Of a DNA stretch of 64,000 nucleotides, positions 1 to 64,000 are shown one piece after another (position 1 is the stretch's first letter; each line of letters begins with the position of its first letter). The notes under the pieces are model-generated. The model saw only the letters and a program-made list of their open reading frames with translations, was not told the origin of the DNA and ran no database searches. The stretch is taken from the NCBI RefSeq assembly GCF_003173715.1, contig NZ_CP029550.1:1612001-1676000 (forward strand). Reading direction: 5' to 3'. This stretch comes from Methylobacterium durans (lineage in GTDB: Bacteria > Pseudomonadota > Alphaproteobacteria > Rhizobiales > Beijerinckiaceae). Position numbers and translations under genes: made by a program.

Positions 1-1
1 G

Positions 2-694
2 ATCGACCTCTCCCTCGCCCGGAGGGATGCGGCGCGCACCGCGAGCCTGATGGACCGGCACGTGGCCGGGATCCGGGCCGAATCGGAATGGCGCGAGCGG
101 GAGATCATCCAGCGCCTGATGCTCGCCGCCGAGTTCCGCGACGATCAGGCCGGCGACCACCTGACCCGCGTCGCGGGCTGCGCCATCGCGATCGCCGAGG
201 GCCTCGGCCTGTCGGAGGACGGAGCGAACGACATCGCGCTCGCCTCCACGATGCACGATATCGGAAAGATCGGCATTCCCGACAGTATCCTCCTGAAGAA
301 CGGCCCGCTCACGGACGCGGAACGCGAGGAGATGAAGCAGCACGCCGAGCGCGGCTACCGGATGCTGCACGATTCGCCCTCGCGCCTGCTGCAGCTCGCC
401 TCCGAGATCGCCCTCACCCACCACGAGCGCTGGGACGGCACCGGCTATCCGCGCGGCCTCTCCGGTACCGACATCCCCCTCAGCGGACGTATCATCGCGG
501 TGGCCGATGTCTTCGACGCTCTGATCTCGGAGCGGGTCTACAAGGCGGCGTGGCCCCCGGAGAAGGCGCGGGCCTACCTCGTGGAGCATCGGGGCAGCCA
601 TTTCGATCCGGCCTGCGTCGACGCGTTCCTGTCCCGCTGGGACGACATCTGCGGGTTGATGCGCGACCGCCCGGCGGGGGCAGGCGCGACCTGA
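2..694 (+). CDS. HD-GYP domain c-di-GMP phosphodiesterase (5' end outside the window)
   Basis: The reading frame is open from the first bases of the window, so the true start lies upstream; the first ATG inside is at 50. The protein has a complete HD-GYP domain: HDIGKIGIPDSILLKNGPL carries the HD pair, HHERWDGTGYP carries the GYP motif, and ADVFDALISERVYK is the usual C-terminal helix. Such domains hydrolyse cyclic di-GMP to lower its level in the cytoplasm. The missing N-terminus is probably a response-regulator receiver or other sensor, which is inference. It ends one base before the convergent GH15 gene. Confidence is high for the domain and low for the full architecture. Confidence 0.9.
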   Translation: MDLSLARRDAARTASLMDRHVAGIRAESEWREREIIQRLMLAAEFRDDQAGDHLTRVAGCAIAIAEGLGLSEDGANDIALASTMHDIGKIGIPDSILLKNGPLTDAEREEMKQHAERGYRMLHDSPSRLLQLASEIALTHHERWDGTGYPRGLSGTDIPLSGRIIAVADVFDALISERVYKAAWPPEKARAYLVEHRGSHFDPACVDAFLSRWDDICGLMRDRPAGAGAT

Positions 695-695
695 G

Positions 696-2551
696 CTATT
701 CCGCCGCCTGCTCGGCCGGCGCCCCGCGCAGGCCGAACCGCTCGATGCAATCCTGCAGGCGGATCGCCGAATTGATCAGCGCCATGTGGGTGAAGCCCTG
801 GGGCGTGTTGCCCCGCTGCTCACCGCTCGCGGCATCGATCTCCTCGGCGAACAGCCCGACATCGTTGCCGCGCGCGATCAGGCGCTCGAACGCGGCCTTC
901 GCCTCCGCCGTGCGGCCCGCCAGCGCGAGGCAGCTGACGCGCCAGAAGGCGCACGGGGTGAAGGTGGCCTCCCGCCCCTCCAGCCCGTCCGGCATCCGGT
1001 AGCGGTAGATCAGGTCGCCCGCGCCGAGCTCGCGCTCGATCGCCGCGAGCGTCGAGACCATGCGCGGATCGTCGGGCTCGATCGCCCCGAACAGCACGAC
1101 GCGCAGGACCGCCGCGTCGAGGTCGTCGGTCTCGTAGGTGCCGACATAGGCCTGCTTCTGCGCGTTCCAGGCCCGCGCGAGGTAATCCGCCCGGATCTCA
1201 GCGGCCGCCGCCTCCCAGGCGGCGATCTTCTCCGCCGGGACGCCCTGGATGTTGCGCCCGATCCGCGCCGCGTTGTCGAGGGCGACCCAGATCATCGCCT
1301 TGGTGTGCGTCTGGTGGCGCCGCTCCGTGCGCAACTCCCAGATGCCGTGGTCCGGCGCGTCGCGGCAGGCGAGTGCCCGGGCCGTAAGGTTGTCGAGCAC
1401 CTCGGGAAGGCGATCGTTGACCTTCTCGGGCGGGTCGTAATCGACCGCCTCCAGGAAGCCGCACAGGGCCCGCATCAGCTCGCCGTAGATGTCGTGCTGG
1501 TCTTGGTTCGCAGCGGCGTTCCCGATCAGGACCGGACCGACGTTGCGCCACCCGGAGAGGTGATGCAGCGCCTCCTCCGGCGGCGGCTCGCCGGCGATCC
1601 CGTAGAGAAGGCGCGTGTCGCGCCCGTAGCTGCCGTCGGCCTCGCGCAGGAAGCGCAGGAACTCGGCGGCCTCGCGCACGTAGCCGAGCATCACGAAGGC
1701 GGTGACGGTGAAGCTCGCGTCCCGCATCCAGGTGAAACGGTAATCGTAGTTGCGGTTGCCCGGAATCGCCTCGGGAAGCCCCGCGGTGGCGGCCGCCACG
1801 ATGGCGCCGCTCGGGGCGTAGGTCAGGAGCTTGAGGCAGAGCGCCGAGCGCAGCACGGCCTCCCGGTACGGCCCCCGTAGGTGCAGCGCTCGCTCCAGCG
1901 CCGCCAGTACGCGACGGTCCGGTCGAGGCAGTCCCGCGCACCCGCGAGATCCTCGATCGCGGGCGCCTTCCCGTCCTCGCCGTGGGTGAGGATGAGGTAG
2001 AACGTCTCGCCGGCCGCGAGCGCGAAGCTGCACGCCGCCACCTCGCCTTCCACCGACAATGCGCACGAGGCGCTGACCCGCAGGCGCTGGTCGCCCGCCT
2101 CGAACAGCACCGTGCCGGCCTCGGAGCGGGCCGTGCAGGGACGGCGCGCGTAGTCGAAGGTCGGGCGCACCACGAACTGGCCGGAAATCCGGCCCTCATC
2201 GCAGGCGAGCAGCCGGATCAGCCGGCTGTCGCCCTCCCCGTCCGGCCCCTCGTCGGGCTCCGCCTCCGGCGGGTTCACCGGCATCAGGTCGGTGAGCCGG
2301 GCCCGGCCGGTCGCCGTGGCGAAGGTGGTCTCGAGCACGTTGGTGCCCGGCAGGTAGCGGCGCTCGATGTGCCGGATCCCGCCGAGGTCGACGCTGCAGG
2401 CTCCCCCCTTCGCGTCGTCGAGGAGGCGCAGGAACAGGGCCGGCGAATCGTGGCGCGGCCAGCACAGCCAGTCGACGGAGCCGTCGCGGGCGATCAGGGC
2501 GTTGGCATGGGTATCGCCGACGATGGCGTAGTCGCAGATGGGCTTCGACAC
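696..2551 (-). pseudogene. GH15 glucoamylase/trehalase-like glycoside hydrolase, split by a one-base deletion
   Basis: Two overlapping frames make one glycoside hydrolase family 15 protein of about 618 residues. The N-terminal part has the family start SKPICDYAIVGDTHANALI and RDGSVDWLCWPRHDSP. The C-terminal part has NRNYDYRFTWMRDASFTV, NQDQHDIYGELM and NTPQGFTHMALINSAIRL. The frame breaks at the run GGCCCCC (1870-1876), where the family sequence YGGPYREAVLRSAL needs one more base. GH15 enzymes of this bacterial type cleave alpha-glucosidic bonds, often trehalose. The start is probably the GTG at 2551, matching the family N-terminus; an ATG at 2635 is possible. It is either a pseudogene or a sequence error; see the finding on single-base deletions. 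Confidence 0.8.
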
Positions 2552-2947
2552 TGGGGCGGGAGGCTCGCGTGACGGGGATCCGGCACGAGGTAGCGCCAGA
2601 GCGGTTCGGATCGATCCGGACCGACAATCTGCCACACGGAGGCGGGGTGCTTCCCCGGCCGCCGGCCCGGCGTGAGCCGATCCGCGGATTCCGGCGCTGC
2701 CGCACTGTCGGGCAATGTCTGCCTCCAGCGATGCAAGACTGCCACAGGAATCGGCAGGATGATTGCATGCTGTGCAGCCGGCGCGGCTCCCGCCGGATCG
2801 CTTTCACGGTCCTGTGAAGCCGCGCCCTCCGATCGACCCTTCACCCGTCGTCCGACCCGCAGCAACCTGCCTGTCCGGCCGGCACCGGCTGCACATCCAC
2901 AAGGCAGAAAGCCGCACAGAACGGCACGCCTGCCCGAGAGGCTCGAC
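2552..2947. other. Intergenic region between divergent GH15 and amt genes
   Basis: About 400 bases with no convincing gene. It must hold the promoters of the leftward glycoside hydrolase and the rightward ammonium transporter. No sigma-54 type GG-N10-GC element and no clear operator could be identified by eye. Confidence 0.4.
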
Positions 2948-4242
2948 ATGCGATTCTTCCTCAGACGGGGCCTGCCCGGCCTCGCGCTCCTCCTTCTGTC
3001 CGCGACGCCGAGCTTGGCGGCGGCCGGCACCGTCGACAGCGGGCAGGTCGCCTGGATCCTCACGGCCTCGGCCCTCGTCCTGTTCATGACGCTGCCCGGC
3101 CTCGGCCTGTTCTACGGCGGCCTCGTCCAGGCCCGGAACGTCCTCTCGGTGCTGATGCAGTGCTTCGCGATCTGCTGCATCGCCTCCGTGCTCTGGGCGA
3201 TCTGCGGATACAGCCTCGCCTTCGATGGGAACGGCGCCCTGATCGGCACGCTCAACAAGGCGTTCCTCGCTCATCTCGACGCGGTGCGGGCCCCCACCCT
3301 CCTGCCCGAGAGCGTGTTCGCGCTCTACCAGATGACCTTCGCGGTAATCACGCCCGCGCTCATCATCGGGGCCTTCCCCGAGCGCGTCGCCTTCCCCTTC
3401 GTCGCCCTGTTCTCGGCCCTGTGGCTGATGCTGGTCTACGTGCCCGTGGCCCACTGGATCTGGGGCGGCGGCTGGCTCGCCGGGCTCGGCACCCTCGATT
3501 TCGCGGGCGGCATCGTCGTGCACACGACGGCCGGCGTCTCAGCGCTCCTGCTCGCCGTGATGGTCGGCAAGCGTCGGGGCTTCCCGGCCGCGCTGCAGCC
3601 GCCCCACAGCCCCGGCATGACCATGATGGGCGCCGGTATGCTCTGGGTCGGCTGGTTCGGCTTCAACGGCGGCAGCGCCCTCTCGGCGGACGGCAGCGCC
3701 GCGAACGCGATCCTGGCGACCCACCTCTCGGCCTCGGCGGGCGCGCTTGCCTGGACCGCGGCCGAGTGGGTGAAGATCCGCAAGCCGACCTCGATCGGCA
3801 TCGTCACCGGCTGCATCGCGGGCCTCGCCACGATCACGCCGGCGGCCGGCTTCGTCTCGCCGGCGGCCGCCCTCGCCATCGGCAGCGCGGGCGGCCTCCT
3901 CTGCTTCTACGCCACGCTCTACGTGAAGCACCGGCTCGCCATCGACGATTCCCTCGATGTCTTTGCCGTGCACGGGGTCGGCGGCATGCTGGGCTCGCTG
4001 CTGCTCGCCGTCTTCGCCCTGCCCGACCTCGGCGGCGCGGGCCTCGGCGAGGGGGCACGATGCTGCGCCAGCTCGGCGTGCAGGCCCTCGCGATCGCGGT
4101 CACCGCCCTGTGGTCGTGCCTGGTGACCTACGCGCTCACGCGGATGATCGGCGCGATCACCCCGCTGCGGGTCGAGGCGGAGGCCGAGTACGAGGGCCTC
4201 GACATCGCGAGCCACGGCGAGCGGGCCTACGAGTACACCTGA
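2948..4242 (+). pseudogene. amt: Amt-family ammonium transporter, frame broken near the C-terminus
   Basis: This is an Amt/MEP/Rh ammonium channel of the inner membrane. It starts at ATG 2948 with a signal-type N-terminus (MRFFLRRGLPGLALLLLS). Family motifs are LGLFYGGLVQARNVLSVLMQ, ITPALIIGAFPERV, the pore histidines in GGIVVHTTAGVSAL and VFAVHGVGGMLGS, and the long WVGWFGFNGGSALS signature. After GLGEG the frame breaks in the GGGGG run at 4051-4055. The next frame continues with TMLRQLGVQALAIAVTALWS and ends EAEYEGLDIASHGERAYEYT, a normal Amt tail. One missing base explains it. No glnB/glnK gene lies beside it, which is unusual for this family. Confidence 0.88.
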
Positions 4243-4250
4243 GGCGCGCG

Positions 4251-4275
4251 CCGGCACCGATCCCCTCGGTGCCGG
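4251..4275. terminator. Hairpin between convergent amt and tolB
   Basis: A perfect 10-bp inverted repeat, CCGGCACCGA and TCGGTGCCGG, with a 5-base loop sits between two converging genes. There is no long T-run, so it could act in both directions or need Rho. Confidence 0.55.
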
Positions 4276-4325
4276 GCAGCCCGGCGCGTCGGCGCCGGCC
4301 GATCAGGGAGCGAGCGCGGTCGGCC

Positions 4326-5657
4326 CTACTTGCCCGAGAGTAGCGGCGACCAGGTCGGGTCCGAGGCGTAGGAGGGCGTCGGCACCGGCTGCTCGACCCG
4401 GCCGGTGATGTCGACCATGTAGAGCTTGCCGCCGCCCTGCCCGCCCGGATCTCGGAAGAACAGCACGTACTGGCCGTTCGGCGCGAAGGTCGGGCCCTCG
4501 TTGTGGAAGCCTTCCGTGAGCACCCGCTCACCCGAGCCGTCGGGCTTCATCACGCAGATGGCGAAGCCGCCCTTGCGCTGGCGGGTGAAGGCGATGAGGT
4601 CGCCCCGCGGGGACCACGCCGGCTGCGAGGCGGAGCCCTCGCCGAAGGAGATGCGGTGCGGGTTTCCGCCGTCCGCGCCCATCACGTAGATCTGCTGCGA
4701 CCCGCCCCGGTCGGACTCGAACACGATCTGGCTGCCGTCCGGCGAGTAGGTCGGCGAGGTGTCGATGGCCATGCCCTGGGTGATCGGGCGCTGCGCCTTC
4801 GAGGCGAGGTCCATGGTGACGATGTCGGCGTTGCCGCCCTGCTGGACGCTGAGCACGAGGCGGCGCCCGTCCGGCGAGAAGCGCGGGCTCGCGCTCATCG
4901 AGTCGAAATTGCCGACCGCCTGACGCGTGCCCGTTTCCAGGTTGATCACCTGGATGCGCGGCTGGTGGCCGGTCTGCTGCGTCATGAAGGCGATGTCCTG
5001 CGTCGCCGGCGAGTAGCGCGGAGCGACGATCGAACTCTCGCCCGTTGTGAGCGCGCGCACGTTGGCGCCGTCCTGGTCCATCACCATCAGGCGCTTGCGG
5101 CGGTTCTCCTTGGGGCCCGACTCGTCGACGAAGGCGATGCGGCTGTCGAAGAAGGGGCCCAGCCCCGTGATCTTGGTGTAGACCGCGTCCGAGACGAGGT
5201 GGCCGGTCCGCCGGGCATTGGCCGGGTCGGTGGCGTATTGCTGGCCCGTCATCTGCTGGCCGGACGTCACGTCCCAGAGGCGGAACTCGACCTTGAGGCG
5301 CCCGCCGCCGTCGCGGGAGACGCGGCCCGTCACGAGGCCCTGGATGCCGGTGGCGCGCCACTTCTCGAAGCTCGGGGCCGCGTCGAAGGACGGCACCTCG
5401 GGGAAGCGCGCCTTGTCCAGCGGCACGAAGTAGCCGGAGCGCCGCAGGTTGTTCGTCACGACGCTCGAGACGAGGTTGCCGAGGCTCGGATCGCCGGAGA
5501 AATCCGTCACCGCGATCGGCATCGGCTGGAAGGCGCCGCCGCCGATGCGCAGCTGCAGCTGCGCGAAGGCGGGCGAGAGGCCGCCGAACAGGGCGAGCGC
5601 GAGGGCGGCGAGCAGCGTGGCGACGGTGCGGCGCCGCGGCGTCGGGCGATGAGGCAT
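4326..5657 (-). CDS. tolB: Tol-Pal system periplasmic beta-propeller protein TolB
   Basis: The 443-residue protein has a signal peptide (LLAALALALFGGLSPAFA) and the TolB N-terminal domain (LQLRIGGGAFQPMPIAVTDF). A C-terminal propeller follows, built of repeats such as ASPRFSPDGRRLVLSV, TSPTYSPDGSQIVFES and SQPAWSPRGDLIAFTR. TolB links the inner-membrane TolQRA motor to Pal and helps constrict the outer membrane at division. It is last in the run tolQ-tolR-tolA-tolB, 57 bases after tolA. The usual next gene, pal, is absent; the neighbour is the convergent amt. Length and motifs are normal. Confidence 0.97.
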   Translation of the reverse strand: MPHRPTPRRRTVATLLAALALALFGGLSPAFAQLQLRIGGGAFQPMPIAVTDFSGDPSLGNLVSSVVTNNLRRSGYFVPLDKARFPEVPSFDAAPSFEKWRATGIQGLVTGRVSRDGGGRLKVEFRLWDVTSGQQMTGQQYATDPANARRTGHLVSDAVYTKITGLGPFFDSRIAFVDESGPKENRRKRLMVMDQDGANVRALTTGESSIVAPRYSPATQDIAFMTQQTGHQPRIQVINLETGTRQAVGNFDSMSASPRFSPDGRRLVLSVQQGGNADIVTMDLASKAQRPITQGMAIDTSPTYSPDGSQIVFESDRGGSQQIYVMGADGGNPHRISFGEGSASQPAWSPRGDLIAFTRQRKGGFAICVMKPDGSGERVLTEGFHNEGPTFAPNGQYVLFFRDPGGQGGGKLYMVDITGRVEQPVPTPSYASDPTWSPLLSGK

Positions 5658-5714
5658 GGGGCTTCGCTTTGTTTCGGGAACGTCTGAGCTGTCGGGGAGG
5701 GTTTGGCCGGCGGG

Positions 5715-7070
5715 TCACGCCGCCGAGAACTCGAACTCCGCGTTAATGGCTTTCCAGTCGTTGTAGTACGGCGCGTACTGGGCCGGGATCTTGTAGGGCG
5801 CGCAACGCCTGACGGCGCGCAGCGCGGCCTGGGCGATCGACTGGTCGACGGCGCTGGCGCCGCCGCGCATGATCCGGGGCTCGGCGGCGAGCGAGCCGTT
5901 CTGGTTCAGGCGGATGTCGAGCATCGGCAGGACGACGCCCTGGGCGGCGCCCGGCGGGGCCGAGTAGCACCGCTCGATCTGCTGCTGCAGCATGCCCACG
6001 AGGGCATCGCGGAGCGAGGGCGACAGGCGCTGCGCCGTGCCGGTCGCGGCGCCCAGCGAGGCCGTGCGCTGCACCTCGTGGCCGGTGGCGCCGCTCGATT
6101 GCGAGGGGACCTTCGAGGCGAGCATCTGCCGGATGTCGCCCGCGTTGAACTTGTCGGCGAGCTCGGCCTGCTTCTTGGCCTTGGCCTCCGCATCGGCCTT
6201 GGCCTTGGCATCCGCCACGGCCTTCGCCTTCGCCTTGGCGGCCGCCTCGGCCTTGGCGGCGGCATCCGCCTTGGCCTTCGCCTCGGCCTCGGCGGCCGCC
6301 TTCGCCTCAGCGATCTCCTTCTGGCGCTCGGCCTCGGCCTTGGCCTCCGCCTTGGCTTTCGCCTCGGCCTCCGCGCGGGCCTTGGCGTCCGCCTTCGCCT
6401 TGGCCTCGGCCTTCGCCTCGGCATCCGCCTTGGCCTTGGCTTTCGCTTCCGCCTTGGCCTTGGCCTCGGCGGCGGCGGCCTCGGCTTCCTGGCGCTCGAT
6501 CAGCTTGTCGAGTTGCTCGCGGCGCTCGGTCTCGGCCTTCTCCTGGGCGGCTTTCGCCTCCGCCTTGGCCTTGGCCTCGGCCTTCTTCGCCTCGGCGGCG
6601 GCCTTCGCCTCGGCCGCAGCCTCGGCTTTCTCCTGAGCGGCCTTCTCGGCCTTCTCCTGGGCCGCCTTCTCGGATTTCTCCTTGGCGGCCTTGGCGGCCT
6701 TGGCGACCTCCTGCGGGTCGGGCTCGGCGATGCGCAGCGGCACCTCGTCCACGCTCGCGACCTTCATGTCGGCCGTGCGCGTCGGGGCGGCCGGCGCGTC
6801 GACCTTGGCATTCTCGGGCTCGCGCTCCTCGAAGGTCTCGGCCTTGCGGTCGGCGCGGGGCTTCGCGTCCGGGAGCGGCTTCTCGGCGTTGCGCTCGCCC
6901 TTGGTGATCTCGGAGAACTGGTTCTCGGTGATGACCTCGACGGGCACGCCCTCCTGCGCCTCGGGCAGGGCCTCGGCGGAAATGCCGACGAGGGCGAGCG
7001 TCAAGAGCACCACGTGCACGCCGGCCGAGAGCCAGAACCCGGGTTCGCTGCGGTCGAAGGGGAGCGCCAC
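5715..7070 (-). CDS. tolA: TolA-like inner-membrane spanning protein of the Tol system
   Basis: The 451-residue protein has a single N-terminal membrane helix (FWLSAGVHVVLLTLALVGIS). A long Ala/Lys/Glu-rich coiled-coil stalk follows, from about residue 125 to 310. The C-terminal domain (GMLQQQIERCYSAPPGAAQG, LDIRLNQNGSLAAEPRIMRG, AVRRCAPYKIPAQYAPYYND) is the TonB/TolA-type periplasmic domain. It passes the proton-motive-force signal of TolQR to TolB/Pal. It starts 13 bases after tolR. The stalk gives low-complexity DNA between about 6150 and 6700. This is coding, not a repeat array. Confidence 0.93.
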   Translation of the reverse strand: MALPFDRSEPGFWLSAGVHVVLLTLALVGISAEALPEAQEGVPVEVITENQFSEITKGERNAEKPLPDAKPRADRKAETFEEREPENAKVDAPAAPTRTADMKVASVDEVPLRIAEPDPQEVAKAAKAAKEKSEKAAQEKAEKAAQEKAEAAAEAKAAAEAKKAEAKAKAEAKAAQEKAETERREQLDKLIERQEAEAAAAEAKAKAEAKAKAKADAEAKAEAKAKADAKARAEAEAKAKAEAKAEAERQKEIAEAKAAAEAEAKAKADAAAKAEAAAKAKAKAVADAKAKADAEAKAKKQAELADKFNAGDIRQMLASKVPSQSSGATGHEVQRTASLGAATGTAQRLSPSLRDALVGMLQQQIERCYSAPPGAAQGVVLPMLDIRLNQNGSLAAEPRIMRGGASAVDQSIAQAALRAVRRCAPYKIPAQYAPYYNDWKAINAEFEFSAA

Positions 7071-7083
7071 GGCGGCCCGTCCG

Positions 7084-7530
7084 CTACTTCTGGTCGGGTT
7101 CGGTGACGAGGGCGACCTTCTTGAAGCCGCCGCCGGTCACGATCGCCATCACCTGGGCCACGCGGCCGTAATCGACCCGCTTGTCGCCGCGCACGAAGAC
7201 GCGCTCCTCGAAGCCGGATTTCGAGACCTCGGTCAGCTTCGGCACGATCGCCTCGTCGCTCAGCTCGTCCTCGCCGAGAAAGATCTGCCCGCTCTGGCGG
7301 ATCGAGAGGGTGACGGGCTTGGTGTCGGAGTTGAGGGGGCTCGCCTTCGATTGCGGCAGGTCGAGGGGCACGCCGACCGTCATCATGGGTGCGGCCACCA
7401 TGAACACGATCAGCAGCACCAGCACGACGTCGATGAACGGCGTCATGTTGATCTCGTTGATGGCGCCCGTGCGCCGGCCGCGCCGCCGCCGCTTGCCGCC
7501 GCCCTGTGCCGCTCCGTGGGCCATGCCCAT
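7084..7530 (-). CDS. tolR: TolR/ExbD-family proton channel subunit
   Basis: This is a 148-residue biopolymer transport protein. An arginine-rich cytoplasmic tail (GGGKRRRRGRRTG) precedes the signature INEINMTPFIDVVLVLLIVF. That helix carries the aspartate used for proton conduction. A periplasmic domain follows. TolR works with TolQ as the motor of the Tol system. It lies 27 bases after tolQ, and tolA follows 13 bases later, so the genes are one transcription unit. Confidence 0.95.
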   Translation of the reverse strand: MGMAHGAAQGGGKRRRRGRRTGAINEINMTPFIDVVLVLLIVFMVAAPMMTVGVPLDLPQSKASPLNSDTKPVTLSIRQSGQIFLGEDELSDEAIVPKLTEVSKSGFEERVFVRGDKRVDYGRVAQVMAIVTGGGFKKVALVTEPDQK

Positions 7531-7557
7531 GCTGCTCGTCCTCGGATGTCGGGGAAA

Positions 7558-8280
<723 letters not shown>

Positions 8281-8478
8281 GGCAAGATCCTCAAGTCCCC
8301 GGGGCCACCGAAGCGCGGGCGCAGCCCGCCCGCTCCAGCTCAGATCCGCGAGCGATATCAACGGGGAATCGCCGTCGAATCTGTCGAAAGTAAGGGCCAG
8401 GCTTGCGCGGCCGGCCCGAACACTTCGACCGGACGAGTTAAGGGGCGGCAGGGTTAAGGAATGGTTGCCGAACCTGCC

Positions 8479-8898
8479 TCAGGCCGGCGGCGCGAGGGCG
8501 CGCCGGAGGGAATCGGGCAGGCGGATCGCCCGGCCGGCCCGCACGCAGGCGACGACCACCTCGGCCCGCACCAGCGTCTCGTCGCCCCGGCGCACGGCCT
8601 GCGCGAGATGCATGGAGGCGCCGCGCAAGTCCCGGGTGGCGGTGAGCACGGTCAGGCCGTCGTCCATCCGGGCGGGCTTGAGGTAGTCGATCTCCATCCG
8701 GCGCACCACGAAGACGAGGCCGTCCGCGTCGCGGTGCAGGTCCGACTGGTCGCCGGCCAGGCCCCGCAGCAACTCCGTGCGCCCGCGCTCCATGAAGCGC
8801 AGGTAGCTCGCGTGGTAGACGAAGCCCGAGAAGTCGGTGTCCTCGTAATAGACGCGCACCGGCAGCGCGTGGGCGCCCTCGAAACTGAAATCGCTCAC
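8479..8898 (-). CDS. ybgC: YbgC-type hot-dog acyl-CoA thioesterase
   Basis: The 139-residue protein has the hot-dog thioesterase signature YYEDTDFSGFVYHASYLRFM, with the catalytic aspartate in EDTD and the HASY motif. YbgC hydrolyses short or medium acyl-CoA and is commonly encoded immediately before tolQ. The same order is seen here. Its link to the Tol complex is positional; the physiological substrate is not clear. The length is normal for the family. Confidence 0.93.
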   Translation of the reverse strand: MSDFSFEGAHALPVRVYYEDTDFSGFVYHASYLRFMERGRTELLRGLAGDQSDLHRDADGLVFVVRRMEIDYLKPARMDDGLTVLTATRDLRGASMHLAQAVRRGDETLVRAEVVVACVRAGRAIRLPDSLRRALAPPA

Positions 8899-8992
8899 GC
8901 GACCATCCTCAAGTCAGGCGTCGGAAGCCTCGGCAACGTCGCAATCGGTCGGCGAGCCGGGATCCAGCGGAGACCGCGACTCACGGGCGTCC

Positions 8993-10048
8993 TCAACCCT
9001 CCCCGTCATCCGCGAACAGCCCGAACTGCGTGGCCGGGTCGCGCCGGGGCTCGGCGAAGCCCATGTGGCGGTAGGCGTGGGGGGTGAGCACGCGCCCGCG
9101 CGGCGTGCGCTGCACGAAGCCTCTCTGGATCAGGTAGGGCTCGATGATGTCCTCGATGGCGTCGCGTGGCTCCGAGAGGGCGGCCGCGATCGTCTCGATG
9201 CCGACCGGCCCGCCGCCGAAGGAATTGACGATCATCGTCAGATACTTGCGGTCCATCACGTCGAGGCCGACCGGGTCGACGTCGAGCATCTGGAGGGCGC
9301 GGTCCGCGATCGCCCGCGTCACGATCGGCGCCTCGTCCACGATCGCGAAGTCGCGCACCCGGCGCAGCAGGCGCCCCGCGATGCGGGGCGTGCCGCGGGC
9401 CCGCTTGGCAATCTCGTTGGCGCCCTCGGACGACATGCCGAGGCCGAGCACCCGGGCGCCGCGGCTGACGATCAGCTCCAGCTCGTCGATGTCGTAGAAT
9501 TCGAGGCGGATCGGGATGCCGAACCGGTCGCGCAAGGGGGTGGTCAGCAGGCCGGCGCGGGTGGTGGCGCCGACGAGGGTAAATTTCGGCAGCTCGATCT
9601 TCACGGAGCGCGCGGCCGGGCCCTCGCCGATGATCAGGTCGAGCTGGTAATCCTCCATGGCGGGATAGAGGATCTCCTCCACCGCCGGGTTGAGGCGGTG
9701 AATCTCGTCGATGAAGAGCACGTCGCGCTCTTCGAGGTTCGTAAGCTGCGCCGCGAGGTCGCCCGCCTTGGCGATGACGGGGCCCGACGTCGAGCGGAAG
9801 TTCACGCCGAGCTCCCGCGCCACGATCTGCGCGAGCGTCGTCTTGCCGAGGCCGGGCGGTCCGACGAAGAGGACGTGGTCGAGGGCTTGGCCCGTCTTGC
9901 GGGCGGCTTCGATGAAGATCTGCATGTTGGCGCGCGCCGCCCGCTGCCCCACGAACTCGGCGAGGCTCAGGGGGCGGATCGACTGGTCGACGTCGTCCGG
10001 GCGGCTCTCGGGATTGAGGAGCGACTTCGGGGCGGGCAACTTGCTCAA
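8993..10048 (-). CDS. ruvB: Holliday junction branch migration ATPase RuvB
   Basis: The 351-residue AAA+ motor has Walker [10 protein letters not shown], Walker B DEIHRL, sensor [20 protein letters not shown], and the C-terminal winged helix ([20 protein letters not shown]). RuvB pumps DNA through RuvA at Holliday junctions. It lies 94 bases before ybgC, the usual alphaproteobacterial order. RuvC and RuvA, which normally precede it, are not upstream here: a short exported protein and a porin gene lie there instead. Confidence 0.97.
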
Positions 10049-10238
10049 CGGGGCTCGCGGGTCGGGCTGAAAGCGAAGGTCACGGAGGTGTTAACCGCTC
10101 CGGCGCTCCAGCACCACCGCGGCATCTCGGCCCGCATCCTCCCGCCGCAGCCCCCCTGAACCCTGTTGGCCGAGGCGGGCCGGGGACTTGCAACGCCCTG
10201 CCCCGAACAGCATTAGTTTTCCGTATCGAGACAGGGTT

Positions 10239-10484
10239 ATGAAAGTCATGCGTCCCATGGCGAGACTCGCCCTCGCCGGAGCCGCGCTCGCGATCCTCGG
10301 CGCCGGGCCGGCGCCGGCCCAGATCGTGCCCGAGACCTCCGGCAAGACCTCGGCCGCCAACTCGCCCGCGGCGGTTGTCCAGACCGGCGCGCGCAAGCGC
10401 CTGAGCTGCTTCGTCTGCGCGACCGAGACCGCGGAGCCGCCGCGCGGCGACGGCCGGCGCCCGCGCGGGTCCGGTCAGTACTGA
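10239..10484 (+). CDS. Small exported protein of unknown function
   Basis: This 81-residue protein starts at the ATG at 10239, with the run ACAGGGTT just upstream. It has a clear signal peptide (MARLALAGAALAILGAGPAP, then AQ). The mature part is about 50 residues with one CxxC pair (LSCFVCATE) and an arginine/proline-rich tail. No family was recognised. Its last ten bases overlap the end of the convergent porin gene. Confidence 0.6.
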   Translation: MKVMRPMARLALAGAALAILGAGPAPAQIVPETSGKTSAANSPAAVVQTGARKRLSCFVCATETAEPPRGDGRRPRGSGQY

Positions 10485-11821
10485 ACCGTCGCGCGCAGGC
10501 CGAGCACCACGCTGTTGCGGAGCCGCGCGAGGTCGGGCCGGCGCGGATTGCCGGCCCCGCCGCCGGGGGCGGCGACGTATTGCAGGCTCGGCTGTACGGT
10601 GAAGCCGGGCGCGACGACCGCCTGATAGGTCAGCTCCAAAGCGGTCTCGCTGCGCCGGATCGGGAGGGGAAGCCCCGCGAAGAGGGCGCGGTCCCAGTCG
10701 GAGAGGCGGGCGCGCCGGGCGATGCGGGTATGGGCGAGCCCGAGACCGGCGACGTCGTCGGGCCGGCCCGGCAGCAGCCCCTTGTAGACGATGCCGGCAT
10801 CCGCGTAGAGGCTGACGAGGCTCGCGGGCGACGGCGAGGCGGCCACGCGCGCGAACACGGCCGCGCCGCGCTCGCCCGCCTCGTCCTCCCGATAGACGGT
10901 CTGATCGAAAAGCGCGTAGAGCCCGTCGTTCCCCCGGCGCCGGGCCGGCAGGCCGGAGCTCCAGGGGGCCGCGAGCGGCACGCCGCCGCGATCGATCCGG
11001 ACATCGTCGAAGGCGCCGAAATGGTGGAAGTAGCCCACCTTCACGACGCCCGTGAGGTCCGGGCCGGGGCCGCCGAGGCTGTAGGCCCGCGCGGCCTCCG
11101 CGATCAGGAAGGGCGATCCGTGCAGGCTGAAATCCGTCCCGTCCGGATTGCGGCGCTGCGGATCGAGGGCGAGGCGGCTCCCGCGCGCGTGAGCCGGGTC
11201 CCCGTTGAAGAGGCCGAACATCAGGCTCGTCTCCGGGGCGGCCTCCCATCTGACCCGGAGACCCGGGGTCGCGAGCGGCGCGGCCGGCCCGCCCGACGGC
11301 AGGTTGGCCGCGGCGATCACCGGCCAGCCGAAGGTGCCGTTCGTGAACAGCGTCGCGGACGGGCTGACCAGGAACTCGGCGTCCGCGGCGAGGTTGCCGG
11401 CGCGGAGGCTGAGCGTCCGGTCGAGGAAGCCCTGCTCCAGCCAGAGTTCGTGCAGCCGCGTCGCCGGCAGGCCCTCGATCCCGCTGACGGGCGCGAGGCT
11501 CCCGACATGGTAGCGCGTCGGCCCGGTCCCGTGGATCTGGTAGGCATTGGCGTGGACGCGCAGCCCCTGCCAGCCGGCCAGCACGCCGAGATCGGCATCG
11601 ACCTGGACGTCGAGCCGGCCCTCGTACACGCTCCGCCGCCGCAGGCCGCCGCGCAGGATTCCGATGGTCTCGCCGATGGAGGTGAGGCCGATCTCGATGC
11701 CCCGCGCCTTAAGGGCCGCGCGCCCGTCATCGAGGGCCGAGGCAAGCCCTGCCGGCGCGCCGGCGAGGAAGGCTGCGGCCAGCAGGATGCCGCATAGACG
11801 CGAACGCAGCCGTCCGGCCAT
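10475..11821 (-). CDS. OprB-family carbohydrate-selective porin
   Basis: The 448-residue protein has a signal peptide (LCGILLAAAFLAGAPAGLAS) and no cytoplasmic features. OprB traits include GRLDVQVDADLGVLAGWQGL, LHELWLEQGFLDRTLSLRAG and FLVSPSATLFTNGTFGWP. A GFTVQPSLQYV segment leads to a terminal beta strand ending ...LGLRATVQY with a C-terminal aromatic residue. It should form an outer-membrane beta-barrel for sugar uptake. ATG 11821 is preferred over a GTG at 11830. It is probably a single-gene unit. Confidence 0.88.
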   Translation of the reverse strand: MAGRLRSRLCGILLAAAFLAGAPAGLASALDDGRAALKARGIEIGLTSIGETIGILRGGLRRRSVYEGRLDVQVDADLGVLAGWQGLRVHANAYQIHGTGPTRYHVGSLAPVSGIEGLPATRLHELWLEQGFLDRTLSLRAGNLAADAEFLVSPSATLFTNGTFGWPVIAAANLPSGGPAAPLATPGLRVRWEAAPETSLMFGLFNGDPAHARGSRLALDPQRRNPDGTDFSLHGSPFLIAEAARAYSLGGPGPDLTGVVKVGYFHHFGAFDDVRIDRGGVPLAAPWSSGLPARRRGNDGLYALFDQTVYREDEAGERGAAVFARVAASPSPASLVSLYADAGIVYKGLLPGRPDDVAGLGLAHTRIARRARLSDWDRALFAGLPLPIRRSETALELTYQAVVAPGFTVQPSLQYVAAPGGGAGNPRRPDLARLRNSVVLGLRATVQY

Positions 11822-11891
11822 TGACGCCACTCGAACTCTGGAAACGCGGAGGACGGGAGCCCGAGAATGGGACTCCCGCGGGGATCGGCCG

Positions 11892-13577
11892 TCAGGCGGC
11901 GCGGATCGTGGCGAGGAAGCTCCTGACCTCGCGGTCGAGGGCCGTGGCCTGCCCGGTCAGGTCGGAGGCCGAGGCGAGGACCTGGGCGGCGGCCGCCCCG
12001 GTCTCGTCGGCCGCGCTCGCCACCCCCGCGATGTTGGCGGAGACCTCACCGGTGCCCACCGCCGCCTGCCCGACATTGCGGACGATCTCCCGCGTTGCCG
12101 CACCTTGCTCCTCCACAGCCGCCGCGATCGCGGCCGCGACCGCGTTCATTTCGCGGATGCGGGCCGAGATGCCGCCGATCGCGCCGACGGCCTGCCCCGT
12201 CGCGGCCTGGATCGCGCCGATCTGGCGCTCGATCTCGCCGGTGGCCCGGCCCGTCTGGCCCGCGAGTTCCTTGACCTCGCTCGCCACCACCGCGAAGCCG
12301 CGTCCCGCTTCGCCGGCCCGGGCCGCCTCGATCGTCGCATTGAGCGCCAGCAGGTTGGTCTGATCGGCGATGGTCGAGATCAGGGCCACGACCTCCCCGA
12401 TCCGGGTGGCGGACTCGGCGAGGTCGCGGACGAGCTCGTTCGTCGCGTCGGCCTCCGTGACGGCGGAGGCGGCGAGTTGCGACGAGCCGTCGACCTGCCG
12501 CCCGATCTCCGCCACCGAGGCGCCGAGCTCCTCGGCCGCGGCCGCCACGGTGGCGACGTTCGATCCGGCCTGCTCCGCCGCGGCCGCGACCGTGGCGGAT
12601 TGGGCGGCCGTCTCGCCCGCCGCGCTCGTCATGCCCGTCGCGGTGAGCTGAAGCTGGCCCGCCGAGCCGGACACCGTGCCGACGATCCCGCCGACGGCCT
12701 GCTCGAACCGGTCGGCCATGTCGCGCAGCACCGCCTTGCGCTGCGTCTCGGCATCGGTGCGGGCCTGCGCCGTCTCCACCTCGAGCTGCCGGGTGCGGAT
12801 CAGGTTGTCCTTGAACACCTGCACGGCCGCGGCCATGGCGCCGATCTCGTCGCGGCGATGCGCACCGGGGATCTCCCGGCCCGTGTCCCCTTCGGCCAGG
12901 ACGCGCATCGATGCCGTGATGCCGGTGATCGGCCGGGCGATCCAGAAAAAGCACAGGGCGGCAGCGCCGAGCGCGAGACCGATCGCCAGCGCCAAGCTCG
13001 CGAGGCTCACGCTCCCCGAGCGCGTCGCGCTCGCGACGCCACCCGCGGCTTCGCTCGCCGCCCCCTGCCGGTTGATCTCGACGAGCCGGTCGAGGACCTC
13101 GCCGGAGGCGTCGTAGAGCTTGCGGGCATCCGGATCGGCGACGAGCCTGAGGGCTCCGGCGGATTCCCCGCGCGCGGCGGCCGCCTGGATCGGCGCCGTG
13201 GCGGCGACGTAGCGCTCCCAGAGCGTCGAGAAGGTCTCGTAGGTCGACCGCTCCGCCGGCGACGAGATCATCGGCTCGTAGGTCTTGCGCGCGTCCGCCA
13301 GCAGCGTCACCTGCCTGCCCAGAAGCTCGACCGCCTCGGCGAGGGAGCCGGCATCGTCTCCGAGCGTCGCCAGCCGGTACTGCCGCAGGCGGTAGTCGGA
13401 GGTGATGGTGTTGATGCGGTTGACGATGTCGACCGAGGGCAGCCAGTTCGTCGCGATCTGATCGAGGTGGCCCCGCATCGTCCGGGTTTCGTGGACGATG
13501 AACAGGCCCTGCGCCGCAGTCATGAGGGCCATCACGGCGAAGAGCGACATCAATATTGATTTAATTGATAATTTCAT
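11892..13577 (-). CDS. Methyl-accepting chemotaxis protein
   Basis: A 561-residue receptor from the ATG at 13577; a TTG four codons earlier is possible. It has a membrane helix at the N-terminus (SILMSLFAVMALMTAAQG), then a four-helix-bundle type periplasmic domain. A second membrane helix follows near residue 200, then HAMP (ITGITASMRVLAEGDTGREI). The cytoplasmic signalling hairpin centres on STIADQTNLLALNATIEAAR. The ligand is unknown; the sensor domain resembles general 4HB_MCP domains. No che genes are nearby, so it likely feeds a cluster elsewhere. The terminus lacks the CheR-binding pentapeptide. Confidence 0.95.
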   Translation of the reverse strand: MKLSIKSILMSLFAVMALMTAAQGLFIVHETRTMRGHLDQIATNWLPSVDIVNRINTITSDYRLRQYRLATLGDDAGSLAEAVELLGRQVTLLADARKTYEPMISSPAERSTYETFSTLWERYVAATAPIQAAAARGESAGALRLVADPDARKLYDASGEVLDRLVEINRQGAASEAAGGVASATRSGSVSLASLALAIGLALGAAALCFFWIARPITGITASMRVLAEGDTGREIPGAHRRDEIGAMAAAVQVFKDNLIRTRQLEVETAQARTDAETQRKAVLRDMADRFEQAVGGIVGTVSGSAGQLQLTATGMTSAAGETAAQSATVAAAAEQAGSNVATVAAAAEELGASVAEIGRQVDGSSQLAASAVTEADATNELVRDLAESATRIGEVVALISTIADQTNLLALNATIEAARAGEAGRGFAVVASEVKELAGQTGRATGEIERQIGAIQAATGQAVGAIGGISARIREMNAVAAAIAAAVEEQGAATREIVRNVGQAAVGTGEVSANIAGVASAADETGAAAAQVLASASDLTGQATALDREVRSFLATIRAA

Positions 13578-13699
13578 GGCCTTGTCCAATCGAGACCCGT
13601 CAAAAAGAAGCTATTGCTGCCATTAAATATAGATTTTACTGATTAACCCGGCATTTCGCAGCGATGATGACGCGCCGATCGCCAAGAACATTTCGCGTC

Positions 13700-13735
13700 A
13701 AAAGAAAACGCCGCCCAGGGTGTCCCTGGACGGCG
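13700..13735 (-). terminator. Rho-independent terminator of bfr
   Basis: On the minus strand a 12-bp stem with one mismatch (CGCCGTCCAGGG against CCCTGGGCGGCG, loop of three) is followed directly by TTTTCTTTT. It lies about 70 bases past the bfr stop codon. This is the clearest intrinsic terminator in the window. Confidence 0.85.
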
Positions 13736-13803
13736 TCACGCATTTCTGTTCACGAGGACCCGCTCCGAACCGGCGCGCGGCGCGCCGGCCGGAGCGCGAG
13801 CCG

Positions 13804-14301
13804 CTACTCGACCTCGGGCTCGATCTTGTCGAGGCCGCCGATGTGGCGCTGCGCGTAGAGCGGCAGGCCGATCTGCTTGATCAGTTCGAGTTGCGTCTCG
13901 AGGAAGTCGATGTGGCCTTCCTCATCGGTGGCGAGATCCTCGAACAGGATCTTCGAGACGCGATCGTTGATCGACTCGCAGTATTTCGCCGCCTCCAGAT
14001 AGAGCGAGCGGGCCTCGTTCTCGGCGGCGAGGTCGCACTCGATGATCTCCTGGACGTTCTGCCCGATCCGCAGCGGGTCGAGTTCCTGGAGATTGGGAAA
14101 GCCCTCGAGGAAGAGGATGCGGTCGACGAAGCGATCCGCGTGGTTCATCTCCTCGATGGATTCCTTGCGCCAGTATTTGGCGAGCTCGACGTAGCCCCAA
14201 TCGTTGAGCATGCGAAAATGGAGCCAGTACTGGTTGACCGCCGTCAGCTCGCTACGCAACCCTCGATTGAGGTACTCGATGACTTTGGTGTCGCCCTTCA
14301 T
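13804..14301 (-). CDS. bfr: Bacterioferritin
   Basis: The 165-residue protein starts at ATG 14301 with AGGGAGACAGG upstream. It is a 24-mer iron-storage protein that oxidises Fe(II) at a di-iron site. Ligands are all visible: E18, E51, H54, E94, E127 and H130. Met52 is the heme-bridging residue that distinguishes bacterioferritin from ferritin. It lies 52 bases downstream of the bfd-like gene on the same strand, so the two are probably co-transcribed for iron loading and release. The terminator follows at 13700-13735. Confidence 0.97.
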
Positions 14302-14353
14302 CCGCCTGTCTCCCTGAGGCACTTGTCAGCCGGGAGGGGCGGTCCTGCACGCG

Positions 14354-14611
14354 TCAGGCGGCGATCCCCTCCTCCGCTGTTTGGACCTTGACCAAAGAGC
14401 AGGTGCTTGCGCAAGCGGGCGAACAGGAATGTGCGGCCTCATCAAGGGCCTTCTGCATGATCGATCGGATGGTCCGGGCGCAGCGCCCGCATTTCGGGCT
14501 GCAACCGAGGCAGGCATAGACCTGCGCGGGCGTGCGCGGGCAGCCCGGTCCCGGACCCAGGCAGGAGCGCACGGCGCCATCGGATAGGACGTTGCAGGAA
14601 CAGACGATCAT
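14354..14611 (-). CDS. bfd: Bacterioferritin-associated ferredoxin-like [2Fe-2S] protein
   Basis: The 85-residue protein starts MIVCSCNVLSD. It is a BFD-like [2Fe-2S] protein with ligands at C4, C6, C41 and C44 (CSC...CxxC in SPKCGRC). Bfd reduces the heme of bacterioferritin to release stored iron. Between the cysteine pairs is an extra cysteine-rich stretch (CLGPGPGC), and the tail has four more cysteines (SCSPACASTCSL). The tail is longer than in E. coli Bfd (64 residues). A dyad at 14748-14772 upstream may be an iron-response operator. Confidence 0.9.
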   Translation of the reverse strand: MIVCSCNVLSDGAVRSCLGPGPGCPRTPAQVYACLGCSPKCGRCARTIRSIMQKALDEAAHSCSPACASTCSLVKVQTAEEGIAA

Positions 14612-14979
14612 TCGGGACCGCAACTCGGGATGCGGCGTAGGCCGCAGGGTGACGGACGGCCGAGCGGGATGACCACCCGACCGATGGTGCGACGATGCCG
14701 GGACAGGGGAGGATCCGAAAATCCGAGTTCCGGCACAGCTTTGACGACTAGATTAGAATTATTGAAATCTAGAGCACTTTCAATGGGTTAGCCTTGATGC
14801 ACCTCACTTGGCAGCGCGGCTTCGCTCCGTCAAGGGCTCCCGCGCACCACCCGTGTCGGCTGCGTCCGAATGTGACAGGTGCGGCCTGACCCGGTCGCTC
14901 AACCGGCCCGCCTCGCGCCATCGTAGCACCGGCCGCGCCAATCTGGTATACGGAATGCCAACAAACGGAGGGCGCCCGC
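14612..14979. other. Divergent intergenic region between bfd and the deacetylase-like gene
   Basis: About 370 bases with no supported gene. It holds the AT-rich dyad at 14748-14772 and must carry promoters for the leftward bfd-bfr unit and the rightward deacetylase-like gene. The latter has ACGGAGG about 10 bases before its ATG. Confidence 0.4.
14748..14772. promoter_or_regulatory. Inverted repeat upstream of bfd-bfr, possible iron-responsive operator
   Basis: The perfect 7-bp repeat CTAGATT and AATCTAG is separated by 11 bases, in an AT-rich patch inside GC-rich DNA. It lies about 140 bases before bfd. The inner TTAGAA resembles half of the Irr (ICE) box of rhizobia, but the second half does not match well. 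The function is an inference. Confidence 0.35.
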
Positions 14980-15906
14980 ATGACCATTCTGTTCCACCAT
15001 CCCGCCGCGTTCGAGCACCGGACTCCGCACGGGCATCCCGAGCGCCCGGAGCGGATGCGCGCGGTGCAGAAGGCGCTGGAAGCGGAGGCTTTCGCCGGGC
15101 TCGACCGGCGCGCCCCCGAGCCGGCTCCCCTTGCCACCGTGACCCTCGCCCATCCCGAGGCGTGGGTGCAGGCGATCGTGGCAGCGGCCCCGACCGACGG
15201 CCTGGTCAGCATCGATTCGGACACCGTCCTGTCGCCGGGCACGCTCGATTGCGTGCTGCGGGGCGTCGGCGCGGGCGTCCAGGGTGTCGATGCGGTGATG
15301 AGCGGGGCGGCCAAGAACGCGTTCTCGGCGATGCGCCCGCCCGGCCACCATGCGGAGAAGACACGCGCCATGGGGTTCTGCGTGTTCAACAACGCGGCGA
15401 TCGCCGCGCGGCACGCCCGGACCGTGCACGGAGTCGAGCGCGTCGCCATCGTCGACTGGGACGTCCACCACGGCAACGGCACCCAGGACATCTTCTGGGA
15501 TGATCCTTCGGTGCTGTTCTGTTCGAGCCACCAGATGCCGCTCTATCCCGGCAGCGGCGCCGTCTCGGAGGAGGGCGAGCACGGCACCGTCGTGAATGCG
15601 CCGCTTCGTCCCGGCGCCGATGGCGAGAGCTTCCGCGAGGCCTTCGAGAGCCGCATCCTGCCGCGCCTCAAGGCGTTCCGGCCCGACCTCATCATCATCT
15701 CGGCGGGCTTCGACGCGCATTGGCGCGATCCGCTGGCGAACCTGATGCTGGAAGCCGAGGATTTCGAATGGGCGACCCGGCAGGTCCTGGAGGAGGCCGA
15801 GCGCTGCTGCCAGGGCCGCGTCGTCTCGCTGCTCGAGGGCGGCTACGACCTGACCGGCCTCGCGGATTCGGTTTCCGCGCACGTGCAGGTGCTGATGGAG
15901 GCGTGA
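14980..15906 (+). CDS. Histone-deacetylase-superfamily amidohydrolase (acetylpolyamine type)
   Basis: The 308-residue protein is a class II HDAC-like zinc hydrolase. Motifs are HPERPERMRAVQ at the N-terminus, the active-site RPPGHHAEKTRAMGFCVFNN (catalytic His pair), the zinc ligands in DWDVHHGNGTQDIF and SAGFDAHWRDPL, and the LEGGYDL glycine/tyrosine loop. Bacterial members usually deacetylate acetylpolyamines or small molecules rather than histones. The start has an ACGGAGG ribosome site. It converges with the peptide-export ABC transporter with only 10 bases between stops, which probably reflects packing, not a shared job. Confidence 0.93.
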   Translation: MTILFHHPAAFEHRTPHGHPERPERMRAVQKALEAEAFAGLDRRAPEPAPLATVTLAHPEAWVQAIVAAAPTDGLVSIDSDTVLSPGTLDCVLRGVGAGVQGVDAVMSGAAKNAFSAMRPPGHHAEKTRAMGFCVFNNAAIAARHARTVHGVERVAIVDWDVHHGNGTQDIFWDDPSVLFCSSHQMPLYPGSGAVSEEGEHGTVVNAPLRPGADGESFREAFESRILPRLKAFRPDLIIISAGFDAHWRDPLANLMLEAEDFEWATRQVLEEAERCCQGRVVSLLEGGYDLTGLADSVSAHVQVLMEA

Positions 15907-15916
15907 GCCTTCCCTC

Positions 15917-18064
15917 TCACTCCGCCGCCCGCGCCGGCGCGAGCGCGGCGGGCGTCGGCTCCGGCCGCTCGAAGCCGAGCACTTGGTCGGCATGCGCGAT
16001 CGTGGCGGGGCGGTGGGCGACGATGACCCGGGTCATGTCAAGCTCGCGCAAAGCTGCGGCGATCGCGGCCTCGGTCGGCTCGTCGAGGTGGCTCGTCGCC
16101 TCGTCGAGGAACAGGATGTCGGGGCGCCGGTAGAGGGCGCGGGCGAGGATGACCCGCTGCTTCTGTCCGCCGGAGAGCGTCGAGCCCATGTCGCCGACCA
16201 GCGTCTCGAAGCCCATCGGCGTGCGCCGGATGTCGGCGAGGATCGCGGCGCGGGCGGCGCATTCCTCGATCCAGCCCTGGTCCGGCCGCTCGTCGAAGCA
16301 GGCGATGTTCTCGGCGATCGAGCCCGCGAACAGCCCGTCGTTCTGCATCACGCCCGCGATCCGGCGGCGATAGGCGGCGGGGCCGATCGTGCGGATGTCG
16401 CGCCCGTCGACCGCGACGCTGCCCTCGCTCGCCGAGAGCAATCCCATCATGATCTTCATCATGGTGGTCTTGCCGCAGCCGGAGGGGCCGGTAATGGCGA
16501 AGCTCGTACCCGCCGGCACGTCGAAGCCGAGGCCGCGAAAGATCCAGGGCTCGTCGGCGCCGTAGCGCAGCGCGAGGCCGCGCACGGCGATGGCGCCCGC
16601 CCGCGAGCCGGCGACGGCGGGAGCCGCCACCTCCGGCGGGGCCGCGCCCGGCCGCTCCTCGGGCTCGGTCAGCACGACGTCGGAGAGCCGATCCGTCTGC
16701 ACGTCGAGCATGCGCAGCTTGAAGCCGGACTCGATGAGATTGCCGACCCGCTGCGAGAACTGGTCCCGGTAGGTCAGGAAGGCGACGAGCATGCCGAGCG
16801 TCATCGACTGCTCGATCACGGCGCGCGCGCCGAGCACCAGCAGGATCAGCCGGTCGGCGCCGAACAGCAGCTCGTTCGCCCGGCCGAAGACGAGGTCGAG
16901 GCGCTGCAGGCGCAGCCGCGCGTTCAGCGCCGTGACGAACTGGTTCATCCAGGCGCCGCGGCGGCGCTCGCGAAGCCCGAGGAGCTTCACGCTCGCCATG
17001 CCCCGCACCGTCTCGATGAAATGCGTCTGCTGGCGCGCCTCGGCGACGATCGCCTCCTCGGTGCCCTCGCGGTAGGCCGCGAAGGCCGCGACCCGGAGCG
17101 CGGTCGTCAGCGCCGTCGAGATCAGGGCGACGAGGGCGAGCCAGCCGCCGTAGACGGCGAGCATGATCAGCATGCCGATCGACATGATGCCGTCGAGCAC
17201 CGCCTGGACGAGGTCGGTGGTGAGGCCCTTCTGGATCGTCGCGAGGGAGCCGAACCGGGAGATCACGTCGCCCACGTGCCGCTTCTCGAAATAGTCGAGG
17301 GGCAGGCGCGAGAGGTGGTCGAACAGGCTGCCCGACCATTGATAATTCAGCGTCGAGCCCGCCAGCATGATGGCCCAGGTGCGCGCCACCGCGAGGGCGA
17401 GTTGGACGAGGAGCAGGAGCACGACGCCGATCGCGACCACGAGCAGGAGGTCGAGGTCGGCGTTCACGATCACCTCGTCGATCACGATCTGCGAGGCGAT
17501 CGGCATCAGGATCGCGATGAGCTCGATTCCGAGGGACAGGGCGAGGATCTGCCCGAGCGCGCCGCGCACGCCGCCGATGTTGCGGAACAGGTCCGCGAGG
17601 CGAAAGCCCGGGGGCGGGCTCGCGCGCACGAAGCCCTGATTCGGGCTCACCTCGAGCGCCACGCCCGTGAACTCGCGCGAGGCCTCGGCCAGGGTGAGGC
17701 TGCGGCGCCCGCGGGCGGGATCGTGCACGACGATGCCCCTGGCGCGCACCTCGGCCAGCACCACGAAGTGGTTGAGGCCCCAGTGCAGGATGCAGGGCAG
17801 CTTGAGGCGGCCGAGATCGGTGAGCTCGACGCGCAGCGCCCGGGCCGCGAGACCCATCGTCCCCGCGAGGTCGATCAGGTTGCGCAGGGTCATGCCCTTG
17901 AGGGAGAGGGCGTGGCGGCGGCGCAGCGCGCCGAGATCGATCGCGTGCCCGTGGTGGCCGAGCACCATGGCGAGGCAGGCCATGCCGCACTCGGCGGCCT
18001 CGGCCTGCAGGATGACGGGCAGGCGCCGGCCGAAGCCGAACTGGAGGGCGTCGCGCACGGCCAC
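15917..18064 (-). CDS. Peptidase C39 ABC transporter for double-glycine peptides
   Basis: The 715-residue protein has three parts. The N-terminal C39 cysteine peptidase (residues 1-130) has Q20, C26 (QAEAAECGMACLAMV), H99 (HWGLNHFVVL) and D115. The ABC exporter membrane domain spans about residues 160-440. The ATPase has GPSGCGKTT, LSGGQKQRVILARAL and ILFLDEATSHLDE. Such proteins cut double-glycine leaders and export the mature peptide through the inner membrane. The HlyD-like adaptor ends 3 bases before its start, so they form an operon. The likely cargo is the divergent peptide at 20008-20235. All catalytic residues are present, so cleavage should work. Confidence 0.95.
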   Translation of the reverse strand: MAVRDALQFGFGRRLPVILQAEAAECGMACLAMVLGHHGHAIDLGALRRRHALSLKGMTLRNLIDLAGTMGLAARALRVELTDLGRLKLPCILHWGLNHFVVLAEVRARGIVVHDPARGRRSLTLAEASREFTGVALEVSPNQGFVRASPPPGFRLADLFRNIGGVRGALGQILALSLGIELIAILMPIASQIVIDEVIVNADLDLLLVVAIGVVLLLLVQLALAVARTWAIMLAGSTLNYQWSGSLFDHLSRLPLDYFEKRHVGDVISRFGSLATIQKGLTTDLVQAVLDGIMSIGMLIMLAVYGGWLALVALISTALTTALRVAAFAAYREGTEEAIVAEARQQTHFIETVRGMASVKLLGLRERRRGAWMNQFVTALNARLRLQRLDLVFGRANELLFGADRLILLVLGARAVIEQSMTLGMLVAFLTYRDQFSQRVGNLIESGFKLRMLDVQTDRLSDVVLTEPEERPGAAPPEVAAPAVAGSRAGAIAVRGLALRYGADEPWIFRGLGFDVPAGTSFAITGPSGCGKTTMMKIMMGLLSASEGSVAVDGRDIRTIGPAAYRRRIAGVMQNDGLFAGSIAENIACFDERPDQGWIEECAARAAILADIRRTPMGFETLVGDMGSTLSGGQKQRVILARALYRRPDILFLDEATSHLDEPTEAAIAAALRELDMTRVIVAHRPATIAHADQVLGFERPEPTPAALAPARAAE

Positions 18065-18067
18065 GCC

Positions 18068-19339
18068 TCAGCCGCCCTCGGTGACGAGATCGACGCTGCG
18101 CTTGACCCGAAAGAGCGGGTCGAGCAGCCAGCGGTAGAGCGGGCGCGTTTCCAGCGCGATGTCCGCCTCGACGCGCATGCCGGCCTCGAGCCGGCGGCGC
18201 TCGCCGTAGGCCAGCACGCCGTCCTCGTCGGGCCGCACCACGATCCGGTAGATGCCGCCGGCCTTCCGCACGCCCGCGGTCTCGGGCACGTCGTCCCCGT
18301 CCAGGGGTGCGCGCGTCACCTCCGTCACCACGCCGCGGTAGAGGCCGAAGCGCTGGAAGGGGAAGGCGGCGTAGCGCAGCATCACCGAAGCGCCCGTCTC
18401 GATGAAGCCGATCGAAGCGGAATCGACGAAGAGATTCGCCTGAAGCCGCCCCTCGCTCGGCAACAGCGTGAGCAGGGTTGCGCCCGCCCCCACGCTCTGG
18501 CCAGCCTGAGCGCGGATCGAGGTGAGGATGCCGGCCTCGGGCGCACGCACCTCGATCGCCCGGCGCGCCTCGCTCTCGGCCCGCTGCTGCTCCAGCTGGG
18601 CCGCGCTGCGGTCCATGTCGGCGATGTCGCGGGCGAGGCGGTCGTCGAAGGTCGCCCGCTGCGACTTGAGGTCGGCGATCCGGCCACCGAGCTGCAGGTT
18701 CGTCTGCTTGAATTGGGCAAGCTGCGTGCTCGCCTGCATGTAGAGGTAGTTCTGGCTCTGCAGGTCGGCGGCGCGGGCGAGGCCGTTGGTGACGGCCTTC
18801 GCGAGCACGTCGACGCGCTCCCGCAGGGGCTGGACCAGCCGCTCCTGCAGGTCGATCTGCTCGGACAGCTGGTGGGCCTGCGCCTCTAGGTTCGCGATCT
18901 GCTCCGAGAGCGCGCGCTTCTCGGTCTCGGCGGTGGAGGCACGCAGGCTCCGCTGCTTCTCGACGCTCTCCTTCTGCCGGCCGAGCTCGTCGATGACCCG
19001 GGTCTGGGTCGGGCCGCTCGCGGAGACCGCGTCGAGATCGATCGTGAAGAGGAGCTGGCCCCGCTCGACCCGACCGCCCTCGCGGCCCCCCGCGGCGCTG
19101 ACCCGGCCCGCAACGGGGCTCGTCAGCGTGATCAGGCCGACATTCGGCGTGAGCAGGCCCTGCGCATGGACGCGGCGGGTGTAGCTACCGAGGGCGGCGT
19201 AGGCGAGCGCGGCGAGGATCAGCGCGAGGCAGACCCCGGTCACGAAGCGCAGAGGCAGCGGCTGAACGAGCTGCGCTTCGCCGAGCCAGGCATCGCGCCG
19301 GGCCGCGGCGACCTCGCGCCGGAAGAGCGGCGACGTCAT
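18068..19339 (-). CDS. HlyD-family periplasmic adaptor of the peptide exporter
   Basis: The 423-residue membrane fusion protein has an N-terminal membrane helix (RFVTGVCLALILAALAYAAL), a lipoyl-like half (LITLTSPVAGRVS), and a long coiled coil of about 150 residues (ALSEQIANLEAQAHQL and on). The second half (EVRAPEAGILTSIRAQAGQS) and a beta-barrel region (GIYRIVVRPDEDGV) follow. It resembles the CvaA/bacteriocin-secretion subgroup. With the C39 transporter and an unlinked TolC-like outer-membrane channel it should make a type I secretion system. It is the first gene of the two-gene operon, transcribed away from the peptide gene. Confidence 0.93.
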   Translation of the reverse strand: MTSPLFRREVAAARRDAWLGEAQLVQPLPLRFVTGVCLALILAALAYAALGSYTRRVHAQGLLTPNVGLITLTSPVAGRVSAAGGREGGRVERGQLLFTIDLDAVSASGPTQTRVIDELGRQKESVEKQRSLRASTAETEKRALSEQIANLEAQAHQLSEQIDLQERLVQPLRERVDVLAKAVTNGLARAADLQSQNYLYMQASTQLAQFKQTNLQLGGRIADLKSQRATFDDRLARDIADMDRSAAQLEQQRAESEARRAIEVRAPEAGILTSIRAQAGQSVGAGATLLTLLPSEGRLQANLFVDSASIGFIETGASVMLRYAAFPFQRFGLYRGVVTEVTRAPLDGDDVPETAGVRKAGGIYRIVVRPDEDGVLAYGERRRLEAGMRVEADIALETRPLYRWLLDPLFRVKRSVDLVTEGG

Positions 19340-19563
19340 CGCGGCCCTTTTGGCCGGCCGGGGCGGTGAAGATCAAGGGGCAATGTCCGCAAGCGCACGG
19401 TTCGCGGACCCGCCGCTCGACGGGATGGGCGTCCCCACGGAAGCGACGGCCGCCGAAGCGACAGTGCGAGGCGGAGCACTGCAGACCGGCATTCCTCGAT
19501 GTTGCAGTGCAGCATGAGCCGATCGCCGAACCTGCCCCGGCCGGCCTACGCAACTCTTCGTAC

Positions 19564-19589
19564 GAAACAGGACGAAGATACCCTGTTTC
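19564..19589. promoter_or_regulatory. 8-10-8 inverted repeat upstream of the exporter operon
   Basis: GAAACAGG and CCTGTTTC form a perfect 8-bp dyad with 10 bases between. It lies 225 bases before the HlyD-like gene. The spacing fits a dimeric repressor or activator site, but no regulator is known. Confidence 0.4.
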
Positions 19590-19861
19590 AGGCACTTGGA
19601 GGCGCGCGCTGAGCCGATGCTTGACCGTTTCCGCATCGCGCCCCGCGGCGTCACGAACGCAGGTTGCGTCATCCGACCGCACCCTGCGCGATTTCGCGCG
19701 CGCTTCCGGCAGCTTGCCGCCATTGAGGCCGAATTGCGGCGCTGCCTTGCTTTGGCCATCTCCCCGACGGCGCAGCGCTCTGACCGCTCCAAAAGCTCCG
19801 TTCCCGGAGGAAGATACCGCCGAGCTGCAGCTCGAACGGGGCAGCATGAATTTTGAATGCC

Positions 19862-19879
19862 GAGCAATTCGTATTGCTC
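19862..19879. promoter_or_regulatory. 7-4-7 inverted repeat upstream of the glycine-zipper peptide gene
   Basis: GAGCAAT, TCGT, ATTGCTC is a perfect 18-base dyad about 130 bases before the peptide start. Its size is like a LuxR-type or other dimeric regulator site. The identity of the regulator is unknown. Confidence 0.45.
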
Positions 19880-20007
19880 TGCACAATTTGCACGGGTTGA
19901 AGCTTCATTCCGGCCATGCTCCCCTATTGGACGAAGCGTTGCTTAGAGCGCTTCTCTAGAGGCTGGAAGAAATTCTAGCCAATAGTTTGCAGTCTAGGAG
20001 AAAATTT

Positions 20008-20235
20008 ATGTCGCAGAACTTCGATACCATCCGTGAGCTGGGTGCTTCGGAACTGGATGAGGTCGGCGGTGGCCTCGATGTCGGCCTCGGCGTGGGTCTC
20101 CACGTCGATGCTAGCCAGGAGCTCGGCGCGGTCTCGGGTGCGATCGATCAGGTCGGCGGCTTGGTAGGCGGTCTTCTCGGGACGGTCGGCGGGCTGCTCG
20201 GCGGCGTCACCGGCAGCGTCGGCCTCAACAAGTAG
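20008..20235 (+). CDS. Glycine-zipper bacteriocin/toxin-like peptide with double-glycine leader
   Basis: The 75-residue peptide starts at ATG 20008, seven bases after TAGGAG. The leader IRELGASELDEVGGG fits the double-glycine consensus exactly if cut after Gly22: L at -12, E at -8, L at -7, V at -4, GG at -2/-1. The mature 53 residues are hydrophobic, cysteine-free and full of GxxxG-like steps (GGLVGGLLGTVGGLLGGVTG), so it likely inserts in or assembles on membranes. The divergent C39 exporter is the obvious partner. It recalls the CdzC/CdzD contact-dependent glycine-zipper toxins of Caulobacter, and class II bacteriocins. No immunity gene is recognised. The toxic role is inference; the leader is seen directly. 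Confidence 0.85.
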   Translation: MSQNFDTIRELGASELDEVGGGLDVGLGVGLHVDASQELGAVSGAIDQVGGLVGGLLGTVGGLLGGVTGSVGLNK

Positions 20236-20247
20236 GCGCGAAGCCTC

Positions 20248-20272
20248 GGGCGGCGGGACAATCCCGCCGCCC
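20248..20272 (+). terminator. Strong hairpin after the peptide gene
   Basis: GGGCGGCGGGA and TCCCGCCGCCC form a perfect 11-bp stem with a 3-base loop, 12 bases after the stop codon. No T-run follows. It would make the peptide gene monocistronic and protect its message. Confidence 0.7.
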
Positions 20273-20366
20273 ATGCAGGGTGCGGCAGCGATCTCGAATC
20301 CGTCCGGAACGGGTCCGTCACGGCCCCGTTACTCAAGCCTCCTCGGTCCCGGCCCGGAGGCCGCCT

Positions 20367-21218
20367 GTGTTTCACCCGGACGCCTCGAAACTCGAGTTGC
20401 TCGCCCGCCTCGGCTACGGCGCGCGCGGGATCGTCTACTGCCTCGTGGGCGGCCTCGCCGCGCTCGCCGCCATCGGTTCGGGCGGCCAGACCGGCGGTAG
20501 CAAGAGCGCGCTGGCGAGCCTGCTCGGCCAACCCTTCGGGCGCGCCTGGATCGGCCTCATCGCGCTCGGTCTCGTCGGCTTCGCGCTCTGGCGGGTGATC
20601 GAGGCCGTGACCGACGCGGACCGGCACGGCCACTCGGCCAAGGGCCTCGCCGTGCGCGCCGGCCATGCCGTAAGCGGCGTCGTCTACGGCGGCCTGGCGC
20701 TCTCGGCCGCGCGGCTCGCGATGGGGAGCGGCGGCGGTGGCGACGACCGGGCGGCGCGGGACTGGACCGCGTGGCTCCTCGCCAAGCCGCTCGGCCAAGT
20801 CCTCACCGGGCTCATCGGCGCGATCGTGATCGGGGTCGGCCTCGCCTACCTTCGCAAGAGCTGGAAGGGCGACGTCCTGCGGCGGCTCTCGCTCCCCTCG
20901 GAGGTCCATCGCTGGGCCGTGCCGGTCGGGCGCCTCGGCTTCGCCGCGCGGGGCGTGGTGTTCACCCTCATCGGCGCCTTCCTCATCCTCGCCGCCTTCC
21001 ACAGCCGGTCGGCGGAGGCCAAGGGACTCGGCGAGGCCCTGCAATTCATCGGGCGGCAGCCCTTCGGCTGGGTGCTCCTCGCGGTGACCGCGGCGGGCCT
21101 CTTCGCCTTCGGCCTGTTCGGATTGGTGCAGGCCCGCTACCGCCACATCGACGCGCCGGACGCCTCCGACGCGAAGGCGGCGCTGCGGAACGCCGCCTCG
21201 TCGCTGCGCGGCACCTGA
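20367..21218 (+). CDS. DUF1206 integral membrane protein
   Basis: The 283-residue protein starts at GTG 20367, six bases after CGGAGG. It contains three repeats of a two-helix unit, each beginning with a similar motif: LGYGARGIVYCLVGGLAAL, AGHAVSGVVYGGLALSAA and LGFAARGVVFTLIGAFLIL. This is the DUF1206 pattern, and the function is unknown. It lies after the peptide gene's hairpin, on the same strand. It is a widespread family, so I do not propose it as the immunity protein, although position alone would allow that. Confidence 0.88.
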   Translation: MFHPDASKLELLARLGYGARGIVYCLVGGLAALAAIGSGGQTGGSKSALASLLGQPFGRAWIGLIALGLVGFALWRVIEAVTDADRHGHSAKGLAVRAGHAVSGVVYGGLALSAARLAMGSGGGGDDRAARDWTAWLLAKPLGQVLTGLIGAIVIGVGLAYLRKSWKGDVLRRLSLPSEVHRWAVPVGRLGFAARGVVFTLIGAFLILAAFHSRSAEAKGLGEALQFIGRQPFGWVLLAVTAAGLFAFGLFGLVQARYRHIDAPDASDAKAALRNAASSLRGT

Positions 21219-21332
21219 CGCGCATTCCGGAAACGACGGTGCAAAAGGCGTGTGCCCGGGCCGGACGGCCCTTTGCGAAGACCTGAGTCCGTGCTCCTCT
21301 CACCTGATCATCTCGGTCGAGAGGAGACGATC

Positions 21333-21578
21333 ATGCGCGCCGTGTCCGTTGCCGTTCTGGTCCTGGCCTTCGCGGGCCACGCGATGGCTGCCGAGGGCAC
21401 CTGCAAAGCCAGGGCCTCCGAGAAGAAGCTCGCGGGCGCCGCGCTCACGAGCTTTATGAAGAAGTGCGAGACCGACGCCCAGACCACCTGCGACACCTCC
21501 GCCGGCGACAAGAAGCTCTCCGGCGCGGCGAAGACCAGCTTCACCAAGAAGTGCGTGACGGACGCCGTCGGCACCTGA
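21333..21578 (+). CDS. PsiF-repeat small exported protein
   Basis: The 81-residue protein starts at ATG 21333 behind GAGGAGACG. It has a signal peptide (VAVLVLAFAGHAMA) and two PsiF repeats, KKLAGAALTSFMKKCE and KKLSGAAKTSFTKKCV, with paired cysteines. PsiF proteins are periplasmic and were named for phosphate-starvation induction in E. coli; the biochemical role is unknown. The terminator follows 10 bases later. Confidence 0.88.
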   Translation: MRAVSVAVLVLAFAGHAMAAEGTCKARASEKKLAGAALTSFMKKCETDAQTTCDTSAGDKKLSGAAKTSFTKKCVTDAVGT

Positions 21579-21588
21579 GGACGATGCC

Positions 21589-21611
21589 GGGCGCCGGCTG
21601 AGCCGGCGCCC
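21589..21611. terminator. Hairpin between convergent psiF-like and cyclo-ligase genes
   Basis: GGGCGCCGGC and GCCGGCGCCC form a perfect 10-bp stem with loop TGA, filling the gap right up to the cyclo-ligase stop codon. It probably works in both directions. Confidence 0.6.
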
Positions 21612-22244
21612 TCACCCCTCCGTGATGACCCGGTCGAGCGCGATGTCGTGCGGCTGCGGGTAGATCGTCTCAAGGCGCCCCAGCGAGAAGCCGACCCCGA
21701 TCGTCCGCGGCCTCGCCGGCATCGCGGCGATGGTCCGGTCGTAGAACCCGCCGCCGTAGCCGAGGCGGTAGCCCTGCCCGTCGAAGCCGACGAGGGGCAC
21801 GACGAGGAGGTCGGGCTGGACCGGGTCGCCGGCCTCCGGGGTCGGGATGTTCCAGATGCCCTGGACCATCAGGCTGCCGGGCGACCATTCGCGGAAGACG
21901 AGCGGCTCGCCCTTCGCCACGATCACCGGGAGGGCGAGGCGGGCGCCTTGCTCCCGCAGGGCCGCCATCACGCCGCGCGGATCGTACTCGCCCCGGAACG
22001 GCCAGTAGAACCCGATCAGGCCGGCGCCGCTCGATTGCACCGCCTGGGCGAGGGCGAGATCGATCTGGCGGCTGCAGGCGATGCGGTCGTCGGACGGAAT
22101 CGCCACGCGCCGAGCGATGAGGGCGGAGCGCGTCTCCTTGCGCCACGTCCGCACCGTCGGCCAGTCGGCGTCGCCCCCGGGGCGGGCCGGCAGTTCGGCC
22201 GGCGCCTCCAGACCGGGCCGGGAATCCTCGGACACGTCACCCAT
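21612..22244 (-). CDS. 5-formyltetrahydrofolate cyclo-ligase
   Basis: About 210 residues from the ATG at 22244, which has GGAG seven bases upstream; a start at 22268 is possible. The enzyme uses ATP to convert 5-formyl-THF to 5,10-methenyl-THF, returning folate to one-carbon metabolism. Family marks are KETRSALIARRVAIP, GFYWPFRGEYDPRGVM, and the nucleotide-binding LVGFDGQGYRLGYGGGFYDR near the C-terminus. The first 30 residues before TWRKETR are an unusual acidic/proline extension. Confidence 0.93.
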   Translation of the reverse strand: MGDVSEDSRPGLEAPAELPARPGGDADWPTVRTWRKETRSALIARRVAIPSDDRIACSRQIDLALAQAVQSSGAGLIGFYWPFRGEYDPRGVMAALREQGARLALPVIVAKGEPLVFREWSPGSLMVQGIWNIPTPEAGDPVQPDLLVVPLVGFDGQGYRLGYGGGFYDRTIAAMPARPRTIGVGFSLGRLETIYPQPHDIALDRVITEG

Positions 22245-22317
22245 CACGCCACTCCACTCCGTCGCCAAAGGGCTCTCAGGGACGGCCCCGCGGGGCCGGG
22301 TTCGGTCCGGCGGCCCG

Positions 22318-22643
22318 TCACTGGCCTCCGAAGGCCCGCAGGGGACGGCCGGCTTCCGAGCGGTGCACCATCTCCGCCTTGCCCGCGTCCGGATCGATCG
22401 CGGCGAGCCGCGGCCCCACCGCCGCGTGCAGCGACATCTCGCTCCGATCGAGGACGAGGTTCACCCGCTCGCACCACTCGGCGCCCGGGCGTGGACCGCC
22501 TCGGCCTCGCGGACCGCCTCCAGGAGGACGGCACGCATCTCCGTCAGGAGTTGCGGCGTCAGGGGCGGCCGGGTCTTCGCGGCGTAGGCCTCCGTGATGA
22601 TGTCCGCCCACTCGTCCGCCGACCGTGTCCGTTGCGCACTCAT
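22318..22643 (-). pseudogene. Small protein of unknown function, split by a one-base deletion
   Basis: Two coding-like pieces lie in different frames. The first 53 residues begin MSAQRTRSADEWADIITEAY and contain LTPQLLTEMRAVLLEAVREA. The second piece continues GAEWCERVNLVLDRSEMSLH and ends SEAGRPLRAFGGQ. They join if one base is added at CGCCCGGGC (22482-22490), giving about 108 residues. No family was recognised; the helical N-terminus and the absence of a signal peptide suggest a cytoplasmic protein. Confidence 0.55.
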
Positions 22644-22943
22644 GGCGGGCCACCTCGCTATCGTCGGGCACGACGCTCGGCCTCGGCCCGCGACGCAGGC
22701 CGGAACGGAGCGACGGTAGCATGTCTTCCCAGCGGGCGAATACGGAATCTGGAGGACAGCCCCGAGGTTTCGCCGAGACGACCCGAAAGGAGCGCAGCCC
22801 CGCGGGCGCCTCTCGTGTCGGCCTGACCTGCGGGAGCGTCCGATCCCGACCGTCTGCGAGCGTACCCTGCGCCGAACCGTGTGGACCCGCGCCCGGCGCG
22901 CTTCCGCCGTCCCCGGAAACGGGGCAACTTAACGCCGGTCGGC

Positions 22944-23708
22944 ATGAAGAGGGCGCACCGCATGAAGCGGCAAGGACTCGGCCCGCGGCGGCTGATGCTC
23001 GCTCTGCTGCTGCAGACGGGCGTGCTCGCCGGACCGGCGAAGGCGGAGATCCGTGTTCTCGCCGCCAAGATCACCGGCGGCGAGCTCTGGGTGCTCGGCT
23101 CGGCCGATGCCGTGGATTCCGAGATCACCCTCGACACCCGCTTCTCCGCCCGGACCGACAAGAGCGGAAACTTCGAATTCCGGATCGTCTACCATCCGGC
23201 GAGCTGCATCGTGACCCTGCGGGTCCGCCAGCAGGACCGCGCCGCGGTCGTGGGCGATTGCGGGCAGCAGGGCCCGGCCGGCGCCCCCGGACCCGCCGGC
23301 CCGCGTGCGGCCGCGGCGGAGGCCGTCGCGGGACCACCGGGCCCACCCGGACCGGCGGGCAAGCCCGGTCCGCAAGGCCCTCCCGGACCGGCGGGAGAAC
23401 CCGGCCCGGCGGGGCTGCCGGGTCCGGCCGGGACGAGCGGCACGGCCGGCCTTCCCGGGCCGCCGGGCCCGCAGGGGCCGCGCGGCGAGGCGGGACCGGC
23501 CGGACATCCGGGCGAGACGGGTCCCGCCGGGCCGGCCGGAGCGCCCGGCAAGATCGGCCCGCGCGGGCCTGCCGGGCCGCCGGGGCCGCGCAACGTCGTG
23601 GGGACGCGGGGCGCGCAGGACCCGGACCGATCGCGCTCGCGCGCCGGTCCCGAGGATCCCATCCCCCTGCAGCCGCCGGGTGCCGCGGCGCCGGAGGAAC
23701 CCTATTGA
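22944..23708 (+). CDS. Exported collagen-like Gly-X-Y repeat protein
   Basis: A 254-residue protein from ATG 22944; a second Met lies six codons on. It has a signal peptide ([18 protein letters not shown]). A globular N-terminal domain of about 80 residues follows ([39 protein letters not shown], ending VVGDCGQ). Then come about 110 residues of collagen Gly-X-Y triplets ([33 protein letters not shown]), broken once by an alanine-rich AAAAEAVA. A polar proline-rich tail ends it. It should trimerise as a collagen helix outside the cell. A trypsin-like protease follows 140 bases downstream on the same strand. Confidence 0.88.
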
Positions 23709-23848
23709 GGACGGCGGCGGGTTTGGCCGCCGGCAGGCTCGGAGATCCTGCGTCCTCGCGTCCGACTTGCCCGCGCGGGCGAAGGCGCAGCCTACCCGCA
23801 TCCGGGCCCGATGCCGGGGAACAAGCCGTGGACCGAGACGCGACAGCC

Positions 23849-24637
23849 ATGCCTGCCCCTGCCCGCTCCGCGATCCGACGGGCCGCCATCCTGGCCGCCG
23901 TCGCCTCCGCCTGCGTCGCGAGCCTGCCGGCGCGGGCCATCGACGGCGGCGCCGCCGCCAGCCGCAGGGATGCCCTCGCGCAGGCGACCGTCGGGATCGG
24001 CACCGTGACCCGGCCCGACGACGTTTATCGCCTGACCCGCTGCTCGGGCGTCCTGATCAGCGCCGATCTGGTGCTCACCGCGGCCCATTGCCTGAATGGC
24101 GATCCACTCGGAGCGATCATCGTCTTCTATCGCGGCAGCGAGGCGGTGCGTCCGGTCTACACGGCCCGCGTCGTCGCCCGGTTCAGCCCCGATCCGGGCG
24201 ACCTCAGCGCGAGCGCCGCGGGCATCACCCTCGCGGACCTCTCCCTCGACCTCGCGGTGCTGCGGCTGTCGGCTCCCGTGCGCGACCGGGTGCCGGTCCC
24301 CTTGGCCGCGAGCCCGCAGCGCGTGCCGAGCGCCCTGCGGATGGCCGGCGTCGGCCTCTCGGGCCGCGGCGTCGGACGCCTGCGCACGGCGCGGCTCGTG
24401 CCCCTCGCCGCGTCGAGCACGGGACTGACGATCGCGCGCGTCGACGGCGCCCGGGTCTGCCTCGGGGATTCGGGCGGGCCCGTGGTCGCGCAGGATCGGC
24501 GCGGGCTCTTCGTCTGGGGCGTTGCCAGCGCGGTGATCACCGACCGCGCAACCTGCGGCAGCCTCGTCGTCGTCGCGCCGGCGGCCCAGGTCTTCGGGGC
24601 GCGGGGCGGGCCCTCGATCGCCTCCGCCGGGCCCTGA
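23849..24637 (+). CDS. Secreted trypsin-like serine protease
   Basis: The 262-residue protein has a signal peptide (ILAAVASACVASLPARA) followed by the trypsin-type maturation region IDGGAAASRRDALAQATVGIG. The triad is complete: His in VLTAAHCLNG, Asp in LADLSLDLAVLRL, Ser in CLGDSGGPVV. It is a family S1 enzyme without extra domains, so probably secreted or periplasmic. It follows the collagen-like gene on the same strand. Whether that is its substrate is unknown. Confidence 0.9.
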   Translation: MPAPARSAIRRAAILAAVASACVASLPARAIDGGAAASRRDALAQATVGIGTVTRPDDVYRLTRCSGVLISADLVLTAAHCLNGDPLGAIIVFYRGSEAVRPVYTARVVARFSPDPGDLSASAAGITLADLSLDLAVLRLSAPVRDRVPVPLAASPQRVPSALRMAGVGLSGRGVGRLRTARLVPLAASSTGLTIARVDGARVCLGDSGGPVVAQDRRGLFVWGVASAVITDRATCGSLVVVAPAAQVFGARGGPSIASAGP

Positions 24638-24759
24638 GGTCCGACGCCGGCCACGACCTGTTAAGCCTGCAGGAAGGAGCCCGGCTGAACTGCAATCCTT
24701 TAACCGCACCTGAAGAGCTTGTGCCGTCTACTGCCTCGACGGACAGGAAGGAGTCGGCG

Positions 24760-25818
24760 TTGCTGCCCGGTGTGGTTGTTCTTGTCAGCGATCAGCCCAA
24801 CCGCAGCGCGGCGCTGGCCGAGGCCCTGCGCGGCGTCGGGCGCTGCGAGCTGGTCGGTCCCGACGTGAACTGGTCCGCTCGGGAGACGGCCATCGCCGTC
24901 GTGACCGATCTCGACCTCACGCGGCCTGCCGCGATGCAGTGCCTGCTCGGCCTGCGCACCCAGCCCTGGGCGGAAACCTGCCCGCTTCTGTGCATCGCGC
25001 ACCGCACCTCGGACAAGGCGCTGCGGCAGGCGCAGGTCCTCGGCGCCAGCGCCTGCCTGCCCTACTACGCCGAGCCGCACATCGTCGTGACGGCGCTCCT
25101 CAACCTCATCAATCCCGACGAGGGCTCGCTCAACGCCACCGTCCGCCAATGCGCCGAGCGCGCGGGCGCCGCCTTGACCGGCCTGTTCGCCACGGCCGGC
25201 ACGAACGGGCGTGTCGACCTGCAGGCGATCGACACCTGTGTCGACCCGCTGCTCCTCGCCCTCAGCGACGGGGGCCTCTCGCGCTGGCTCAACACGATCC
25301 GGGCGCACGACAATGCAACCTACCAGCACTCGCTCGTGGTGGCGGGCCTCGCCGCGCAATTCGCGACGCATATCGGCTTCCCGGAGGCGCAGCGGCAGCG
25401 CCTCGTGCGGGCAGCCCTGGTCCACGACGTCGGCAAGGCGCGGATCCCGCGCGACCTGCTCCTCAAGCGCGGCTCCCTCGACGCGGCGGAAGCCGCGATC
25501 ATGCGCACGCACGCGATCCTCGGCTACGAGATCCTGAGGGCGAGCGGCGGCGCCGACCCGGCGATGCTCGACGCCGTCCGCCATCACCACGAGATGCTCG
25601 ACGGCAGCGGCTACCCGGATGGGATCAGCGGCGACGCGATCAGCGACGTCGTCCGCTTCCTGACGATCTGCGACATCTACGCGGCCCTGACCGAGCGCCG
25701 GTCCTACAAGCCGGCCATGACGCCGGACGAGGCGATGGGCATCCTCCAGGGCATGCAGGGCCGGATCGAGACGCGCTTCGTCCAGGCTTTCGGCAAGGCC
25801 GTGGCGCGCGCGGCATAG
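24760..25818 (+). CDS. HD-GYP phosphodiesterase with degenerate receiver domain
   Basis: About 352 residues from TTG 24760, chosen because AAGGAG lies six bases upstream; GTG 24721 is an alternative. Residues 1-115 look like a receiver fold (GVVVLVSDQPNRSAAL, PLLCIAHRTSDKALRQAQVL) without a clear phospho-acceptor aspartate. The HD-GYP domain has HDVGKARIPRDLLLKRGSL, HHHEMLDGSGYPDGI and DIYAALTERRSYKP. It should hydrolyse cyclic di-GMP. It is the second HD-GYP gene in the window. Confidence 0.88.
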   Translation: MLPGVVVLVSDQPNRSAALAEALRGVGRCELVGPDVNWSARETAIAVVTDLDLTRPAAMQCLLGLRTQPWAETCPLLCIAHRTSDKALRQAQVLGASACLPYYAEPHIVVTALLNLINPDEGSLNATVRQCAERAGAALTGLFATAGTNGRVDLQAIDTCVDPLLLALSDGGLSRWLNTIRAHDNATYQHSLVVAGLAAQFATHIGFPEAQRQRLVRAALVHDVGKARIPRDLLLKRGSLDAAEAAIMRTHAILGYEILRASGGADPAMLDAVRHHHEMLDGSGYPDGISGDAISDVVRFLTICDIYAALTERRSYKPAMTPDEAMGILQGMQGRIETRFVQAFGKAVARAA

Positions 25819-26022
25819 GCGTCCTTCGCGGGGCGACACCTAACGCTTCGTTAAGTCCAGGCCCCGGAATGACGTGTCGATGCGCCGGAGAGATCAGAAT
25901 TGCACGCGCAATCGAGCACAAAAGCTGGATTTTTGTCGAGTCGAAGCCTGCCCGAGATCGATTTTAATCGAATCGCAAGCCGCCCGCCGCGACATTCCTC
26001 CGGCTGTCAGTAGGACGTCCGC

Positions 26023-27098
26023 ATGCTCGCGCTCAGTTCGGTGGTGAACGATGTCGAGGGCGCCATCGCGAGTGGCGACCCGGCCAAGCGCGTCAGCATG
26101 CTGCGCCAGATGACGGGCCTGTTCACGGCGCAGGCGCCGCGGCTCAGCGAGGATCAGATCGGCGCCTTCGACGAGGTGATCCTGCGGCTCTCGCGCGACA
26201 TCGAGACCCGCGCCCGAGCCGAATTGTCGGCGCACCTCGCGGACGTGGCCAATGCCCCGCGCCGGGTGGTGCGCAACCTCGCCTACGATCCCTCCGCGGA
26301 GGTGGCCGGCCCCGTGCTCGAGCGCTCGAACCGCCTCGAGGAGAGCGACCTCGTCCAGATCGCGAGCGGCGCCGGGCAGCAGCACCTGATGGCCCTCTCT
26401 CGCCGCAGCACGCTGGCCGAGCGCGTCACCGACGTCATCGTCTCGCGGGGCAACGAGCAGGTGGTGCGCAGCGTCGCGGGCAACCAGGGCGCCCGGTTCT
26501 CGGCCGGCGGCTTCCAGATCCTGACGACGCGGGCCCAGCAGGATTCGGAGCTGGGCCGCGTGCTGACGAAGCGCTCCGACGTGCCGGAGGCGCAGCGCGC
26601 GCAACTCGTCGCCATCGCCCGCGAGCGCGCCCGCCGAGCCCTGGCGGCGGAATTCGGCGAGAATGCCGCCGCGCAGGCGACCCTGTCGATCGCCGCGACG
26701 ATGGCCGAGCCGCCGCTCGACCTCACGCCCGCCGAGGTGGCGGTGGCCTGCCACGCCAAGTACGGGCTCGACGAGGGCGCCGTGCAGACCTGGCTGACCT
26801 CCGGCGAGACCACCTACGCGCTGGTGGCGCTGGCCCGGCTCGCGGGCGTTCCCTCGGCGATCGCCCTCAACGCGCACGCTGCGCCGACCACCGACCCGCT
26901 CCTGTTCCTGGTGCGCTCGGTCCGCTTCGGCTGGAAGACGCTGAAGCTCCTCCTCGCGAGCCGCCCGGGGGCATGCCCGATGCCGAGGCGCTGCAGAGCG
27001 CCTTCCAGGCCTTCCAGGACCTCTCGGTGGCGACGGCGCAGCGCGTCGTCCGATTCACCGCCGCCCGCGACAAGCTGGAGCAGTCGAGCGCCGCCTGA
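26023..27098 (+). pseudogene. DUF2336 protein, frame broken near the C-terminus
   Basis: An alphaproteobacterial DUF2336 protein of about 358 residues, starting MLALSSVVNDVEGAIASGDP. Family traits are LRQMTGLFTAQAPRLSEDQI, DEVILRLSRDIETRARAELS and the repeat-like VVRNLAYDPSAEVAGPVLE. The frame breaks at CCCGGGGGC (26964-26972). Adding one base continues GMPDAEALQSAFQAFQDLS and ends ARDKLEQSSAA before TGA 27096-27098. Members are predicted all-helical, HEAT-like cytoplasmic proteins of unknown function. Confidence 0.82.
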
Positions 27099-27132
27099 GC
27101 ATCGCCGCCGCGTCCGGGCGCTCCGGAACGGC

Positions 27133-27858
27133 TCATGCCCCGCGGCTCGCGTCCGGACCGGCACCGGCAGAGGCGACGGCCGCGTGCATCGCCGTGCAGT
27201 GCCGGACGAGATGGGGTTGCGCTGCGAGGAACTGCCTCAGCGGTGTCTCGATCGGCGAGAAGTGGATGTTGGCGAGGAAGCCGTAGAGACCGGCATCGAC
27301 GCTCGTCGGGCTCGCGCCGAACAGGTAGCCGTCCGCCGGAACAAGGTTGGCGAGCACCTGGAGATCGGCGAGCCCGCGGGCATAGGCGGCGGGCGGATCG
27401 AAGCGCCCGATGCCCTGGAAGTGGTAGCGCTGGGCGTTGAAGTCCCGCGCCGCCTGCAGGTCGGCCTCGGTCAAGCTCGGATGCTCGGCGAGGAGGGCGT
27501 CCCGGAAGGCGGGCCAGTAGCGATCGTCCTTCCAGCGGCTGTAGGACATCACCCAATAGAGGTCGTCGAGCAGGCGCGCGATCATCAGACCGAGGTCGCG
27601 CTGCCGCGCCGTGAGCGCGGCGTCGAGCGTCACGCCGTAGGCGCGGGTCAGATGCGCGAGGATCGTGTCGCTGTCGCCGATCCGCTCGTCCCCGTCGGTG
27701 ATGTAGGGGAGCTGCCCGCGCGGCGCGCCGGAGGCATCGACGATGTGCCGGTGGGCGAAGGGCAGGCCGGCGAGCCTCAGGAAGGCGTACACCTTGAGCC
27801 CGTAGCCGTTGTTGTCGGCGAGCCCGAACAGGTCCGGATAGGCGTAGAGCGTGATCAT
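27133..27858 (-). CDS. Glutathione S-transferase-fold protein (metaxin/Fax-like)
   Basis: A 241-residue protein with a thioredoxin-like N-terminal half (MITLYAYPDLFGLADNNGYG, LPFAHRHIV, GQLPYITDGDERIGDSDTIL). A helical C-terminal half contains GYLFGASPTSVDAGLYGFLA. This layout matches the GST/Fax-metaxin group with the SPxSxDA-type C-terminal motif. The substrate is unknown. It converges with the DUF2336 gene. Confidence 0.85.
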   Translation of the reverse strand: MITLYAYPDLFGLADNNGYGLKVYAFLRLAGLPFAHRHIVDASGAPRGQLPYITDGDERIGDSDTILAHLTRAYGVTLDAALTARQRDLGLMIARLLDDLYWVMSYSRWKDDRYWPAFRDALLAEHPSLTEADLQAARDFNAQRYHFQGIGRFDPPAAYARGLADLQVLANLVPADGYLFGASPTSVDAGLYGFLANIHFSPIETPLRQFLAAQPHLVRHCTAMHAAVASAGAGPDASRGA

Positions 27859-27996
27859 CGCGTGCTCCGGGTCGGCTCGGAAAGCGGCGGATCATAGCAG
27901 CTTGCCACGCCCTGCGGCCCGTTCCGGTTCCGGACCCTCAGGGCCGGGCGGGCAATCCGGAGGGTCCCGTTCGCCACCCTGCCGGCAGCCTCGGCC

Positions 27997-28024
27997 GACG
28001 AGTCCGGCCTCAGGCCGGCTCGTC
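27997..28024 (-). terminator. Hairpin at the end of the permease gene
   Basis: GACGAG-CCGGCC pairs with GGCCGG-CTCGTC with one bulged base; the loop is the TGA stop codon itself. There is no T-run. It may terminate or stabilise the permease transcript. Confidence 0.4.
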
Positions 28025-29320
28025 CCGCAGGAGGTGGTAGAGAAGAATCGCCGCAACCGTCGCCGTTCCGATTCCGCCGAGCCGGAACGCGCCGAGGCTC
28101 ACCGTGAAGTCGCCGGCGCCGAGGACGAGCGCCGTGCCGACCGTGAGCAGCGTCCGGCTCTGGGAGAAGTCGACCCGGTTCTCCACGAAGATCCGCCCCG
28201 CCGCGGCGGTGATCAGGCCGAAGACCACCACGGACAGGCCGCCGATCACGGGCCCCGGGATCACCAGGATCGCGGCGCCGAATTTCGGCGACAGGCCGAA
28301 CAGGATGGCTACGGCGCCCGCGAGCGCGAAGACCAGAGTCGAGTAGATCCGCGTGACCGCCATCACGCCCATGTTCTCCGCGTAGGTCGTCACCCCGGTC
28401 CCGCCGAAGGCGCCCGACAGCATCGTGGCGAGGCCGTCGCCGAGGAAGGCGCGGCCGAGATACGGGTCGAGGTTGCGCCCGGTCATCGCGCCGATGGCCT
28501 TCACGTGACCGAGGTTCTCGGCGACGAGCACCAGGGCGACCGGGGCGATCAGCCAGATCGCGGACGGCTCGAAGACCGGCGCCGTGACGCTCGGCCAGCC
28601 GAACCAGGGGGCCGCGGCCACCCGCGCGACGTCGACGGGCGGGGCGAGCCCGAGGCCGTTCGCCAGGGCGGCGTACAGCAGGGTGCCGGACAGGGCCCCG
28701 ATCAGCAGGGGCAGCCGCCGGGCCATTCCCGGCAGGTAGGCGGCCGCGACGCCCACCGCCGCCACGGTGAAGAGGCCGACGCCGACGTCGAGGCCGGAAC
28801 CGGAGATGCCCTTCACGCCGATCGGCGCGAGGTTGAGGCCGATCGCGGCGACGATCGCCCCCGTGACGGCGGGCGGCATCAGACGGCCGATCCAGGCATC
28901 GCCGGCGAGCATGACCCCGAGGCCGATCAGCGCGTAGACCGCACCGGCCGCCACGATGCCGCCGAGGGCCACCGCGAGATTCGGGTTGGGGCCGCTGCCG
29001 CCGTAGCCGGTGGCGGCGATCACCACGGCGATGAAGGCGAAGCTGGAGCCGAGATAGCTCGGCACCCGGCCGCCGACCACGACGAAGAACAGCAGCGTCG
29101 CGATGCCGGAGAACAGGGTGGCGAGATTCGGGTCGAACCCCATCAGCACGGGCGCGAGCGCGGTCGAGCCGAACATCGCGACGACGTGCTGGAGGGCGAG
29201 CACCAGCATCTGGCCGAGGGGCGGCCGCTCGTCGGGCTGGATCACCGCGCCCCGGGCGAGCCGCCAACGCGGAAAGCCCGGCTCGAAACCCCGCCCCGTC
29301 TCCCGGTCCTGCAACCCCAT
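28010..29320 (-). CDS. NCS2-family uracil/xanthine permease
   Basis: A 436-residue inner-membrane transporter with about 12-14 helices, in the UraA/RutG branch. Signatures include QHVVAMFGSTALAPVLMGFD, LIAPVALVLVAENLGHVKAI and GGTGVTTYAENMGVMAVTRI. The glutamates in AENLGHV and AENMG are substrate-binding positions in UraA. It imports uracil or a related base with protons. GGGAGAGAGG precedes the start. No rut or pyrimidine catabolic genes are adjacent, so the exact substrate stays open. Confidence 0.9.
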   Translation of the reverse strand: MGLQDRETGRGFEPGFPRWRLARGAVIQPDERPPLGQMLVLALQHVVAMFGSTALAPVLMGFDPNLATLFSGIATLLFFVVVGGRVPSYLGSSFAFIAVVIAATGYGGSGPNPNLAVALGGIVAAGAVYALIGLGVMLAGDAWIGRLMPPAVTGAIVAAIGLNLAPIGVKGISGSGLDVGVGLFTVAAVGVAAAYLPGMARRLPLLIGALSGTLLYAALANGLGLAPPVDVARVAAAPWFGWPSVTAPVFEPSAIWLIAPVALVLVAENLGHVKAIGAMTGRNLDPYLGRAFLGDGLATMLSGAFGGTGVTTYAENMGVMAVTRIYSTLVFALAGAVAILFGLSPKFGAAILVIPGPVIGGLSVVVFGLITAAAGRIFVENRVDFSQSRTLLTVGTALVLGAGDFTVSLGAFRLGGIGTATVAAILLYHLLRDEPA

Positions 29321-29560
29321 GCGGCCTCTCTCCCGGCGCCTCGATCCGGGTCATTAGAACAGAGCGCGGGCGCGCCGGTCATGCCCGCGAGCGATCACGT
29401 TCGGACGCCGCCGACGTAGATAGCGATCATGGGGACCGACCGGGCCCGCGGCCCCCGTCGCGCGGCGGGCCGGAGCGAAGCGGGGGATCGGAAGTTTCCT
29501 GTCCGAACGGCGCGACGGACGATCCGGAGATCGGGCCGGCGCGAACCCGGAGGAGACGCC

Positions 29561-29773
29561 ATGGACGAGGACCGCTTCAACATCGAGCTGCGGAAGTTCC
29601 TGAAGGAGGTCGGGGTCACCTCCCAGCGCGAGATCGAGCGCGTCGCCCGCGAGGGCCAGGTGCAGGGCGGCACGCTGAAGCTGCGCATGACCCTCACCGC
29701 CGAAAACGCGCCGCTCGACCACGTCGTCGAGCGGACGATCTCCCTCGGCGAGGACAGGGGCGAGGCGGGCTGA
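29561..29773 (+). CDS. Small conserved protein (DUF6494-like)
   Basis: A 70-residue protein from ATG 29561 with a strong GGAGGAGA site. The sequence MDEDRFNIELRKFLKEVGVT, then SQREIERVAREGQVQGG, resembles the DUF6494 small-protein family as I remember it. It is predicted cytoplasmic and helical, with no known function. Confidence 0.7.
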   Translation: MDEDRFNIELRKFLKEVGVTSQREIERVAREGQVQGGTLKLRMTLTAENAPLDHVVERTISLGEDRGEAG

Positions 29774-29798
29774 CCGGCCTCGGAGCGGGGCGCCCCGG

Positions 29799-30232
29799 TC
29801 AGCGCAGCAGGAGGACGAGGATCGCGAGCACGAGGAAGGTCGCGAGCCCCGCGACGTAGACGACCCGGCTCGCGGCGGCCCGGTCCCGGGCGGGCGCCGC
29901 CGCGGGCCCGGCCCCGCCCGCGCGGGCGGGCGGCGGAGGCGCGGGCGACACGGGCGCCGCGCCACCCGCGCCCGCCGAGGGATCGGGAAGGGCCGCCGCG
30001 GGCAGGTCGGGCAGGCGCCCGGACAGCGCCCCCCGCGCCGCCTCCCGGGCGCCGCGTCGAGCTCGACCGGGACGCCCGCCTCCTCGAGTTCCAGCACGAC
30101 GAGGGCGATGTCCTCGGGCCCCATCGCGTCGATGGGCAGATGCGCTTCGAGGTCGGCCGGGCCGAGCTGTCCCTTCCCCCTGCCGAGGGCGATCAGGCGG
30201 TCGAGGGCGGACCTGTCGATGCTGTGGGCCAC
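29799..30232 (-). pseudogene. Sigma-70 region 1.1-like domain with C-terminal membrane anchor, frame broken
   Basis: About 144 residues once one base is restored at CCCGGGCGCC (30044-30053). It starts at GTG 30232 behind GGGAGGGGA. The first 60 residues (LDRLIALGRGKGQLGPADLE, MGPEDIALVVLELEEAGVPV) match the pattern of sigma-factor region 1.1. A proline/alanine-rich linker follows, and the protein ends in a membrane helix (VVYVAGLATFLVLAILVLLL, then R). No other sigma region is present. A standalone region 1.1 tethered to the membrane is unusual. Confidence 0.6.
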
Positions 30233-30414
30233 GCGGATCCCCTCCCGGTGCGCGCTTCGGGCCGGAGGCCCCGTGCCTATACCCGGCACGATGCCCAAGT
30301 CTGGCACGATGCCTATCCCTGGCACGCGCCGGGCCCGCCCGCCACCCGGACGGCGCGGAACCGCCGGCGCGCGGCCGAGCTTTCCCCGAAGAGCCCGACC
30401 GGCGAACCCGATGC

Positions 30415-31505
30415 ATGAGTCAGTCGGGCGAGCCGACCCCCGTCCCAACCCACAACGCCCTCCGCATGAACGGGATCACGCCGAAGACCGGCCCATCGCA
30501 AAGCCACATGGCGCGGGAGATCGCCGAGATCCCGCAGGCGGCCGCGCGCCTGTGGCCCGGTTCGGGCGAGGCGGAGCGGGTGGCGGCCACCCTGTCCCGG
30601 CGCAGCTTTCCCCTGGTCGTCCTCTGCGGCCGCGGCAGTTCCGGGCATGCGGGGATCGCACTGCGCTACCTCATCGAGACGCGGCTCGGCCTTCCGGTCT
30701 CGGCGTCCGCGCCCTCCATCGTCACGGGCTACGAGCACGTGCCGCGGGTCGCCGGCGCGCTGTTCATCGTCGTCTCGCAATCGGGCCGCAGCCCTGACCT
30801 CGTGGCGGCGACCGAGGCCGCCAAGGCCGGCGGGGCGCTGACGCTCGCCCTCGTCAACGACGCCGCCTCGCCCGTGGCCCGCGCCGCCGAGCTGGTCCTG
30901 CCGCTCGACGCGGGGCCGGAGCGCGCGGTGGCGGCGACGAAGACCGTGGTGAATTCCTTCGTCCTCGGCGCGGCCCTCGTCGCGCGCTGGGCGGGAGACC
31001 GCGCGCTCGCGGACGGCCTCGCGGCCTTGCCTGACCGGCTCGGGCAGGCGCTCGCGCTCGACTGGTCGGCCTGGAGCGCCGACCTCGCCGCGGCGCCGGC
31101 CGCCTTCGTCACGGGGCGCGGGCACGGGCTCGGCACGGTCCGGGAAATCGCGCTGAAGCTCGCCGAGACCCTGCGCCTGCCCGCCCTCGGCTACAGCGCG
31201 GCGGAGCTGCGGCACGGCCCCGCGCCGCGATCGGCCCCGCCACGCCCGTGCTCGCCCTGCGCCAGGCCGACCCGACCGCGGACGGGGTCGACCGTCTCGT
31301 CCGGGACCTGCGCCGCGACGGCCTCGCCGTGCACGCCTGCGGCGGGCCGGACGGCACCCTCCCCTGGCTGCCGGACGGACACCCGGCCTGCGATCCGATC
31401 CTGATGCTCGTGCCGGCCTACCGGGCGATCGAGCGCGAGGCCCGCCGCCGCGGCCTCGATCCCGACGCGCCGGCCGGCCTGACCAAGGTGACCGAGACGC
31501 TCTAG
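30415..31505 (+). pseudogene. SIS-domain sugar-phosphate protein (GlmS isomerase/NagB-II-like), frame broken
   Basis: A two-SIS-domain protein of about 363 residues like the isomerase half of GlmS, without the glutaminase domain. Motifs are VVLCGRGSSGHAGIALRYLI, FIVVSQSGRSPDLVAATEAA, AVAATKTVVNSFVLGAALVA, FVTGRGHGLGTVREIALKL and LGYSAAELRHGP. The frame breaks at 31221-31228; one added base gives HGPAAAIGPATPVLAL and a normal end VTETL. Such proteins include NagB-II-type glucosamine-6-phosphate deaminases, which would fit with the nagA and murQ genes at 59-61 kb. That link is inference. Confidence 0.8.
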
Positions 31506-31738
31506 CGGACGGGGCCGCGATCCAAGGTCTTTTCAGCGTCCGGTCACCGGAGGCGGCGGACCCGGAGCCTCCCCGGGAGCGGGCCGGTCGCCCGCACCGC
31601 GCTGCCTTCTGGACAGCCGGGACCGAGAGATCCCCGCCCGGTGCCTCATCCCCTTCCAGCCTCGCGTTCGCGGGACGGATTCGGCAATTGCAAGATGTGG
31701 GGCGGGCCGGCATCCTCAAGCGAGCGGGAGGGCGCTCC

Positions 31739-32266
31739 ATGAGACGGGCATCGAGACGGGCACCCGCGATGGCAATGGCCGCATGTGCCGTCGCCCTGAT
31801 ACCCCTCGCTGTCGGCGGTGCCGACGACGACGCCTCACCGATCTTCGACGTCAGGCTTCCCGCCGGCTACCGCGACTGGCAGTTGATCAGCGTCGCGCAC
31901 GAGGCGGGCAGCCTCAACGACCTCCGCGCCGTGCTCGGAAACGACGTCGCGGTCAAGGCCTATCGGGACGGGACCCGCCCCTTCCCCGACGGCACGATCA
32001 TCGGGCGATTGGCCTGGAAATACGTGCCCTCGGAGGAGAACAACGCCATCTTCGGTCAGGCGCAATCCTTCGTCCCGGGAGCCGCGACGAACATCCAGTT
32101 CAGCGTCAAGGATTCCCGGAAATACGCCGAGACGGGCGGCTGGGGCTACGGCCAGTTCGAGGACGGCAAGCCCAATCGCAGCAAGGCGCTGATGGAGACC
32201 TGCTTCCCCTGCCATGCGCGCGCGAACAAGGCGGACGATTTCGTCTTCACGCGCTACACGCCCTGA
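31739..32266 (+). CDS. Cytochrome P460-like periplasmic c-type cytochrome
   Basis: A 175-residue protein from ATG 31739 with a signal peptide (AMAMAACAVALIPLAVGGA). The single heme motif CFPCH lies near the C-terminus. P460-family marks are LPAGYRDWQLIS, RPFPDGTIIGRLAWKY, YAETGGWGYGQFEDGKPN and KADDFVFTRYTP. P460 proteins oxidise hydroxylamine or related compounds, or act as stress-related electron carriers. Whether the heme-lysine cross-link forms cannot be told from sequence alone. Confidence 0.88.
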   Translation: MRRASRRAPAMAMAACAVALIPLAVGGADDDASPIFDVRLPAGYRDWQLISVAHEAGSLNDLRAVLGNDVAVKAYRDGTRPFPDGTIIGRLAWKYVPSEENNAIFGQAQSFVPGAATNIQFSVKDSRKYAETGGWGYGQFEDGKPNRSKALMETCFPCHARANKADDFVFTRYTP

Positions 32267-32461
32267 GAGCCCGGCGGCGGGCCGCACGCCACCACGGGCG
32301 GGGGCCCGAGCGCGATCCCCGCCCTCGAAACCGCAGCCGATCGCGCCGCGCGAAGCCGGACGCCGGGCGATCCGATCCGGGTTGCGATCCGCCGTCCCGG
32401 ATGGCTACCAAGCCTCGCCCCGACCACGCGGGTCCGGGCCCTCACGCGTGCCAGCCAGCGA

Positions 32462-33658
32462 ATGACATCAGCCCGCAATGCCGCGCCGTCCCCGATCACG
32501 CGGCTCCTCGCCGTGCTCTCCGTCGCCGGCTTCGCCAGCACCTTCGCCGGGCGCTCGGTGGAGCCCCTCGTCGGCGTGCTCGCCCGCGACCTCGGCAGCG
32601 ATCCGCACCGGGTGGCGCTGCTCTCGACGGCCTTCGCCCTGCCCTACGCGCTGATCCAGCCGATCCTCGGACCTGTCGGCGACGCGCTCGGCAAGGAGCG
32701 GGTGATGACGGTCTGCCTCGGGATCCTGGCCGTGGCGCTCGCCGGCTGCGCCCTCACGGCCGATCTCCCCCTCCTGTTCGGCCTGCGCGTCGCGGCCGGC
32801 GCGGCGGCGGGCGGCGTCGTGCCCCTCGCCCTCGCGCTGATGGGCGACCGGGTGCCGATGCAGCGGCGGCAGGTGGCGATCGGCCGCTTCCTCGTCGCCG
32901 TGATCCTGGGCCAGCTCGCCGGGTCGACCTTCGCGGGGCTGATCGAGGGGCCGGTGGGCTGGCGCGGCGTCTTCGCGATCACGGCGGCTGTGGCGGCCGT
33001 CGGCTGCGCCGCCGCGCTCCTCGGCTTCGAGCGCGCGGCCGCGGCGCCCGCCCGCCGGCTCGCCCTCCGTAAGGCCGCGTCCCGCTACCGGGCGATCCTG
33101 GGCAACCCCCGCGCCCGGGTCCTGTTCTCGGCGGTGTTCGTCGAAGCGATCGCGGTCTTCGGGATCTTCCCCCACCTGGCTCCGCTGATCGAGGCGCGGG
33201 GCGAGGGCGGGCCGCGGGAAGCCGGCCTCGCCCTCGCGGGGTTCGCGGCCGGCGGCCTCGCCTACGCGCTCCTCGTCGCGCAGGTGCTGCGCTTCCTCGG
33301 GATGACGCGGATGCTCATCGGCGGCGGGGCGGTCTGCGCGGGCGCGCTCGTCGTGGTGGGGCTCGCCGGAAGCTGGCAGGTTGACGCCGCGGCGCTGCTC
33401 GCCCTCGGCTTCGGCTTCTACATGCTCCACAACACCTTCCAGGTTCAGGTCACCGAGGTCGCGCCGCAGGCCCGCGCCTCGGCGGTCGCCCTCCACGCCT
33501 TCTCGTTCTTCTGCGGCCAGGCCCTCGGCGTCGCGATCCTCGGCGGGGCGCTCCAGACGCTCGGCCAGTTCGGCTCGCTCGCGGCCTGCGCCGCCGTGAT
33601 CCTGGCCCTCGGCTTCGCCAGCGCGCACCTCCTCGCGCGGCCGGCCCCGGGCGCCTGA
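32462..33658 (+). CDS. MFS transporter (arabinose-efflux type)
   Basis: A 398-residue major facilitator protein with 12 predicted helices. The N-terminal half carries FASTFAGRSVEPLVGVLARD, GPVGDALGKERVMTVCLGIL (loop 2-3 motif) and GPVGWRGVFAITAAV. It resembles drug- or sugar-efflux MFS proteins of the AraJ/Bcr group. The substrate is unknown and no regulator is adjacent. Confidence 0.88.
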   Translation: MTSARNAAPSPITRLLAVLSVAGFASTFAGRSVEPLVGVLARDLGSDPHRVALLSTAFALPYALIQPILGPVGDALGKERVMTVCLGILAVALAGCALTADLPLLFGLRVAAGAAAGGVVPLALALMGDRVPMQRRQVAIGRFLVAVILGQLAGSTFAGLIEGPVGWRGVFAITAAVAAVGCAAALLGFERAAAAPARRLALRKAASRYRAILGNPRARVLFSAVFVEAIAVFGIFPHLAPLIEARGEGGPREAGLALAGFAAGGLAYALLVAQVLRFLGMTRMLIGGGAVCAGALVVVGLAGSWQVDAAALLALGFGFYMLHNTFQVQVTEVAPQARASAVALHAFSFFCGQALGVAILGGALQTLGQFGSLAACAAVILALGFASAHLLARPAPGA

Positions 33659-33787
33659 CGGGCCGGCCCGGAGTGTCGCCGGGCGTACGATCCGGGGCGG
33701 CCGGATTCCGGCTACGATCGGGCCCCGCGCCGGACCCCGTGAGCCGGACGGCCCCGTCCCGCAATCCGCCCATCCGAGGAGGCCGCC

Positions 33788-34531
33788 CTGGAACGATCGC
33801 CCCGCGCCGGAGCCGCCGCGCTCGCCTGCCTCGCGCTCCTCGCGGCCGCGAGCGCCCGCGCCGAGGCTCCGCGGGCCGAGGCGCCGCCCCCATCCGTCCC
33901 GGCCGCCCCGCCGGACGAGCCCGCCAATGTGGGCGATGCCAAGCGCGCGGCCACCGCCTATCACGAATCGGGGCGCTACGCCCGCGACCTCGCCGCAGTG
34001 GCGGCGCAGGCCGGCGCCTGGATCCGCGAGCGGGCGCCGGCCGTGGCGCGTCCCGCCCTCGTCCTCGACATCGACGACACCGCCCTGTCGAACTGGGAGA
34101 TCATCCGGGCCGACGATTTCGGCCGCGTCTTCGGCGGCCCCTGCGAGGCGCTGCCGGAGGGCCCCTGCGGCTGGGTAAACTGGGACCTGATGGGCCGCAG
34201 CCCGGCGCTCGCCCCCACCTTCAGCCTCTACAACCTGGCGCGGGCGAGCGGCGTGGCGGTGTTCTTCATCACCGGGCGCGACGAGCCGCAGCGCAGCGCG
34301 ACGGAGCGCAACCTGAAGGAGCAGGGATACGGCGATCACGCGGACCTCGACATGCCGGCCTTCGGGAGCCGCTACGCCTCCGCGGCGGATTTCAAGGCGC
34401 CCCGCCGCGCCGCGATCGAGGCGGCCGGCTACACCATCATCGCCAATGTCGGCGACCAGCCCTCGGACCTCGCCGGAGGGCATGCCGAGCGCGCCTTCCT
34501 CCTGCCGAACCCGTTCTACCGCATCCCGTGA
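33788..34531 (+). CDS. HAD-family secreted acid phosphatase (class B-like), CTG start likely
   Basis: The phosphatase core has DIDDTALSNWEIIRADDFGR (DxDxT nucleophile motif), FFITGRDEPQRSATERNLKE and IIANVGDQPSDLAGG, matching the e(P4)/class B acid phosphatases. The ATG at 33929 would give a cytoplasmic protein. The frame continues upstream through a signal peptide (AGAAALACLALLAAASARAE). It can start at CTG 33788, five bases after GAGGAGG. I chose this start because the signal peptide and ribosome site agree. It would release phosphate from periplasmic nucleotides. Confidence 0.82.
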   Translation: MERSPRAGAAALACLALLAAASARAEAPRAEAPPPSVPAAPPDEPANVGDAKRAATAYHESGRYARDLAAVAAQAGAWIRERAPAVARPALVLDIDDTALSNWEIIRADDFGRVFGGPCEALPEGPCGWVNWDLMGRSPALAPTFSLYNLARASGVAVFFITGRDEPQRSATERNLKEQGYGDHADLDMPAFGSRYASAADFKAPRRAAIEAAGYTIIANVGDQPSDLAGGHAERAFLLPNPFYRIP

Positions 34532-34619
34532 CGCGCCCTCCCCGACAGCCGGACCGTCGCGCTTCCGCCGCACTGACCTGCTGCTAAGGCGGCCGAGCCC
34601 CCTGCCCGGAGTCCCGCCC

Positions 34620-35660
34620 GTGTCCCCACTCGTAAGCCGGCGAGCCACGCGACGCGCGGTGCGCCGGTTCTCCACCGGCCTCACGAAGATCCTCAAATCG
34701 TCGGCCAAGCTCAGCGAGGCCGCGGCCCGCGAGGGTCGGAAGACGGTCCGCGAGGCCCGCAAGGCGGTGAAGGCACTCGCGGAGGAGCCGGCAACCCGGG
34801 TGCCGGGCCGCTTCGTCACGGTCGACGGCCTGCGCGTCCACTACATCGCGCGCGGCAAGGGGCGCCCCGTCGTGCTGATCCACGGCAACGGGACGATGGC
34901 GGAGGATTTCGTCATCAGCGGCCTCGTCGACCGGCTCGCGAAAAGCTACCGGGTGATCGCGATCGACCGTCCGGGCTTCGGCCACACCGAGCGGCCGCGG
35001 CATCGCGTCTGGACGGCCTCGGCCCAGGCGCGGCTCGTCCACCGCGCGCTGGAGGCGCTCAACGTCGAGCGCCCCGTCATCGTCGGCCATTCCTGGGGCA
35101 CGCTCGTCTCGCTCGCCCTGGCCGCCGAGGAATGGCGGGCGCTGCGCGGGCTCGTCCTCCTGTCGGGGTTCTACTTCCCGGCCCGGCGCGCCGACGTGAC
35201 GATGATCGCGCCGCTCGCCATCCCGGGCGTGGGCGACGCCGTCCGCTCGCTGACGCCCGCCACGGTCGGGCATCTCCTCGCGCCGCACGTCTTCCGCCAC
35301 GTCTTCAAGCCGCAGCCCGTGCCGGCCCGCTTCACGGCCCGGTTCCCGGTCGGGATCTCGATCCACCCGACCCAGAGCCGCGCCAGCGCCGAGGACACCG
35401 CCACCATGAACGCGGCGGCCGGGCTGCTGCAGGCGCGCTACGCCGACCTGCGCCTGCCGGTCGCGATCCTGAGCGGCGACGCGGACGCGATCGTCGATCC
35501 CGCCGAGCAATCCGAGCGCCTGCACCGGGCGGTGGCGGGCAGCACCCTGACGATCCTACCCGGGCTCGGCCACATGGTCCATTACGCGGCCCAGGCTAAG
35601 ATCGGGCAGGCGGTGGATGCCCTGATGGCGTCGACGGGCAAGAGTCTGCGCTGGACCTGA
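34620..35660 (+). CDS. Alpha/beta-hydrolase
   Basis: A 346-residue protein from GTG 34620. An unusual basic, helical N-terminus of about 60 residues (RRATRRAVRRFSTGLTKILK, EGRKTVREARKAVKAL) precedes a standard hydrolase. The hydrolase has HGNGTMAEDFVISGL, the nucleophile elbow VGHSWGTLVS, the acid in LSGDADAIVD and the His in LPGLGHMVHY. The triad is complete. The substrate is unknown. Three 17-bp tandem repeats begin four bases after the stop. Confidence 0.87.
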   Translation: MSPLVSRRATRRAVRRFSTGLTKILKSSAKLSEAAAREGRKTVREARKAVKALAEEPATRVPGRFVTVDGLRVHYIARGKGRPVVLIHGNGTMAEDFVISGLVDRLAKSYRVIAIDRPGFGHTERPRHRVWTASAQARLVHRALEALNVERPVIVGHSWGTLVSLALAAEEWRALRGLVLLSGFYFPARRADVTMIAPLAIPGVGDAVRSLTPATVGHLLAPHVFRHVFKPQPVPARFTARFPVGISIHPTQSRASAEDTATMNAAAGLLQARYADLRLPVAILSGDADAIVDPAEQSERLHRAVAGSTLTILPGLGHMVHYAAQAKIGQAVDALMASTGKSLRWT

Positions 35661-35664
35661 GCCT

Positions 35665-35715
35665 GCGCCGGACCTGGGGCCGCGCCGGACCTGGGGCCGC
35701 GCCGGACCTGGGGCC
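35665..35715. repeat. Three perfect 17-bp tandem repeats
   Basis: The unit GCGCCGGACCTGGGGCC is repeated exactly three times without gaps between the hydrolase stop and the bestrophin stop. The hydrolase's last codons (CTGCGCTGGACCTGA) resemble the unit, so the repeat may have grown from the gene end. Confidence 0.9.
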
Positions 35716-35726
35716 GCGCCCGGCGG

Positions 35727-36647
35727 TCATTGCAGCAGGAACCGCTCCGGCCGGACGGATTGCGGCACGGGCTCGCCGAGGGCGTCGAGGACGATGCCGT
35801 CGACGGTCTGCAGGAGCGCGTTCAGGGGCAGGTCGTTCGCCTCCAGGCCGAAGGGCTCCTCCAATTCGTCGCCGAGCGCGTCGAGGCCGAAGAACGTGTA
35901 GGCGACGAGCGCCGTCACCAGGGGCGTCATCCAGCCGAGCGAAGTGGCGAGACCGAAGGGCAGAAGGGCGCAGTAGAGCCACGAGGTCCGGTAGATCAGG
36001 AGCGTGTAGGCGAAGGGCAGCGGCGTGCCCTTGATGCGCTCGCAGGCCGCCTGGATCTCGGAGAGCGCCGCGAGCTTGGCCTCGAAGACGCCGTAGAGCA
36101 CGTCGCTGATCGCGCCGGCCCGGCACGCCTCGCCGAGATCCGCGGCGAGGGCGCGCAGCACCGCGTCCGCCGGGTCCGGGCGGGCCGCCAGCGCGGCCGC
36201 CTCGTCCTCGGGCAGCCAGGGCGCCGCCGCCGCGCGCGGATCGGCCGAGCGGAGGGCGGCGTGGAGGGCGTGGGCGAAACCGGCGAGGCGCCGCAGGACC
36301 CGCCGCCGCCGCGCCGCCTGCTCGGGCTCGGGCAGGAGCGCCAGTGTGGTGCGCGCGAGGCCGCGCACGGCGACGACGAGCAGGCCCCATTGCTTGCGCG
36401 CCTCCCACCAGCGCTCGTAGCAGGCGTTGTTGCGGAAGCTCAGGAAGATCGAGAGGGCGAGGCCCACCAGCGTGAACGGCGCGACGCCGGCATGGAGGGC
36501 GAGGAGATCCGGCAAGTGCTGCTCCGCCGCGACCACGAGGCAGGCGACGAGGGTGACGAACAGGATCTTCGGCGCCACCTGCGGCAGGATCGAGCCGTGC
36601 AGCGTGAAGAGAATGGCGAACGGACCCGGACGGGGGCGGACGATCAT
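35727..36647 (-). CDS. Bestrophin-family anion channel
   Basis: A 306-residue membrane protein of the bacterial bestrophin (YneE) family. Marks are FTLVGLALSIFLSFRNNACY (channel neck helix), ERWWEARKQWGLLVV, YTLLIYRTSWLYCALLPFGL and FFGLDALGDELEEPFG. It forms pentameric ion channels in the inner membrane. Bacterial members can conduct anions or cations. Its stop is 12 bases from the tandem repeat. Confidence 0.9.
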   Translation of the reverse strand: MIVRPRPGPFAILFTLHGSILPQVAPKILFVTLVACLVVAAEQHLPDLLALHAGVAPFTLVGLALSIFLSFRNNACYERWWEARKQWGLLVVAVRGLARTTLALLPEPEQAARRRRVLRRLAGFAHALHAALRSADPRAAAAPWLPEDEAAALAARPDPADAVLRALAADLGEACRAGAISDVLYGVFEAKLAALSEIQAACERIKGTPLPFAYTLLIYRTSWLYCALLPFGLATSLGWMTPLVTALVAYTFFGLDALGDELEEPFGLEANDLPLNALLQTVDGIVLDALGEPVPQSVRPERFLLQ

Positions 36648-37008
36648 CTGGCCTCGGCCTCACACACGGGCGTCGGGCTGACGCCCTGACAGAAGGAGTT
36701 CCTCGGCGCCATGCCGGTTCGAGCAAAACCGGTGCACCGCGACGGGCGGCGCGGGCACAGTCTCACTTTCACGGTTAGGCGACCAATGTTCATGATACGC
36801 TTCAGGCTCGCTCGCACGTTCTCGCACAGGCCATTGAAACGATTGCAGTCGCGCAAATAGGTTGCGCCCACCGAAACACGGACCCAAGCTTTTACAAATC
36901 TGACACAAATTCACCTCGGCCCTCTCGAATACGGGCGAAATGGACCTGTGTCGCTCATTTGTTAACGCCATCTTTTATGCACCACGCTATCGGCAGCTGC
37001 GTTTCGTG
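36648..37008. other. Divergent promoter region of bestrophin and PAS genes
   Basis: About 360 bases, AT-richer than the flanks, with no supported gene. It includes a stretch from 36890 to 36990 with several A/T runs, as expected of promoters. No operator or RNA motif was recognised. Confidence 0.4.
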
Positions 37009-37440
37009 ATGCGTGAGAGAATCGTGACCTTCCCCGGCTCCGAGTATGTGATCGACGCCCCCGACACGGACTGGAACTACGAGCCGGCCCGCGAGGAGCT
37101 GTTCAGGTCCCTCCGGTCCCCGCTCTACACGACCGACGCGCAGGGGTGGCTCACCTATTACAACGAGGCCGCGGCGGCCCTGTGGGGCTACCGCCCGACG
37201 CTGGGCACGGCCCGGTGGTGCGGGTCCTGGCGCATCTTCACGACCGACGGCGCCCCCCTCCCCCTCGACCGGTGCCCGATGGCCGTCGCGCTCAAGGAGG
37301 GGCGCCCGGTGCGCGGCGTCCAGGCCGTGCTGGAGCGGCCGGACGGCTCGCGCCAGCCGTTCATGCCCTACCCGACGCCGCTCTACGACCGGACGGGGCG
37401 CTTGATCGCCGGCTCCAACATCCTGCTGCCGCTGCGCTGA
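37009..37440 (+). CDS. Single PAS-domain protein
   Basis: A 143-residue protein; ATG 37009 is chosen, and an ATG at 36940 is possible. It is one PAS domain: [30 protein letters not shown], then a CSWRIF-like core ([20 protein letters not shown]) and [18 protein letters not shown]. No output domain is attached. Such short PAS proteins may pass signals to kinases elsewhere; the ligand is unknown. Confidence 0.82.
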
Positions 37441-37529
37441 GCGTCGCCCCGGCCGGCTCCCCGAGGGAGCCAAACGCCGTCTCGGCACTTATCGTGGCGA
37501 TGCGCGTCCGGACCGGGCGCGAAAGCCGG

Positions 37530-38885
37530 ATGGATGTCATGCGAACCCGCTCCAAGCTCGGCCTCGCGGCTCTGGCCGTCCTGCTCCTCGGCGGAGCGGC
37601 CTTCGTCCGCTTCATCGTCTATCCGGAGCACGCGACCCTCGACGCGTCGGCGGGCCAGGGCGCGAGCCCGACGCTGCCGGCGCCCAACCCGACCCTGATG
37701 CCGACCGTCAACATCGCCCGCGTCGCGCGCTGGGAGAAGGGCGCCAAGCCGCAGGCCGCGGCCGGGCTGCAGGTCGCGGCCTTCGCGGACGGCTTCGACC
37801 ATCCGCGCTGGCTCTACCTGCTGCCGAACGGCGACGTGCTGGTGGCCGAGGCCAACAAGCCGCAGACCGACGACCCGTCCACGGGCGTCGCCGACTGGGT
37901 GGCCGACAAGGTCAAGGGCTTCGCCGGCGCGGGCGTGAAGAGCCCCGACCGCATCGTGCTCCTGCGCGACAAGGACGGCGACGGCGTAGCGGAGGAGCGG
38001 CACGTCTTCCTGAAGGGGCTGCACTCGCCCTTCGGCATGGCGCTCGTCGGCGGCGACCTCTACGTGGCGAACGCCGACGCCCTCGTGAAGGTGCCCTACC
38101 AGCCGGGCCAGACGGAGATCACGGCGACGCCCGAGAAGGTCGCCGACCTGCCCGCCGGCATCAACCACCACTGGACCAAGAACGTCATCGCGAGCCCGGA
38201 CGGCCAGAAGCTCTTCGTGACGGTGGGCTCGAACAGCAACGTCGGCGAGAACGGCCTCGACCTGGAGAAGGGCCGCGCCGCGATCTGGGAATACACGGTC
38301 GCGACGAAGCAGATGCGCGAATACGCGACGGGCCTGCGCAACCCGAACGGCCTCGCCTTCGAGCCGTCGACGGGCAAGCTCTGGACCGCGGTCAACGAGC
38401 GCGACGAGATCGGCAGCGACCTCGTGCCCGATTACGTGACCTCGGTGCAGGAGGGCGGCTTCTACGGATGGCCCTGGGCCTATTGGGGCCAGCACGTCGA
38501 CGAGCGGGTGCAGCCGCCTCGCCCCGATCTCGTCGCCAAGGCGCTGACGCCCGACTATGCGGTGGGCACCCACACCGCCTCGCTCGGCATCGCCTTCGCG
38601 ATGGATTCGAAGCTGCCCGAGGCGTGGCGCAGCGGCCTGTTCGTGGCCCAGCACGGCTCCTGGAACCGCCGCCCGAAGAGCGGCTACAAGGTGATCTACG
38701 TCCCCTTCAAGGACGGCAAGCCCGCCGGCCAGCCCGTCGACGCGCTCACCGGCTTCCTCAACGCCGACGAGAAGGCGCAGGGGCGCCCGGTCGGGGTGAT
38801 CCTCGACAAGTCGGGCGCGCTCCTCGTGTCGGACGACGTCGGCAAGACGGTGTGGCGGGTGAGCGCGGGCAGTGAGCGGTACTAG
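37530..38885 (+). CDS. PQQ-type sugar (sorbosone) dehydrogenase, membrane-anchored
   Basis: About 451 residues with an N-terminal signal anchor ([20 protein letters not shown]). The start could be 37500, 37530 or 37539. The six-bladed propeller of the soluble glucose/sorbosone dehydrogenase family is seen in [100 protein letters not shown] and [16 protein letters not shown]. It oxidises aldoses or related sugars in the periplasm using PQQ. The IS element is inserted about 50 bases after the stop, so the gene is intact. Confidence 0.9.
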
Positions 38886-38934
38886 GGGGCGGAACTCGAC
38901 ACTTGGTGCCCACCCGCGAGGGGCTGTTTGCGAC

Positions 38935-38954
38935 CGATTGTGTTGAAAAACTCG
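38935..38954 (+). repeat. Left terminal inverted repeat of the IS
   Basis: CGATTGTGTTGAAAAACTCG; matches the reverse complement of 40448-40467 at 18 of 20 positions. Confidence 0.75.
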
Positions 38955-39014
38955 GGTGTTGCGGCGGTAGTCGTGAGGTGATTCACTTCTGTCGAGAGAC
39001 GGAGACCGAAGCAG

Positions 39015-40388
39015 ATGATGGGACCTCGGCAAGTCGAGCAGGGTGCCCTGTTCTACGAGTTCTCGCTCGATACACATATCCCAGCCGACCATCTGCTGCG
39101 CGCCATCGACCGCTTCGTTGACCTGTCGGGTCTACGCGCGCACCTGCAGCCGTTCTACAGCTCGACGGGCCGGCCCTCGGTCGACCCCGAGTTGATGATC
39201 CGCATGCTGCTCATCGGCTACTGCTTCGGCATCCGATCCGAGCGCCGCCTGTGCGACGAGGTCCACCTCAATCTCGCCTATCGCTGGTTCTGCCGGCTCG
39301 GGCTCGACGGCCGGGTGCCGGACCATTCGACCTTCTCCAAGAACCGCCATGGCCGCTTCCGCGACAGCGACCTGCTGCGCTGCTTGTTCGAGACCGTGCT
39401 CGCCCGCTGCATCGCCGAGGGGCTCGTGGGCGGCGAGGGCTTCGCGGTCGACGCCAGCCTTATCAAGGCTGATGCCAACCGGCAGAAGGGTGTTGAGGGT
39501 ACGAACGGCCTGCCACCCGAGAGCGTCAGCCGCGCCGCCCGGGAGTACCTGGCTGTGCTCGACGACGCCGCGTTCGGAGCTGCGACGCCGGTCGTGCCTA
39601 AGCTCGTTTCCCCCGCCGACCCGGCCGCGCGCTGGACGGGTGCGGACGGTGGGCTGGCCTACTTCGCCTACGCGGCCAACTACCTGATCGACCTCGACCA
39701 CGCGGTCATCGTGGACGTCGAGCCGACCACCGCGATCCGGCAGGCCGAGGTCACGGCCGCCAAGCGCATGATCGTGCGCTCGCGCGAGCGCTTCGACCTC
39801 TACCCGGCCCGGCTCGCCGGTGACAGCGGTTACGGCTCGGCCGCGATGCTGGGCTGGCTCGCCCACGAGCAGGGCATCGAGCCGCACATCCCCGTCTTCG
39901 ATAAGTCCGAGCGCCGCGACGGCACCTTCAGCCGGTCGGCCTTCACCTACGACCCTGGCGCCGACGCCTACACCTGCCCGGCCGGCAAGCACCTGCGGCA
40001 ACGCCAGAAGGTCTATCGGTCACCGCCCCCGCTCGTCGACGCAGACGGGATGCTGCGCTACCGCGCGAGCAAGTACGACTGCGAAGCTTGCGCGCTGAAG
40101 CCACGATGCTGCCCCAACGCATCCGCCCGCAAGATCCCACGCTCGATCCACGAGGGCGCCCGGCAGATGGCGCGCGACATCTGCGCCTCGGAGGCGGGCC
40201 GTACCTCGCGGCGTGAGCGCAAGAAGGTCGAGATGCTGTTTGCCCACCTTAAGCGGATCCTGCGGCTGGATCGGCTTCGGTTGCGGGGGCCAGACGGGGC
40301 CCGAGACGAGTTCCACCTCGCGGCCGCCGCCCAGAACCTATGGAAGCTGGCCAAGCTGATCCCGCTGGGGCAGCCGAGCCTAGCCTGA
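39015..40388 (+). CDS. IS1182-family transposase
   Basis: A 457-residue DDE transposase. The N-terminal DUF772-type region has MLLIGYCFGIRSERRLCDEV and RVPDHSTFSKNRHGRFRDSD. The catalytic acids are likely in GFAVDASLIKADANRQ, LAGDSGYGSAAMLGW and the C-terminal RRERKKVEMLFAHLKRILRL. A cysteine-rich patch (YDCEACALKPRCCP) is typical of IS1182/IS5-like enzymes. The frame is complete, so the element may still be active. Confidence 0.93.
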   Translation: MMGPRQVEQGALFYEFSLDTHIPADHLLRAIDRFVDLSGLRAHLQPFYSSTGRPSVDPELMIRMLLIGYCFGIRSERRLCDEVHLNLAYRWFCRLGLDGRVPDHSTFSKNRHGRFRDSDLLRCLFETVLARCIAEGLVGGEGFAVDASLIKADANRQKGVEGTNGLPPESVSRAAREYLAVLDDAAFGAATPVVPKLVSPADPAARWTGADGGLAYFAYAANYLIDLDHAVIVDVEPTTAIRQAEVTAAKRMIVRSRERFDLYPARLAGDSGYGSAAMLGWLAHEQGIEPHIPVFDKSERRDGTFSRSAFTYDPGADAYTCPAGKHLRQRQKVYRSPPPLVDADGMLRYRASKYDCEACALKPRCCPNASARKIPRSIHEGARQMARDICASEAGRTSRRERKKVEMLFAHLKRILRLDRLRLRGPDGARDEFHLAAAAQNLWKLAKLIPLGQPSLA

Positions 40389-40447
40389 CCGGCTGGCGGG
40401 AGCCCCCCCGGCCAAGCACCCGGTCAAATCTCAATCCAGGCCAACCG

Positions 40448-40467
40448 CGAGTTTTTCAACGAAATCG
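40448..40467 (-). repeat. Right terminal inverted repeat of the IS
   Basis: Plus strand reads CGAGTTTTTCAACGAAATCG; inverse partner of the left repeat with two mismatches. Confidence 0.75.
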
Positions 40468-40544
40468 ACCCGTAGCGGACGTTGAACATCGACCGCGAGC
40501 CGATGGCCCTACGTCTTCTCGAGCATATGGCGTAGGCTCGCCGC

Positions 40545-41102
40545 ATGGGATTACTGACCTTCAGCATCAACGTCACCCTGGACGGCTGCGTCGACCACAG
40601 GGAGGGAATCGCTGACGACGAGACGCACGCGTTCTTCACCCGCCTCTTGGACGAGGGCGGGGCGATGCTGTGGGGCCGCATCACCTACGAGATGATGGAG
40701 GGCTACTGGCCCGCGGTCGCTCGCGGAGACGTGGAGGCGCCGCCGGCGATCCGCGAATGGGCGGTCAAGCTGGAGGCCAAGCCGAAATACGTGGTGTCCT
40801 CGACGCGGAAGGCCTTCCCGTGGACCAACAGCCACCACATGGCCGACGACCTGCGAACAGGCGTGCAGAGGCTCAAGGACGCGACTCCGGCGGGCGTGCT
40901 CCTCGGTAGCGGCAAACTCGCGACCGAGCTGGACCGGCTGGATCTGATCGATGAGTACAAGCTCCTCGTCCATCCCAGGATCGCTGGCCACGGCCCGACC
41001 CTGTACCAGGGCGGGCTGCCCAACACGCGACGGCTCGAGCTGGTCTCGGCGACGCCGCTCCGCAATGGCGCGGTCGCCCTGCATTACCGCCGCGAACGCT
41101 GA
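40545..41102 (+). CDS. Dihydrofolate-reductase-fold protein (RibD C-terminal-like)
   Basis: A 185-residue protein of the DHFR/RibD reductase superfamily. Motifs are LTFSINVTLDGCVDHREGIA, GGAMLWGRITYEMMEGYWPA, KPKYVVSSTRKAFPWTNSHH, GVLLGSGKLATELDRLDLID and LLVHPRIAGHGPTLYQGG. It likely binds NADPH. The substrate is unknown; this subgroup is not the folate enzyme. Its start lies 77 bases from the IS end, so its promoter region may have been altered by the insertion. Confidence 0.88.
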   Translation: MGLLTFSINVTLDGCVDHREGIADDETHAFFTRLLDEGGAMLWGRITYEMMEGYWPAVARGDVEAPPAIREWAVKLEAKPKYVVSSTRKAFPWTNSHHMADDLRTGVQRLKDATPAGVLLGSGKLATELDRLDLIDEYKLLVHPRIAGHGPTLYQGGLPNTRRLELVSATPLRNGAVALHYRRER

Positions 41103-41301
41103 CGTCAGCGGACTTCGCGAGCGGGTACCAAGTGTCGGATCTCGGCGACGAGGGGGCGGAATCCGACGGCTTGCGCCCGCTGCTGGAGCGCGTCCGACCT
41201 CAGGGGTCTCTCGTCTGGCGACGCGCGTCGACCCCGTGCCACTGGCACGACGGGCGCCGGCCGCTAGAGTGGGGCCGACCGAGATCGAGCCGGAGCCGCC
41301 G

Positions 41302-41481
41302 ATGTACGCCGAGGGAGGCTGGAAACCGTCCTGGGAGCCGCCCCGCAAGCCCCGGCTCACCAAGCGCCAGGAGCGCGTGCTCCTGTGGCTGATCGCCGTG
41401 AACCTCCTGCTCCTGCTCATCGCGCCGATCGGCGGCGCGACCCTCATCCACGCCGTCCTCGCGATGCTGCGGCACGGGTAG
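41302..41481 (+). CDS. Small single-helix membrane protein
   Basis: A 59-residue protein from ATG 41302. A polar, proline-rich N-terminus (GWKPSWEPPRKPRLTKRQER) is followed by one membrane helix (LWLIAVNLLLLLIAPIGGAT). No family was recognised. Confidence 0.6.
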   Translation: MYAEGGWKPSWEPPRKPRLTKRQERVLLWLIAVNLLLLLIAPIGGATLIHAVLAMLRHG

Positions 41482-41529
41482 CGCCCGAAGGGGACACGGT
41501 TCCCGAGGGCGGCGGGGCGCTCGCTGCGC

Positions 41530-41913
41530 TCAGAACATCCCGTTCGGGTTGGCCGAGGTTTCGGGCAGGACCTGGAGCACGTCCCAGTGCTCGACGATCC
41601 TGCCGCGATCATCGAGCCGGAAGATATCGATGGCCGCGTAGTCGTGGCTGCCCGGCCAGTGCTGGAAACAGTGCAGCACGACCAGATCGCCCTCGGCAAT
41701 GGCCCGCTTCACCTCGACCCGCTTGCCCGGCCACTCGCGCGCCATGCGCTCGAAATAGGCGATGAAGCCGTCCTTGCCGGTCGCCACGTGCGGGTTGTGC
41801 TGGATGTACGCGTCGCCGACATAGCGCTCGACCGCATCGCGCGGCCGGCAATCGTTGAACATCAGCTCGTAGAAGGCGATCACGTTCGCCTTGTTCTGCG
41901 CAAGGTCGGTCAT
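41530..41913 (-). CDS. NTF2-like/SnoaL-type protein
   Basis: A 127-residue protein from ATG 41913 with GGAG upstream. The NTF2-like cone fold is suggested by [60 protein letters not shown] and [17 protein letters not shown]. This is the pattern of SnoaL-like polyketide-cyclase or predicted ester-cyclase proteins common in bacteria. The real substrate is unknown. Confidence 0.87.
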
Positions 41914-42004
41914 GCTGCTCCCCGAACGTCCGAGCCCCGTCCTGGCCCTCCGATTCCCGGACGCCCGATCCCCGAGAATCGGCGGACGGCGGGACAATGG
42001 CCCG

Positions 42005-45000
42005 TCACCGACCGGCCTCGCGCGCGTCCTGAAGCCGGCGCAGGAATGCGTCGGCGAGCGCGCCCCGCTCGACCGGATCCTCGCTCGCGCGGCGTAGGAT
42101 GACGCGCGCGCCGTTCACCGCAAGGTCCGGCACCGTGTCCGGGTCCGGCAGCCGGTGGCCCGGCCGGAAATCGGCCGCCAGCGCCTGCGGCCCAGCCGTG
42201 AAGCGCGCGATGCCGAGGCCGGCGCAGCCGACCCGCAGCCGCGCCCGGGTGAACAGCGCCTCGACCGGCTCGGGGAGCCGGCCGAACCGGTCCTCGACCT
42301 CGTCGCGCAGGGCCTCGACCTCCTCCGCCCCGCGCAGCCGCAGCAGGCGGGTGTAGAGGCTCAGACGGATCTCGGGCTCGGGCACGTAATCGGCGGGCAG
42401 GCGGCCGCCGAGCCCGATCCGGATCTCGGGGCTCCAATCCTCGACCGCCTCACCCTTCGCGGCGCGCAGGGCGAGGTGGAGGAGATGCTGGTAGAGGCCG
42501 AGGCCGACCAGCTTGACGTGGCCCGCCTGGCTCTCGCCGACGAGGTCGCCCGCCCCGCGCAGGTCGAGGTCGCGGGCGCTGATCGCGAAGCCCGCCCCGA
42601 GCCGGTCGAGCGCCTCCAGCGTCCGCAGGCGCTTCTCGGCGGCGGCCGAGAACGGCCTCTCCGGCCGGCCGAACAGGTGGACGAGCCCGCGCCGCTGCCC
42701 GCGCCCGACCCGGCCCCGCAATTGATGGAGCTGCGCGAGCCCGAAGCGCTCCGCGTCCCAGACGAGCATGGTGTTGGCGCGCGGCACGTCGAGGCCGCTC
42801 TCGATGATGCTGGTGGCCAGGAGCACGTCGCCCTCGCCCTCCGCGAAGCGCACGAAGACCTCGTCCATCGCGGAGGGCTTCAGGTTGCCGTGCGCCGTGA
42901 CGATCCCGAGTTCCGGCACCAGGGCGCGCAGCGTCTCGGCCAGGGGACCGAGATCCTCGATCCGGGGACAGACCACGAAGCTCTGGCCGCCGCGCCGGTG
43001 CTCGCGCTGCAGGGCGGCCCGGACGAGATCGGGGTCGAATGGGCCGATCACCGTGCGGATCGGCTGGCGCACCGCGGGCGGCGTCGCGATCACGCTCAGT
43101 TCCTGCAGCCCCACCAGCGCGGCCTGCAGGGTGCGCGGGATCGGCGTCGCGCTCAGGGTGAGGACGTGGCAGTTCTCGGCGGCCTTGCGCAGGCCGGCCT
43201 TCAGCTTGGCGCCGAAGCGCTGCTCCTCGTCGATGATCGTGAGGCCGAGATCGTGGAAGCGCACGCCCCGGCCCGCGAGCGCCTGGGTGCCGACGACGAG
43301 GCGCACGGAGCCGTCCGCGATCCGTTGCCGGACCCGCTTCGCCTCGGCCGGGGAGACGAGGCGGGACAATTGGGCCACCTCGACGCCGAAACGGGCGAAG
43401 CGGCGCCGGAAGGTCTCGACGTGCTGGCGCACCAGCACGGTGGTCGGCGCCATCACCGCCACCTGCCGCCCCGCGAAGATCGCGGCCGCAGCGGCCCGCA
43501 GCGCCACCTCGGTCTTGCCGAAGCCGACATCGCCGCAGACCAGCCGGTCCATCAGGCGCGTCCCGGCGAGATCGGCGAGCGACGCCTCGACGGCGCGGGC
43601 CTGATCGGCCGTCAGCGTGTGCCCGAAGCCGGCTGCGAAGCGCTCCATCTGCCGGTCCGGCGCCGCAATCCGAGGGGCGGCCCTCTCGCGCCGCTCCTGG
43701 GCGGTCCTCACCATCACCCGGGCGGTCCGGGCGAGCGTCGCCTCGGCCTCCAGGCGCCGCCGTCCCCAGGTGCCGCCGTCGAGCCGGTCGAGCGAGACGG
43801 CCTCAGGCTCCGGGCCGTAGCGCCAGATCCGGTCGGCCTGGGACACCGGCACCATCAGGATGGAATCGTCGGCAAAGCGCAGCCGCAGGGCCTCCTCGCC
43901 CGCGCCGTCGCCGGTGCCGACCGTCTCCAGCCCCTCGAACACGCAGAGGCCGTGCTCGCGATCGACGGCGACGTCCCCGATCCGCAGGTCCACCTCGCCG
44001 ATCGGCAGGATGGCGGCCGGCCGGGCCCCCGGCGCGCCGAGGGTCCCGAAGAGGTCGGCGGCGGCCACGAATGTGACGTCGGCTTGCGGGACCCGGAAGC
44101 CCGCCTCGACCGGCGCCTCGATCGCCAGGATCTCGCCGGGCTCGGCCGCCACGGCCTCGGCCCACGCATCGATGAGGCGCACGCGTCGTCCGGTCGCCCG
44201 GTCGGCCTCGCGCACCAGGCGGCGCAGGGGGTGCCGCGGCCCGGTGAGGACGACGCGCGCCCCGGACTCGACCGCGCCGGCGAGGGCCTTGGCGAAGGCG
44301 GCCCCCGGCCGCCGCTCGCGGACGAAGACCGGCCCGGCGACGGATTCCTGGCCGTCCGCGACGGCCTCCGCCAGCGCCCGCGCCTCGCGCAGCGCCGCCC
44401 ACTCCCCCGGGCGAGATAGAGGCCCGGCCGCACGGCCTCGCCCGCCTCCCCGACCTGCTCGAAGAAGGCGGCCACCCGCTCCTCGGCCCCCGCCTCGACC
44501 ACGAGCCGGGCCTCCGGGACGTAGTCGAGGAGGGTGCTGAGCGCGGGGTAGAAATCCGGCAGGCGGTGCTCCTGGCCGGTGAACGGCTCCGGCCTGTCCG
44601 CGTCGGGCGCCCGGATGATCTCGCTCGCCGGATCGATGACGAGACACTGCGACGCGACGAGCGAGCGCTGCGAGACCGGATCGTAGGAGCGGATCGACAT
44701 GACGTGCCCGGCCTCGTGCTCGATGCGGCAGGGCCGCTCGGCCGCGGCGGGGAACACGTCGACGGTCCGCCCCCAGACCGCGACCTCGCCGGGCTCGTCG
44801 ACCCGGTCGTCGAGGATGTAGCCGAGGCGCCGCAGCGCCGTCGTCATCCCGTCCGGGTCGAACGCGTCGCCGACCCGGATCTCGACGCGCGCCGAGGCCC
44901 AGGTCTCCGGCGGCGGCACGCGCTGGAGGAGCGCCGGGGCCGTGGTGAGGACGAGATCCGGCAGGGCATCGCCGTCGGTGAGCCAGCGCAGGACGCCGGC

Positions 45001-45273
45001 GCGCGTGCCCATCGTGCCCCGCGACGGCGAGACGCGGTCGCCGGGCAGGCAATCCCATTCGGGATAGACCGCCACGTCGCATTCGGGAGCCAGCGCCCGC
45101 AGGATCGCGGCGAGCGTGCCGAGATGCTGGGCGTCGCGCGCCACGTGGATCAGGGGCGCGGCCGATCCCGCGAGGCCGAGGAGCGCGACGGCGAGCGCCC
45201 CCGTCGGCACGAGGGGCGCGACCGGCGCGGCGGCATCGGCGTCCCGGTCCGCCCTCGTCTTTCGCTTGGCCAT
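42005..45273 (-). pseudogene. mfd: Transcription-repair coupling factor (Mfd)-like helicase, split by a one-base deletion
   Basis: About 1089 residues from ATG 45273 (MAKRKTRADRDADAAAPV). It has the UvrB-like N-terminal part (LIHVARDAQHLGTLAAILRA, YPEWDCLPGDRVSPS), an RNAP-interaction-like domain (EVDLRIGDVAVDREHGLCVF), and a RecG-type translocase: RLVCGDVGFGKTEVALRAA, IDEEQRFGAKLKAGL, LTLSATPIPRTLQAALVGLQ and LHQLRGRVGRGQRRGLVHLF. The TRCF C-terminal domain follows. The frame breaks at CCCCCGGGC (44404-44412). Mfd removes RNA polymerase stalled at DNA lesions and recruits UvrA. The DEEQRFGAK core and shorter length suggest it may be a second, divergent Mfd paralogue. That is inference. Confidence 0.85.
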
Positions 45274-45514
45274 CGACGCTCCGAACTCGATTTCTGGTTG
45301 CATTGGCTGCGGTGAACGCGGCGCGACGCCCCGGGCTCCGCTTCGACATCGCCGCGGCCTCCGACGCATCTTCGGTCGATCGATCGCGGGCCCATCACCG
45401 GCCCGGTCTCGCGCGCGGCGAGGGCTTGCGCGAGGACGCGACCCTGCGAAGGTGCGACGCGGCGGCCGGGCCGATGGCAGGCGGTGCCTGCGCCGGCCTG
45501 CGGCCTACGCGGCC

Positions 45515-46141
45515 CTACTCGAGATCGTCGAGGGGAAGGCCCGGGCCGTAGCCGTACGGCGAGGGATCGGAGCGATACGCCCCGTCGTCCTCCTCGTATC
45601 CGAAGGGTCGAGGCTGGAGCCGTGCCGGGATCGCGTAGCCCGGCTCGTAGGGGCGGCGGACCCTGGCGGCCTGGAAGCCGCGATTCCGAGTGCCCGCGAC
45701 CAGGGGCTCGCCGCCACCGATCGTGATGCGCGTGTTGCCGATCCCTTCGGCCCTGACGAGAGCGAACAGGGTGGCGGCATTCCCCGGTGCCAGGCGGACG
45801 CAACCGTGCGACGCGGCGCGGCCGAGCCGACGGACATGGTTGGTTCCGTGAATCGCGTGACCGACCGCCGTGAAGAAGATGGCGTTGGGCATCGGCGCGT
45901 TGTCGTACTTGCGCGAGAAGTAGACGCGCTCGGTCCGCAGCACCCGGAAGGAACCACCCGGCGTGGCGTGCCCCGGAAGGCCCGTCGAGACGCGCCAATA
46001 GTAGAGCGGCTGTCCGTCGACCGAGACGGACATTCTCTGAGACAGCTTATCGATGGTGATGCGAACGTCCGCCGTCGCTGGAACCGATGTTGCGGCCAGC
46101 ATGAGAAGGCCGGAGACCGCACCCAGGATTCGGATACGCAT
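45515..46141 (-). CDS. L,D-transpeptidase (YkuD family)
   Basis: A 208-residue exported protein with a signal peptide (ILGAVSGLLMLAATSVPATA). The YkuD domain has RITIDKLSQRMSVSVDGQPL, VGHAIHGTNHVRRLGRAAS and the catalytic SHGCVRL. It cross-links peptidoglycan peptides (3-3 links) or attaches proteins in the periplasm. The C-terminal tail of about 50 residues (RPYEPGYAIPARLQPRPFGY and on) is tyrosine/proline-rich and probably disordered. Confidence 0.93.
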   Translation of the reverse strand: MRIRILGAVSGLLMLAATSVPATADVRITIDKLSQRMSVSVDGQPLYYWRVSTGLPGHATPGGSFRVLRTERVYFSRKYDNAPMPNAIFFTAVGHAIHGTNHVRRLGRAASHGCVRLAPGNAATLFALVRAEGIGNTRITIGGGEPLVAGTRNRGFQAARVRRPYEPGYAIPARLQPRPFGYEEDDGAYRSDPSPYGYGPGLPLDDLE

Positions 46142-46281
46142 TTCGCACTCACGACGGATAACGGCGACGCTTCAGGGAAGCTACGCCGTGCATCATCCGA
46201 AGTTCCACCTGTGCTGCAAACGGCTGTGGTCAACCTCGGGAATGGTGCGGCACCGTCGGCGCGAGGCGTCTCCGGGCGACC

Positions 46282-46572
46282 TCATCGCCCGCCCGCGCAT
46301 TCCTCGCCCGGGGACGGTTCCGCGGCCGCCGCACCGGGCTCGGGGCTCGCCTCCGCGCGCTCCGCCTGCGCAGGCCGCGGGCCCAGGGGCAACCAATGCG
46401 TCGGGGGCGCGCCGTCCCAGGGTACCGGCTTGTCGCCCGTCCAGAGGCGCCACTGTCCCTTGTGGCTGTATCGCGTGAGGATCCCGACGAACTGGTCCCG
46501 CCCGTCGAAGAGAAGAACCCTGCAGCCCTCCTCCGTCGGGGCCGTCTCGATCGGTTGCCATCCCATCATCAT
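46282..46572 (-). CDS. Small DUF551-like protein
   Basis: A 96-residue protein: WQPIETAPTEEGCRVLLFDG, then WTGDKPVPWDGAPPTHWLPL, resembles the short W-P-I-x-T-A-P ... T-H-W-x-P-L proteins (DUF551-like) seen in phages and bacteria. An acidic tail of about 30 residues follows. The function is unknown. It lies 140 bases before the L,D-transpeptidase gene on the same strand. Confidence 0.7.
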   Translation of the reverse strand: MMMGWQPIETAPTEEGCRVLLFDGRDQFVGILTRYSHKGQWRLWTGDKPVPWDGAPPTHWLPLGPRPAQAERAEASPEPGAAAAEPSPGEECAGGR

Positions 46573-46949
46573 CCGTCACCGGAAGCTCGCGTCCTCAGAG
46601 GACGGAGATGCCTGGGCGGCCGGCTCGGTTCCGTCGATGCCGCAAGCAAGCGCGGCCCTCCCGCTGATCCTGCCGCGCAGGGGAGCAGCAATCGGACGCT
46701 CCGGTCGGACCTGTGCCGCCACGGGAGGGATGAAGGCGGGGACGCGTCTGCCGTGCCGCGCCGACCCCGTGACGGTCGTGCGAGCGTCCCTGCGCGTCGG
46801 CACCGCGACGAGCGTCGCGAGCGCGCCGCCGACATTTGCAGAATCCCTTCGGATTGCTCACCCTTCCCGCGGGCGGATCTCCGGCCGATCGAACGTGCCG
46901 ACGACCGGCAGGCGCTTCACGCCGCCGTAGGTCTCGACGGAGAACGGGA
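46573..46949. other. Intergenic region with a doubtful 75-codon frame
   Basis: About 375 bases upstream of the FecR-like gene. A leftward frame at 46576-46803 has arginine/alanine-rich composition and no family features. I do not call it a gene. The right end should carry the promoter of the FecR/cyclase pair. Confidence 0.3.
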
Positions 46950-47477
46950 ATGGCAACGTGCACACCGCGCATCGCGGGTTCGTTCACCCGCGTCGCAGCC
47001 TTCGCCGTCGCGCTGATCGGCGGGCCGGTGTCAGCGCAGACCCAGGGTTGCATCCTGGCGCAGAGATCCGACCCGCCGGGGCAGGTGCTGACCTGCCGCG
47101 ACGGGCTCGTCATCAGAACCGAGCCGGGCTCCGCCCTCTCCCTGTCCGATCGCAACCGCGACGGCATCCCGGAGGCGGCGCGCCTCGACGCGAAGGGCAC
47201 GCTGATCCAGGCGCCGCCGGGCCGCGGCGGGTTCCAGATCCGGACGCCCCACGCGGTCGCGGTGGTGCGCGGCACCGTCTGGGCGGTCGACGTGACCGAG
47301 GAGCAGACCTCGGTCTTCGTCGAGACGGGCCGCGTCGCGGTTCGCCGGCCCGGAGGCCGCCCGGTCGAGCTCGGGGCCGGCGACGGCGTCGACGTGAAGC
47401 CGGGCCAGAATCCGCTCGTCGTGAAGCGCTGGTCCGCGGCACGGGCCGCCGCGCTCCTCGCGCGCTTCCGGCCCTGA
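46950..47477 (+). CDS. Exported FecR-domain protein
   Basis: A 175-residue protein from ATG 46950 behind CGGAGAACGG, with a signal peptide (RVAAFAVALIGGPVSAQ). The FecR-like beta domain is visible in IQAPPGRGGFQIRTPHAVAV, VRGTVWAVDVTEEQTSVFVE and TGRVAVRRPGGRPVELGAGD. There is no membrane helix other than the signal, so it acts in the periplasm. Its stop is 7 bases from the CHASE2-cyclase start, so the two are an operon. FecR-CHASE2 pairing suggests a periplasmic sensor complex. Confidence 0.9.
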   Translation: MATCTPRIAGSFTRVAAFAVALIGGPVSAQTQGCILAQRSDPPGQVLTCRDGLVIRTEPGSALSLSDRNRDGIPEAARLDAKGTLIQAPPGRGGFQIRTPHAVAVVRGTVWAVDVTEEQTSVFVETGRVAVRRPGGRPVELGAGDGVDVKPGQNPLVVKRWSAARAAALLARFRP

Positions 47478-47484
47478 CCGGCCC

Positions 47485-49365
47485 GTGCGCCGGCTCCCTG
47501 CCGTCCGGCTCGTCCACGCCGCCCTGCTCGTCGCCATCGCCCTGGGCACGGCCCTGCAGCTCGCCGCCTGGCACCGCGACGGACGCGCGACGCCGCTCGA
47601 CCGGGTCGAGAACGCGCTCCTCGACCTGCGCTTCCACCTCGCCGGGCCGCAGGCCGCCCCCGATCCGGTCGTCATCGTCGGGATCGACGACGCGGCAATC
47701 GCGGAAGCCGGCGGCTTTCCCGTGCCGCGCGCGGCGCTGGCGCGGCTGGTGCGCGCCATCCACGACCGCAACCCGCGCGCCCTCGGCATCGACCTCCTGC
47801 TCCTCGACCCGCGCCAGCCGGAGGACGATGCCGCGCTGGGCGCCGCTCTGGCCGAGGCGCGCGCGGTGCTGGCCGGCGCGGCCGTGTTCCCGCAGGGGCC
47901 GGAGGGGGTGGCGCGGTCGGAGGGCGCGCGCCTGCCCGCCGCCGAGCGGGTGCTGCGGCCGCACGATCGCTTCGGCACCGGAACGGGCTTCGGCCTGACC
48001 AACATCGCCGCGGACCACAACGGGACGCCGCGCCACCTGCCGCTCCTCGTCGCGGACAACGGGAACCTCCTGCCCTCGCTGCCGCTCCGGCTGGCCGCGC
48101 AGGCATCGGGTGCGGAGCCGATCCTCAGGCCAGACCGGATCACGATCGGCCCGGCCGTCTCGCGGCTCGATCTCGGGCTGAGCATCCCGTTCCGGTTCTA
48201 CGGGCCGCGCGGCACCCTCCGCACGATCAGCGCCGCCGCCCTGCTGCGCGGCGAGCGGACGGCCGACCTCGTCGGGGGGCGCGTCGTCCTCGTCGGCACC
48301 ACGGCGTTCGGGACCGGCGACACCTACGCGACGCCCTACGATCCGGTCCTGCCCGGCGTCGAGGTGCTCGCCACCGGCCTCGCGCATCTCCTGTCCGGGG
48401 ACGGGCTCGTGCGCGGGGAGGCCCAGCGCCGGATCGACGCGGCGGCCGCGCTCGTCCTCGCCCTCGGCAGCGCGCTCCTTCTCGTCCTCGCCCCGCCGGC
48501 CGTCGCGGTGGGGCTCATCGGGTTGCTGGCGCTCGCGTGGGTGGCCGCCACGGTGGCGGCCTTCTCGCAGGGATTCTGGCTCGCCACCGCGCTGCCCCTG
48601 GCGGCGATGGTGCCGGTGATCGGCTTCGGGCTCGGCGGGCGCCTCGTCCTCGATCGCCGCGACGCCGACGCCCATGCGCGGGCCGAGCGGGCGCTGCGCG
48701 CCTTCCACCCGCCCCGACTCGCCGCGCGGCTCGCCGCCGATCCGGGCTTCCTCGCCGAGCCGCTCGTGCAGAGGGCGGCGATCCTGTTCCTCGACCTCGC
48801 CGGCTTCACCGGAGTCAGCGAGCGCCTCGGCCCCTTGCGGACGCAGAGCCTCCTGAAGGGCTTCCACGCCCTGGTCGAGGCGCGGATCAGCCGCCACGGC
48901 GGTCTCGTCGTCACCTTCATGGGGGACGGCGCGATGTGCGTGTTCGGCCTTGCGGACCCGAGCCCCGACGATGCCCGGCGGGCTCTCGCCGCCGCCCTCG
49001 ACCTGGTCCCCGCGATCCGCGCCTGGCTCGCCGGCGAGCCCGCCTTCGGCGGCCGGGGCGACCTGCGGGTCGGGGTTCACGACGGCACGGTGGTGGTGTC
49101 GCGCCTCGGAGCCAGCGACCATCAGCAGATCACCGCGACGGGGGACAGCGTCAACCTCGCGAGCCGCCTGATGGAGGTCGGCAAGGGCCTCGGGGCCGCC
49201 TTGGTGGTGAGCGACGACCTCCTCGCCGCGGCGGGGCCCGAGAGCGTCGCGGCCGCCGGTTTCGAGGGCCGCCGCACCGTCTCGATCCGCGGCCGCGAGC
49301 AGAAGCTGACGGTCGCCTTCCGCTGGTGCAATCGCGACGCGGCGACGACCGCCGCCAATCCTTGA
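47485..49365 (+). CDS. CHASE2-domain adenylate/guanylate cyclase
   Basis: A 626-residue protein from GTG 47485. It has an N-terminal membrane helix (LVHAALLVAIALGTALQLAA) and a periplasmic CHASE2 domain (VIVGIDDAAIAEAGGFPVPR, ALGIDLLLLDPR). Three membrane helices around residues 315-385 lead to a class III cyclase. Its metal-binding aspartates are in FLDLAGFTGVSERLG and FMGDGAMCVFG. The C-terminal part has RVGVHDGTVVVSRLGASDHQ and GDSVNLASRLMEVGK. It should make cAMP in response to a periplasmic signal delivered with the FecR protein. Confidence 0.92.
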   Translation: MRRLPAVRLVHAALLVAIALGTALQLAAWHRDGRATPLDRVENALLDLRFHLAGPQAAPDPVVIVGIDDAAIAEAGGFPVPRAALARLVRAIHDRNPRALGIDLLLLDPRQPEDDAALGAALAEARAVLAGAAVFPQGPEGVARSEGARLPAAERVLRPHDRFGTGTGFGLTNIAADHNGTPRHLPLLVADNGNLLPSLPLRLAAQASGAEPILRPDRITIGPAVSRLDLGLSIPFRFYGPRGTLRTISAAALLRGERTADLVGGRVVLVGTTAFGTGDTYATPYDPVLPGVEVLATGLAHLLSGDGLVRGEAQRRIDAAAALVLALGSALLLVLAPPAVAVGLIGLLALAWVAATVAAFSQGFWLATALPLAAMVPVIGFGLGGRLVLDRRDADAHARAERALRAFHPPRLAARLAADPGFLAEPLVQRAAILFLDLAGFTGVSERLGPLRTQSLLKGFHALVEARISRHGGLVVTFMGDGAMCVFGLADPSPDDARRALAAALDLVPAIRAWLAGEPAFGGRGDLRVGVHDGTVVVSRLGASDHQQITATGDSVNLASRLMEVGKGLGAALVVSDDLLAAAGPESVAAAGFEGRRTVSIRGREQKLTVAFRWCNRDAATTAANP

Positions 49366-49561
49366 GCGGCAGCGCCGAGAAGCAGGACCGCTACAGCGTC
49401 GACGCGGCCGCAGGTCCTGCCGTCCGGCACCGGCCGGTCACCGGCGGCCTGTCTCGATGGACCGGGCATGTTGCGCAGCGCGGAACCGGGTGCCGGCGCG
49501 GCCATTCCCCGTCCGGCATCCGGTGCGGTCCCGCCGGAACATCGCCTCTGACCAGCGAGGA

Positions 49562-50356
49562 ATGGGATTGCCGAGCGTCGCTGCCGTTGGAACCGCCGGC
49601 TGGAACGTGCCGAAGGCCTATGCCAGCCGGTTTCCGACGGGCGGGAGCCATCTCGAACGCTATGCACAGCGCTTCGATGCGGTCGAGATCAACACGTCGT
49701 TCTACCGGCCGCATCGTGTCGCGACCTACGAGCGCTGGGCCGCGGCCGTGCCCGAGCCGTTCCGCTTCGCGGTGAAGGTCCCGCGCGCGATCACGCACGA
49801 GCGACGCCTCGAGAACGCCGACGCGCCGCTCGCGCGATTCCTCGGCGAGGTCGCCGGGCTCGGACCGAAGCTGGGCCCGCTCCTGCTGCAACTGCCGCCG
49901 AGCCTTCCCTTTCAGGCCGGGACAGGCGGCGGGTTCCTGCAGCGCCTCAGGCATGCCGTTCCGGGAAGCATCGTCTGCGAGCCGCGGCATGTGAGCTGGT
50001 TTGCGCCCGACGTCGACGCGCTCCTGGCGGATCTGCGCATCGCCCGGGTCGCTGCCGATCCGGCACCGGTGCCGCAAGCCAGCGAGCCTGGCGGCTGGCG
50101 CGGATTGGCCTATCGTCGCCTGCACGGGTCACCGCGGATCTACCACTCGGCCTACGCGCCGGGTGCGCTCGACGCGCTGGCGGAGCGTCTCAGGGCCGAG
50201 GCGAGGGACGGCGTGCCGAGCTGGTGCATCTTCGACAACACGGCGGATTTTGCGGCCACGGGTGACGCGTTCATGACGCTGGAACGCATGATGCGGGATG
50301 CCGGACCGCGCGCAGGGGTCGAGGATCGCGCCGCTGACGAGCCTCTGCCCCGGTGA
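49562..50356 (+). CDS. DUF72 family protein
   Basis: About 264 residues from ATG 49562, just after AGCGAGGA. The TIM-barrel-like DUF72 signature is clear: VGTAGWNVPKAYASRFPTGG, FDAVEINTSFYRPHRVATYE, RFAVKVPRAITHERRL, LLLQLPPSLPF and CIFDNTADFAATGDA. The family is widespread and its function is still unclear. Confidence 0.92.
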   Translation: MGLPSVAAVGTAGWNVPKAYASRFPTGGSHLERYAQRFDAVEINTSFYRPHRVATYERWAAAVPEPFRFAVKVPRAITHERRLENADAPLARFLGEVAGLGPKLGPLLLQLPPSLPFQAGTGGGFLQRLRHAVPGSIVCEPRHVSWFAPDVDALLADLRIARVAADPAPVPQASEPGGWRGLAYRRLHGSPRIYHSAYAPGALDALAERLRAEARDGVPSWCIFDNTADFAATGDAFMTLERMMRDAGPRAGVEDRAADEPLPR

Positions 50357-50576
50357 TGCCGACCCGACCCCTGGGAGTGTCGGGTAGGGGACCGACCTGG
50401 TCTCGGCGCGTTTTCGGCTCGACGGTCGTGGCCGGCCTCGGCATTCCTAGCCATCCAGAGGCGCGGGCCATGCCGGCTCGCACCCCGGTCGCAGGGCTGA
50501 GGAACCATCCGGACGTGAACCACGCCGGGCCTGATGTGTCGCCGCTCCTCAGCGGACCGAGCCCCGGAGCGTCCGT

Positions 50577-51940
50577 ATGAGCGCGGCCGAAGCTGCCCTG
50601 GACGCCCGCATTCCCCTGGCCTGCTGCCTCGGCATGCTCGCCGTCGGCGTCAACGGCACGGCGATCATGGCCGCGCTGCCGACCATGCGCGCGGATCTCG
50701 CCCTCGATTCCGAGGCGGTGACCTGGGCGGTGAACAGCTACCTCCTCGCCTCCGCCGCCTGCATCATCCTGGGCGGCCGGGCTTCGGACTGGGTCGGTGC
50801 CCGGCGCGTCGCCCTGGCGGGCCTCATCCTCTTCGGCGCCGCCTCGGCGGTGATCGCCCTGGCGACGGGGCCCGCAACGCTCCTGGCGGGCCGCGCCGCG
50901 CAGGGGCTCGGCGCGGCGTTCGCCGTGCCCGCGACGCTCGCGTGCATCGGGCAGGCGGCCGATCCCTCCCGGCGGAGCGCCGCCCTGAGTGCCTGGGCGG
51001 GCGCGCTGATGCTGGGATTCAGTCTCGGGCCCCTCGTCGGCGGCGCGGCCACCCACCTCCTCGGCTGGCGCAGCGTGTTCGTCTGCACCGCGCTCGCCCT
51101 CGCCGCCGCCGCGATCGCGCTCTCGACCGCCCGAGCGGAGGCACCGCCGGCAGCCCAGCGCCCGTCCCACCTCGATGCGGCCGGCTTCGCCCTGCTCGCG
51201 ACCCTGATGGTCTCGGCCGTCCTTGCCCTGAACGGCCTGCCGCGTGCGGGGCAGGCGCCGCTTCACGTCGCCGTCCCGCTCGCCGCGGCGGCCGCGGCCT
51301 CCGCCCTGTTCGTGCGCGTGGAGCGGCGCGCCGCCGATCCGTTCGTGGACCTCGCCGGGATCCGGCGATCCCCGCTCTTCCTGCGGGCGGCCGCGATCGG
51401 GGCGGTCGCCATGTTCTGCATCCTGTCGACGCTGCTCTACTTCAACATCGATGCCCAGGGCGAAGCGGGGCTCGGGCTGACGCCGGTCGGCGCCGGGCTG
51501 ATGCTGCTGCCGCTGAGCGTCGGCCTGTTCGCCCTGTCCCGGCTCGCGCCGCGCGCGGTGCGCCGGCTCGGTTCGGCCGGCGCGCTCTCGGGTGCCCTCG
51601 TCGTGGTCGCCCTCGCCTGCGGGGCGATCGTAGCGGCGGCGCATCTCCGCTCGGAGGCGATCCTGGCCGTCGGCCTGTTCCTGTTCGGTGCCGGCCTCGC
51701 CGTGCCCTACGCCACCGCCCCGCACCTCGCCCTCGCGGCGCTGCCGCCCGAGGCCGCGGGACAGAGCTCGGGCCTGATCAACGCCTGCACCTTCCTCGGC
51801 GGCAGCTTCGGGTGACCGGGGGCGCGATCCTCTACCCGCTGGCGGGTCTCGCGGGCGTGCTGGGCCTCGTGGCGGCCGCGGCGCTCGCGGGCGCCGCCCT
51901 GGCCCGCAGCCTGCCGCGCACGGCCGATGAAGGCCCGTGA
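50577..51940 (+). pseudogene. MFS multidrug-efflux-type transporter, frame broken at the last helix
   Basis: A 14-helix-type MFS protein of about 454 residues: NGTAIMAALPTMRADLALDS, GGRASDWVGARRVALAGLIL, GWRSVFVCTALALAAAAIAL, GLGLTPVGAGLMLLPLSVGL and AGQSSGLINACTFLGGSFG. The frame stops there at TGA, but one added base in the GGG at 51810-51812 gives GVTGGAILYPLAGLAGVLGL and a normal end at 51940. It resembles EmrB/QacA-like efflux pumps. The missing base costs only the last helix, so function might survive even if real. Confidence 0.83.
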
Positions 51941-51958
51941 TCCCCTTCGGGTCGCTCC

Positions 51959-53437
51959 TCAGAGGTAGGGCAGGAACAGCCGGGCGCCGGCGTCGCGCAG
52001 CTTGGCGGGGATCGAGCGCCGCGCGAGATCCGCCTGCGTCAGGCGCGCCGTCATCGTGCGCTCCATGGATCGGCCGAGCGCGTCCGCCAAGCCGGCATCG
52101 TAGATCTCGACATTCAGCTCGAAGTTGAGGCGGAAGCTGCGCATGTCCCAGTTCGCGCTGCCGACGAAGCTCCATTCCTCGTCGACGACCAGCATCTTGG
52201 AATGATCGAAGGGGGGCTCGTTCAGCCAGATCCGCACGCCGCTCGCCAGCAACGGATCGACATGCGCGCGCGTCGCCCAGTCGACGAGGCGATGATTGCT
52301 CACCCGCGGAATGATGACGTCGACCGACAGGCCCCGCACGGCCGCGAGCGAGAGGACGCTGGCCAGCACCTCGTTCGGCAGGAAATAGGGTGTCGCGAGG
52401 CGGATACTGCGCCGGGCGCAGATCATTGCCTGCAGCATCACGAGCTCGATCTTCTCGATGTCGGCGTCGGGCCCCGACGTGACGACGCGCGCCAGGCTCC
52501 AGCCCGCCGGCGCGATCGCGGGAAACCACCACTCGCCCTCAAGCTCCTCGCCCCTGACGAAGGCCCAGTCGCTCGCGAAGGCCATCGTGAGCTGCTCGAC
52601 CACGGGTCCGGCGATCCGGAAATGCGTGTCGCGGACGGGATCGGGCGGCTGCAGGGCCACGCGGTTCTCGTCGGCGATGTTGATCCCGCCCGTGAAGGCC
52701 GTCGCCCCGTCGACGATCAGAAGCTTCTTGTGGGTGCGCAGGTTCAGGAACGGCATGCGCCACGGCAGGGCCGAGTGCATGAACAGGCCGACCGGCACGC
52801 CGGCCCGGCGCGCCCGTCGGTAGATCCGATGCGAGAAGTAGCCGCTGCCGATGCCGTCGATGATCACCCGAACCTCGGCCCCCCGCGACCGGGCCGCCAC
52901 GAGGGCATCGAGGAATGCGCCGCCGATCCCATCGTCGCGGAAGATGTAGCTCGAGAGCGCCACGGAGCGCTCCGCGGCGCCGATCGCCGCCAGCATCGCC
53001 GGGTAGGCCTCGTCGCCGTTGCGCAGCACCTGCACGGCGTTGCCCGCGCGGATCGGCAGACGGGTGATCTGCCGGACGGCATGATCGAGGGACGCGAAGG
53101 GCGGCCGCACCGGGGAAGCGTGGCTCGGCGCCTCGTCCGCCTGACGGGAGGGGCTCGCGCTGAGCTGGCGCGCCCGGCGCGAGACCCGGTTGACGCCGAG
53201 GAGGACGTACAGGACGGTGCCCAGGATCGGCGAGAGCCAGACGAGGCCGATCCAGCTGATGGCCGCCCCGACCTCCCGCTTGTGCAGCAGGGCGTGGATC
53301 ATGGCCGCGACGGCCAGGCCGAAGCCGAGCAGGGCGAGGATGTCCGATCGGATGGCGGCCGACGACACCAGCCAGGAGCGAAGAGCGTCTTCCACGGCCG
53401 TTCCTGATCTCGACACCCGGGCCCGGGCAACCGACAC
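51959..53437 (-). CDS. cls: Cardiolipin synthase (phospholipase D type)
   Basis: A 492-residue protein with two N-terminal membrane helices (LALLGFGLAVAAMIHALLHK, SWIGLVWLSPILGTVLYVLL). Two HKD motifs are intact: THKKLLIVDGATAFTGGIN and FDHSKMLVVDEEWSFVGSAN. It joins two phosphatidylglycerols to cardiolipin. The start is a GTG at 53437 without a clear ribosome site, so it may begin slightly later. It is convergent with the MFS gene. Confidence 0.93.
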   Translation of the reverse strand: MSVARARVSRSGTAVEDALRSWLVSSAAIRSDILALLGFGLAVAAMIHALLHKREVGAAISWIGLVWLSPILGTVLYVLLGVNRVSRRARQLSASPSRQADEAPSHASPVRPPFASLDHAVRQITRLPIRAGNAVQVLRNGDEAYPAMLAAIGAAERSVALSSYIFRDDGIGGAFLDALVAARSRGAEVRVIIDGIGSGYFSHRIYRRARRAGVPVGLFMHSALPWRMPFLNLRTHKKLLIVDGATAFTGGINIADENRVALQPPDPVRDTHFRIAGPVVEQLTMAFASDWAFVRGEELEGEWWFPAIAPAGWSLARVVTSGPDADIEKIELVMLQAMICARRSIRLATPYFLPNEVLASVLSLAAVRGLSVDVIIPRVSNHRLVDWATRAHVDPLLASGVRIWLNEPPFDHSKMLVVDEEWSFVGSANWDMRSFRLNFELNVEIYDAGLADALGRSMERTMTARLTQADLARRSIPAKLRDAGARLFLPYL

Positions 53438-53728
53438 TTGAGAGGAAGCCGTCAGGCTTGCCTAGAGGTCTGCGAGATCCGAGGTTGGCGAGATCGGGGA
53501 ACGATCGCGCCCCGGCTGCGCCGAACACCGCCCGCCTGATCCGGCCGCGCAGCGGTCTCGATCGCGGGCCGCGAATGGTCCGCCGCACCGAGGCCGACCC
53601 GGCCGGCCGACGCGACCGGTCGCACGGCGTGCGCCTCGCGTGGCGCTGCGGAGCGCCCCGCAGGCGCAAACCCTGCCGCGCCCCGTTGCGCCCCCGCCCC
53701 GCATCGGCTAGTGAATCCGCCACGGTCA

Positions 53729-53774
53729 GCACCCGTAGCTCAGCTGGATAGAGCGTTGCCCTCCGAAGGCGGAG
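53729..53774 (+). tRNA. Truncated tRNA-Arg (CCG), 5' part only
   Basis: Acceptor 5' strand GCACCCG, TA, a D-arm (GCTC-AGCTGGATA-GAGC), G, and the anticodon arm TTGCC-CTCCGAA-GGCGG with anticodon CCG are all present. After AGGA the sequence no longer forms a T-arm, there is no TTCGA loop, and the acceptor 3' strand CGGGTGC is missing. So it is about 46 of 76 bases. The break coincides with the composition change into the island. Confidence 0.8.
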
Positions 53775-53903
53775 GACCCAGCTCTCCGACACGCTAAGTG
53801 CCTCCAATTACTGCAATAGGTTAGCCAAAGCTTGATCGCTTGAGGGCGCTAAATTGCGTTTTGCCGGCGCACAAGGGCCGCAACGGACCGCGGGCACGAG
53901 GCC

Positions 53904-54908
53904 TCAATGATTCGCCGCGTGAACGGCTAAGACCTCCTGGATCTCGGGGAGAAGCTTGTTCGTCGCGGCGCGTCCCAGGCTGATCGTCTCCGCGGCTCGG
54001 TGGAACTCGAACAGGCCAATCTCGGCCAGCCGAGGCGAGATCATCAGGTCTGGCGGATCACCCGCCAGCCGGGACCGCGCGATGCGATCCTGGGCGATGT
54101 TGAAGGCGTCGGTCAGGATCGAGGCAGGACGCCTGACCCGGATCGCCGGCCGCGCGTGAAGCGCCTCTGACATCCGGCGCCGCGCTTGAAGCCTGGACCA
54201 CCAGCCCGTCGCCATCGGGGCTGGCGGCTGCGGATCGCGGTCGCTACCGTGGGTCGGAATGACCGTTCCGCGCGATCGTGGATCACCGTTGAGGTTCACG
54301 CAGATTACGACGTCGGCCCCCAGCGCCCGCGCAAGCGTCACCGGAATCGGGTTCACGAGCGCGCCGTCCATCAGCACGCGCCCACCCGATTCAACGGGCT
54401 CGAAGATGCCCGGAAGCGCGTAGGACGCCCGGATCGCATCGACGAGTGAGCCTTGCGTCAGCCAGACTTCGTGGCCCGTCGCGATCTCCGTTGAAACAGC
54501 GGCGAAGCGCAGCTTCAGATCGTCAATTGTGAGGGGCCCGAGATCGCGCTCCAGAAGGAGACGCAGTCGCTCGCCGCCAATGAGACCCGCGCCGGCAAGT
54601 TGAACATCGAGCAAACCGAGGATGCGCCGCTTCGTCAGAGAGCGGGCGAAGCCCTCGACCGCGTCGAGTTTGCCCGCTGCGTGGCAGCCCCCAACGACGG
54701 CACCGACGGAGCACCCGGCGATGATGTCGGGCGCGATCCCGGCATCGAGCAGCGCCTGCAGAACGCCGATATGCGCCCAACCCCGTGCCGCGCCCGAACC
54801 GAGGGCAAGGCCGAGCCGGAGAGGTCTCGCGCTCGACTGGACGAGAAGCTCATCTGGCGGTTCCAGCACCGGCTGGGCAATGTCTCGTCCGAACCAGTCG
54901 ACGCCCAT
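53904..54908 (-). CDS. Patatin-like phospholipase (RssA-like)
   Basis: A 334-residue protein. The patatin motifs are complete: oxyanion GSGAARGWAHIGVLQALLDA, nucleophile GCSVGAVVGG (GxSxG) and catalytic Asp in VLMDGALVNPIPVTLARALG. It should cleave membrane lipids or acyl esters. There is no signal peptide. It is the first gene beyond the truncated tRNA and points toward it. Confidence 0.92.
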   Translation of the reverse strand: MGVDWFGRDIAQPVLEPPDELLVQSSARPLRLGLALGSGAARGWAHIGVLQALLDAGIAPDIIAGCSVGAVVGGCHAAGKLDAVEGFARSLTKRRILGLLDVQLAGAGLIGGERLRLLLERDLGPLTIDDLKLRFAAVSTEIATGHEVWLTQGSLVDAIRASYALPGIFEPVESGGRVLMDGALVNPIPVTLARALGADVVICVNLNGDPRSRGTVIPTHGSDRDPQPPAPMATGWWSRLQARRRMSEALHARPAIRVRRPASILTDAFNIAQDRIARSRLAGDPPDLMISPRLAEIGLFEFHRAAETISLGRAATNKLLPEIQEVLAVHAANH

Positions 54909-55026
54909 ACCGTCCTCACCTTGCTCAGGAAGATCATGGCACAGACTTGCCTAATTCCACACCAACACGCTCTGGATATTTGTTGGTAGCCTTAAAGAGC
55001 AGGCGCAAGAATGCGCCAAAGACAGG

Positions 55027-55248
55027 TTAGCGCAACGAGACTCGGTGTTGGGAGCAGTAGGCGTCGCAAAATACTGCCCCCACTTGGCGTCCGCTCAACG
55101 AAGGGGCTCGGGCGTGATGCCCTACCGTTCGACGCGTTACCAGCCCGCAGTCGTGCCAGATGCACAGTTCGGCTCGCTCAACGAAGTCCCAGAGAACCGC
55201 ACAGTGGGTGAAGGGCATGGACCCTGCGCTCACCTGGATCAGGATCAC
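55027..55248 (-). CDS. Short protein with QVSxGSM/VLWDFV N-terminus, copy 1
   Basis: A 73-codon frame that begins MILIQVSAGSMPFTHCAVLW, then DFV. The same start motif recurs at 56607-56825. Between the two copies several third-position changes are silent (for example GGG/GGA, TCC/TCT, TTC/TTT), which supports real coding. The C-terminal halves differ and show no known family. Confidence 0.4.
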   Translation of the reverse strand: MILIQVSAGSMPFTHCAVLWDFVERAELCIWHDCGLVTRRTVGHHARAPSLSGRQVGAVFCDAYCSQHRVSLR

Positions 55249-55279
55249 ATCCTTGGGTGCCGCTAATGACGAGCCGAGG

Positions 55280-56008
55280 TCAGCGTGCCGGCTGACGTGT
55301 CGCTGATCTGAGGCTGCTCGCTAGGAGCGTGCGGGCGCGGCTGACACGGCTTTTAACGGTGCCCACCTGACAGTCCATTACTTCGGCGGCCGCCTCGTAG
55401 GTCAGGCCCTTCGCACCAACGAGCAGCAGCGCCTCCCGCTGGAGCGGCGGCAACTTGGCCATGTGCGCCCAGACCACCTGCAGATCCGAGCCGTGCTCCT
55501 GGGCAGCTGGTGTGATCAGCCGAGCTGCCATGGCTCCGTCTGCATCCTCCACCTCCCGCTTGCGCTTGCGGCACTCCGTGTAGAACTGGTTGCGCAGAAT
55601 GGTGCACAGCCAAGCCATCAAGTTCGTGCCCGGCACGAAGCGGTCTTGAGCTGCCCAGGCCTTCAGCAGCGTCTCCTGCACGAGATCATCCGCGCGCGTG
55701 ATGTCCCCGACGAGCGACAGAGCGAACGCGCGCAAGCCCGGGAGCGCGGCGGTCAGACCTTGGCGGAAGGCCGCCGCGCCTGCTGTCTCTTGGCCCGCAA
55801 GCACGCTGTCGAGCTGCTGCAGCAGGTCCAACAAGCGCTGCGGCAGCTGGCCAGTTGCCAGCGTTCGGTAGACTGCCTGCAGCCGACTGCCAAGGTGATC
55901 CCGCACGGCTGCGGGGAGGCTGACGCGCTCGGCGCTAGCTGCTGTGGGTGGTTCGAGTCCGCCAGCACGGTCCAGATCACCTGGATGGCGGCCACCAGCT
56001 AACAGCAT
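55280..56008 (-). CDS. NepR-EcfG fusion: general stress response sigma factor with anti-sigma domain
   Basis: About 242 residues from ATG 56008; a later start is possible, and the frame is open further upstream to 56227. The N-terminal half contains the NepR core (HLGSRLQAVYRTLATGQLPQ, RLLDLLQQLD). This pattern normally belongs to the separate anti-sigma factor NepR. An ECF sigma follows: region 2 DLVQETLLKAWAAQDRFVPG and MAWLCTILRNQFYTECRKRK, region 4 LPPLQREALLLVGAKGLTYE and CQVGTVKSRVSRARTLL. EcfG drives stress genes when PhyR removes NepR. Fusion of the pair would make a self-inhibited sigma factor. No phyR is nearby. Confidence 0.8.
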   Translation of the reverse strand: MLLAGGRHPGDLDRAGGLEPPTAASAERVSLPAAVRDHLGSRLQAVYRTLATGQLPQRLLDLLQQLDSVLAGQETAGAAAFRQGLTAALPGLRAFALSLVGDITRADDLVQETLLKAWAAQDRFVPGTNLMAWLCTILRNQFYTECRKRKREVEDADGAMAARLITPAAQEHGSDLQVVWAHMAKLPPLQREALLLVGAKGLTYEAAAEVMDCQVGTVKSRVSRARTLLASSLRSATRQPAR

Positions 56009-56269
56009 GGTCTTTGGCTCACTTCTCTCCGCGCCGCTCGAGCAATCCAGCTGTGCTGATGAATATGGCTCGTGGCCTGACACGTCAGCTTGCGGCGCAG
56101 CAGCACCCACTGCGCGAACTACGTAGTAAAGTTCGCGCCCAACGCCGTGGCCGAAGGTATGCCAGAACCGCTGACTGGCGGATGAATAAATCGCGGCAAA
56201 TGAAAGCGGGATCCTTAAGCTTACCATCTGCGTTCCGGCCTTCGCCTAGCGGTGAGCGGAGACAGGGCG

Positions 56270-56530
56270 ATGGCCCGCCCAGTGACCTACAGCATTCTCG
56301 ATTGCCCGCGAGGACTGTTCGAAATCGTGGCCGTTCTGGGCCCCAGCTCCGTGTATCGTCGCGGCGGATTTCAGACCCTCGCGGAAGCAGAGGCAAGTGT
56401 TGAGGAGCTGCGAGCGCTGATGGCAGCCTGCGGAGCAACGCTCTTGCGCTGTGAGGGTGAACTGTCCGGTGCAGAATTGAGGGTGACACATAAGCCTAGG
56501 CCGCCACCTTGGGCTGGGTCACCTGAGTAG
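56270..56530 (+). CDS. Small protein of unknown function
   Basis: An 86-residue protein from ATG 56270 (GACAGGGCG upstream); a GTG at 56252 is possible. It reads MARPVTYSILDCPRGLFEIV, then a helical middle (LAEAEASVEELRALMAACGA). There is no signal peptide. It starts divergently from the NepR-EcfG gene and could be regulated by it. Confidence 0.55.
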   Translation: MARPVTYSILDCPRGLFEIVAVLGPSSVYRRGGFQTLAEAEASVEELRALMAACGATLLRCEGELSGAELRVTHKPRPPPWAGSPE

Positions 56531-56606
56531 GCGCTTCCCTGGCCTCGTCATTGAGGTCAGCATGGTGTCGAAGCTGTCCAAGTCGGCGCTTGCGTGCTGC
56601 AAGACC

Positions 56607-56825
56607 TCAGCAAAGTGGGCGCCTCAAGCCCGGGCTGTTGTTCCAGACGATGAAGATGCCGCGTTCGCGGGTCGAGAGCGTGGCTACCGCATGTGTCGGG
56701 CGCAGCGCGGCCTCTGAAGAACTCAGCTTCGCTTTCCTCCTACCGCCCTTTTGCGGCACGAAGTCCCAGAGAACCACGCAGGAGCCAAAGGCCATAGATC
56801 CTGGGCTCACCTGCATCCGGAACAC
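56607..56825 (-). CDS. Short protein with QVSxGSM/VLWDFV N-terminus, copy 2
   Basis: A 72-codon frame that begins MFRMQVSPGSMAFGSCVVLW, then DFV, paralogous to 55027-55248 over the first 23 residues. The rest (KLSSSEAALRPTHAVATLST and on) differs. No family was recognised. It may be the conserved 5' end of a once longer gene. Confidence 0.4.
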   Translation of the reverse strand: MFRMQVSPGSMAFGSCVVLWDFVPQKGGRRKAKLSSSEAALRPTHAVATLSTRERGIFIVWNNSPGLRRPLC

Positions 56826-56974
56826 ATCCTGGGATCCTAACCAGTTCTACCATTTCCGCAGAAGCTGAGCCCCTCTTCCGAAACGCTAGAAGCCATGCAA
56901 AAATCAGAACGAGGGGAGACGGATCAGATTTAGCGCAGGGCTAATAGTAAAGTTTGAGCTTACATCGCGGCTAA

Positions 56975-58654
<1,680 letters not shown>

Positions 58655-58907
58655 TGTTTCCCGTTTCCGCCGGAGCTTGGCCGCCTCTTTGCAAAGGCGC
58701 AGCAACCTAGCTCGGCAGTTCGGGGGAGGCGGTCCCTTGGGCCTATTTCACCTCAGGCGCCCGGCCGGGATCAGGCGGGCGAACGTTGTGCCCCGCCTTG
58801 AGGAGCCTTCCGACCGCATCCTCGTTCACCAAACCCGGGCCCTTCAGCAGGCTGTGCCGGCAGCCGCGAGGTGCGTGAAAGCAGGCTCGGAAGGAGGACG
58901 TGAACGG

Positions 58908-59804
58908 ATGAACACTGAGAGCGCCAGCCCCCGCTATGCAGATCTCGATGCGTGGGGAAGCAGCGACGTTCTTCACGCGCTTTGGGAGAGCCAGCTTGCG
59001 GCTGTCGCTGCAATAGGCCCAGCGCTTCATGCAATCGCAGCTGCCGCTGAAGCTGCGGAGGCTGGTCTTCGCCAAAATGGACGTCTCCTTTATGTCGGCG
59101 CGGGCACCTCGGCTCGGATTGGCGTGCAGGATGGGGTGGAGCTACCCCCCACCTTTGACTGGCCAGAGGAGCGGATCGGCTTCGCTATAGCAGGCGGAGA
59201 TGGCGCCATTCTTCAGGCTGTCGAAGGCGCGGAGGACTCGGCCGCGGAAGCAAGTGCGTGGATCGAGCGAGCGAAGATCCGCCCAGACGATGTCGTCATT
59301 GGCCTTTCTGCCAGCGGGGCAACACCTTTCACGCTCGCCGCGCTCGAGAGCGCCCGCGCACGCGGAGCAGTCACCGTAGGCGTAGCGAACAATCCTAATA
59401 CGCCTATCCTGCAGCATTGCAGCTACCCAATCCTGGTAGCGACAGGTGAGGAGGTGGTCGCCGGCTCTACCCGAATGAAGGCAGGCACGGCCCAGAAGGT
59501 TGTTCTCAACCTGCTCTCAACATTGGTCATGATCCGCCTCGGCCGAGTTTACCGGGGCCGAATGATCTCAATGCGTCCGACGAACAAGAAGCTGCGCAGC
59601 CGGGGGGTCGCTATGGTGGCTCAGATTGCAGGTTGCGATGAGGGTGCTGCGGCTCGGGCAAGTGCGGAAGCTGGCGGCGACATCAAGCTCGCGATATTGA
59701 TCGCCATGGGTGCTGGTCGTTCGGGGGCAGAAGAATTGTTGGATCGGCACGAAGGAAACCTGCGAGCCGCCATCGCAGCTGCCGATCTAGGGGCGCGACC
59801 GTGA
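58908..59804 (+). CDS. murQ: N-acetylmuramic acid 6-phosphate etherase
   Basis: A 298-residue protein from ATG 58908 with AAGGAGG ten bases upstream. The SIS-fold lyase removes D-lactate from MurNAc-6-phosphate to give GlcNAc-6-phosphate in peptidoglycan recycling. Motifs are LLYVGAGTSARIGVQDGVEL, IAGGDGAILQAVEGAEDSAA, VIGLSASGATPFTLAALESA, GEEVVAGSTRMKAGTAQKVV and the C-terminal GGDIKLAILIAMGAGRSGAE. It is 47 bases upstream of nagA, which uses its product. The kinase (anmK or nagK) is not in the window. Confidence 0.93.
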   Translation: MNTESASPRYADLDAWGSSDVLHALWESQLAAVAAIGPALHAIAAAAEAAEAGLRQNGRLLYVGAGTSARIGVQDGVELPPTFDWPEERIGFAIAGGDGAILQAVEGAEDSAAEASAWIERAKIRPDDVVIGLSASGATPFTLAALESARARGAVTVGVANNPNTPILQHCSYPILVATGEEVVAGSTRMKAGTAQKVVLNLLSTLVMIRLGRVYRGRMISMRPTNKKLRSRGVAMVAQIAGCDEGAAARASAEAGGDIKLAILIAMGAGRSGAEELLDRHEGNLRAAIAAADLGARP

Positions 59805-59851
59805 GTTGAATCCTGAAGCTCTGACAGTTTGATCAAGGTGATGGTGATGCA

Positions 59852-61048
59852 GTGAAGGACGCTGAGGCCTCGGTGCTGCCCGATCTAGTAATCGCCGCAG
59901 AGCGTGTCTTCGACGGCGAGGAGTTCCACCGCAACTGCAGCGTGGTCGTGCGCAGCGGTCGAATTTCAGACGTGACATCGGTCACCTCGCCCGCCGTTCG
60001 CCAGATCCGACTGCCAGCAGGTGCGATCCTGGCCCCGGGCTTCGTTGACGTGCAGGTCAACGGCGGCGGGGGGATTCTTCTGAATGATGATCCCAGTGCA
60101 GCTGCCATAGCGCGCATCGCCGCAGCCCATCGTGATGTCGGCGGAACGACTGCGCTTCTGCCAACTTTGATCAGCGACACGCGCCCGGCGATCCAGGCCG
60201 CGATCGATGCAGTCTCTGCCGCCATCGCAGCGGGTGTGCCTGGCATCTTGGGCATTCACCTGGAGGGCCCGCTTCTCAGCCCTCAGAGGCCAGGCATCCA
60301 TGATCCTGAACGCCTCACGCAGCTTATGCCAGGGGACATAGAGCTGCTCACCAGCCTTGGCGATCGCGGCATCACGCTTGTCACGCTCGCGCCAGAGGTC
60401 GTGCCGCCCGGCACGGTGGCAGCACTCGTCGCCCGGGGTGCACGCGTGAGCGCAGGGCACACAGCAGATGATGGATCCGCCATCCGAGAAGCACTCGAGG
60501 AAGGTCTCACCGGCTTCACGCACCTCTTCAACGCGATGTCGCAGCTCGGCCCTCGAGCGTCTGGCGCCGTCGGTGTGGCGTTCACCGACGACCGTGCCTT
60601 CGCTGGCATCATTGCAGATGGTCACCATGTCGGAGACGCGTCGCTCAAGGTGGCGCGACGTATGATGGGAACAGCGCGTCTGCTGCTCGTGACAGATGCC
60701 ATGCCGCCCGTGGGTGAACGGGACGCATGCCCAACCTTCACTCTGTTCGGCCAAACGATCTATCGAGAGGGTGACCGCCTCGCCAGCGCGAACGGAACAC
60801 TCGCCGGATCAGCACTGACGATGGCCAAGGCTGTTCGGCACATGACGACACACGGCGGCGCGTCGCTGGCAGAGGCGCTGACGATGGGGTCGCTGACACC
60901 CGCATGCTTTCTTCAACTCGACGCGCAAATCGGCAGAGCGGTGCCCGCTCATGCCGCGGATCTCGTTGCTCTCGACAGCGAGCTGAATGTCCTCGGCACG
61001 TGCATTCGCGGAGATTGGGTCTCCTCCGGCTGGAGTCCACACCCGTAA
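59852..61048 (+). CDS. nagA: N-acetylglucosamine-6-phosphate deacetylase
   Basis: A 398-residue amidohydrolase from GTG 59852. It converts GlcNAc-6-phosphate to glucosamine-6-phosphate and acetate. Marks are ILAPGFVDVQVNGGGGILLN, the metal-site HLEGPLLSPQRPGIHDPERL, RVSAGHTADDGSAIREA, THLFNAMSQLGPRASGAVGV, GIIADGHHVGDASLKVARRM and the catalytic Asp in LLVTDAMPPVG. It follows murQ directly, so the two form a peptidoglycan-recycling step pair. Confidence 0.95.
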   Translation: MKDAEASVLPDLVIAAERVFDGEEFHRNCSVVVRSGRISDVTSVTSPAVRQIRLPAGAILAPGFVDVQVNGGGGILLNDDPSAAAIARIAAAHRDVGGTTALLPTLISDTRPAIQAAIDAVSAAIAAGVPGILGIHLEGPLLSPQRPGIHDPERLTQLMPGDIELLTSLGDRGITLVTLAPEVVPPGTVAALVARGARVSAGHTADDGSAIREALEEGLTGFTHLFNAMSQLGPRASGAVGVAFTDDRAFAGIIADGHHVGDASLKVARRMMGTARLLLVTDAMPPVGERDACPTFTLFGQTIYREGDRLASANGTLAGSALTMAKAVRHMTTHGGASLAEALTMGSLTPACFLQLDAQIGRAVPAHAADLVALDSELNVLGTCIRGDWVSSGWSPHP

Positions 61049-61392
61049 AACTCACTGGCGGCAGCGGCAGAGTGGACGGTTCAGCAGAGCGAAGCTTGGC
61101 AGTTAGACTAAAGAGATACCAAGAGTTTTTGCTTAAGATGTTACGTGGACTGGCACGTTACCGATCAGCCGCATGGCACGAGCGGGGTAACGCGAGCGAC
61201 GATCCAAGGCATCAACCAGGGCCACCTCATCGCACAGGCCGATCAGATTCTGGCTAACGTCCCCGCCCCCACAAGCTGAGCTAAAAGTGACAGCAATGGA
61301 CCGCCGAGCATGTGGAGCTTCGGCGGTTTCGCCGAAACGTCAGGCTCGACATGCACTGGCCTGCTCTAATCTCACTGCCGTCAGACCGCGAG
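61049..61392. other. Intergenic region between convergent nagA and BLUF genes
   Basis: About 340 bases of mixed composition. No gene, hairpin with T-run or known RNA was recognised. Confidence 0.4.
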
Positions 61393-62319
61393 TTATGCGG
61401 CAGAACGCGCGTTGTCCGCAGCTGTCGGCGGAGCCTGATCCGTGTTGCACGTTGCGACGACGACCTGCTCCGCCTCCTGACATAGAGCGGCTGCAAGGAG
61501 CCTTGCGCGCTTCACCCAGAGGCCACGCTCCTCCCGAATGCCATCAAGGCAGTCATGGCTTGCAGCCAAAGCCACACGCAGCTCGTCAATTTCGTTGCGC
61601 AGTTCGGTCGTGCACTGTCGCTCGCTCGCCAAAGCCGCTTTGAGCACGGCGAGGGCGACCTCGGATGAACCTCGCGGTGCACGCTTCGTGCCTCTCACTC
61701 CCGTTGCAACTGATTTTGAAGCCACGAGCGGGATATCCTTTCGGATCGCAATCGCCGGAAGCTTCTCGAGCAAAGCACGATTGGGGCGGAGCTCCTCGAG
61801 TTCTGCCCGCACCTGATCGATGTCGACGGCGACTGAGCTTCGAGGTGCGTCCACCGCGTCTGACGGAAGGGAAGGGCTTGAGGTGACCACTCCCTCTTCG
61901 TCCAAAACGAGGCTGTGCAGCATGGAGAAGACCGCATCGCCGTCTAGCCGCGACAGATCAAAACCGCTCTCGGCAGCCAGCTTGCTAAATTGCGCTTGTC
62001 CCCGTGCAGACTGGCCGACAAAGGCCATGGACCAGTTCGCGAAGCCGCGGCTCTCGACTGGGCCGCATTGCAGCACCGTCACATCGCCATGGCGCAGATC
62101 ACGCTGAATCCGCTCGAACGTGTCCTCGACCCCCCGGCGCGGCCCCTCGAGAACCTGCGCAAAGGCGCCACCGTTGAACATCAGTGCGCCCGTGACATCA
62201 ACCGCCGCATTGTTGCGCTGGGATGACTCAAGGATCTGCGTGATAGCCGCTGCAGCCTCGACCTCCAATCCTTGCAGCAAGTTCTTGCTGGCATAAACGA
62301 GGCGGTATAGGTCGCCCAT
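61393..62319 (-). CDS. BLUF-domain blue-light photoreceptor with coiled-coil tail
   Basis: A 308-residue protein from ATG 62319. Residues 1-95 are a BLUF flavin domain: DLYRLVYASKNLLQGLEVEA (with the key Tyr), ILESSQRNNAAVDVTGALMF (Asn), NGGAFAQVLEGPRRGVEDTF (Gln) and VESRGFANWSMAFV (Trp and Met). The remaining 210 residues hold a helical, coiled-coil-like tail (ECTTEL-type heptads near ASERQCTTELRNEIDELRVA) with no known output domain. It starts 38 bases after the PAS-GGDEF-EAL gene and is probably co-transcribed with it. Confidence 0.9.
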   Translation of the reverse strand: MGDLYRLVYASKNLLQGLEVEAAAAITQILESSQRNNAAVDVTGALMFNGGAFAQVLEGPRRGVEDTFERIQRDLRHGDVTVLQCGPVESRGFANWSMAFVGQSARGQAQFSKLAAESGFDLSRLDGDAVFSMLHSLVLDEEGVVTSSPSLPSDAVDAPRSSVAVDIDQVRAELEELRPNRALLEKLPAIAIRKDIPLVASKSVATGVRGTKRAPRGSSEVALAVLKAALASERQCTTELRNEIDELRVALAASHDCLDGIREERGLWVKRARLLAAALCQEAEQVVVATCNTDQAPPTAADNARSAA

Positions 62320-62357
62320 AGCGGAATGCCCCGACATTCTTGAGTGGATGATAAGTT

Positions 62358-64000
62358 CTACTGGCAGCTGCCGATCAGCCGCACGATCTCATCGGCCGGC
62401 ACCGGTCGACTAACTAGATAGCCCTGCACATCCGTGCAGCCTTCTTCGCGGATGCGCTCCATCTGCTCCGGAGTCTCCACACCCTCTGCAATCGTGGTCA
62501 TGCCAAGACTCTGACCCAGCCCAGCGATCGCACGGATGATTGCATTCCCGTCTGGCTTCACCGCCAAATCCTTCACGAAGGAGCGGTCGATCTTGATCTT
62601 GTCGAAGGGGAACGAGCGAAGATAGCTCAAGGACGAGTAGCCGGTGCCGAAATCGTCCATTGAGACCCGCACGCCGAGGTCGCGCAGGCGGTGCAGCGTC
62701 TGCAGGGTCTTCTCGCTCTCCTGCAGCAGCACGCCCTCGGTGATCTCGACCTCGAGGCGCGCGGCTGGCAGGCCGGACGTTGCCAGCGCCGACACAATCA
62801 TCTCCACGAGCCGGTCGCTTTTGAACTGCGCCGGCGAGACATTGACGGCCACCGAGAGCGGCGCCGGCCAACTCACCGCGTCACGGCAGGCCTGGCGCAT
62901 CACCCACTCGCCGATCGGCACGATCAGCCCGATCTCCTCCGCGAGCGGGATGAAGTCGAGCGGTGATACCATCCCGCGCTCGGGATGGCGCCAGCGGATC
63001 AGCGCCTCGCAGCCTGTGAGCTGGTTCGTCTTCAGGTTGAGCTGCGGCTGGTAGTGGAGCTGGAACTCGCGGCGGGCGAGCGCCTGCCGCATGTCGAGTT
63101 CGAGCTGGCGGCGCGCTTGCATGCGCGCGTCCATCTCGGGCTCGAAGAAGCGGAATGTGCCGCGCCCGTCGAGCTTGGCCCGGTAGAGCGCGAGGTCCGC
63201 GTTCTTCAGGAGTCGGTCGGCGTCCTGCCCGTCGGCGGGCGCGAAAGCCACGCCGACGCTGGCGCCGATGGTCAGGAGGTGGCCGTCGACCATGTAAGTC
63301 CGGCCGATCAGGTCGACGAGGCGGCGTGCGAGTGCCTGTGTGTCCGCCGGCTCCCTAATTGCGGTCTGAAGGACGACGAACTCGTCGCCACCTATGCGAG
63401 CGACAGTGTCGGTCGGCCGCACTGTCGAGCGCAGGCGCTCGGCCACCTTCACGAGGAGGGCGTCGCCGACCGGGTGACCGAGCGTGTCGTTGACCGGCTT
63501 GAAGCGGTCGAGATCGACCAGCAGCAGAGCGCAGGCCTCCTCACCGCGCCGCAAGCGAGCAAGCGCCTGATCCAGACGCTCACGAAGCAGCAACCTATTT
63601 GGCAGTCCGGTCAACGGATCGAGGCGCGCCATATCTGCGGCGCTCGCCTCGGCGGCCCTGCGCGCACTTACGTCTTCGCCGGTGAGTGCCCATCCCTCTC
63701 CTTCGACAGGATGAAGCTCGGCTCGAACCATCTGATTCTGAAATGTTATCTCGAATGCGGCATGCGCCTGCTCATCCACTGCGCGGCGCAACTGCTGGAA
63801 GAGTTCACGGCGAGATGGAGCGGTCGCCCTTCTTAGGGCGAGCAGTAACTGCAGAACGGATGCAGCAGCCGACCGTGCAATGCCCAAGTTTGCCAGCAAA
63901 CGCTGGGCGGACTCAGTGCAAAGGCTGACGCGACCACCCGAGTCGAAAAATATCGCCGCGAGCTGGATGCTGTTGAGGCAATGAACAAGCCTTCCCGATG
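62358..64000 (-). CDS. PAS-GGDEF-EAL c-di-GMP signalling protein (5' end outside the window)
   Basis: At least 547 residues; the frame is open to the window edge. A PAS-like end (AIFFDSGGRVSLCTESAQRL) precedes the catalytic domains. GGDEF is intact (RIGGDEFVVLQ, preceded by LDPLTGLPNRLLLRERLDQA). EAL is intact (GCEALIRWRHPERG, EITEGVLLQ, DDFGTGYSSLSYLRSFPFDK, IDRSFVKDLAV, GVETPEQMERI). Both synthesis and breakdown of c-di-GMP are possible. The BLUF gene follows by 38 bases, suggesting light input. Confidence 0.92.
   Translation of the reverse strand, partial: SGRLVHCLNSIQLAAIFFDSGGRVSLCTESAQRLLANLGIARSAAASVLQLLLALRRATAPSRRELFQQLRRAVDEQAHAAFEITFQNQMVRAELHPVEGEGWALTGEDVSARRAAEASAADMARLDPLTGLPNRLLLRERLDQALARLRRGEEACALLLVDLDRFKPVNDTLGHPVGDALLVKVAERLRSTVRPTDTVARIGGDEFVVLQTAIREPADTQALARRLVDLIGRTYMVDGHLLTIGASVGVAFAPADGQDADRLLKNADLALYRAKLDGRGTFRFFEPEMDARMQARRQLELDMRQALARREFQLHYQPQLNLKTNQLTGCEALIRWRHPERGMVSPLDFIPLAEEIGLIVPIGEWVMRQACRDAVSWPAPLSVAVNVSPAQFKSDRLVEMIVSALATSGLPAARLEVEITEGVLLQESEKTLQTLHRLRDLGVRVSMDDFGTGYSSLSYLRSFPFDKIKIDRSFVKDLAVKPDGNAIIRAIAGLGQSLGMTTIAEGVETPEQMERIREEGCTDVQGYLVSRPVPADEIVRLIGSCQ

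Follow-up and report, generated by a model that had tools for sequence, protein, structure and literature searches.

A Methylobacterium-centred candidate family of Cdz-like glycine-zipper peptides and its C39 exporter

Double-glycine export loci and the Methylobacterium durans locus

The cdz system of Caulobacter crescentus consists of divergent exporter and peptide operons, cdzAB and cdzCDI (accessible portions of PMC5380434). As described there, Cdz-like systems mostly encode one peptide, with two adjacent peptides in 14% of cases; toxin variation is substantial, and immunity genes are hard to find, a CdzI-type small membrane protein being seen sometimes. A bacteriocin and an exporter have previously been annotated in Methylobacterium, not necessarily the same genes as those described here (accessible portions of PMC4161386). 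No paper on the peptide family described below was found among the literature matches listed, and the excerpted text of PMC10673610 contains nothing on it.

The locus studied here lies in the window, by which we mean the whole 64,000-nucleotide stretch of M. durans contig NZ_CP029550.1 that was analysed. Pfam matches and a residue check confirm the layout described in the earlier note, in which a C39-peptidase ABC exporter (715 aa, GTG start; 15917..18064, minus strand) and an HlyD-like periplasmic adaptor (423 aa; 18068..19339, minus strand) are divergent from the gene for a 75-aa precursor peptide (20008..20235, plus strand). The exporter and adaptor genes are 3 nt apart. The 668-nt intergenic region between the HlyD and peptide genes (19340..20007) presumably holds promoters and a ribosome-binding site, and an AGGAGAA sequence ends 5 nt short of the peptide ATG at 20008. 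No small ORF in this region passed our conservation scan. A promoter scan gave no match, a terminator scan gave one terminator-like site that is not above chance, and both of two Rfam matches are far below the cut-offs. The locus had also been called complete, which holds for peptide, adaptor and exporter; an outer-membrane channel gene is absent from it, and OEP-family matches occur at three sites elsewhere on the genome.

The ABC protein combines Peptidase_C39 (E 3.9e-34), ABC_membrane (4.6e-32) and ABC_tran (3.7e-29) domains, and carries C26, H99 and D115 together with Walker A, LSGGQ and Walker B motifs, so that it has the domains and the Cys/His/Asp triad of a PCAT. Its residues 11-696 match PDB entry 4ry2 ("ABC-type bacteriocin transporter", E 1.1e-76), which we take to be PCAT1, and residues 19-695 match 8hf7 (ComA, E 1.3e-66); both are slightly outscored, through the ATPase part, by eukaryotic P-glycoprotein-type chains. 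Unlike PCAT1 and ComA, this exporter shares its operon with the gene for a Gram-negative HlyD adaptor. The adaptor is above the Pfam cut-off for HlyD_3 (E 3.9e-15) and under the TIGR01843 cut-off (124.2 bits against 208.65), and the exporter falls short of the curated cut-off of TIGR03796, for NHLP bacteriocin export (469.5 bits against 853.3). The exporter is the single C39 match in the 6.79-Mb genome (E<=1e-5), and it therefore almost certainly processes the peptide; the 75-aa peptide is very probably its cargo.

Features of the peptide

The predicted 22-aa leader, MSQNFDTIRELGASELDEVGGG (20008..20073, plus strand; predicted cleavage after residue 22), has L-12, E-8, L-7, V-4, G-2 and G-1, with VGGG at -4 to -1. 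The proposal that it follows the double-glycine rule is borne out across the genus, where L-12, E-8, L-7, V-4, G-3, G-2 and G-1 are invariant in all 45 distinct peptides from 43 loci, one of them (from L108) read from an internal Met that gives a 15-aa leader. The mature part is 53 aa long, has no cysteine and carries a net charge of -3; the charge lies between -1 and -4 in 45/45 distinct family peptides. As proposed, the mature part is also rich in glycine zippers: its 9 GxxxG pairs compare with an average of 4.28 over 2000 same-letter shuffles (fraction reaching 9, 0.0025). The corresponding fraction is below 0.05 in 37 of the 45 distinct family peptides for GxxxG, and in 23 for GxxxGxxxG.

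Published Cdz-like peptides are 60 to 151 residues long, with a leader ending in G[G/A/S], one or two zippers flanked but uninterrupted by proline or charge, a polar C-terminus, and type I secretion genes no more than 10 kb away (accessible portions of PMC5380434). The window peptide has 75 residues, a leader ending in VGGG, a stretch without proline or charge (residues 48-74) between D47 and K75, and the C-terminus LNK, and the HlyD start is 668 nt away. By these published features, the likeness to Cdz drawn in the earlier note is supported, and the locus further resembles that of C. crescentus in having, for export, only ABC and adaptor genes. A single peptide, divergent placement and the lack of a recognised immunity gene had been taken as marks of a new branch, but all three lie within Cdz-like variation as described in the accessible portions of PMC5380434.

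Of 126 candidates from a database search for the peptide, as had been suggested, 36 are relatives at E<=0.01, and some relatives bear the UniRef name "Bacteriocin". The peptide profile built from the family comprises 28 of 37 proteins, including one with an aberrant tail (P0025) and one with a long N-terminus (P0016). No Pfam family, Bacteriocin_IIc (PF10439) included, matches the window peptide at E<=1, and the peptide's NCBIfam match to TigB, a RiPP family, is weak and below the cut-off (E 0.031). In a hand-picked set of 17 family members, PF10439 matches 4 (best E 4.6e-6), MccV (PF17508) weakly matches 4 (0.021) and the NCBIfam "CTB family bacteriocin" model matches 7 (best 3.8e-4). Matches to lantibiotic type A (10/17, best E 0.027) and TigB (9/17, best 0.01) are likewise weak and below cut-off, and frame clustering found no modification gene common to the loci; we therefore reject a RiPP reading. 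The AlphaFold model of the peptide is poor (mean pLDDT 60.5, helix 36-73) and has no match in the PDB, and PADLOC matched only ATPase-domain and coiled-coil models.

Distribution, conservation and neighbourhood

An orthologous exporter was found in 43 of 111 genus genomes and the peptide in the identical 43, adjoining the HlyD start in every locus; neither was found alone, and the remaining 68 genomes showed neither. The case named beforehand as refuting, a related genome that keeps the exporter and lacks the peptide, thus occurs in 0/43. These absence calls rest on the best 10 exporter candidates and up to 54 peptide candidates scored per genome, and a 44th peptide match (G322, E 0.005, inside a 551-aa frame) was taken as chance. 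Two peptides are present in 12 of the 43 genomes, as with CdzC and CdzD in Caulobacter. Beyond the genus, six loci in other genera of the family (L149-L154) retain peptide, HlyD and ABC genes, with ABC identities of 64-71%.

One clade of a recA tree keeps the locus in 16 of 17 genomes, and the rest of the genus is patchy. Presence of the locus switches at least 13 times on this tree, 10 of these changes being on starred branches, a count that measures independent changes only and used one presence vector for both genes, since their presence sets are identical. The tree comprises 110 rows, of which 42 carry the locus (G323, without a recA match, was left out). As a species marker recA is weak, 46 of the 107 inner branches are open, and the sequences were extracted with an open stretch of 437 aa, which exceeds the length of recA. 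The left flanks of 41 loci form 11 DNA clusters, and therefore the peptide-exporter pair stays together at different genomic places.

The peptide is under purifying selection, with dN/dS of 0.05-0.22 in five sets; in one of these, the L117 set, its value of 0.22 is about double those of HlyD (0.10) and ABC (0.09). The overlong ABC frame of L134 (1135 aa) was excluded from this comparison. Because the same 43 of 111 genomes carry the exporter and the adjoining peptide, and because dN/dS is this low, the 75-aa frame is a real gene. Conservation of the mature part comes close to that of HlyD: over five bins of ABC identity (41 loci, each represented by one type-1 peptide, with L131 and L102 excluded), median identities are 68.9-93.5% for the mature part and 71.6-95.8% for HlyD, the former being flattered because gaps are ignored and peptide length varies. 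The mature part is under HlyD in all five bins, and its correlation with ABC identity is 0.78, against 0.95 for HlyD.

No immunity gene common to the window locus and its 42 orthologues, CdzI-like or otherwise, was found by a small-ORF scan or by clustering of frames present in at least four flank groups. The scan covered five reference loci and ORFs of at least 30 aa, and required presence in at least 60% of comparison loci, coverage >0.6 and dN/dS <0.5. Beyond peptide, HlyD, ABC and AraC, it returned mostly frames overlying those genes, plus some flank frames (for example, L117 2618-3568, 3376-4002 and 9689-9790; L134 3562-4530 and 10174-10329; and L104 3339-3662 with a series of short frames across 9179-10630), none widely common to the loci. 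Short frames between HlyD and peptide that recur in 4-8 loci of a single clade (such as L117 7629-7871) fail the scan. The clustering, run at E<=1e-4 on stop-to-stop frames no shorter than 30 aa, would miss genes confined to three flank groups or fewer. On the left side, no frame occurs in at least four flank groups. On the right side 90 do, of which 32 match AraC and the other 58 overlie the AraC frame by at least half, 30 of them by at least 90%. An AraC-family regulator is thus the sole gene product found in at least four flank groups besides exporter and peptide. It adjoins the peptide in 31 of the 43 loci, and was not found in the window or in ten other loci (L096-L105); of these, L098 and L102 stop shortly past the peptide, and L131 is also truncated by a contig end.

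Two neighbours in the window were set aside. A DUF1206 protein (20280-21218, 45 nt past the peptide stop) was considered for immunity and rejected, since 108 of the 111 genus genomes have relatives of it, whether or not they carry the locus; it is a genus core gene. A histone-deacetylase-like gene (14980-15906) was rejected as flank, with relatives in 110 of the 111 genomes. Among the 43 loci, the window, L096 and L097 are the only ones in which these two were seen, the DUF1206 gene beside the peptide and the deacetylase-like gene beside the exporter. New here are the finding of no common gene besides exporter, peptide and the frequent AraC gene, the assignment of DUF1206 to the core genome, the pairs of peptides in some genomes, and the near-HlyD conservation.

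Possible roles of the peptide

Our best reading is that these Cdz-like glycine-zipper peptides form a new family, centred on Methylobacterium and served by a dedicated exporter, the likeness to Cdz being by published features. The peptide gene would yield the 75-aa precursor, whose leader would be bound by the C39 domain and cleaved behind GG, and the 53-aa product may then leave the cell through ABC, HlyD and an outer-membrane channel encoded elsewhere. The hydrophobic glycine-zipper half could insert into membranes or self-assemble. The product would most likely be a short-range membrane-active peptide used against related bacteria, as for Caulobacter Cdz and class II bacteriocins or microcins, and self-protection might come from something other than a conserved gene of its own within the locus. 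Taken whole, as dedicated one-cargo C39 (PCAT) type I export of a Cdz-like membrane-active peptide, this explanation has about an even chance of being right, and we consider antibacterial action plausible, its odds evenly balanced too. Several points speak against a Cdz-like weapon: no immunity gene was found, the near-HlyD conservation contrasts with the substantial toxin variation described in the accessible portions of PMC5380434, and the window peptide has no Pfam match, a weak TigB match and a poor structure model. The common AraC neighbour is a further difference from Cdz.

The same slow pace, low dN/dS and missing immunity candidate suit the main rival, a secreted peptide directed at the producer's own kind as a density signal or a surface or biofilm component, and not a toxin. 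It would be matured by the exporter and common to all producers of a lineage, and in most lineages the linked AraC-family gene would regulate or respond to it. This possibility, a minority one in our judgement, gains from the AraC gene adjoining most loci and from the near-universal presence in one recA clade, but the patchiness elsewhere and the several genomic places resemble an accessory competitive trait, no AraC gene was found in the window or in L096-L105, and a hydrophobic 53-aa zipper would be an odd shape for a signal. A specific form of it, an immunity-free, slow-evolving and mostly AraC-tied zipper peptide that is not a bacteriocin and acts as a Methylobacterium self-signal or surface-assembling factor, for example on leaves, is offered tentatively and is doubtful. 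Class II bacteriocins are typically cationic. A diffusing class II bacteriocin or microcin, released into the medium rather than surface-bound, with immunity from the exporter or membrane composition, would fit the leader, the C39 exporter, the lack of a common modification gene and the weak PF10439 and MccV matches of four chosen members each, but is unlikely given the acidic charge of all 45 peptides and an uninterrupted zipper that would favour aggregation; the window peptide further differs in lacking cysteine, a Pfam match and a detectable immunity gene. A short glycine-rich frame in GC-rich DNA that matches nothing in Pfam might be suspected of having arisen by chance, or of encoding a peptide with no tie to the exporter, but this is contradicted by the 43/43 linkage, the leader invariants, dN/dS and the relatives in other genera, and is extremely improbable.

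With one exporter and one peptide, the locus is a clean system in a plant-associated genus that includes laboratory strains, and its natural relatives comprise forms with one peptide, with two peptides and with none. Such natural variants make it testable whether Cdz-like zipper peptides need an immunity gene. The same system lets one ask if some Cdz-like peptides are signals or surface material rather than weapons.

Linkage of exporter and peptide genes

The genome carrying the window is a single contig of 6,788,375 bases, with one C39 match at E ≤ 1e-5. On the minus strand, the C39 ABC exporter gene (15917-18064) lies 3 nucleotides from the HlyD-like adaptor gene (18068-19339). The 75-amino-acid peptide gene (20008-20235) is on the plus strand, has a good ribosome-binding site, and is followed 45 nucleotides past its stop codon by a DUF1206 membrane protein gene (20280-21218, plus). 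The earlier note's observation of this locus is confirmed, and its domains and catalytic residues were borne out by a domain search and residue check. Solved chains of bacteriocin transporters and of ComA align with nearly the full length of the exporter, which scores under the cut-off of the NCBIfam NHLP exporter model. A collagen-like protein with long G-P-P type repeats is encoded at 22881-23708 (plus; Pfam Collagen, E 1.4e-16).

Exporters at least 77% identical to that of the window are present in 43 of 111 genus genomes; among matches listed at E ≤ 1e-100, no other exporter exceeds 51% identity. The peptide profile matches 44 genus genomes, one of which (G322, E 0.005, within a 551-amino-acid frame) we take to be a chance match. 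The other 43 are exactly the genomes with the exporter of at least 77% identity, and related genomes keep or lack the peptide and this C39 exporter together. The peptide gene adjoins the HlyD start in all 43 loci, divergently as in the window in 33, and on the same strand ahead of HlyD-ABC in 10 (L106-L115). A recA tree of 110 genomes requires at least 13 switches between presence and absence of the locus. Left flanks, sufficient in 41 loci, form 11 DNA clusters, some of which may represent one diverged place.

In a wider family sample, the peptide is matched at E ≤ 0.01 in 28 of 298 genomes, 17 of them within the genus. Loci were examined in 10 of the 11 outside genomes (G047 was left out): six contain peptide, HlyD and ABC genes, in one (L155) part of a peptide and a fragment of an exporter lie where the examined stretch ends, and neither peptide nor exporter was found at the examined loci L156-L158.

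Other exporters also occur in the genus. Beside a 51%-identical exporter in G379 is a different GG-leader peptide (L139, 3347-3658, minus; profile E 0.0047) whose mature part is aromatic and non-zipper. A second exporter group (L143-L147), 31-34% identical to the peptide-linked exporter, occurs in 26 genus genomes among matches listed at E ≤ 1e-100, 22 of which lack the peptide locus; L146 and L147 are from genomes that carry it. Near the L143 exporter is a weak leader-like frame that contains cysteine (E 0.061).

Conservation and variants of the peptide

The peptide gene is real. A phmmer search with the window peptide detects 36 relatives at E ≤ 0.01; of 7988 candidates scored with a 17-member profile, 93 reach E ≤ 0.001. 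Most are nameless; the named ones belong to Methylobacterium/Methylorubrum, Chelatococcus, Methylopila and Methylovirgula and, at weaker E-values, Azonexus and Methylocystis. The nearest peptides in named loci are from Methylobacterium, such as M. segetis. The 43 genus loci contain 54 peptide frames, and the 45 distinct ones all share seven invariant leader positions. Because median dN/dS (0.05-0.22 in five reference sets) is near that of HlyD (0.08-0.19), peptide and HlyD are under the same order of purifying selection, though in the L117 set the peptide value is about twice that of HlyD.

Across 820 pairs from 41 loci, with gaps ignored, median identity in five rising exporter-identity bins is 68.9, 71.1, 83.0, 90.0 and 93.5% for the mature part, versus 71.6, 72.4, 85.5, 91.6 and 95.8% for HlyD. 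Correlation with exporter identity is 0.78 for the mature part versus 0.95 for HlyD. The peptide is therefore slightly less conserved than HlyD, yet not hypervariable.

Eleven loci have two peptides: in eight (L107-L114) these form co-directional tandems, and in three that are divergent (L100, L103, L104) the second peptide has a differing mature sequence. In a twelfth two-peptide genome, G130, the peptides sit at the ends of two contigs. A second, distinct type of GG peptide (coordinates in the orientation of each locus: L100, 7813-8109; L103, 7967-8221; L104, 7731-8039; L102, 7984-8253) adjoins the exporter in four genomes and has the mature pattern ELSVS.GGLNELIDTVH.IPAG. All four genomes also carry a type-1 peptide like that of the window, and the two perhaps form a two-peptide system.

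Beside the peptide, 31 of 43 loci carry a gene for an AraC-family regulator (HTH_18 and HTH_AraC domains in the three scanned). The window and L096-L105 yielded none; in L098, L102 and L131 the sequence stops shortly past the peptide. In L128, an extra 192-amino-acid AraC-related frame, perhaps a partial duplicate, lies directly downstream of the peptide, ahead of the full AraC gene.

Proposed function and comparison with Cdz-like systems

Since the biology of C39 peptidases is established, the peptide is expected to be exported and cleaved. The C39 domain would bind the leader and cut after GG, and the mature peptide would leave through ABC, HlyD and an outer-membrane channel encoded away from the locus (OEP-family matches lie at three places in the genome). 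The zipper half might then insert into a membrane or self-assemble. Such membrane action is suggested by nine GxxxG motifs in the mature part (4.28 expected) and by 27 residues between D47 and K75 without proline or charge. The mature peptide is acidic in all 45 distinct sequences (charge -1 to -4), and a low-confidence fold model predicts one long helix (residues 36-73).

In the search for an immunity gene, AraC was the sole gene product found to be shared by four or more flank groups of the 43 loci. DUF1206 relatives occur in 108 of 111 genus genomes, and of the 43 loci just the window, L096 and L097 have one adjoining the peptide; the gene on the far side of the exporter has relatives in 110. 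Because only AraC is common and both flanking genes are genus-wide, it is the locus set as a whole, at the search depth used, that lacks a recognised immunity gene. Such a gene may lie elsewhere in the genome, be confined to few lineages, or evolve too fast for BLAST.

The earlier interpretation is partly supported. The window peptide agrees with the Cdz-like criteria printed in PMC5380434 in its length, its leader, its zipper and its C-terminal end, and in having type I genes linked to it. The marks proposed for a new branch do not distinguish the locus, because Cdz-like systems show all three: according to that source, Caulobacter cdz genes also form two divergent operons, a single peptide is the rule in most Cdz-like loci, and their immunity genes were hard to find. 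Toxins of Cdz-like systems are described there as varying substantially while exporters are conserved. The conserved mature peptide differs in this respect, which makes a polymorphic toxin somewhat less likely but does not weigh against toxins in general. The AraC neighbour in most loci and the depth of search in which no immunity gene was found also set this family apart. It probably works like Cdz-like systems. The peptide-exporter family is real and well-bounded, and its main interest is whether or not it is a weapon.
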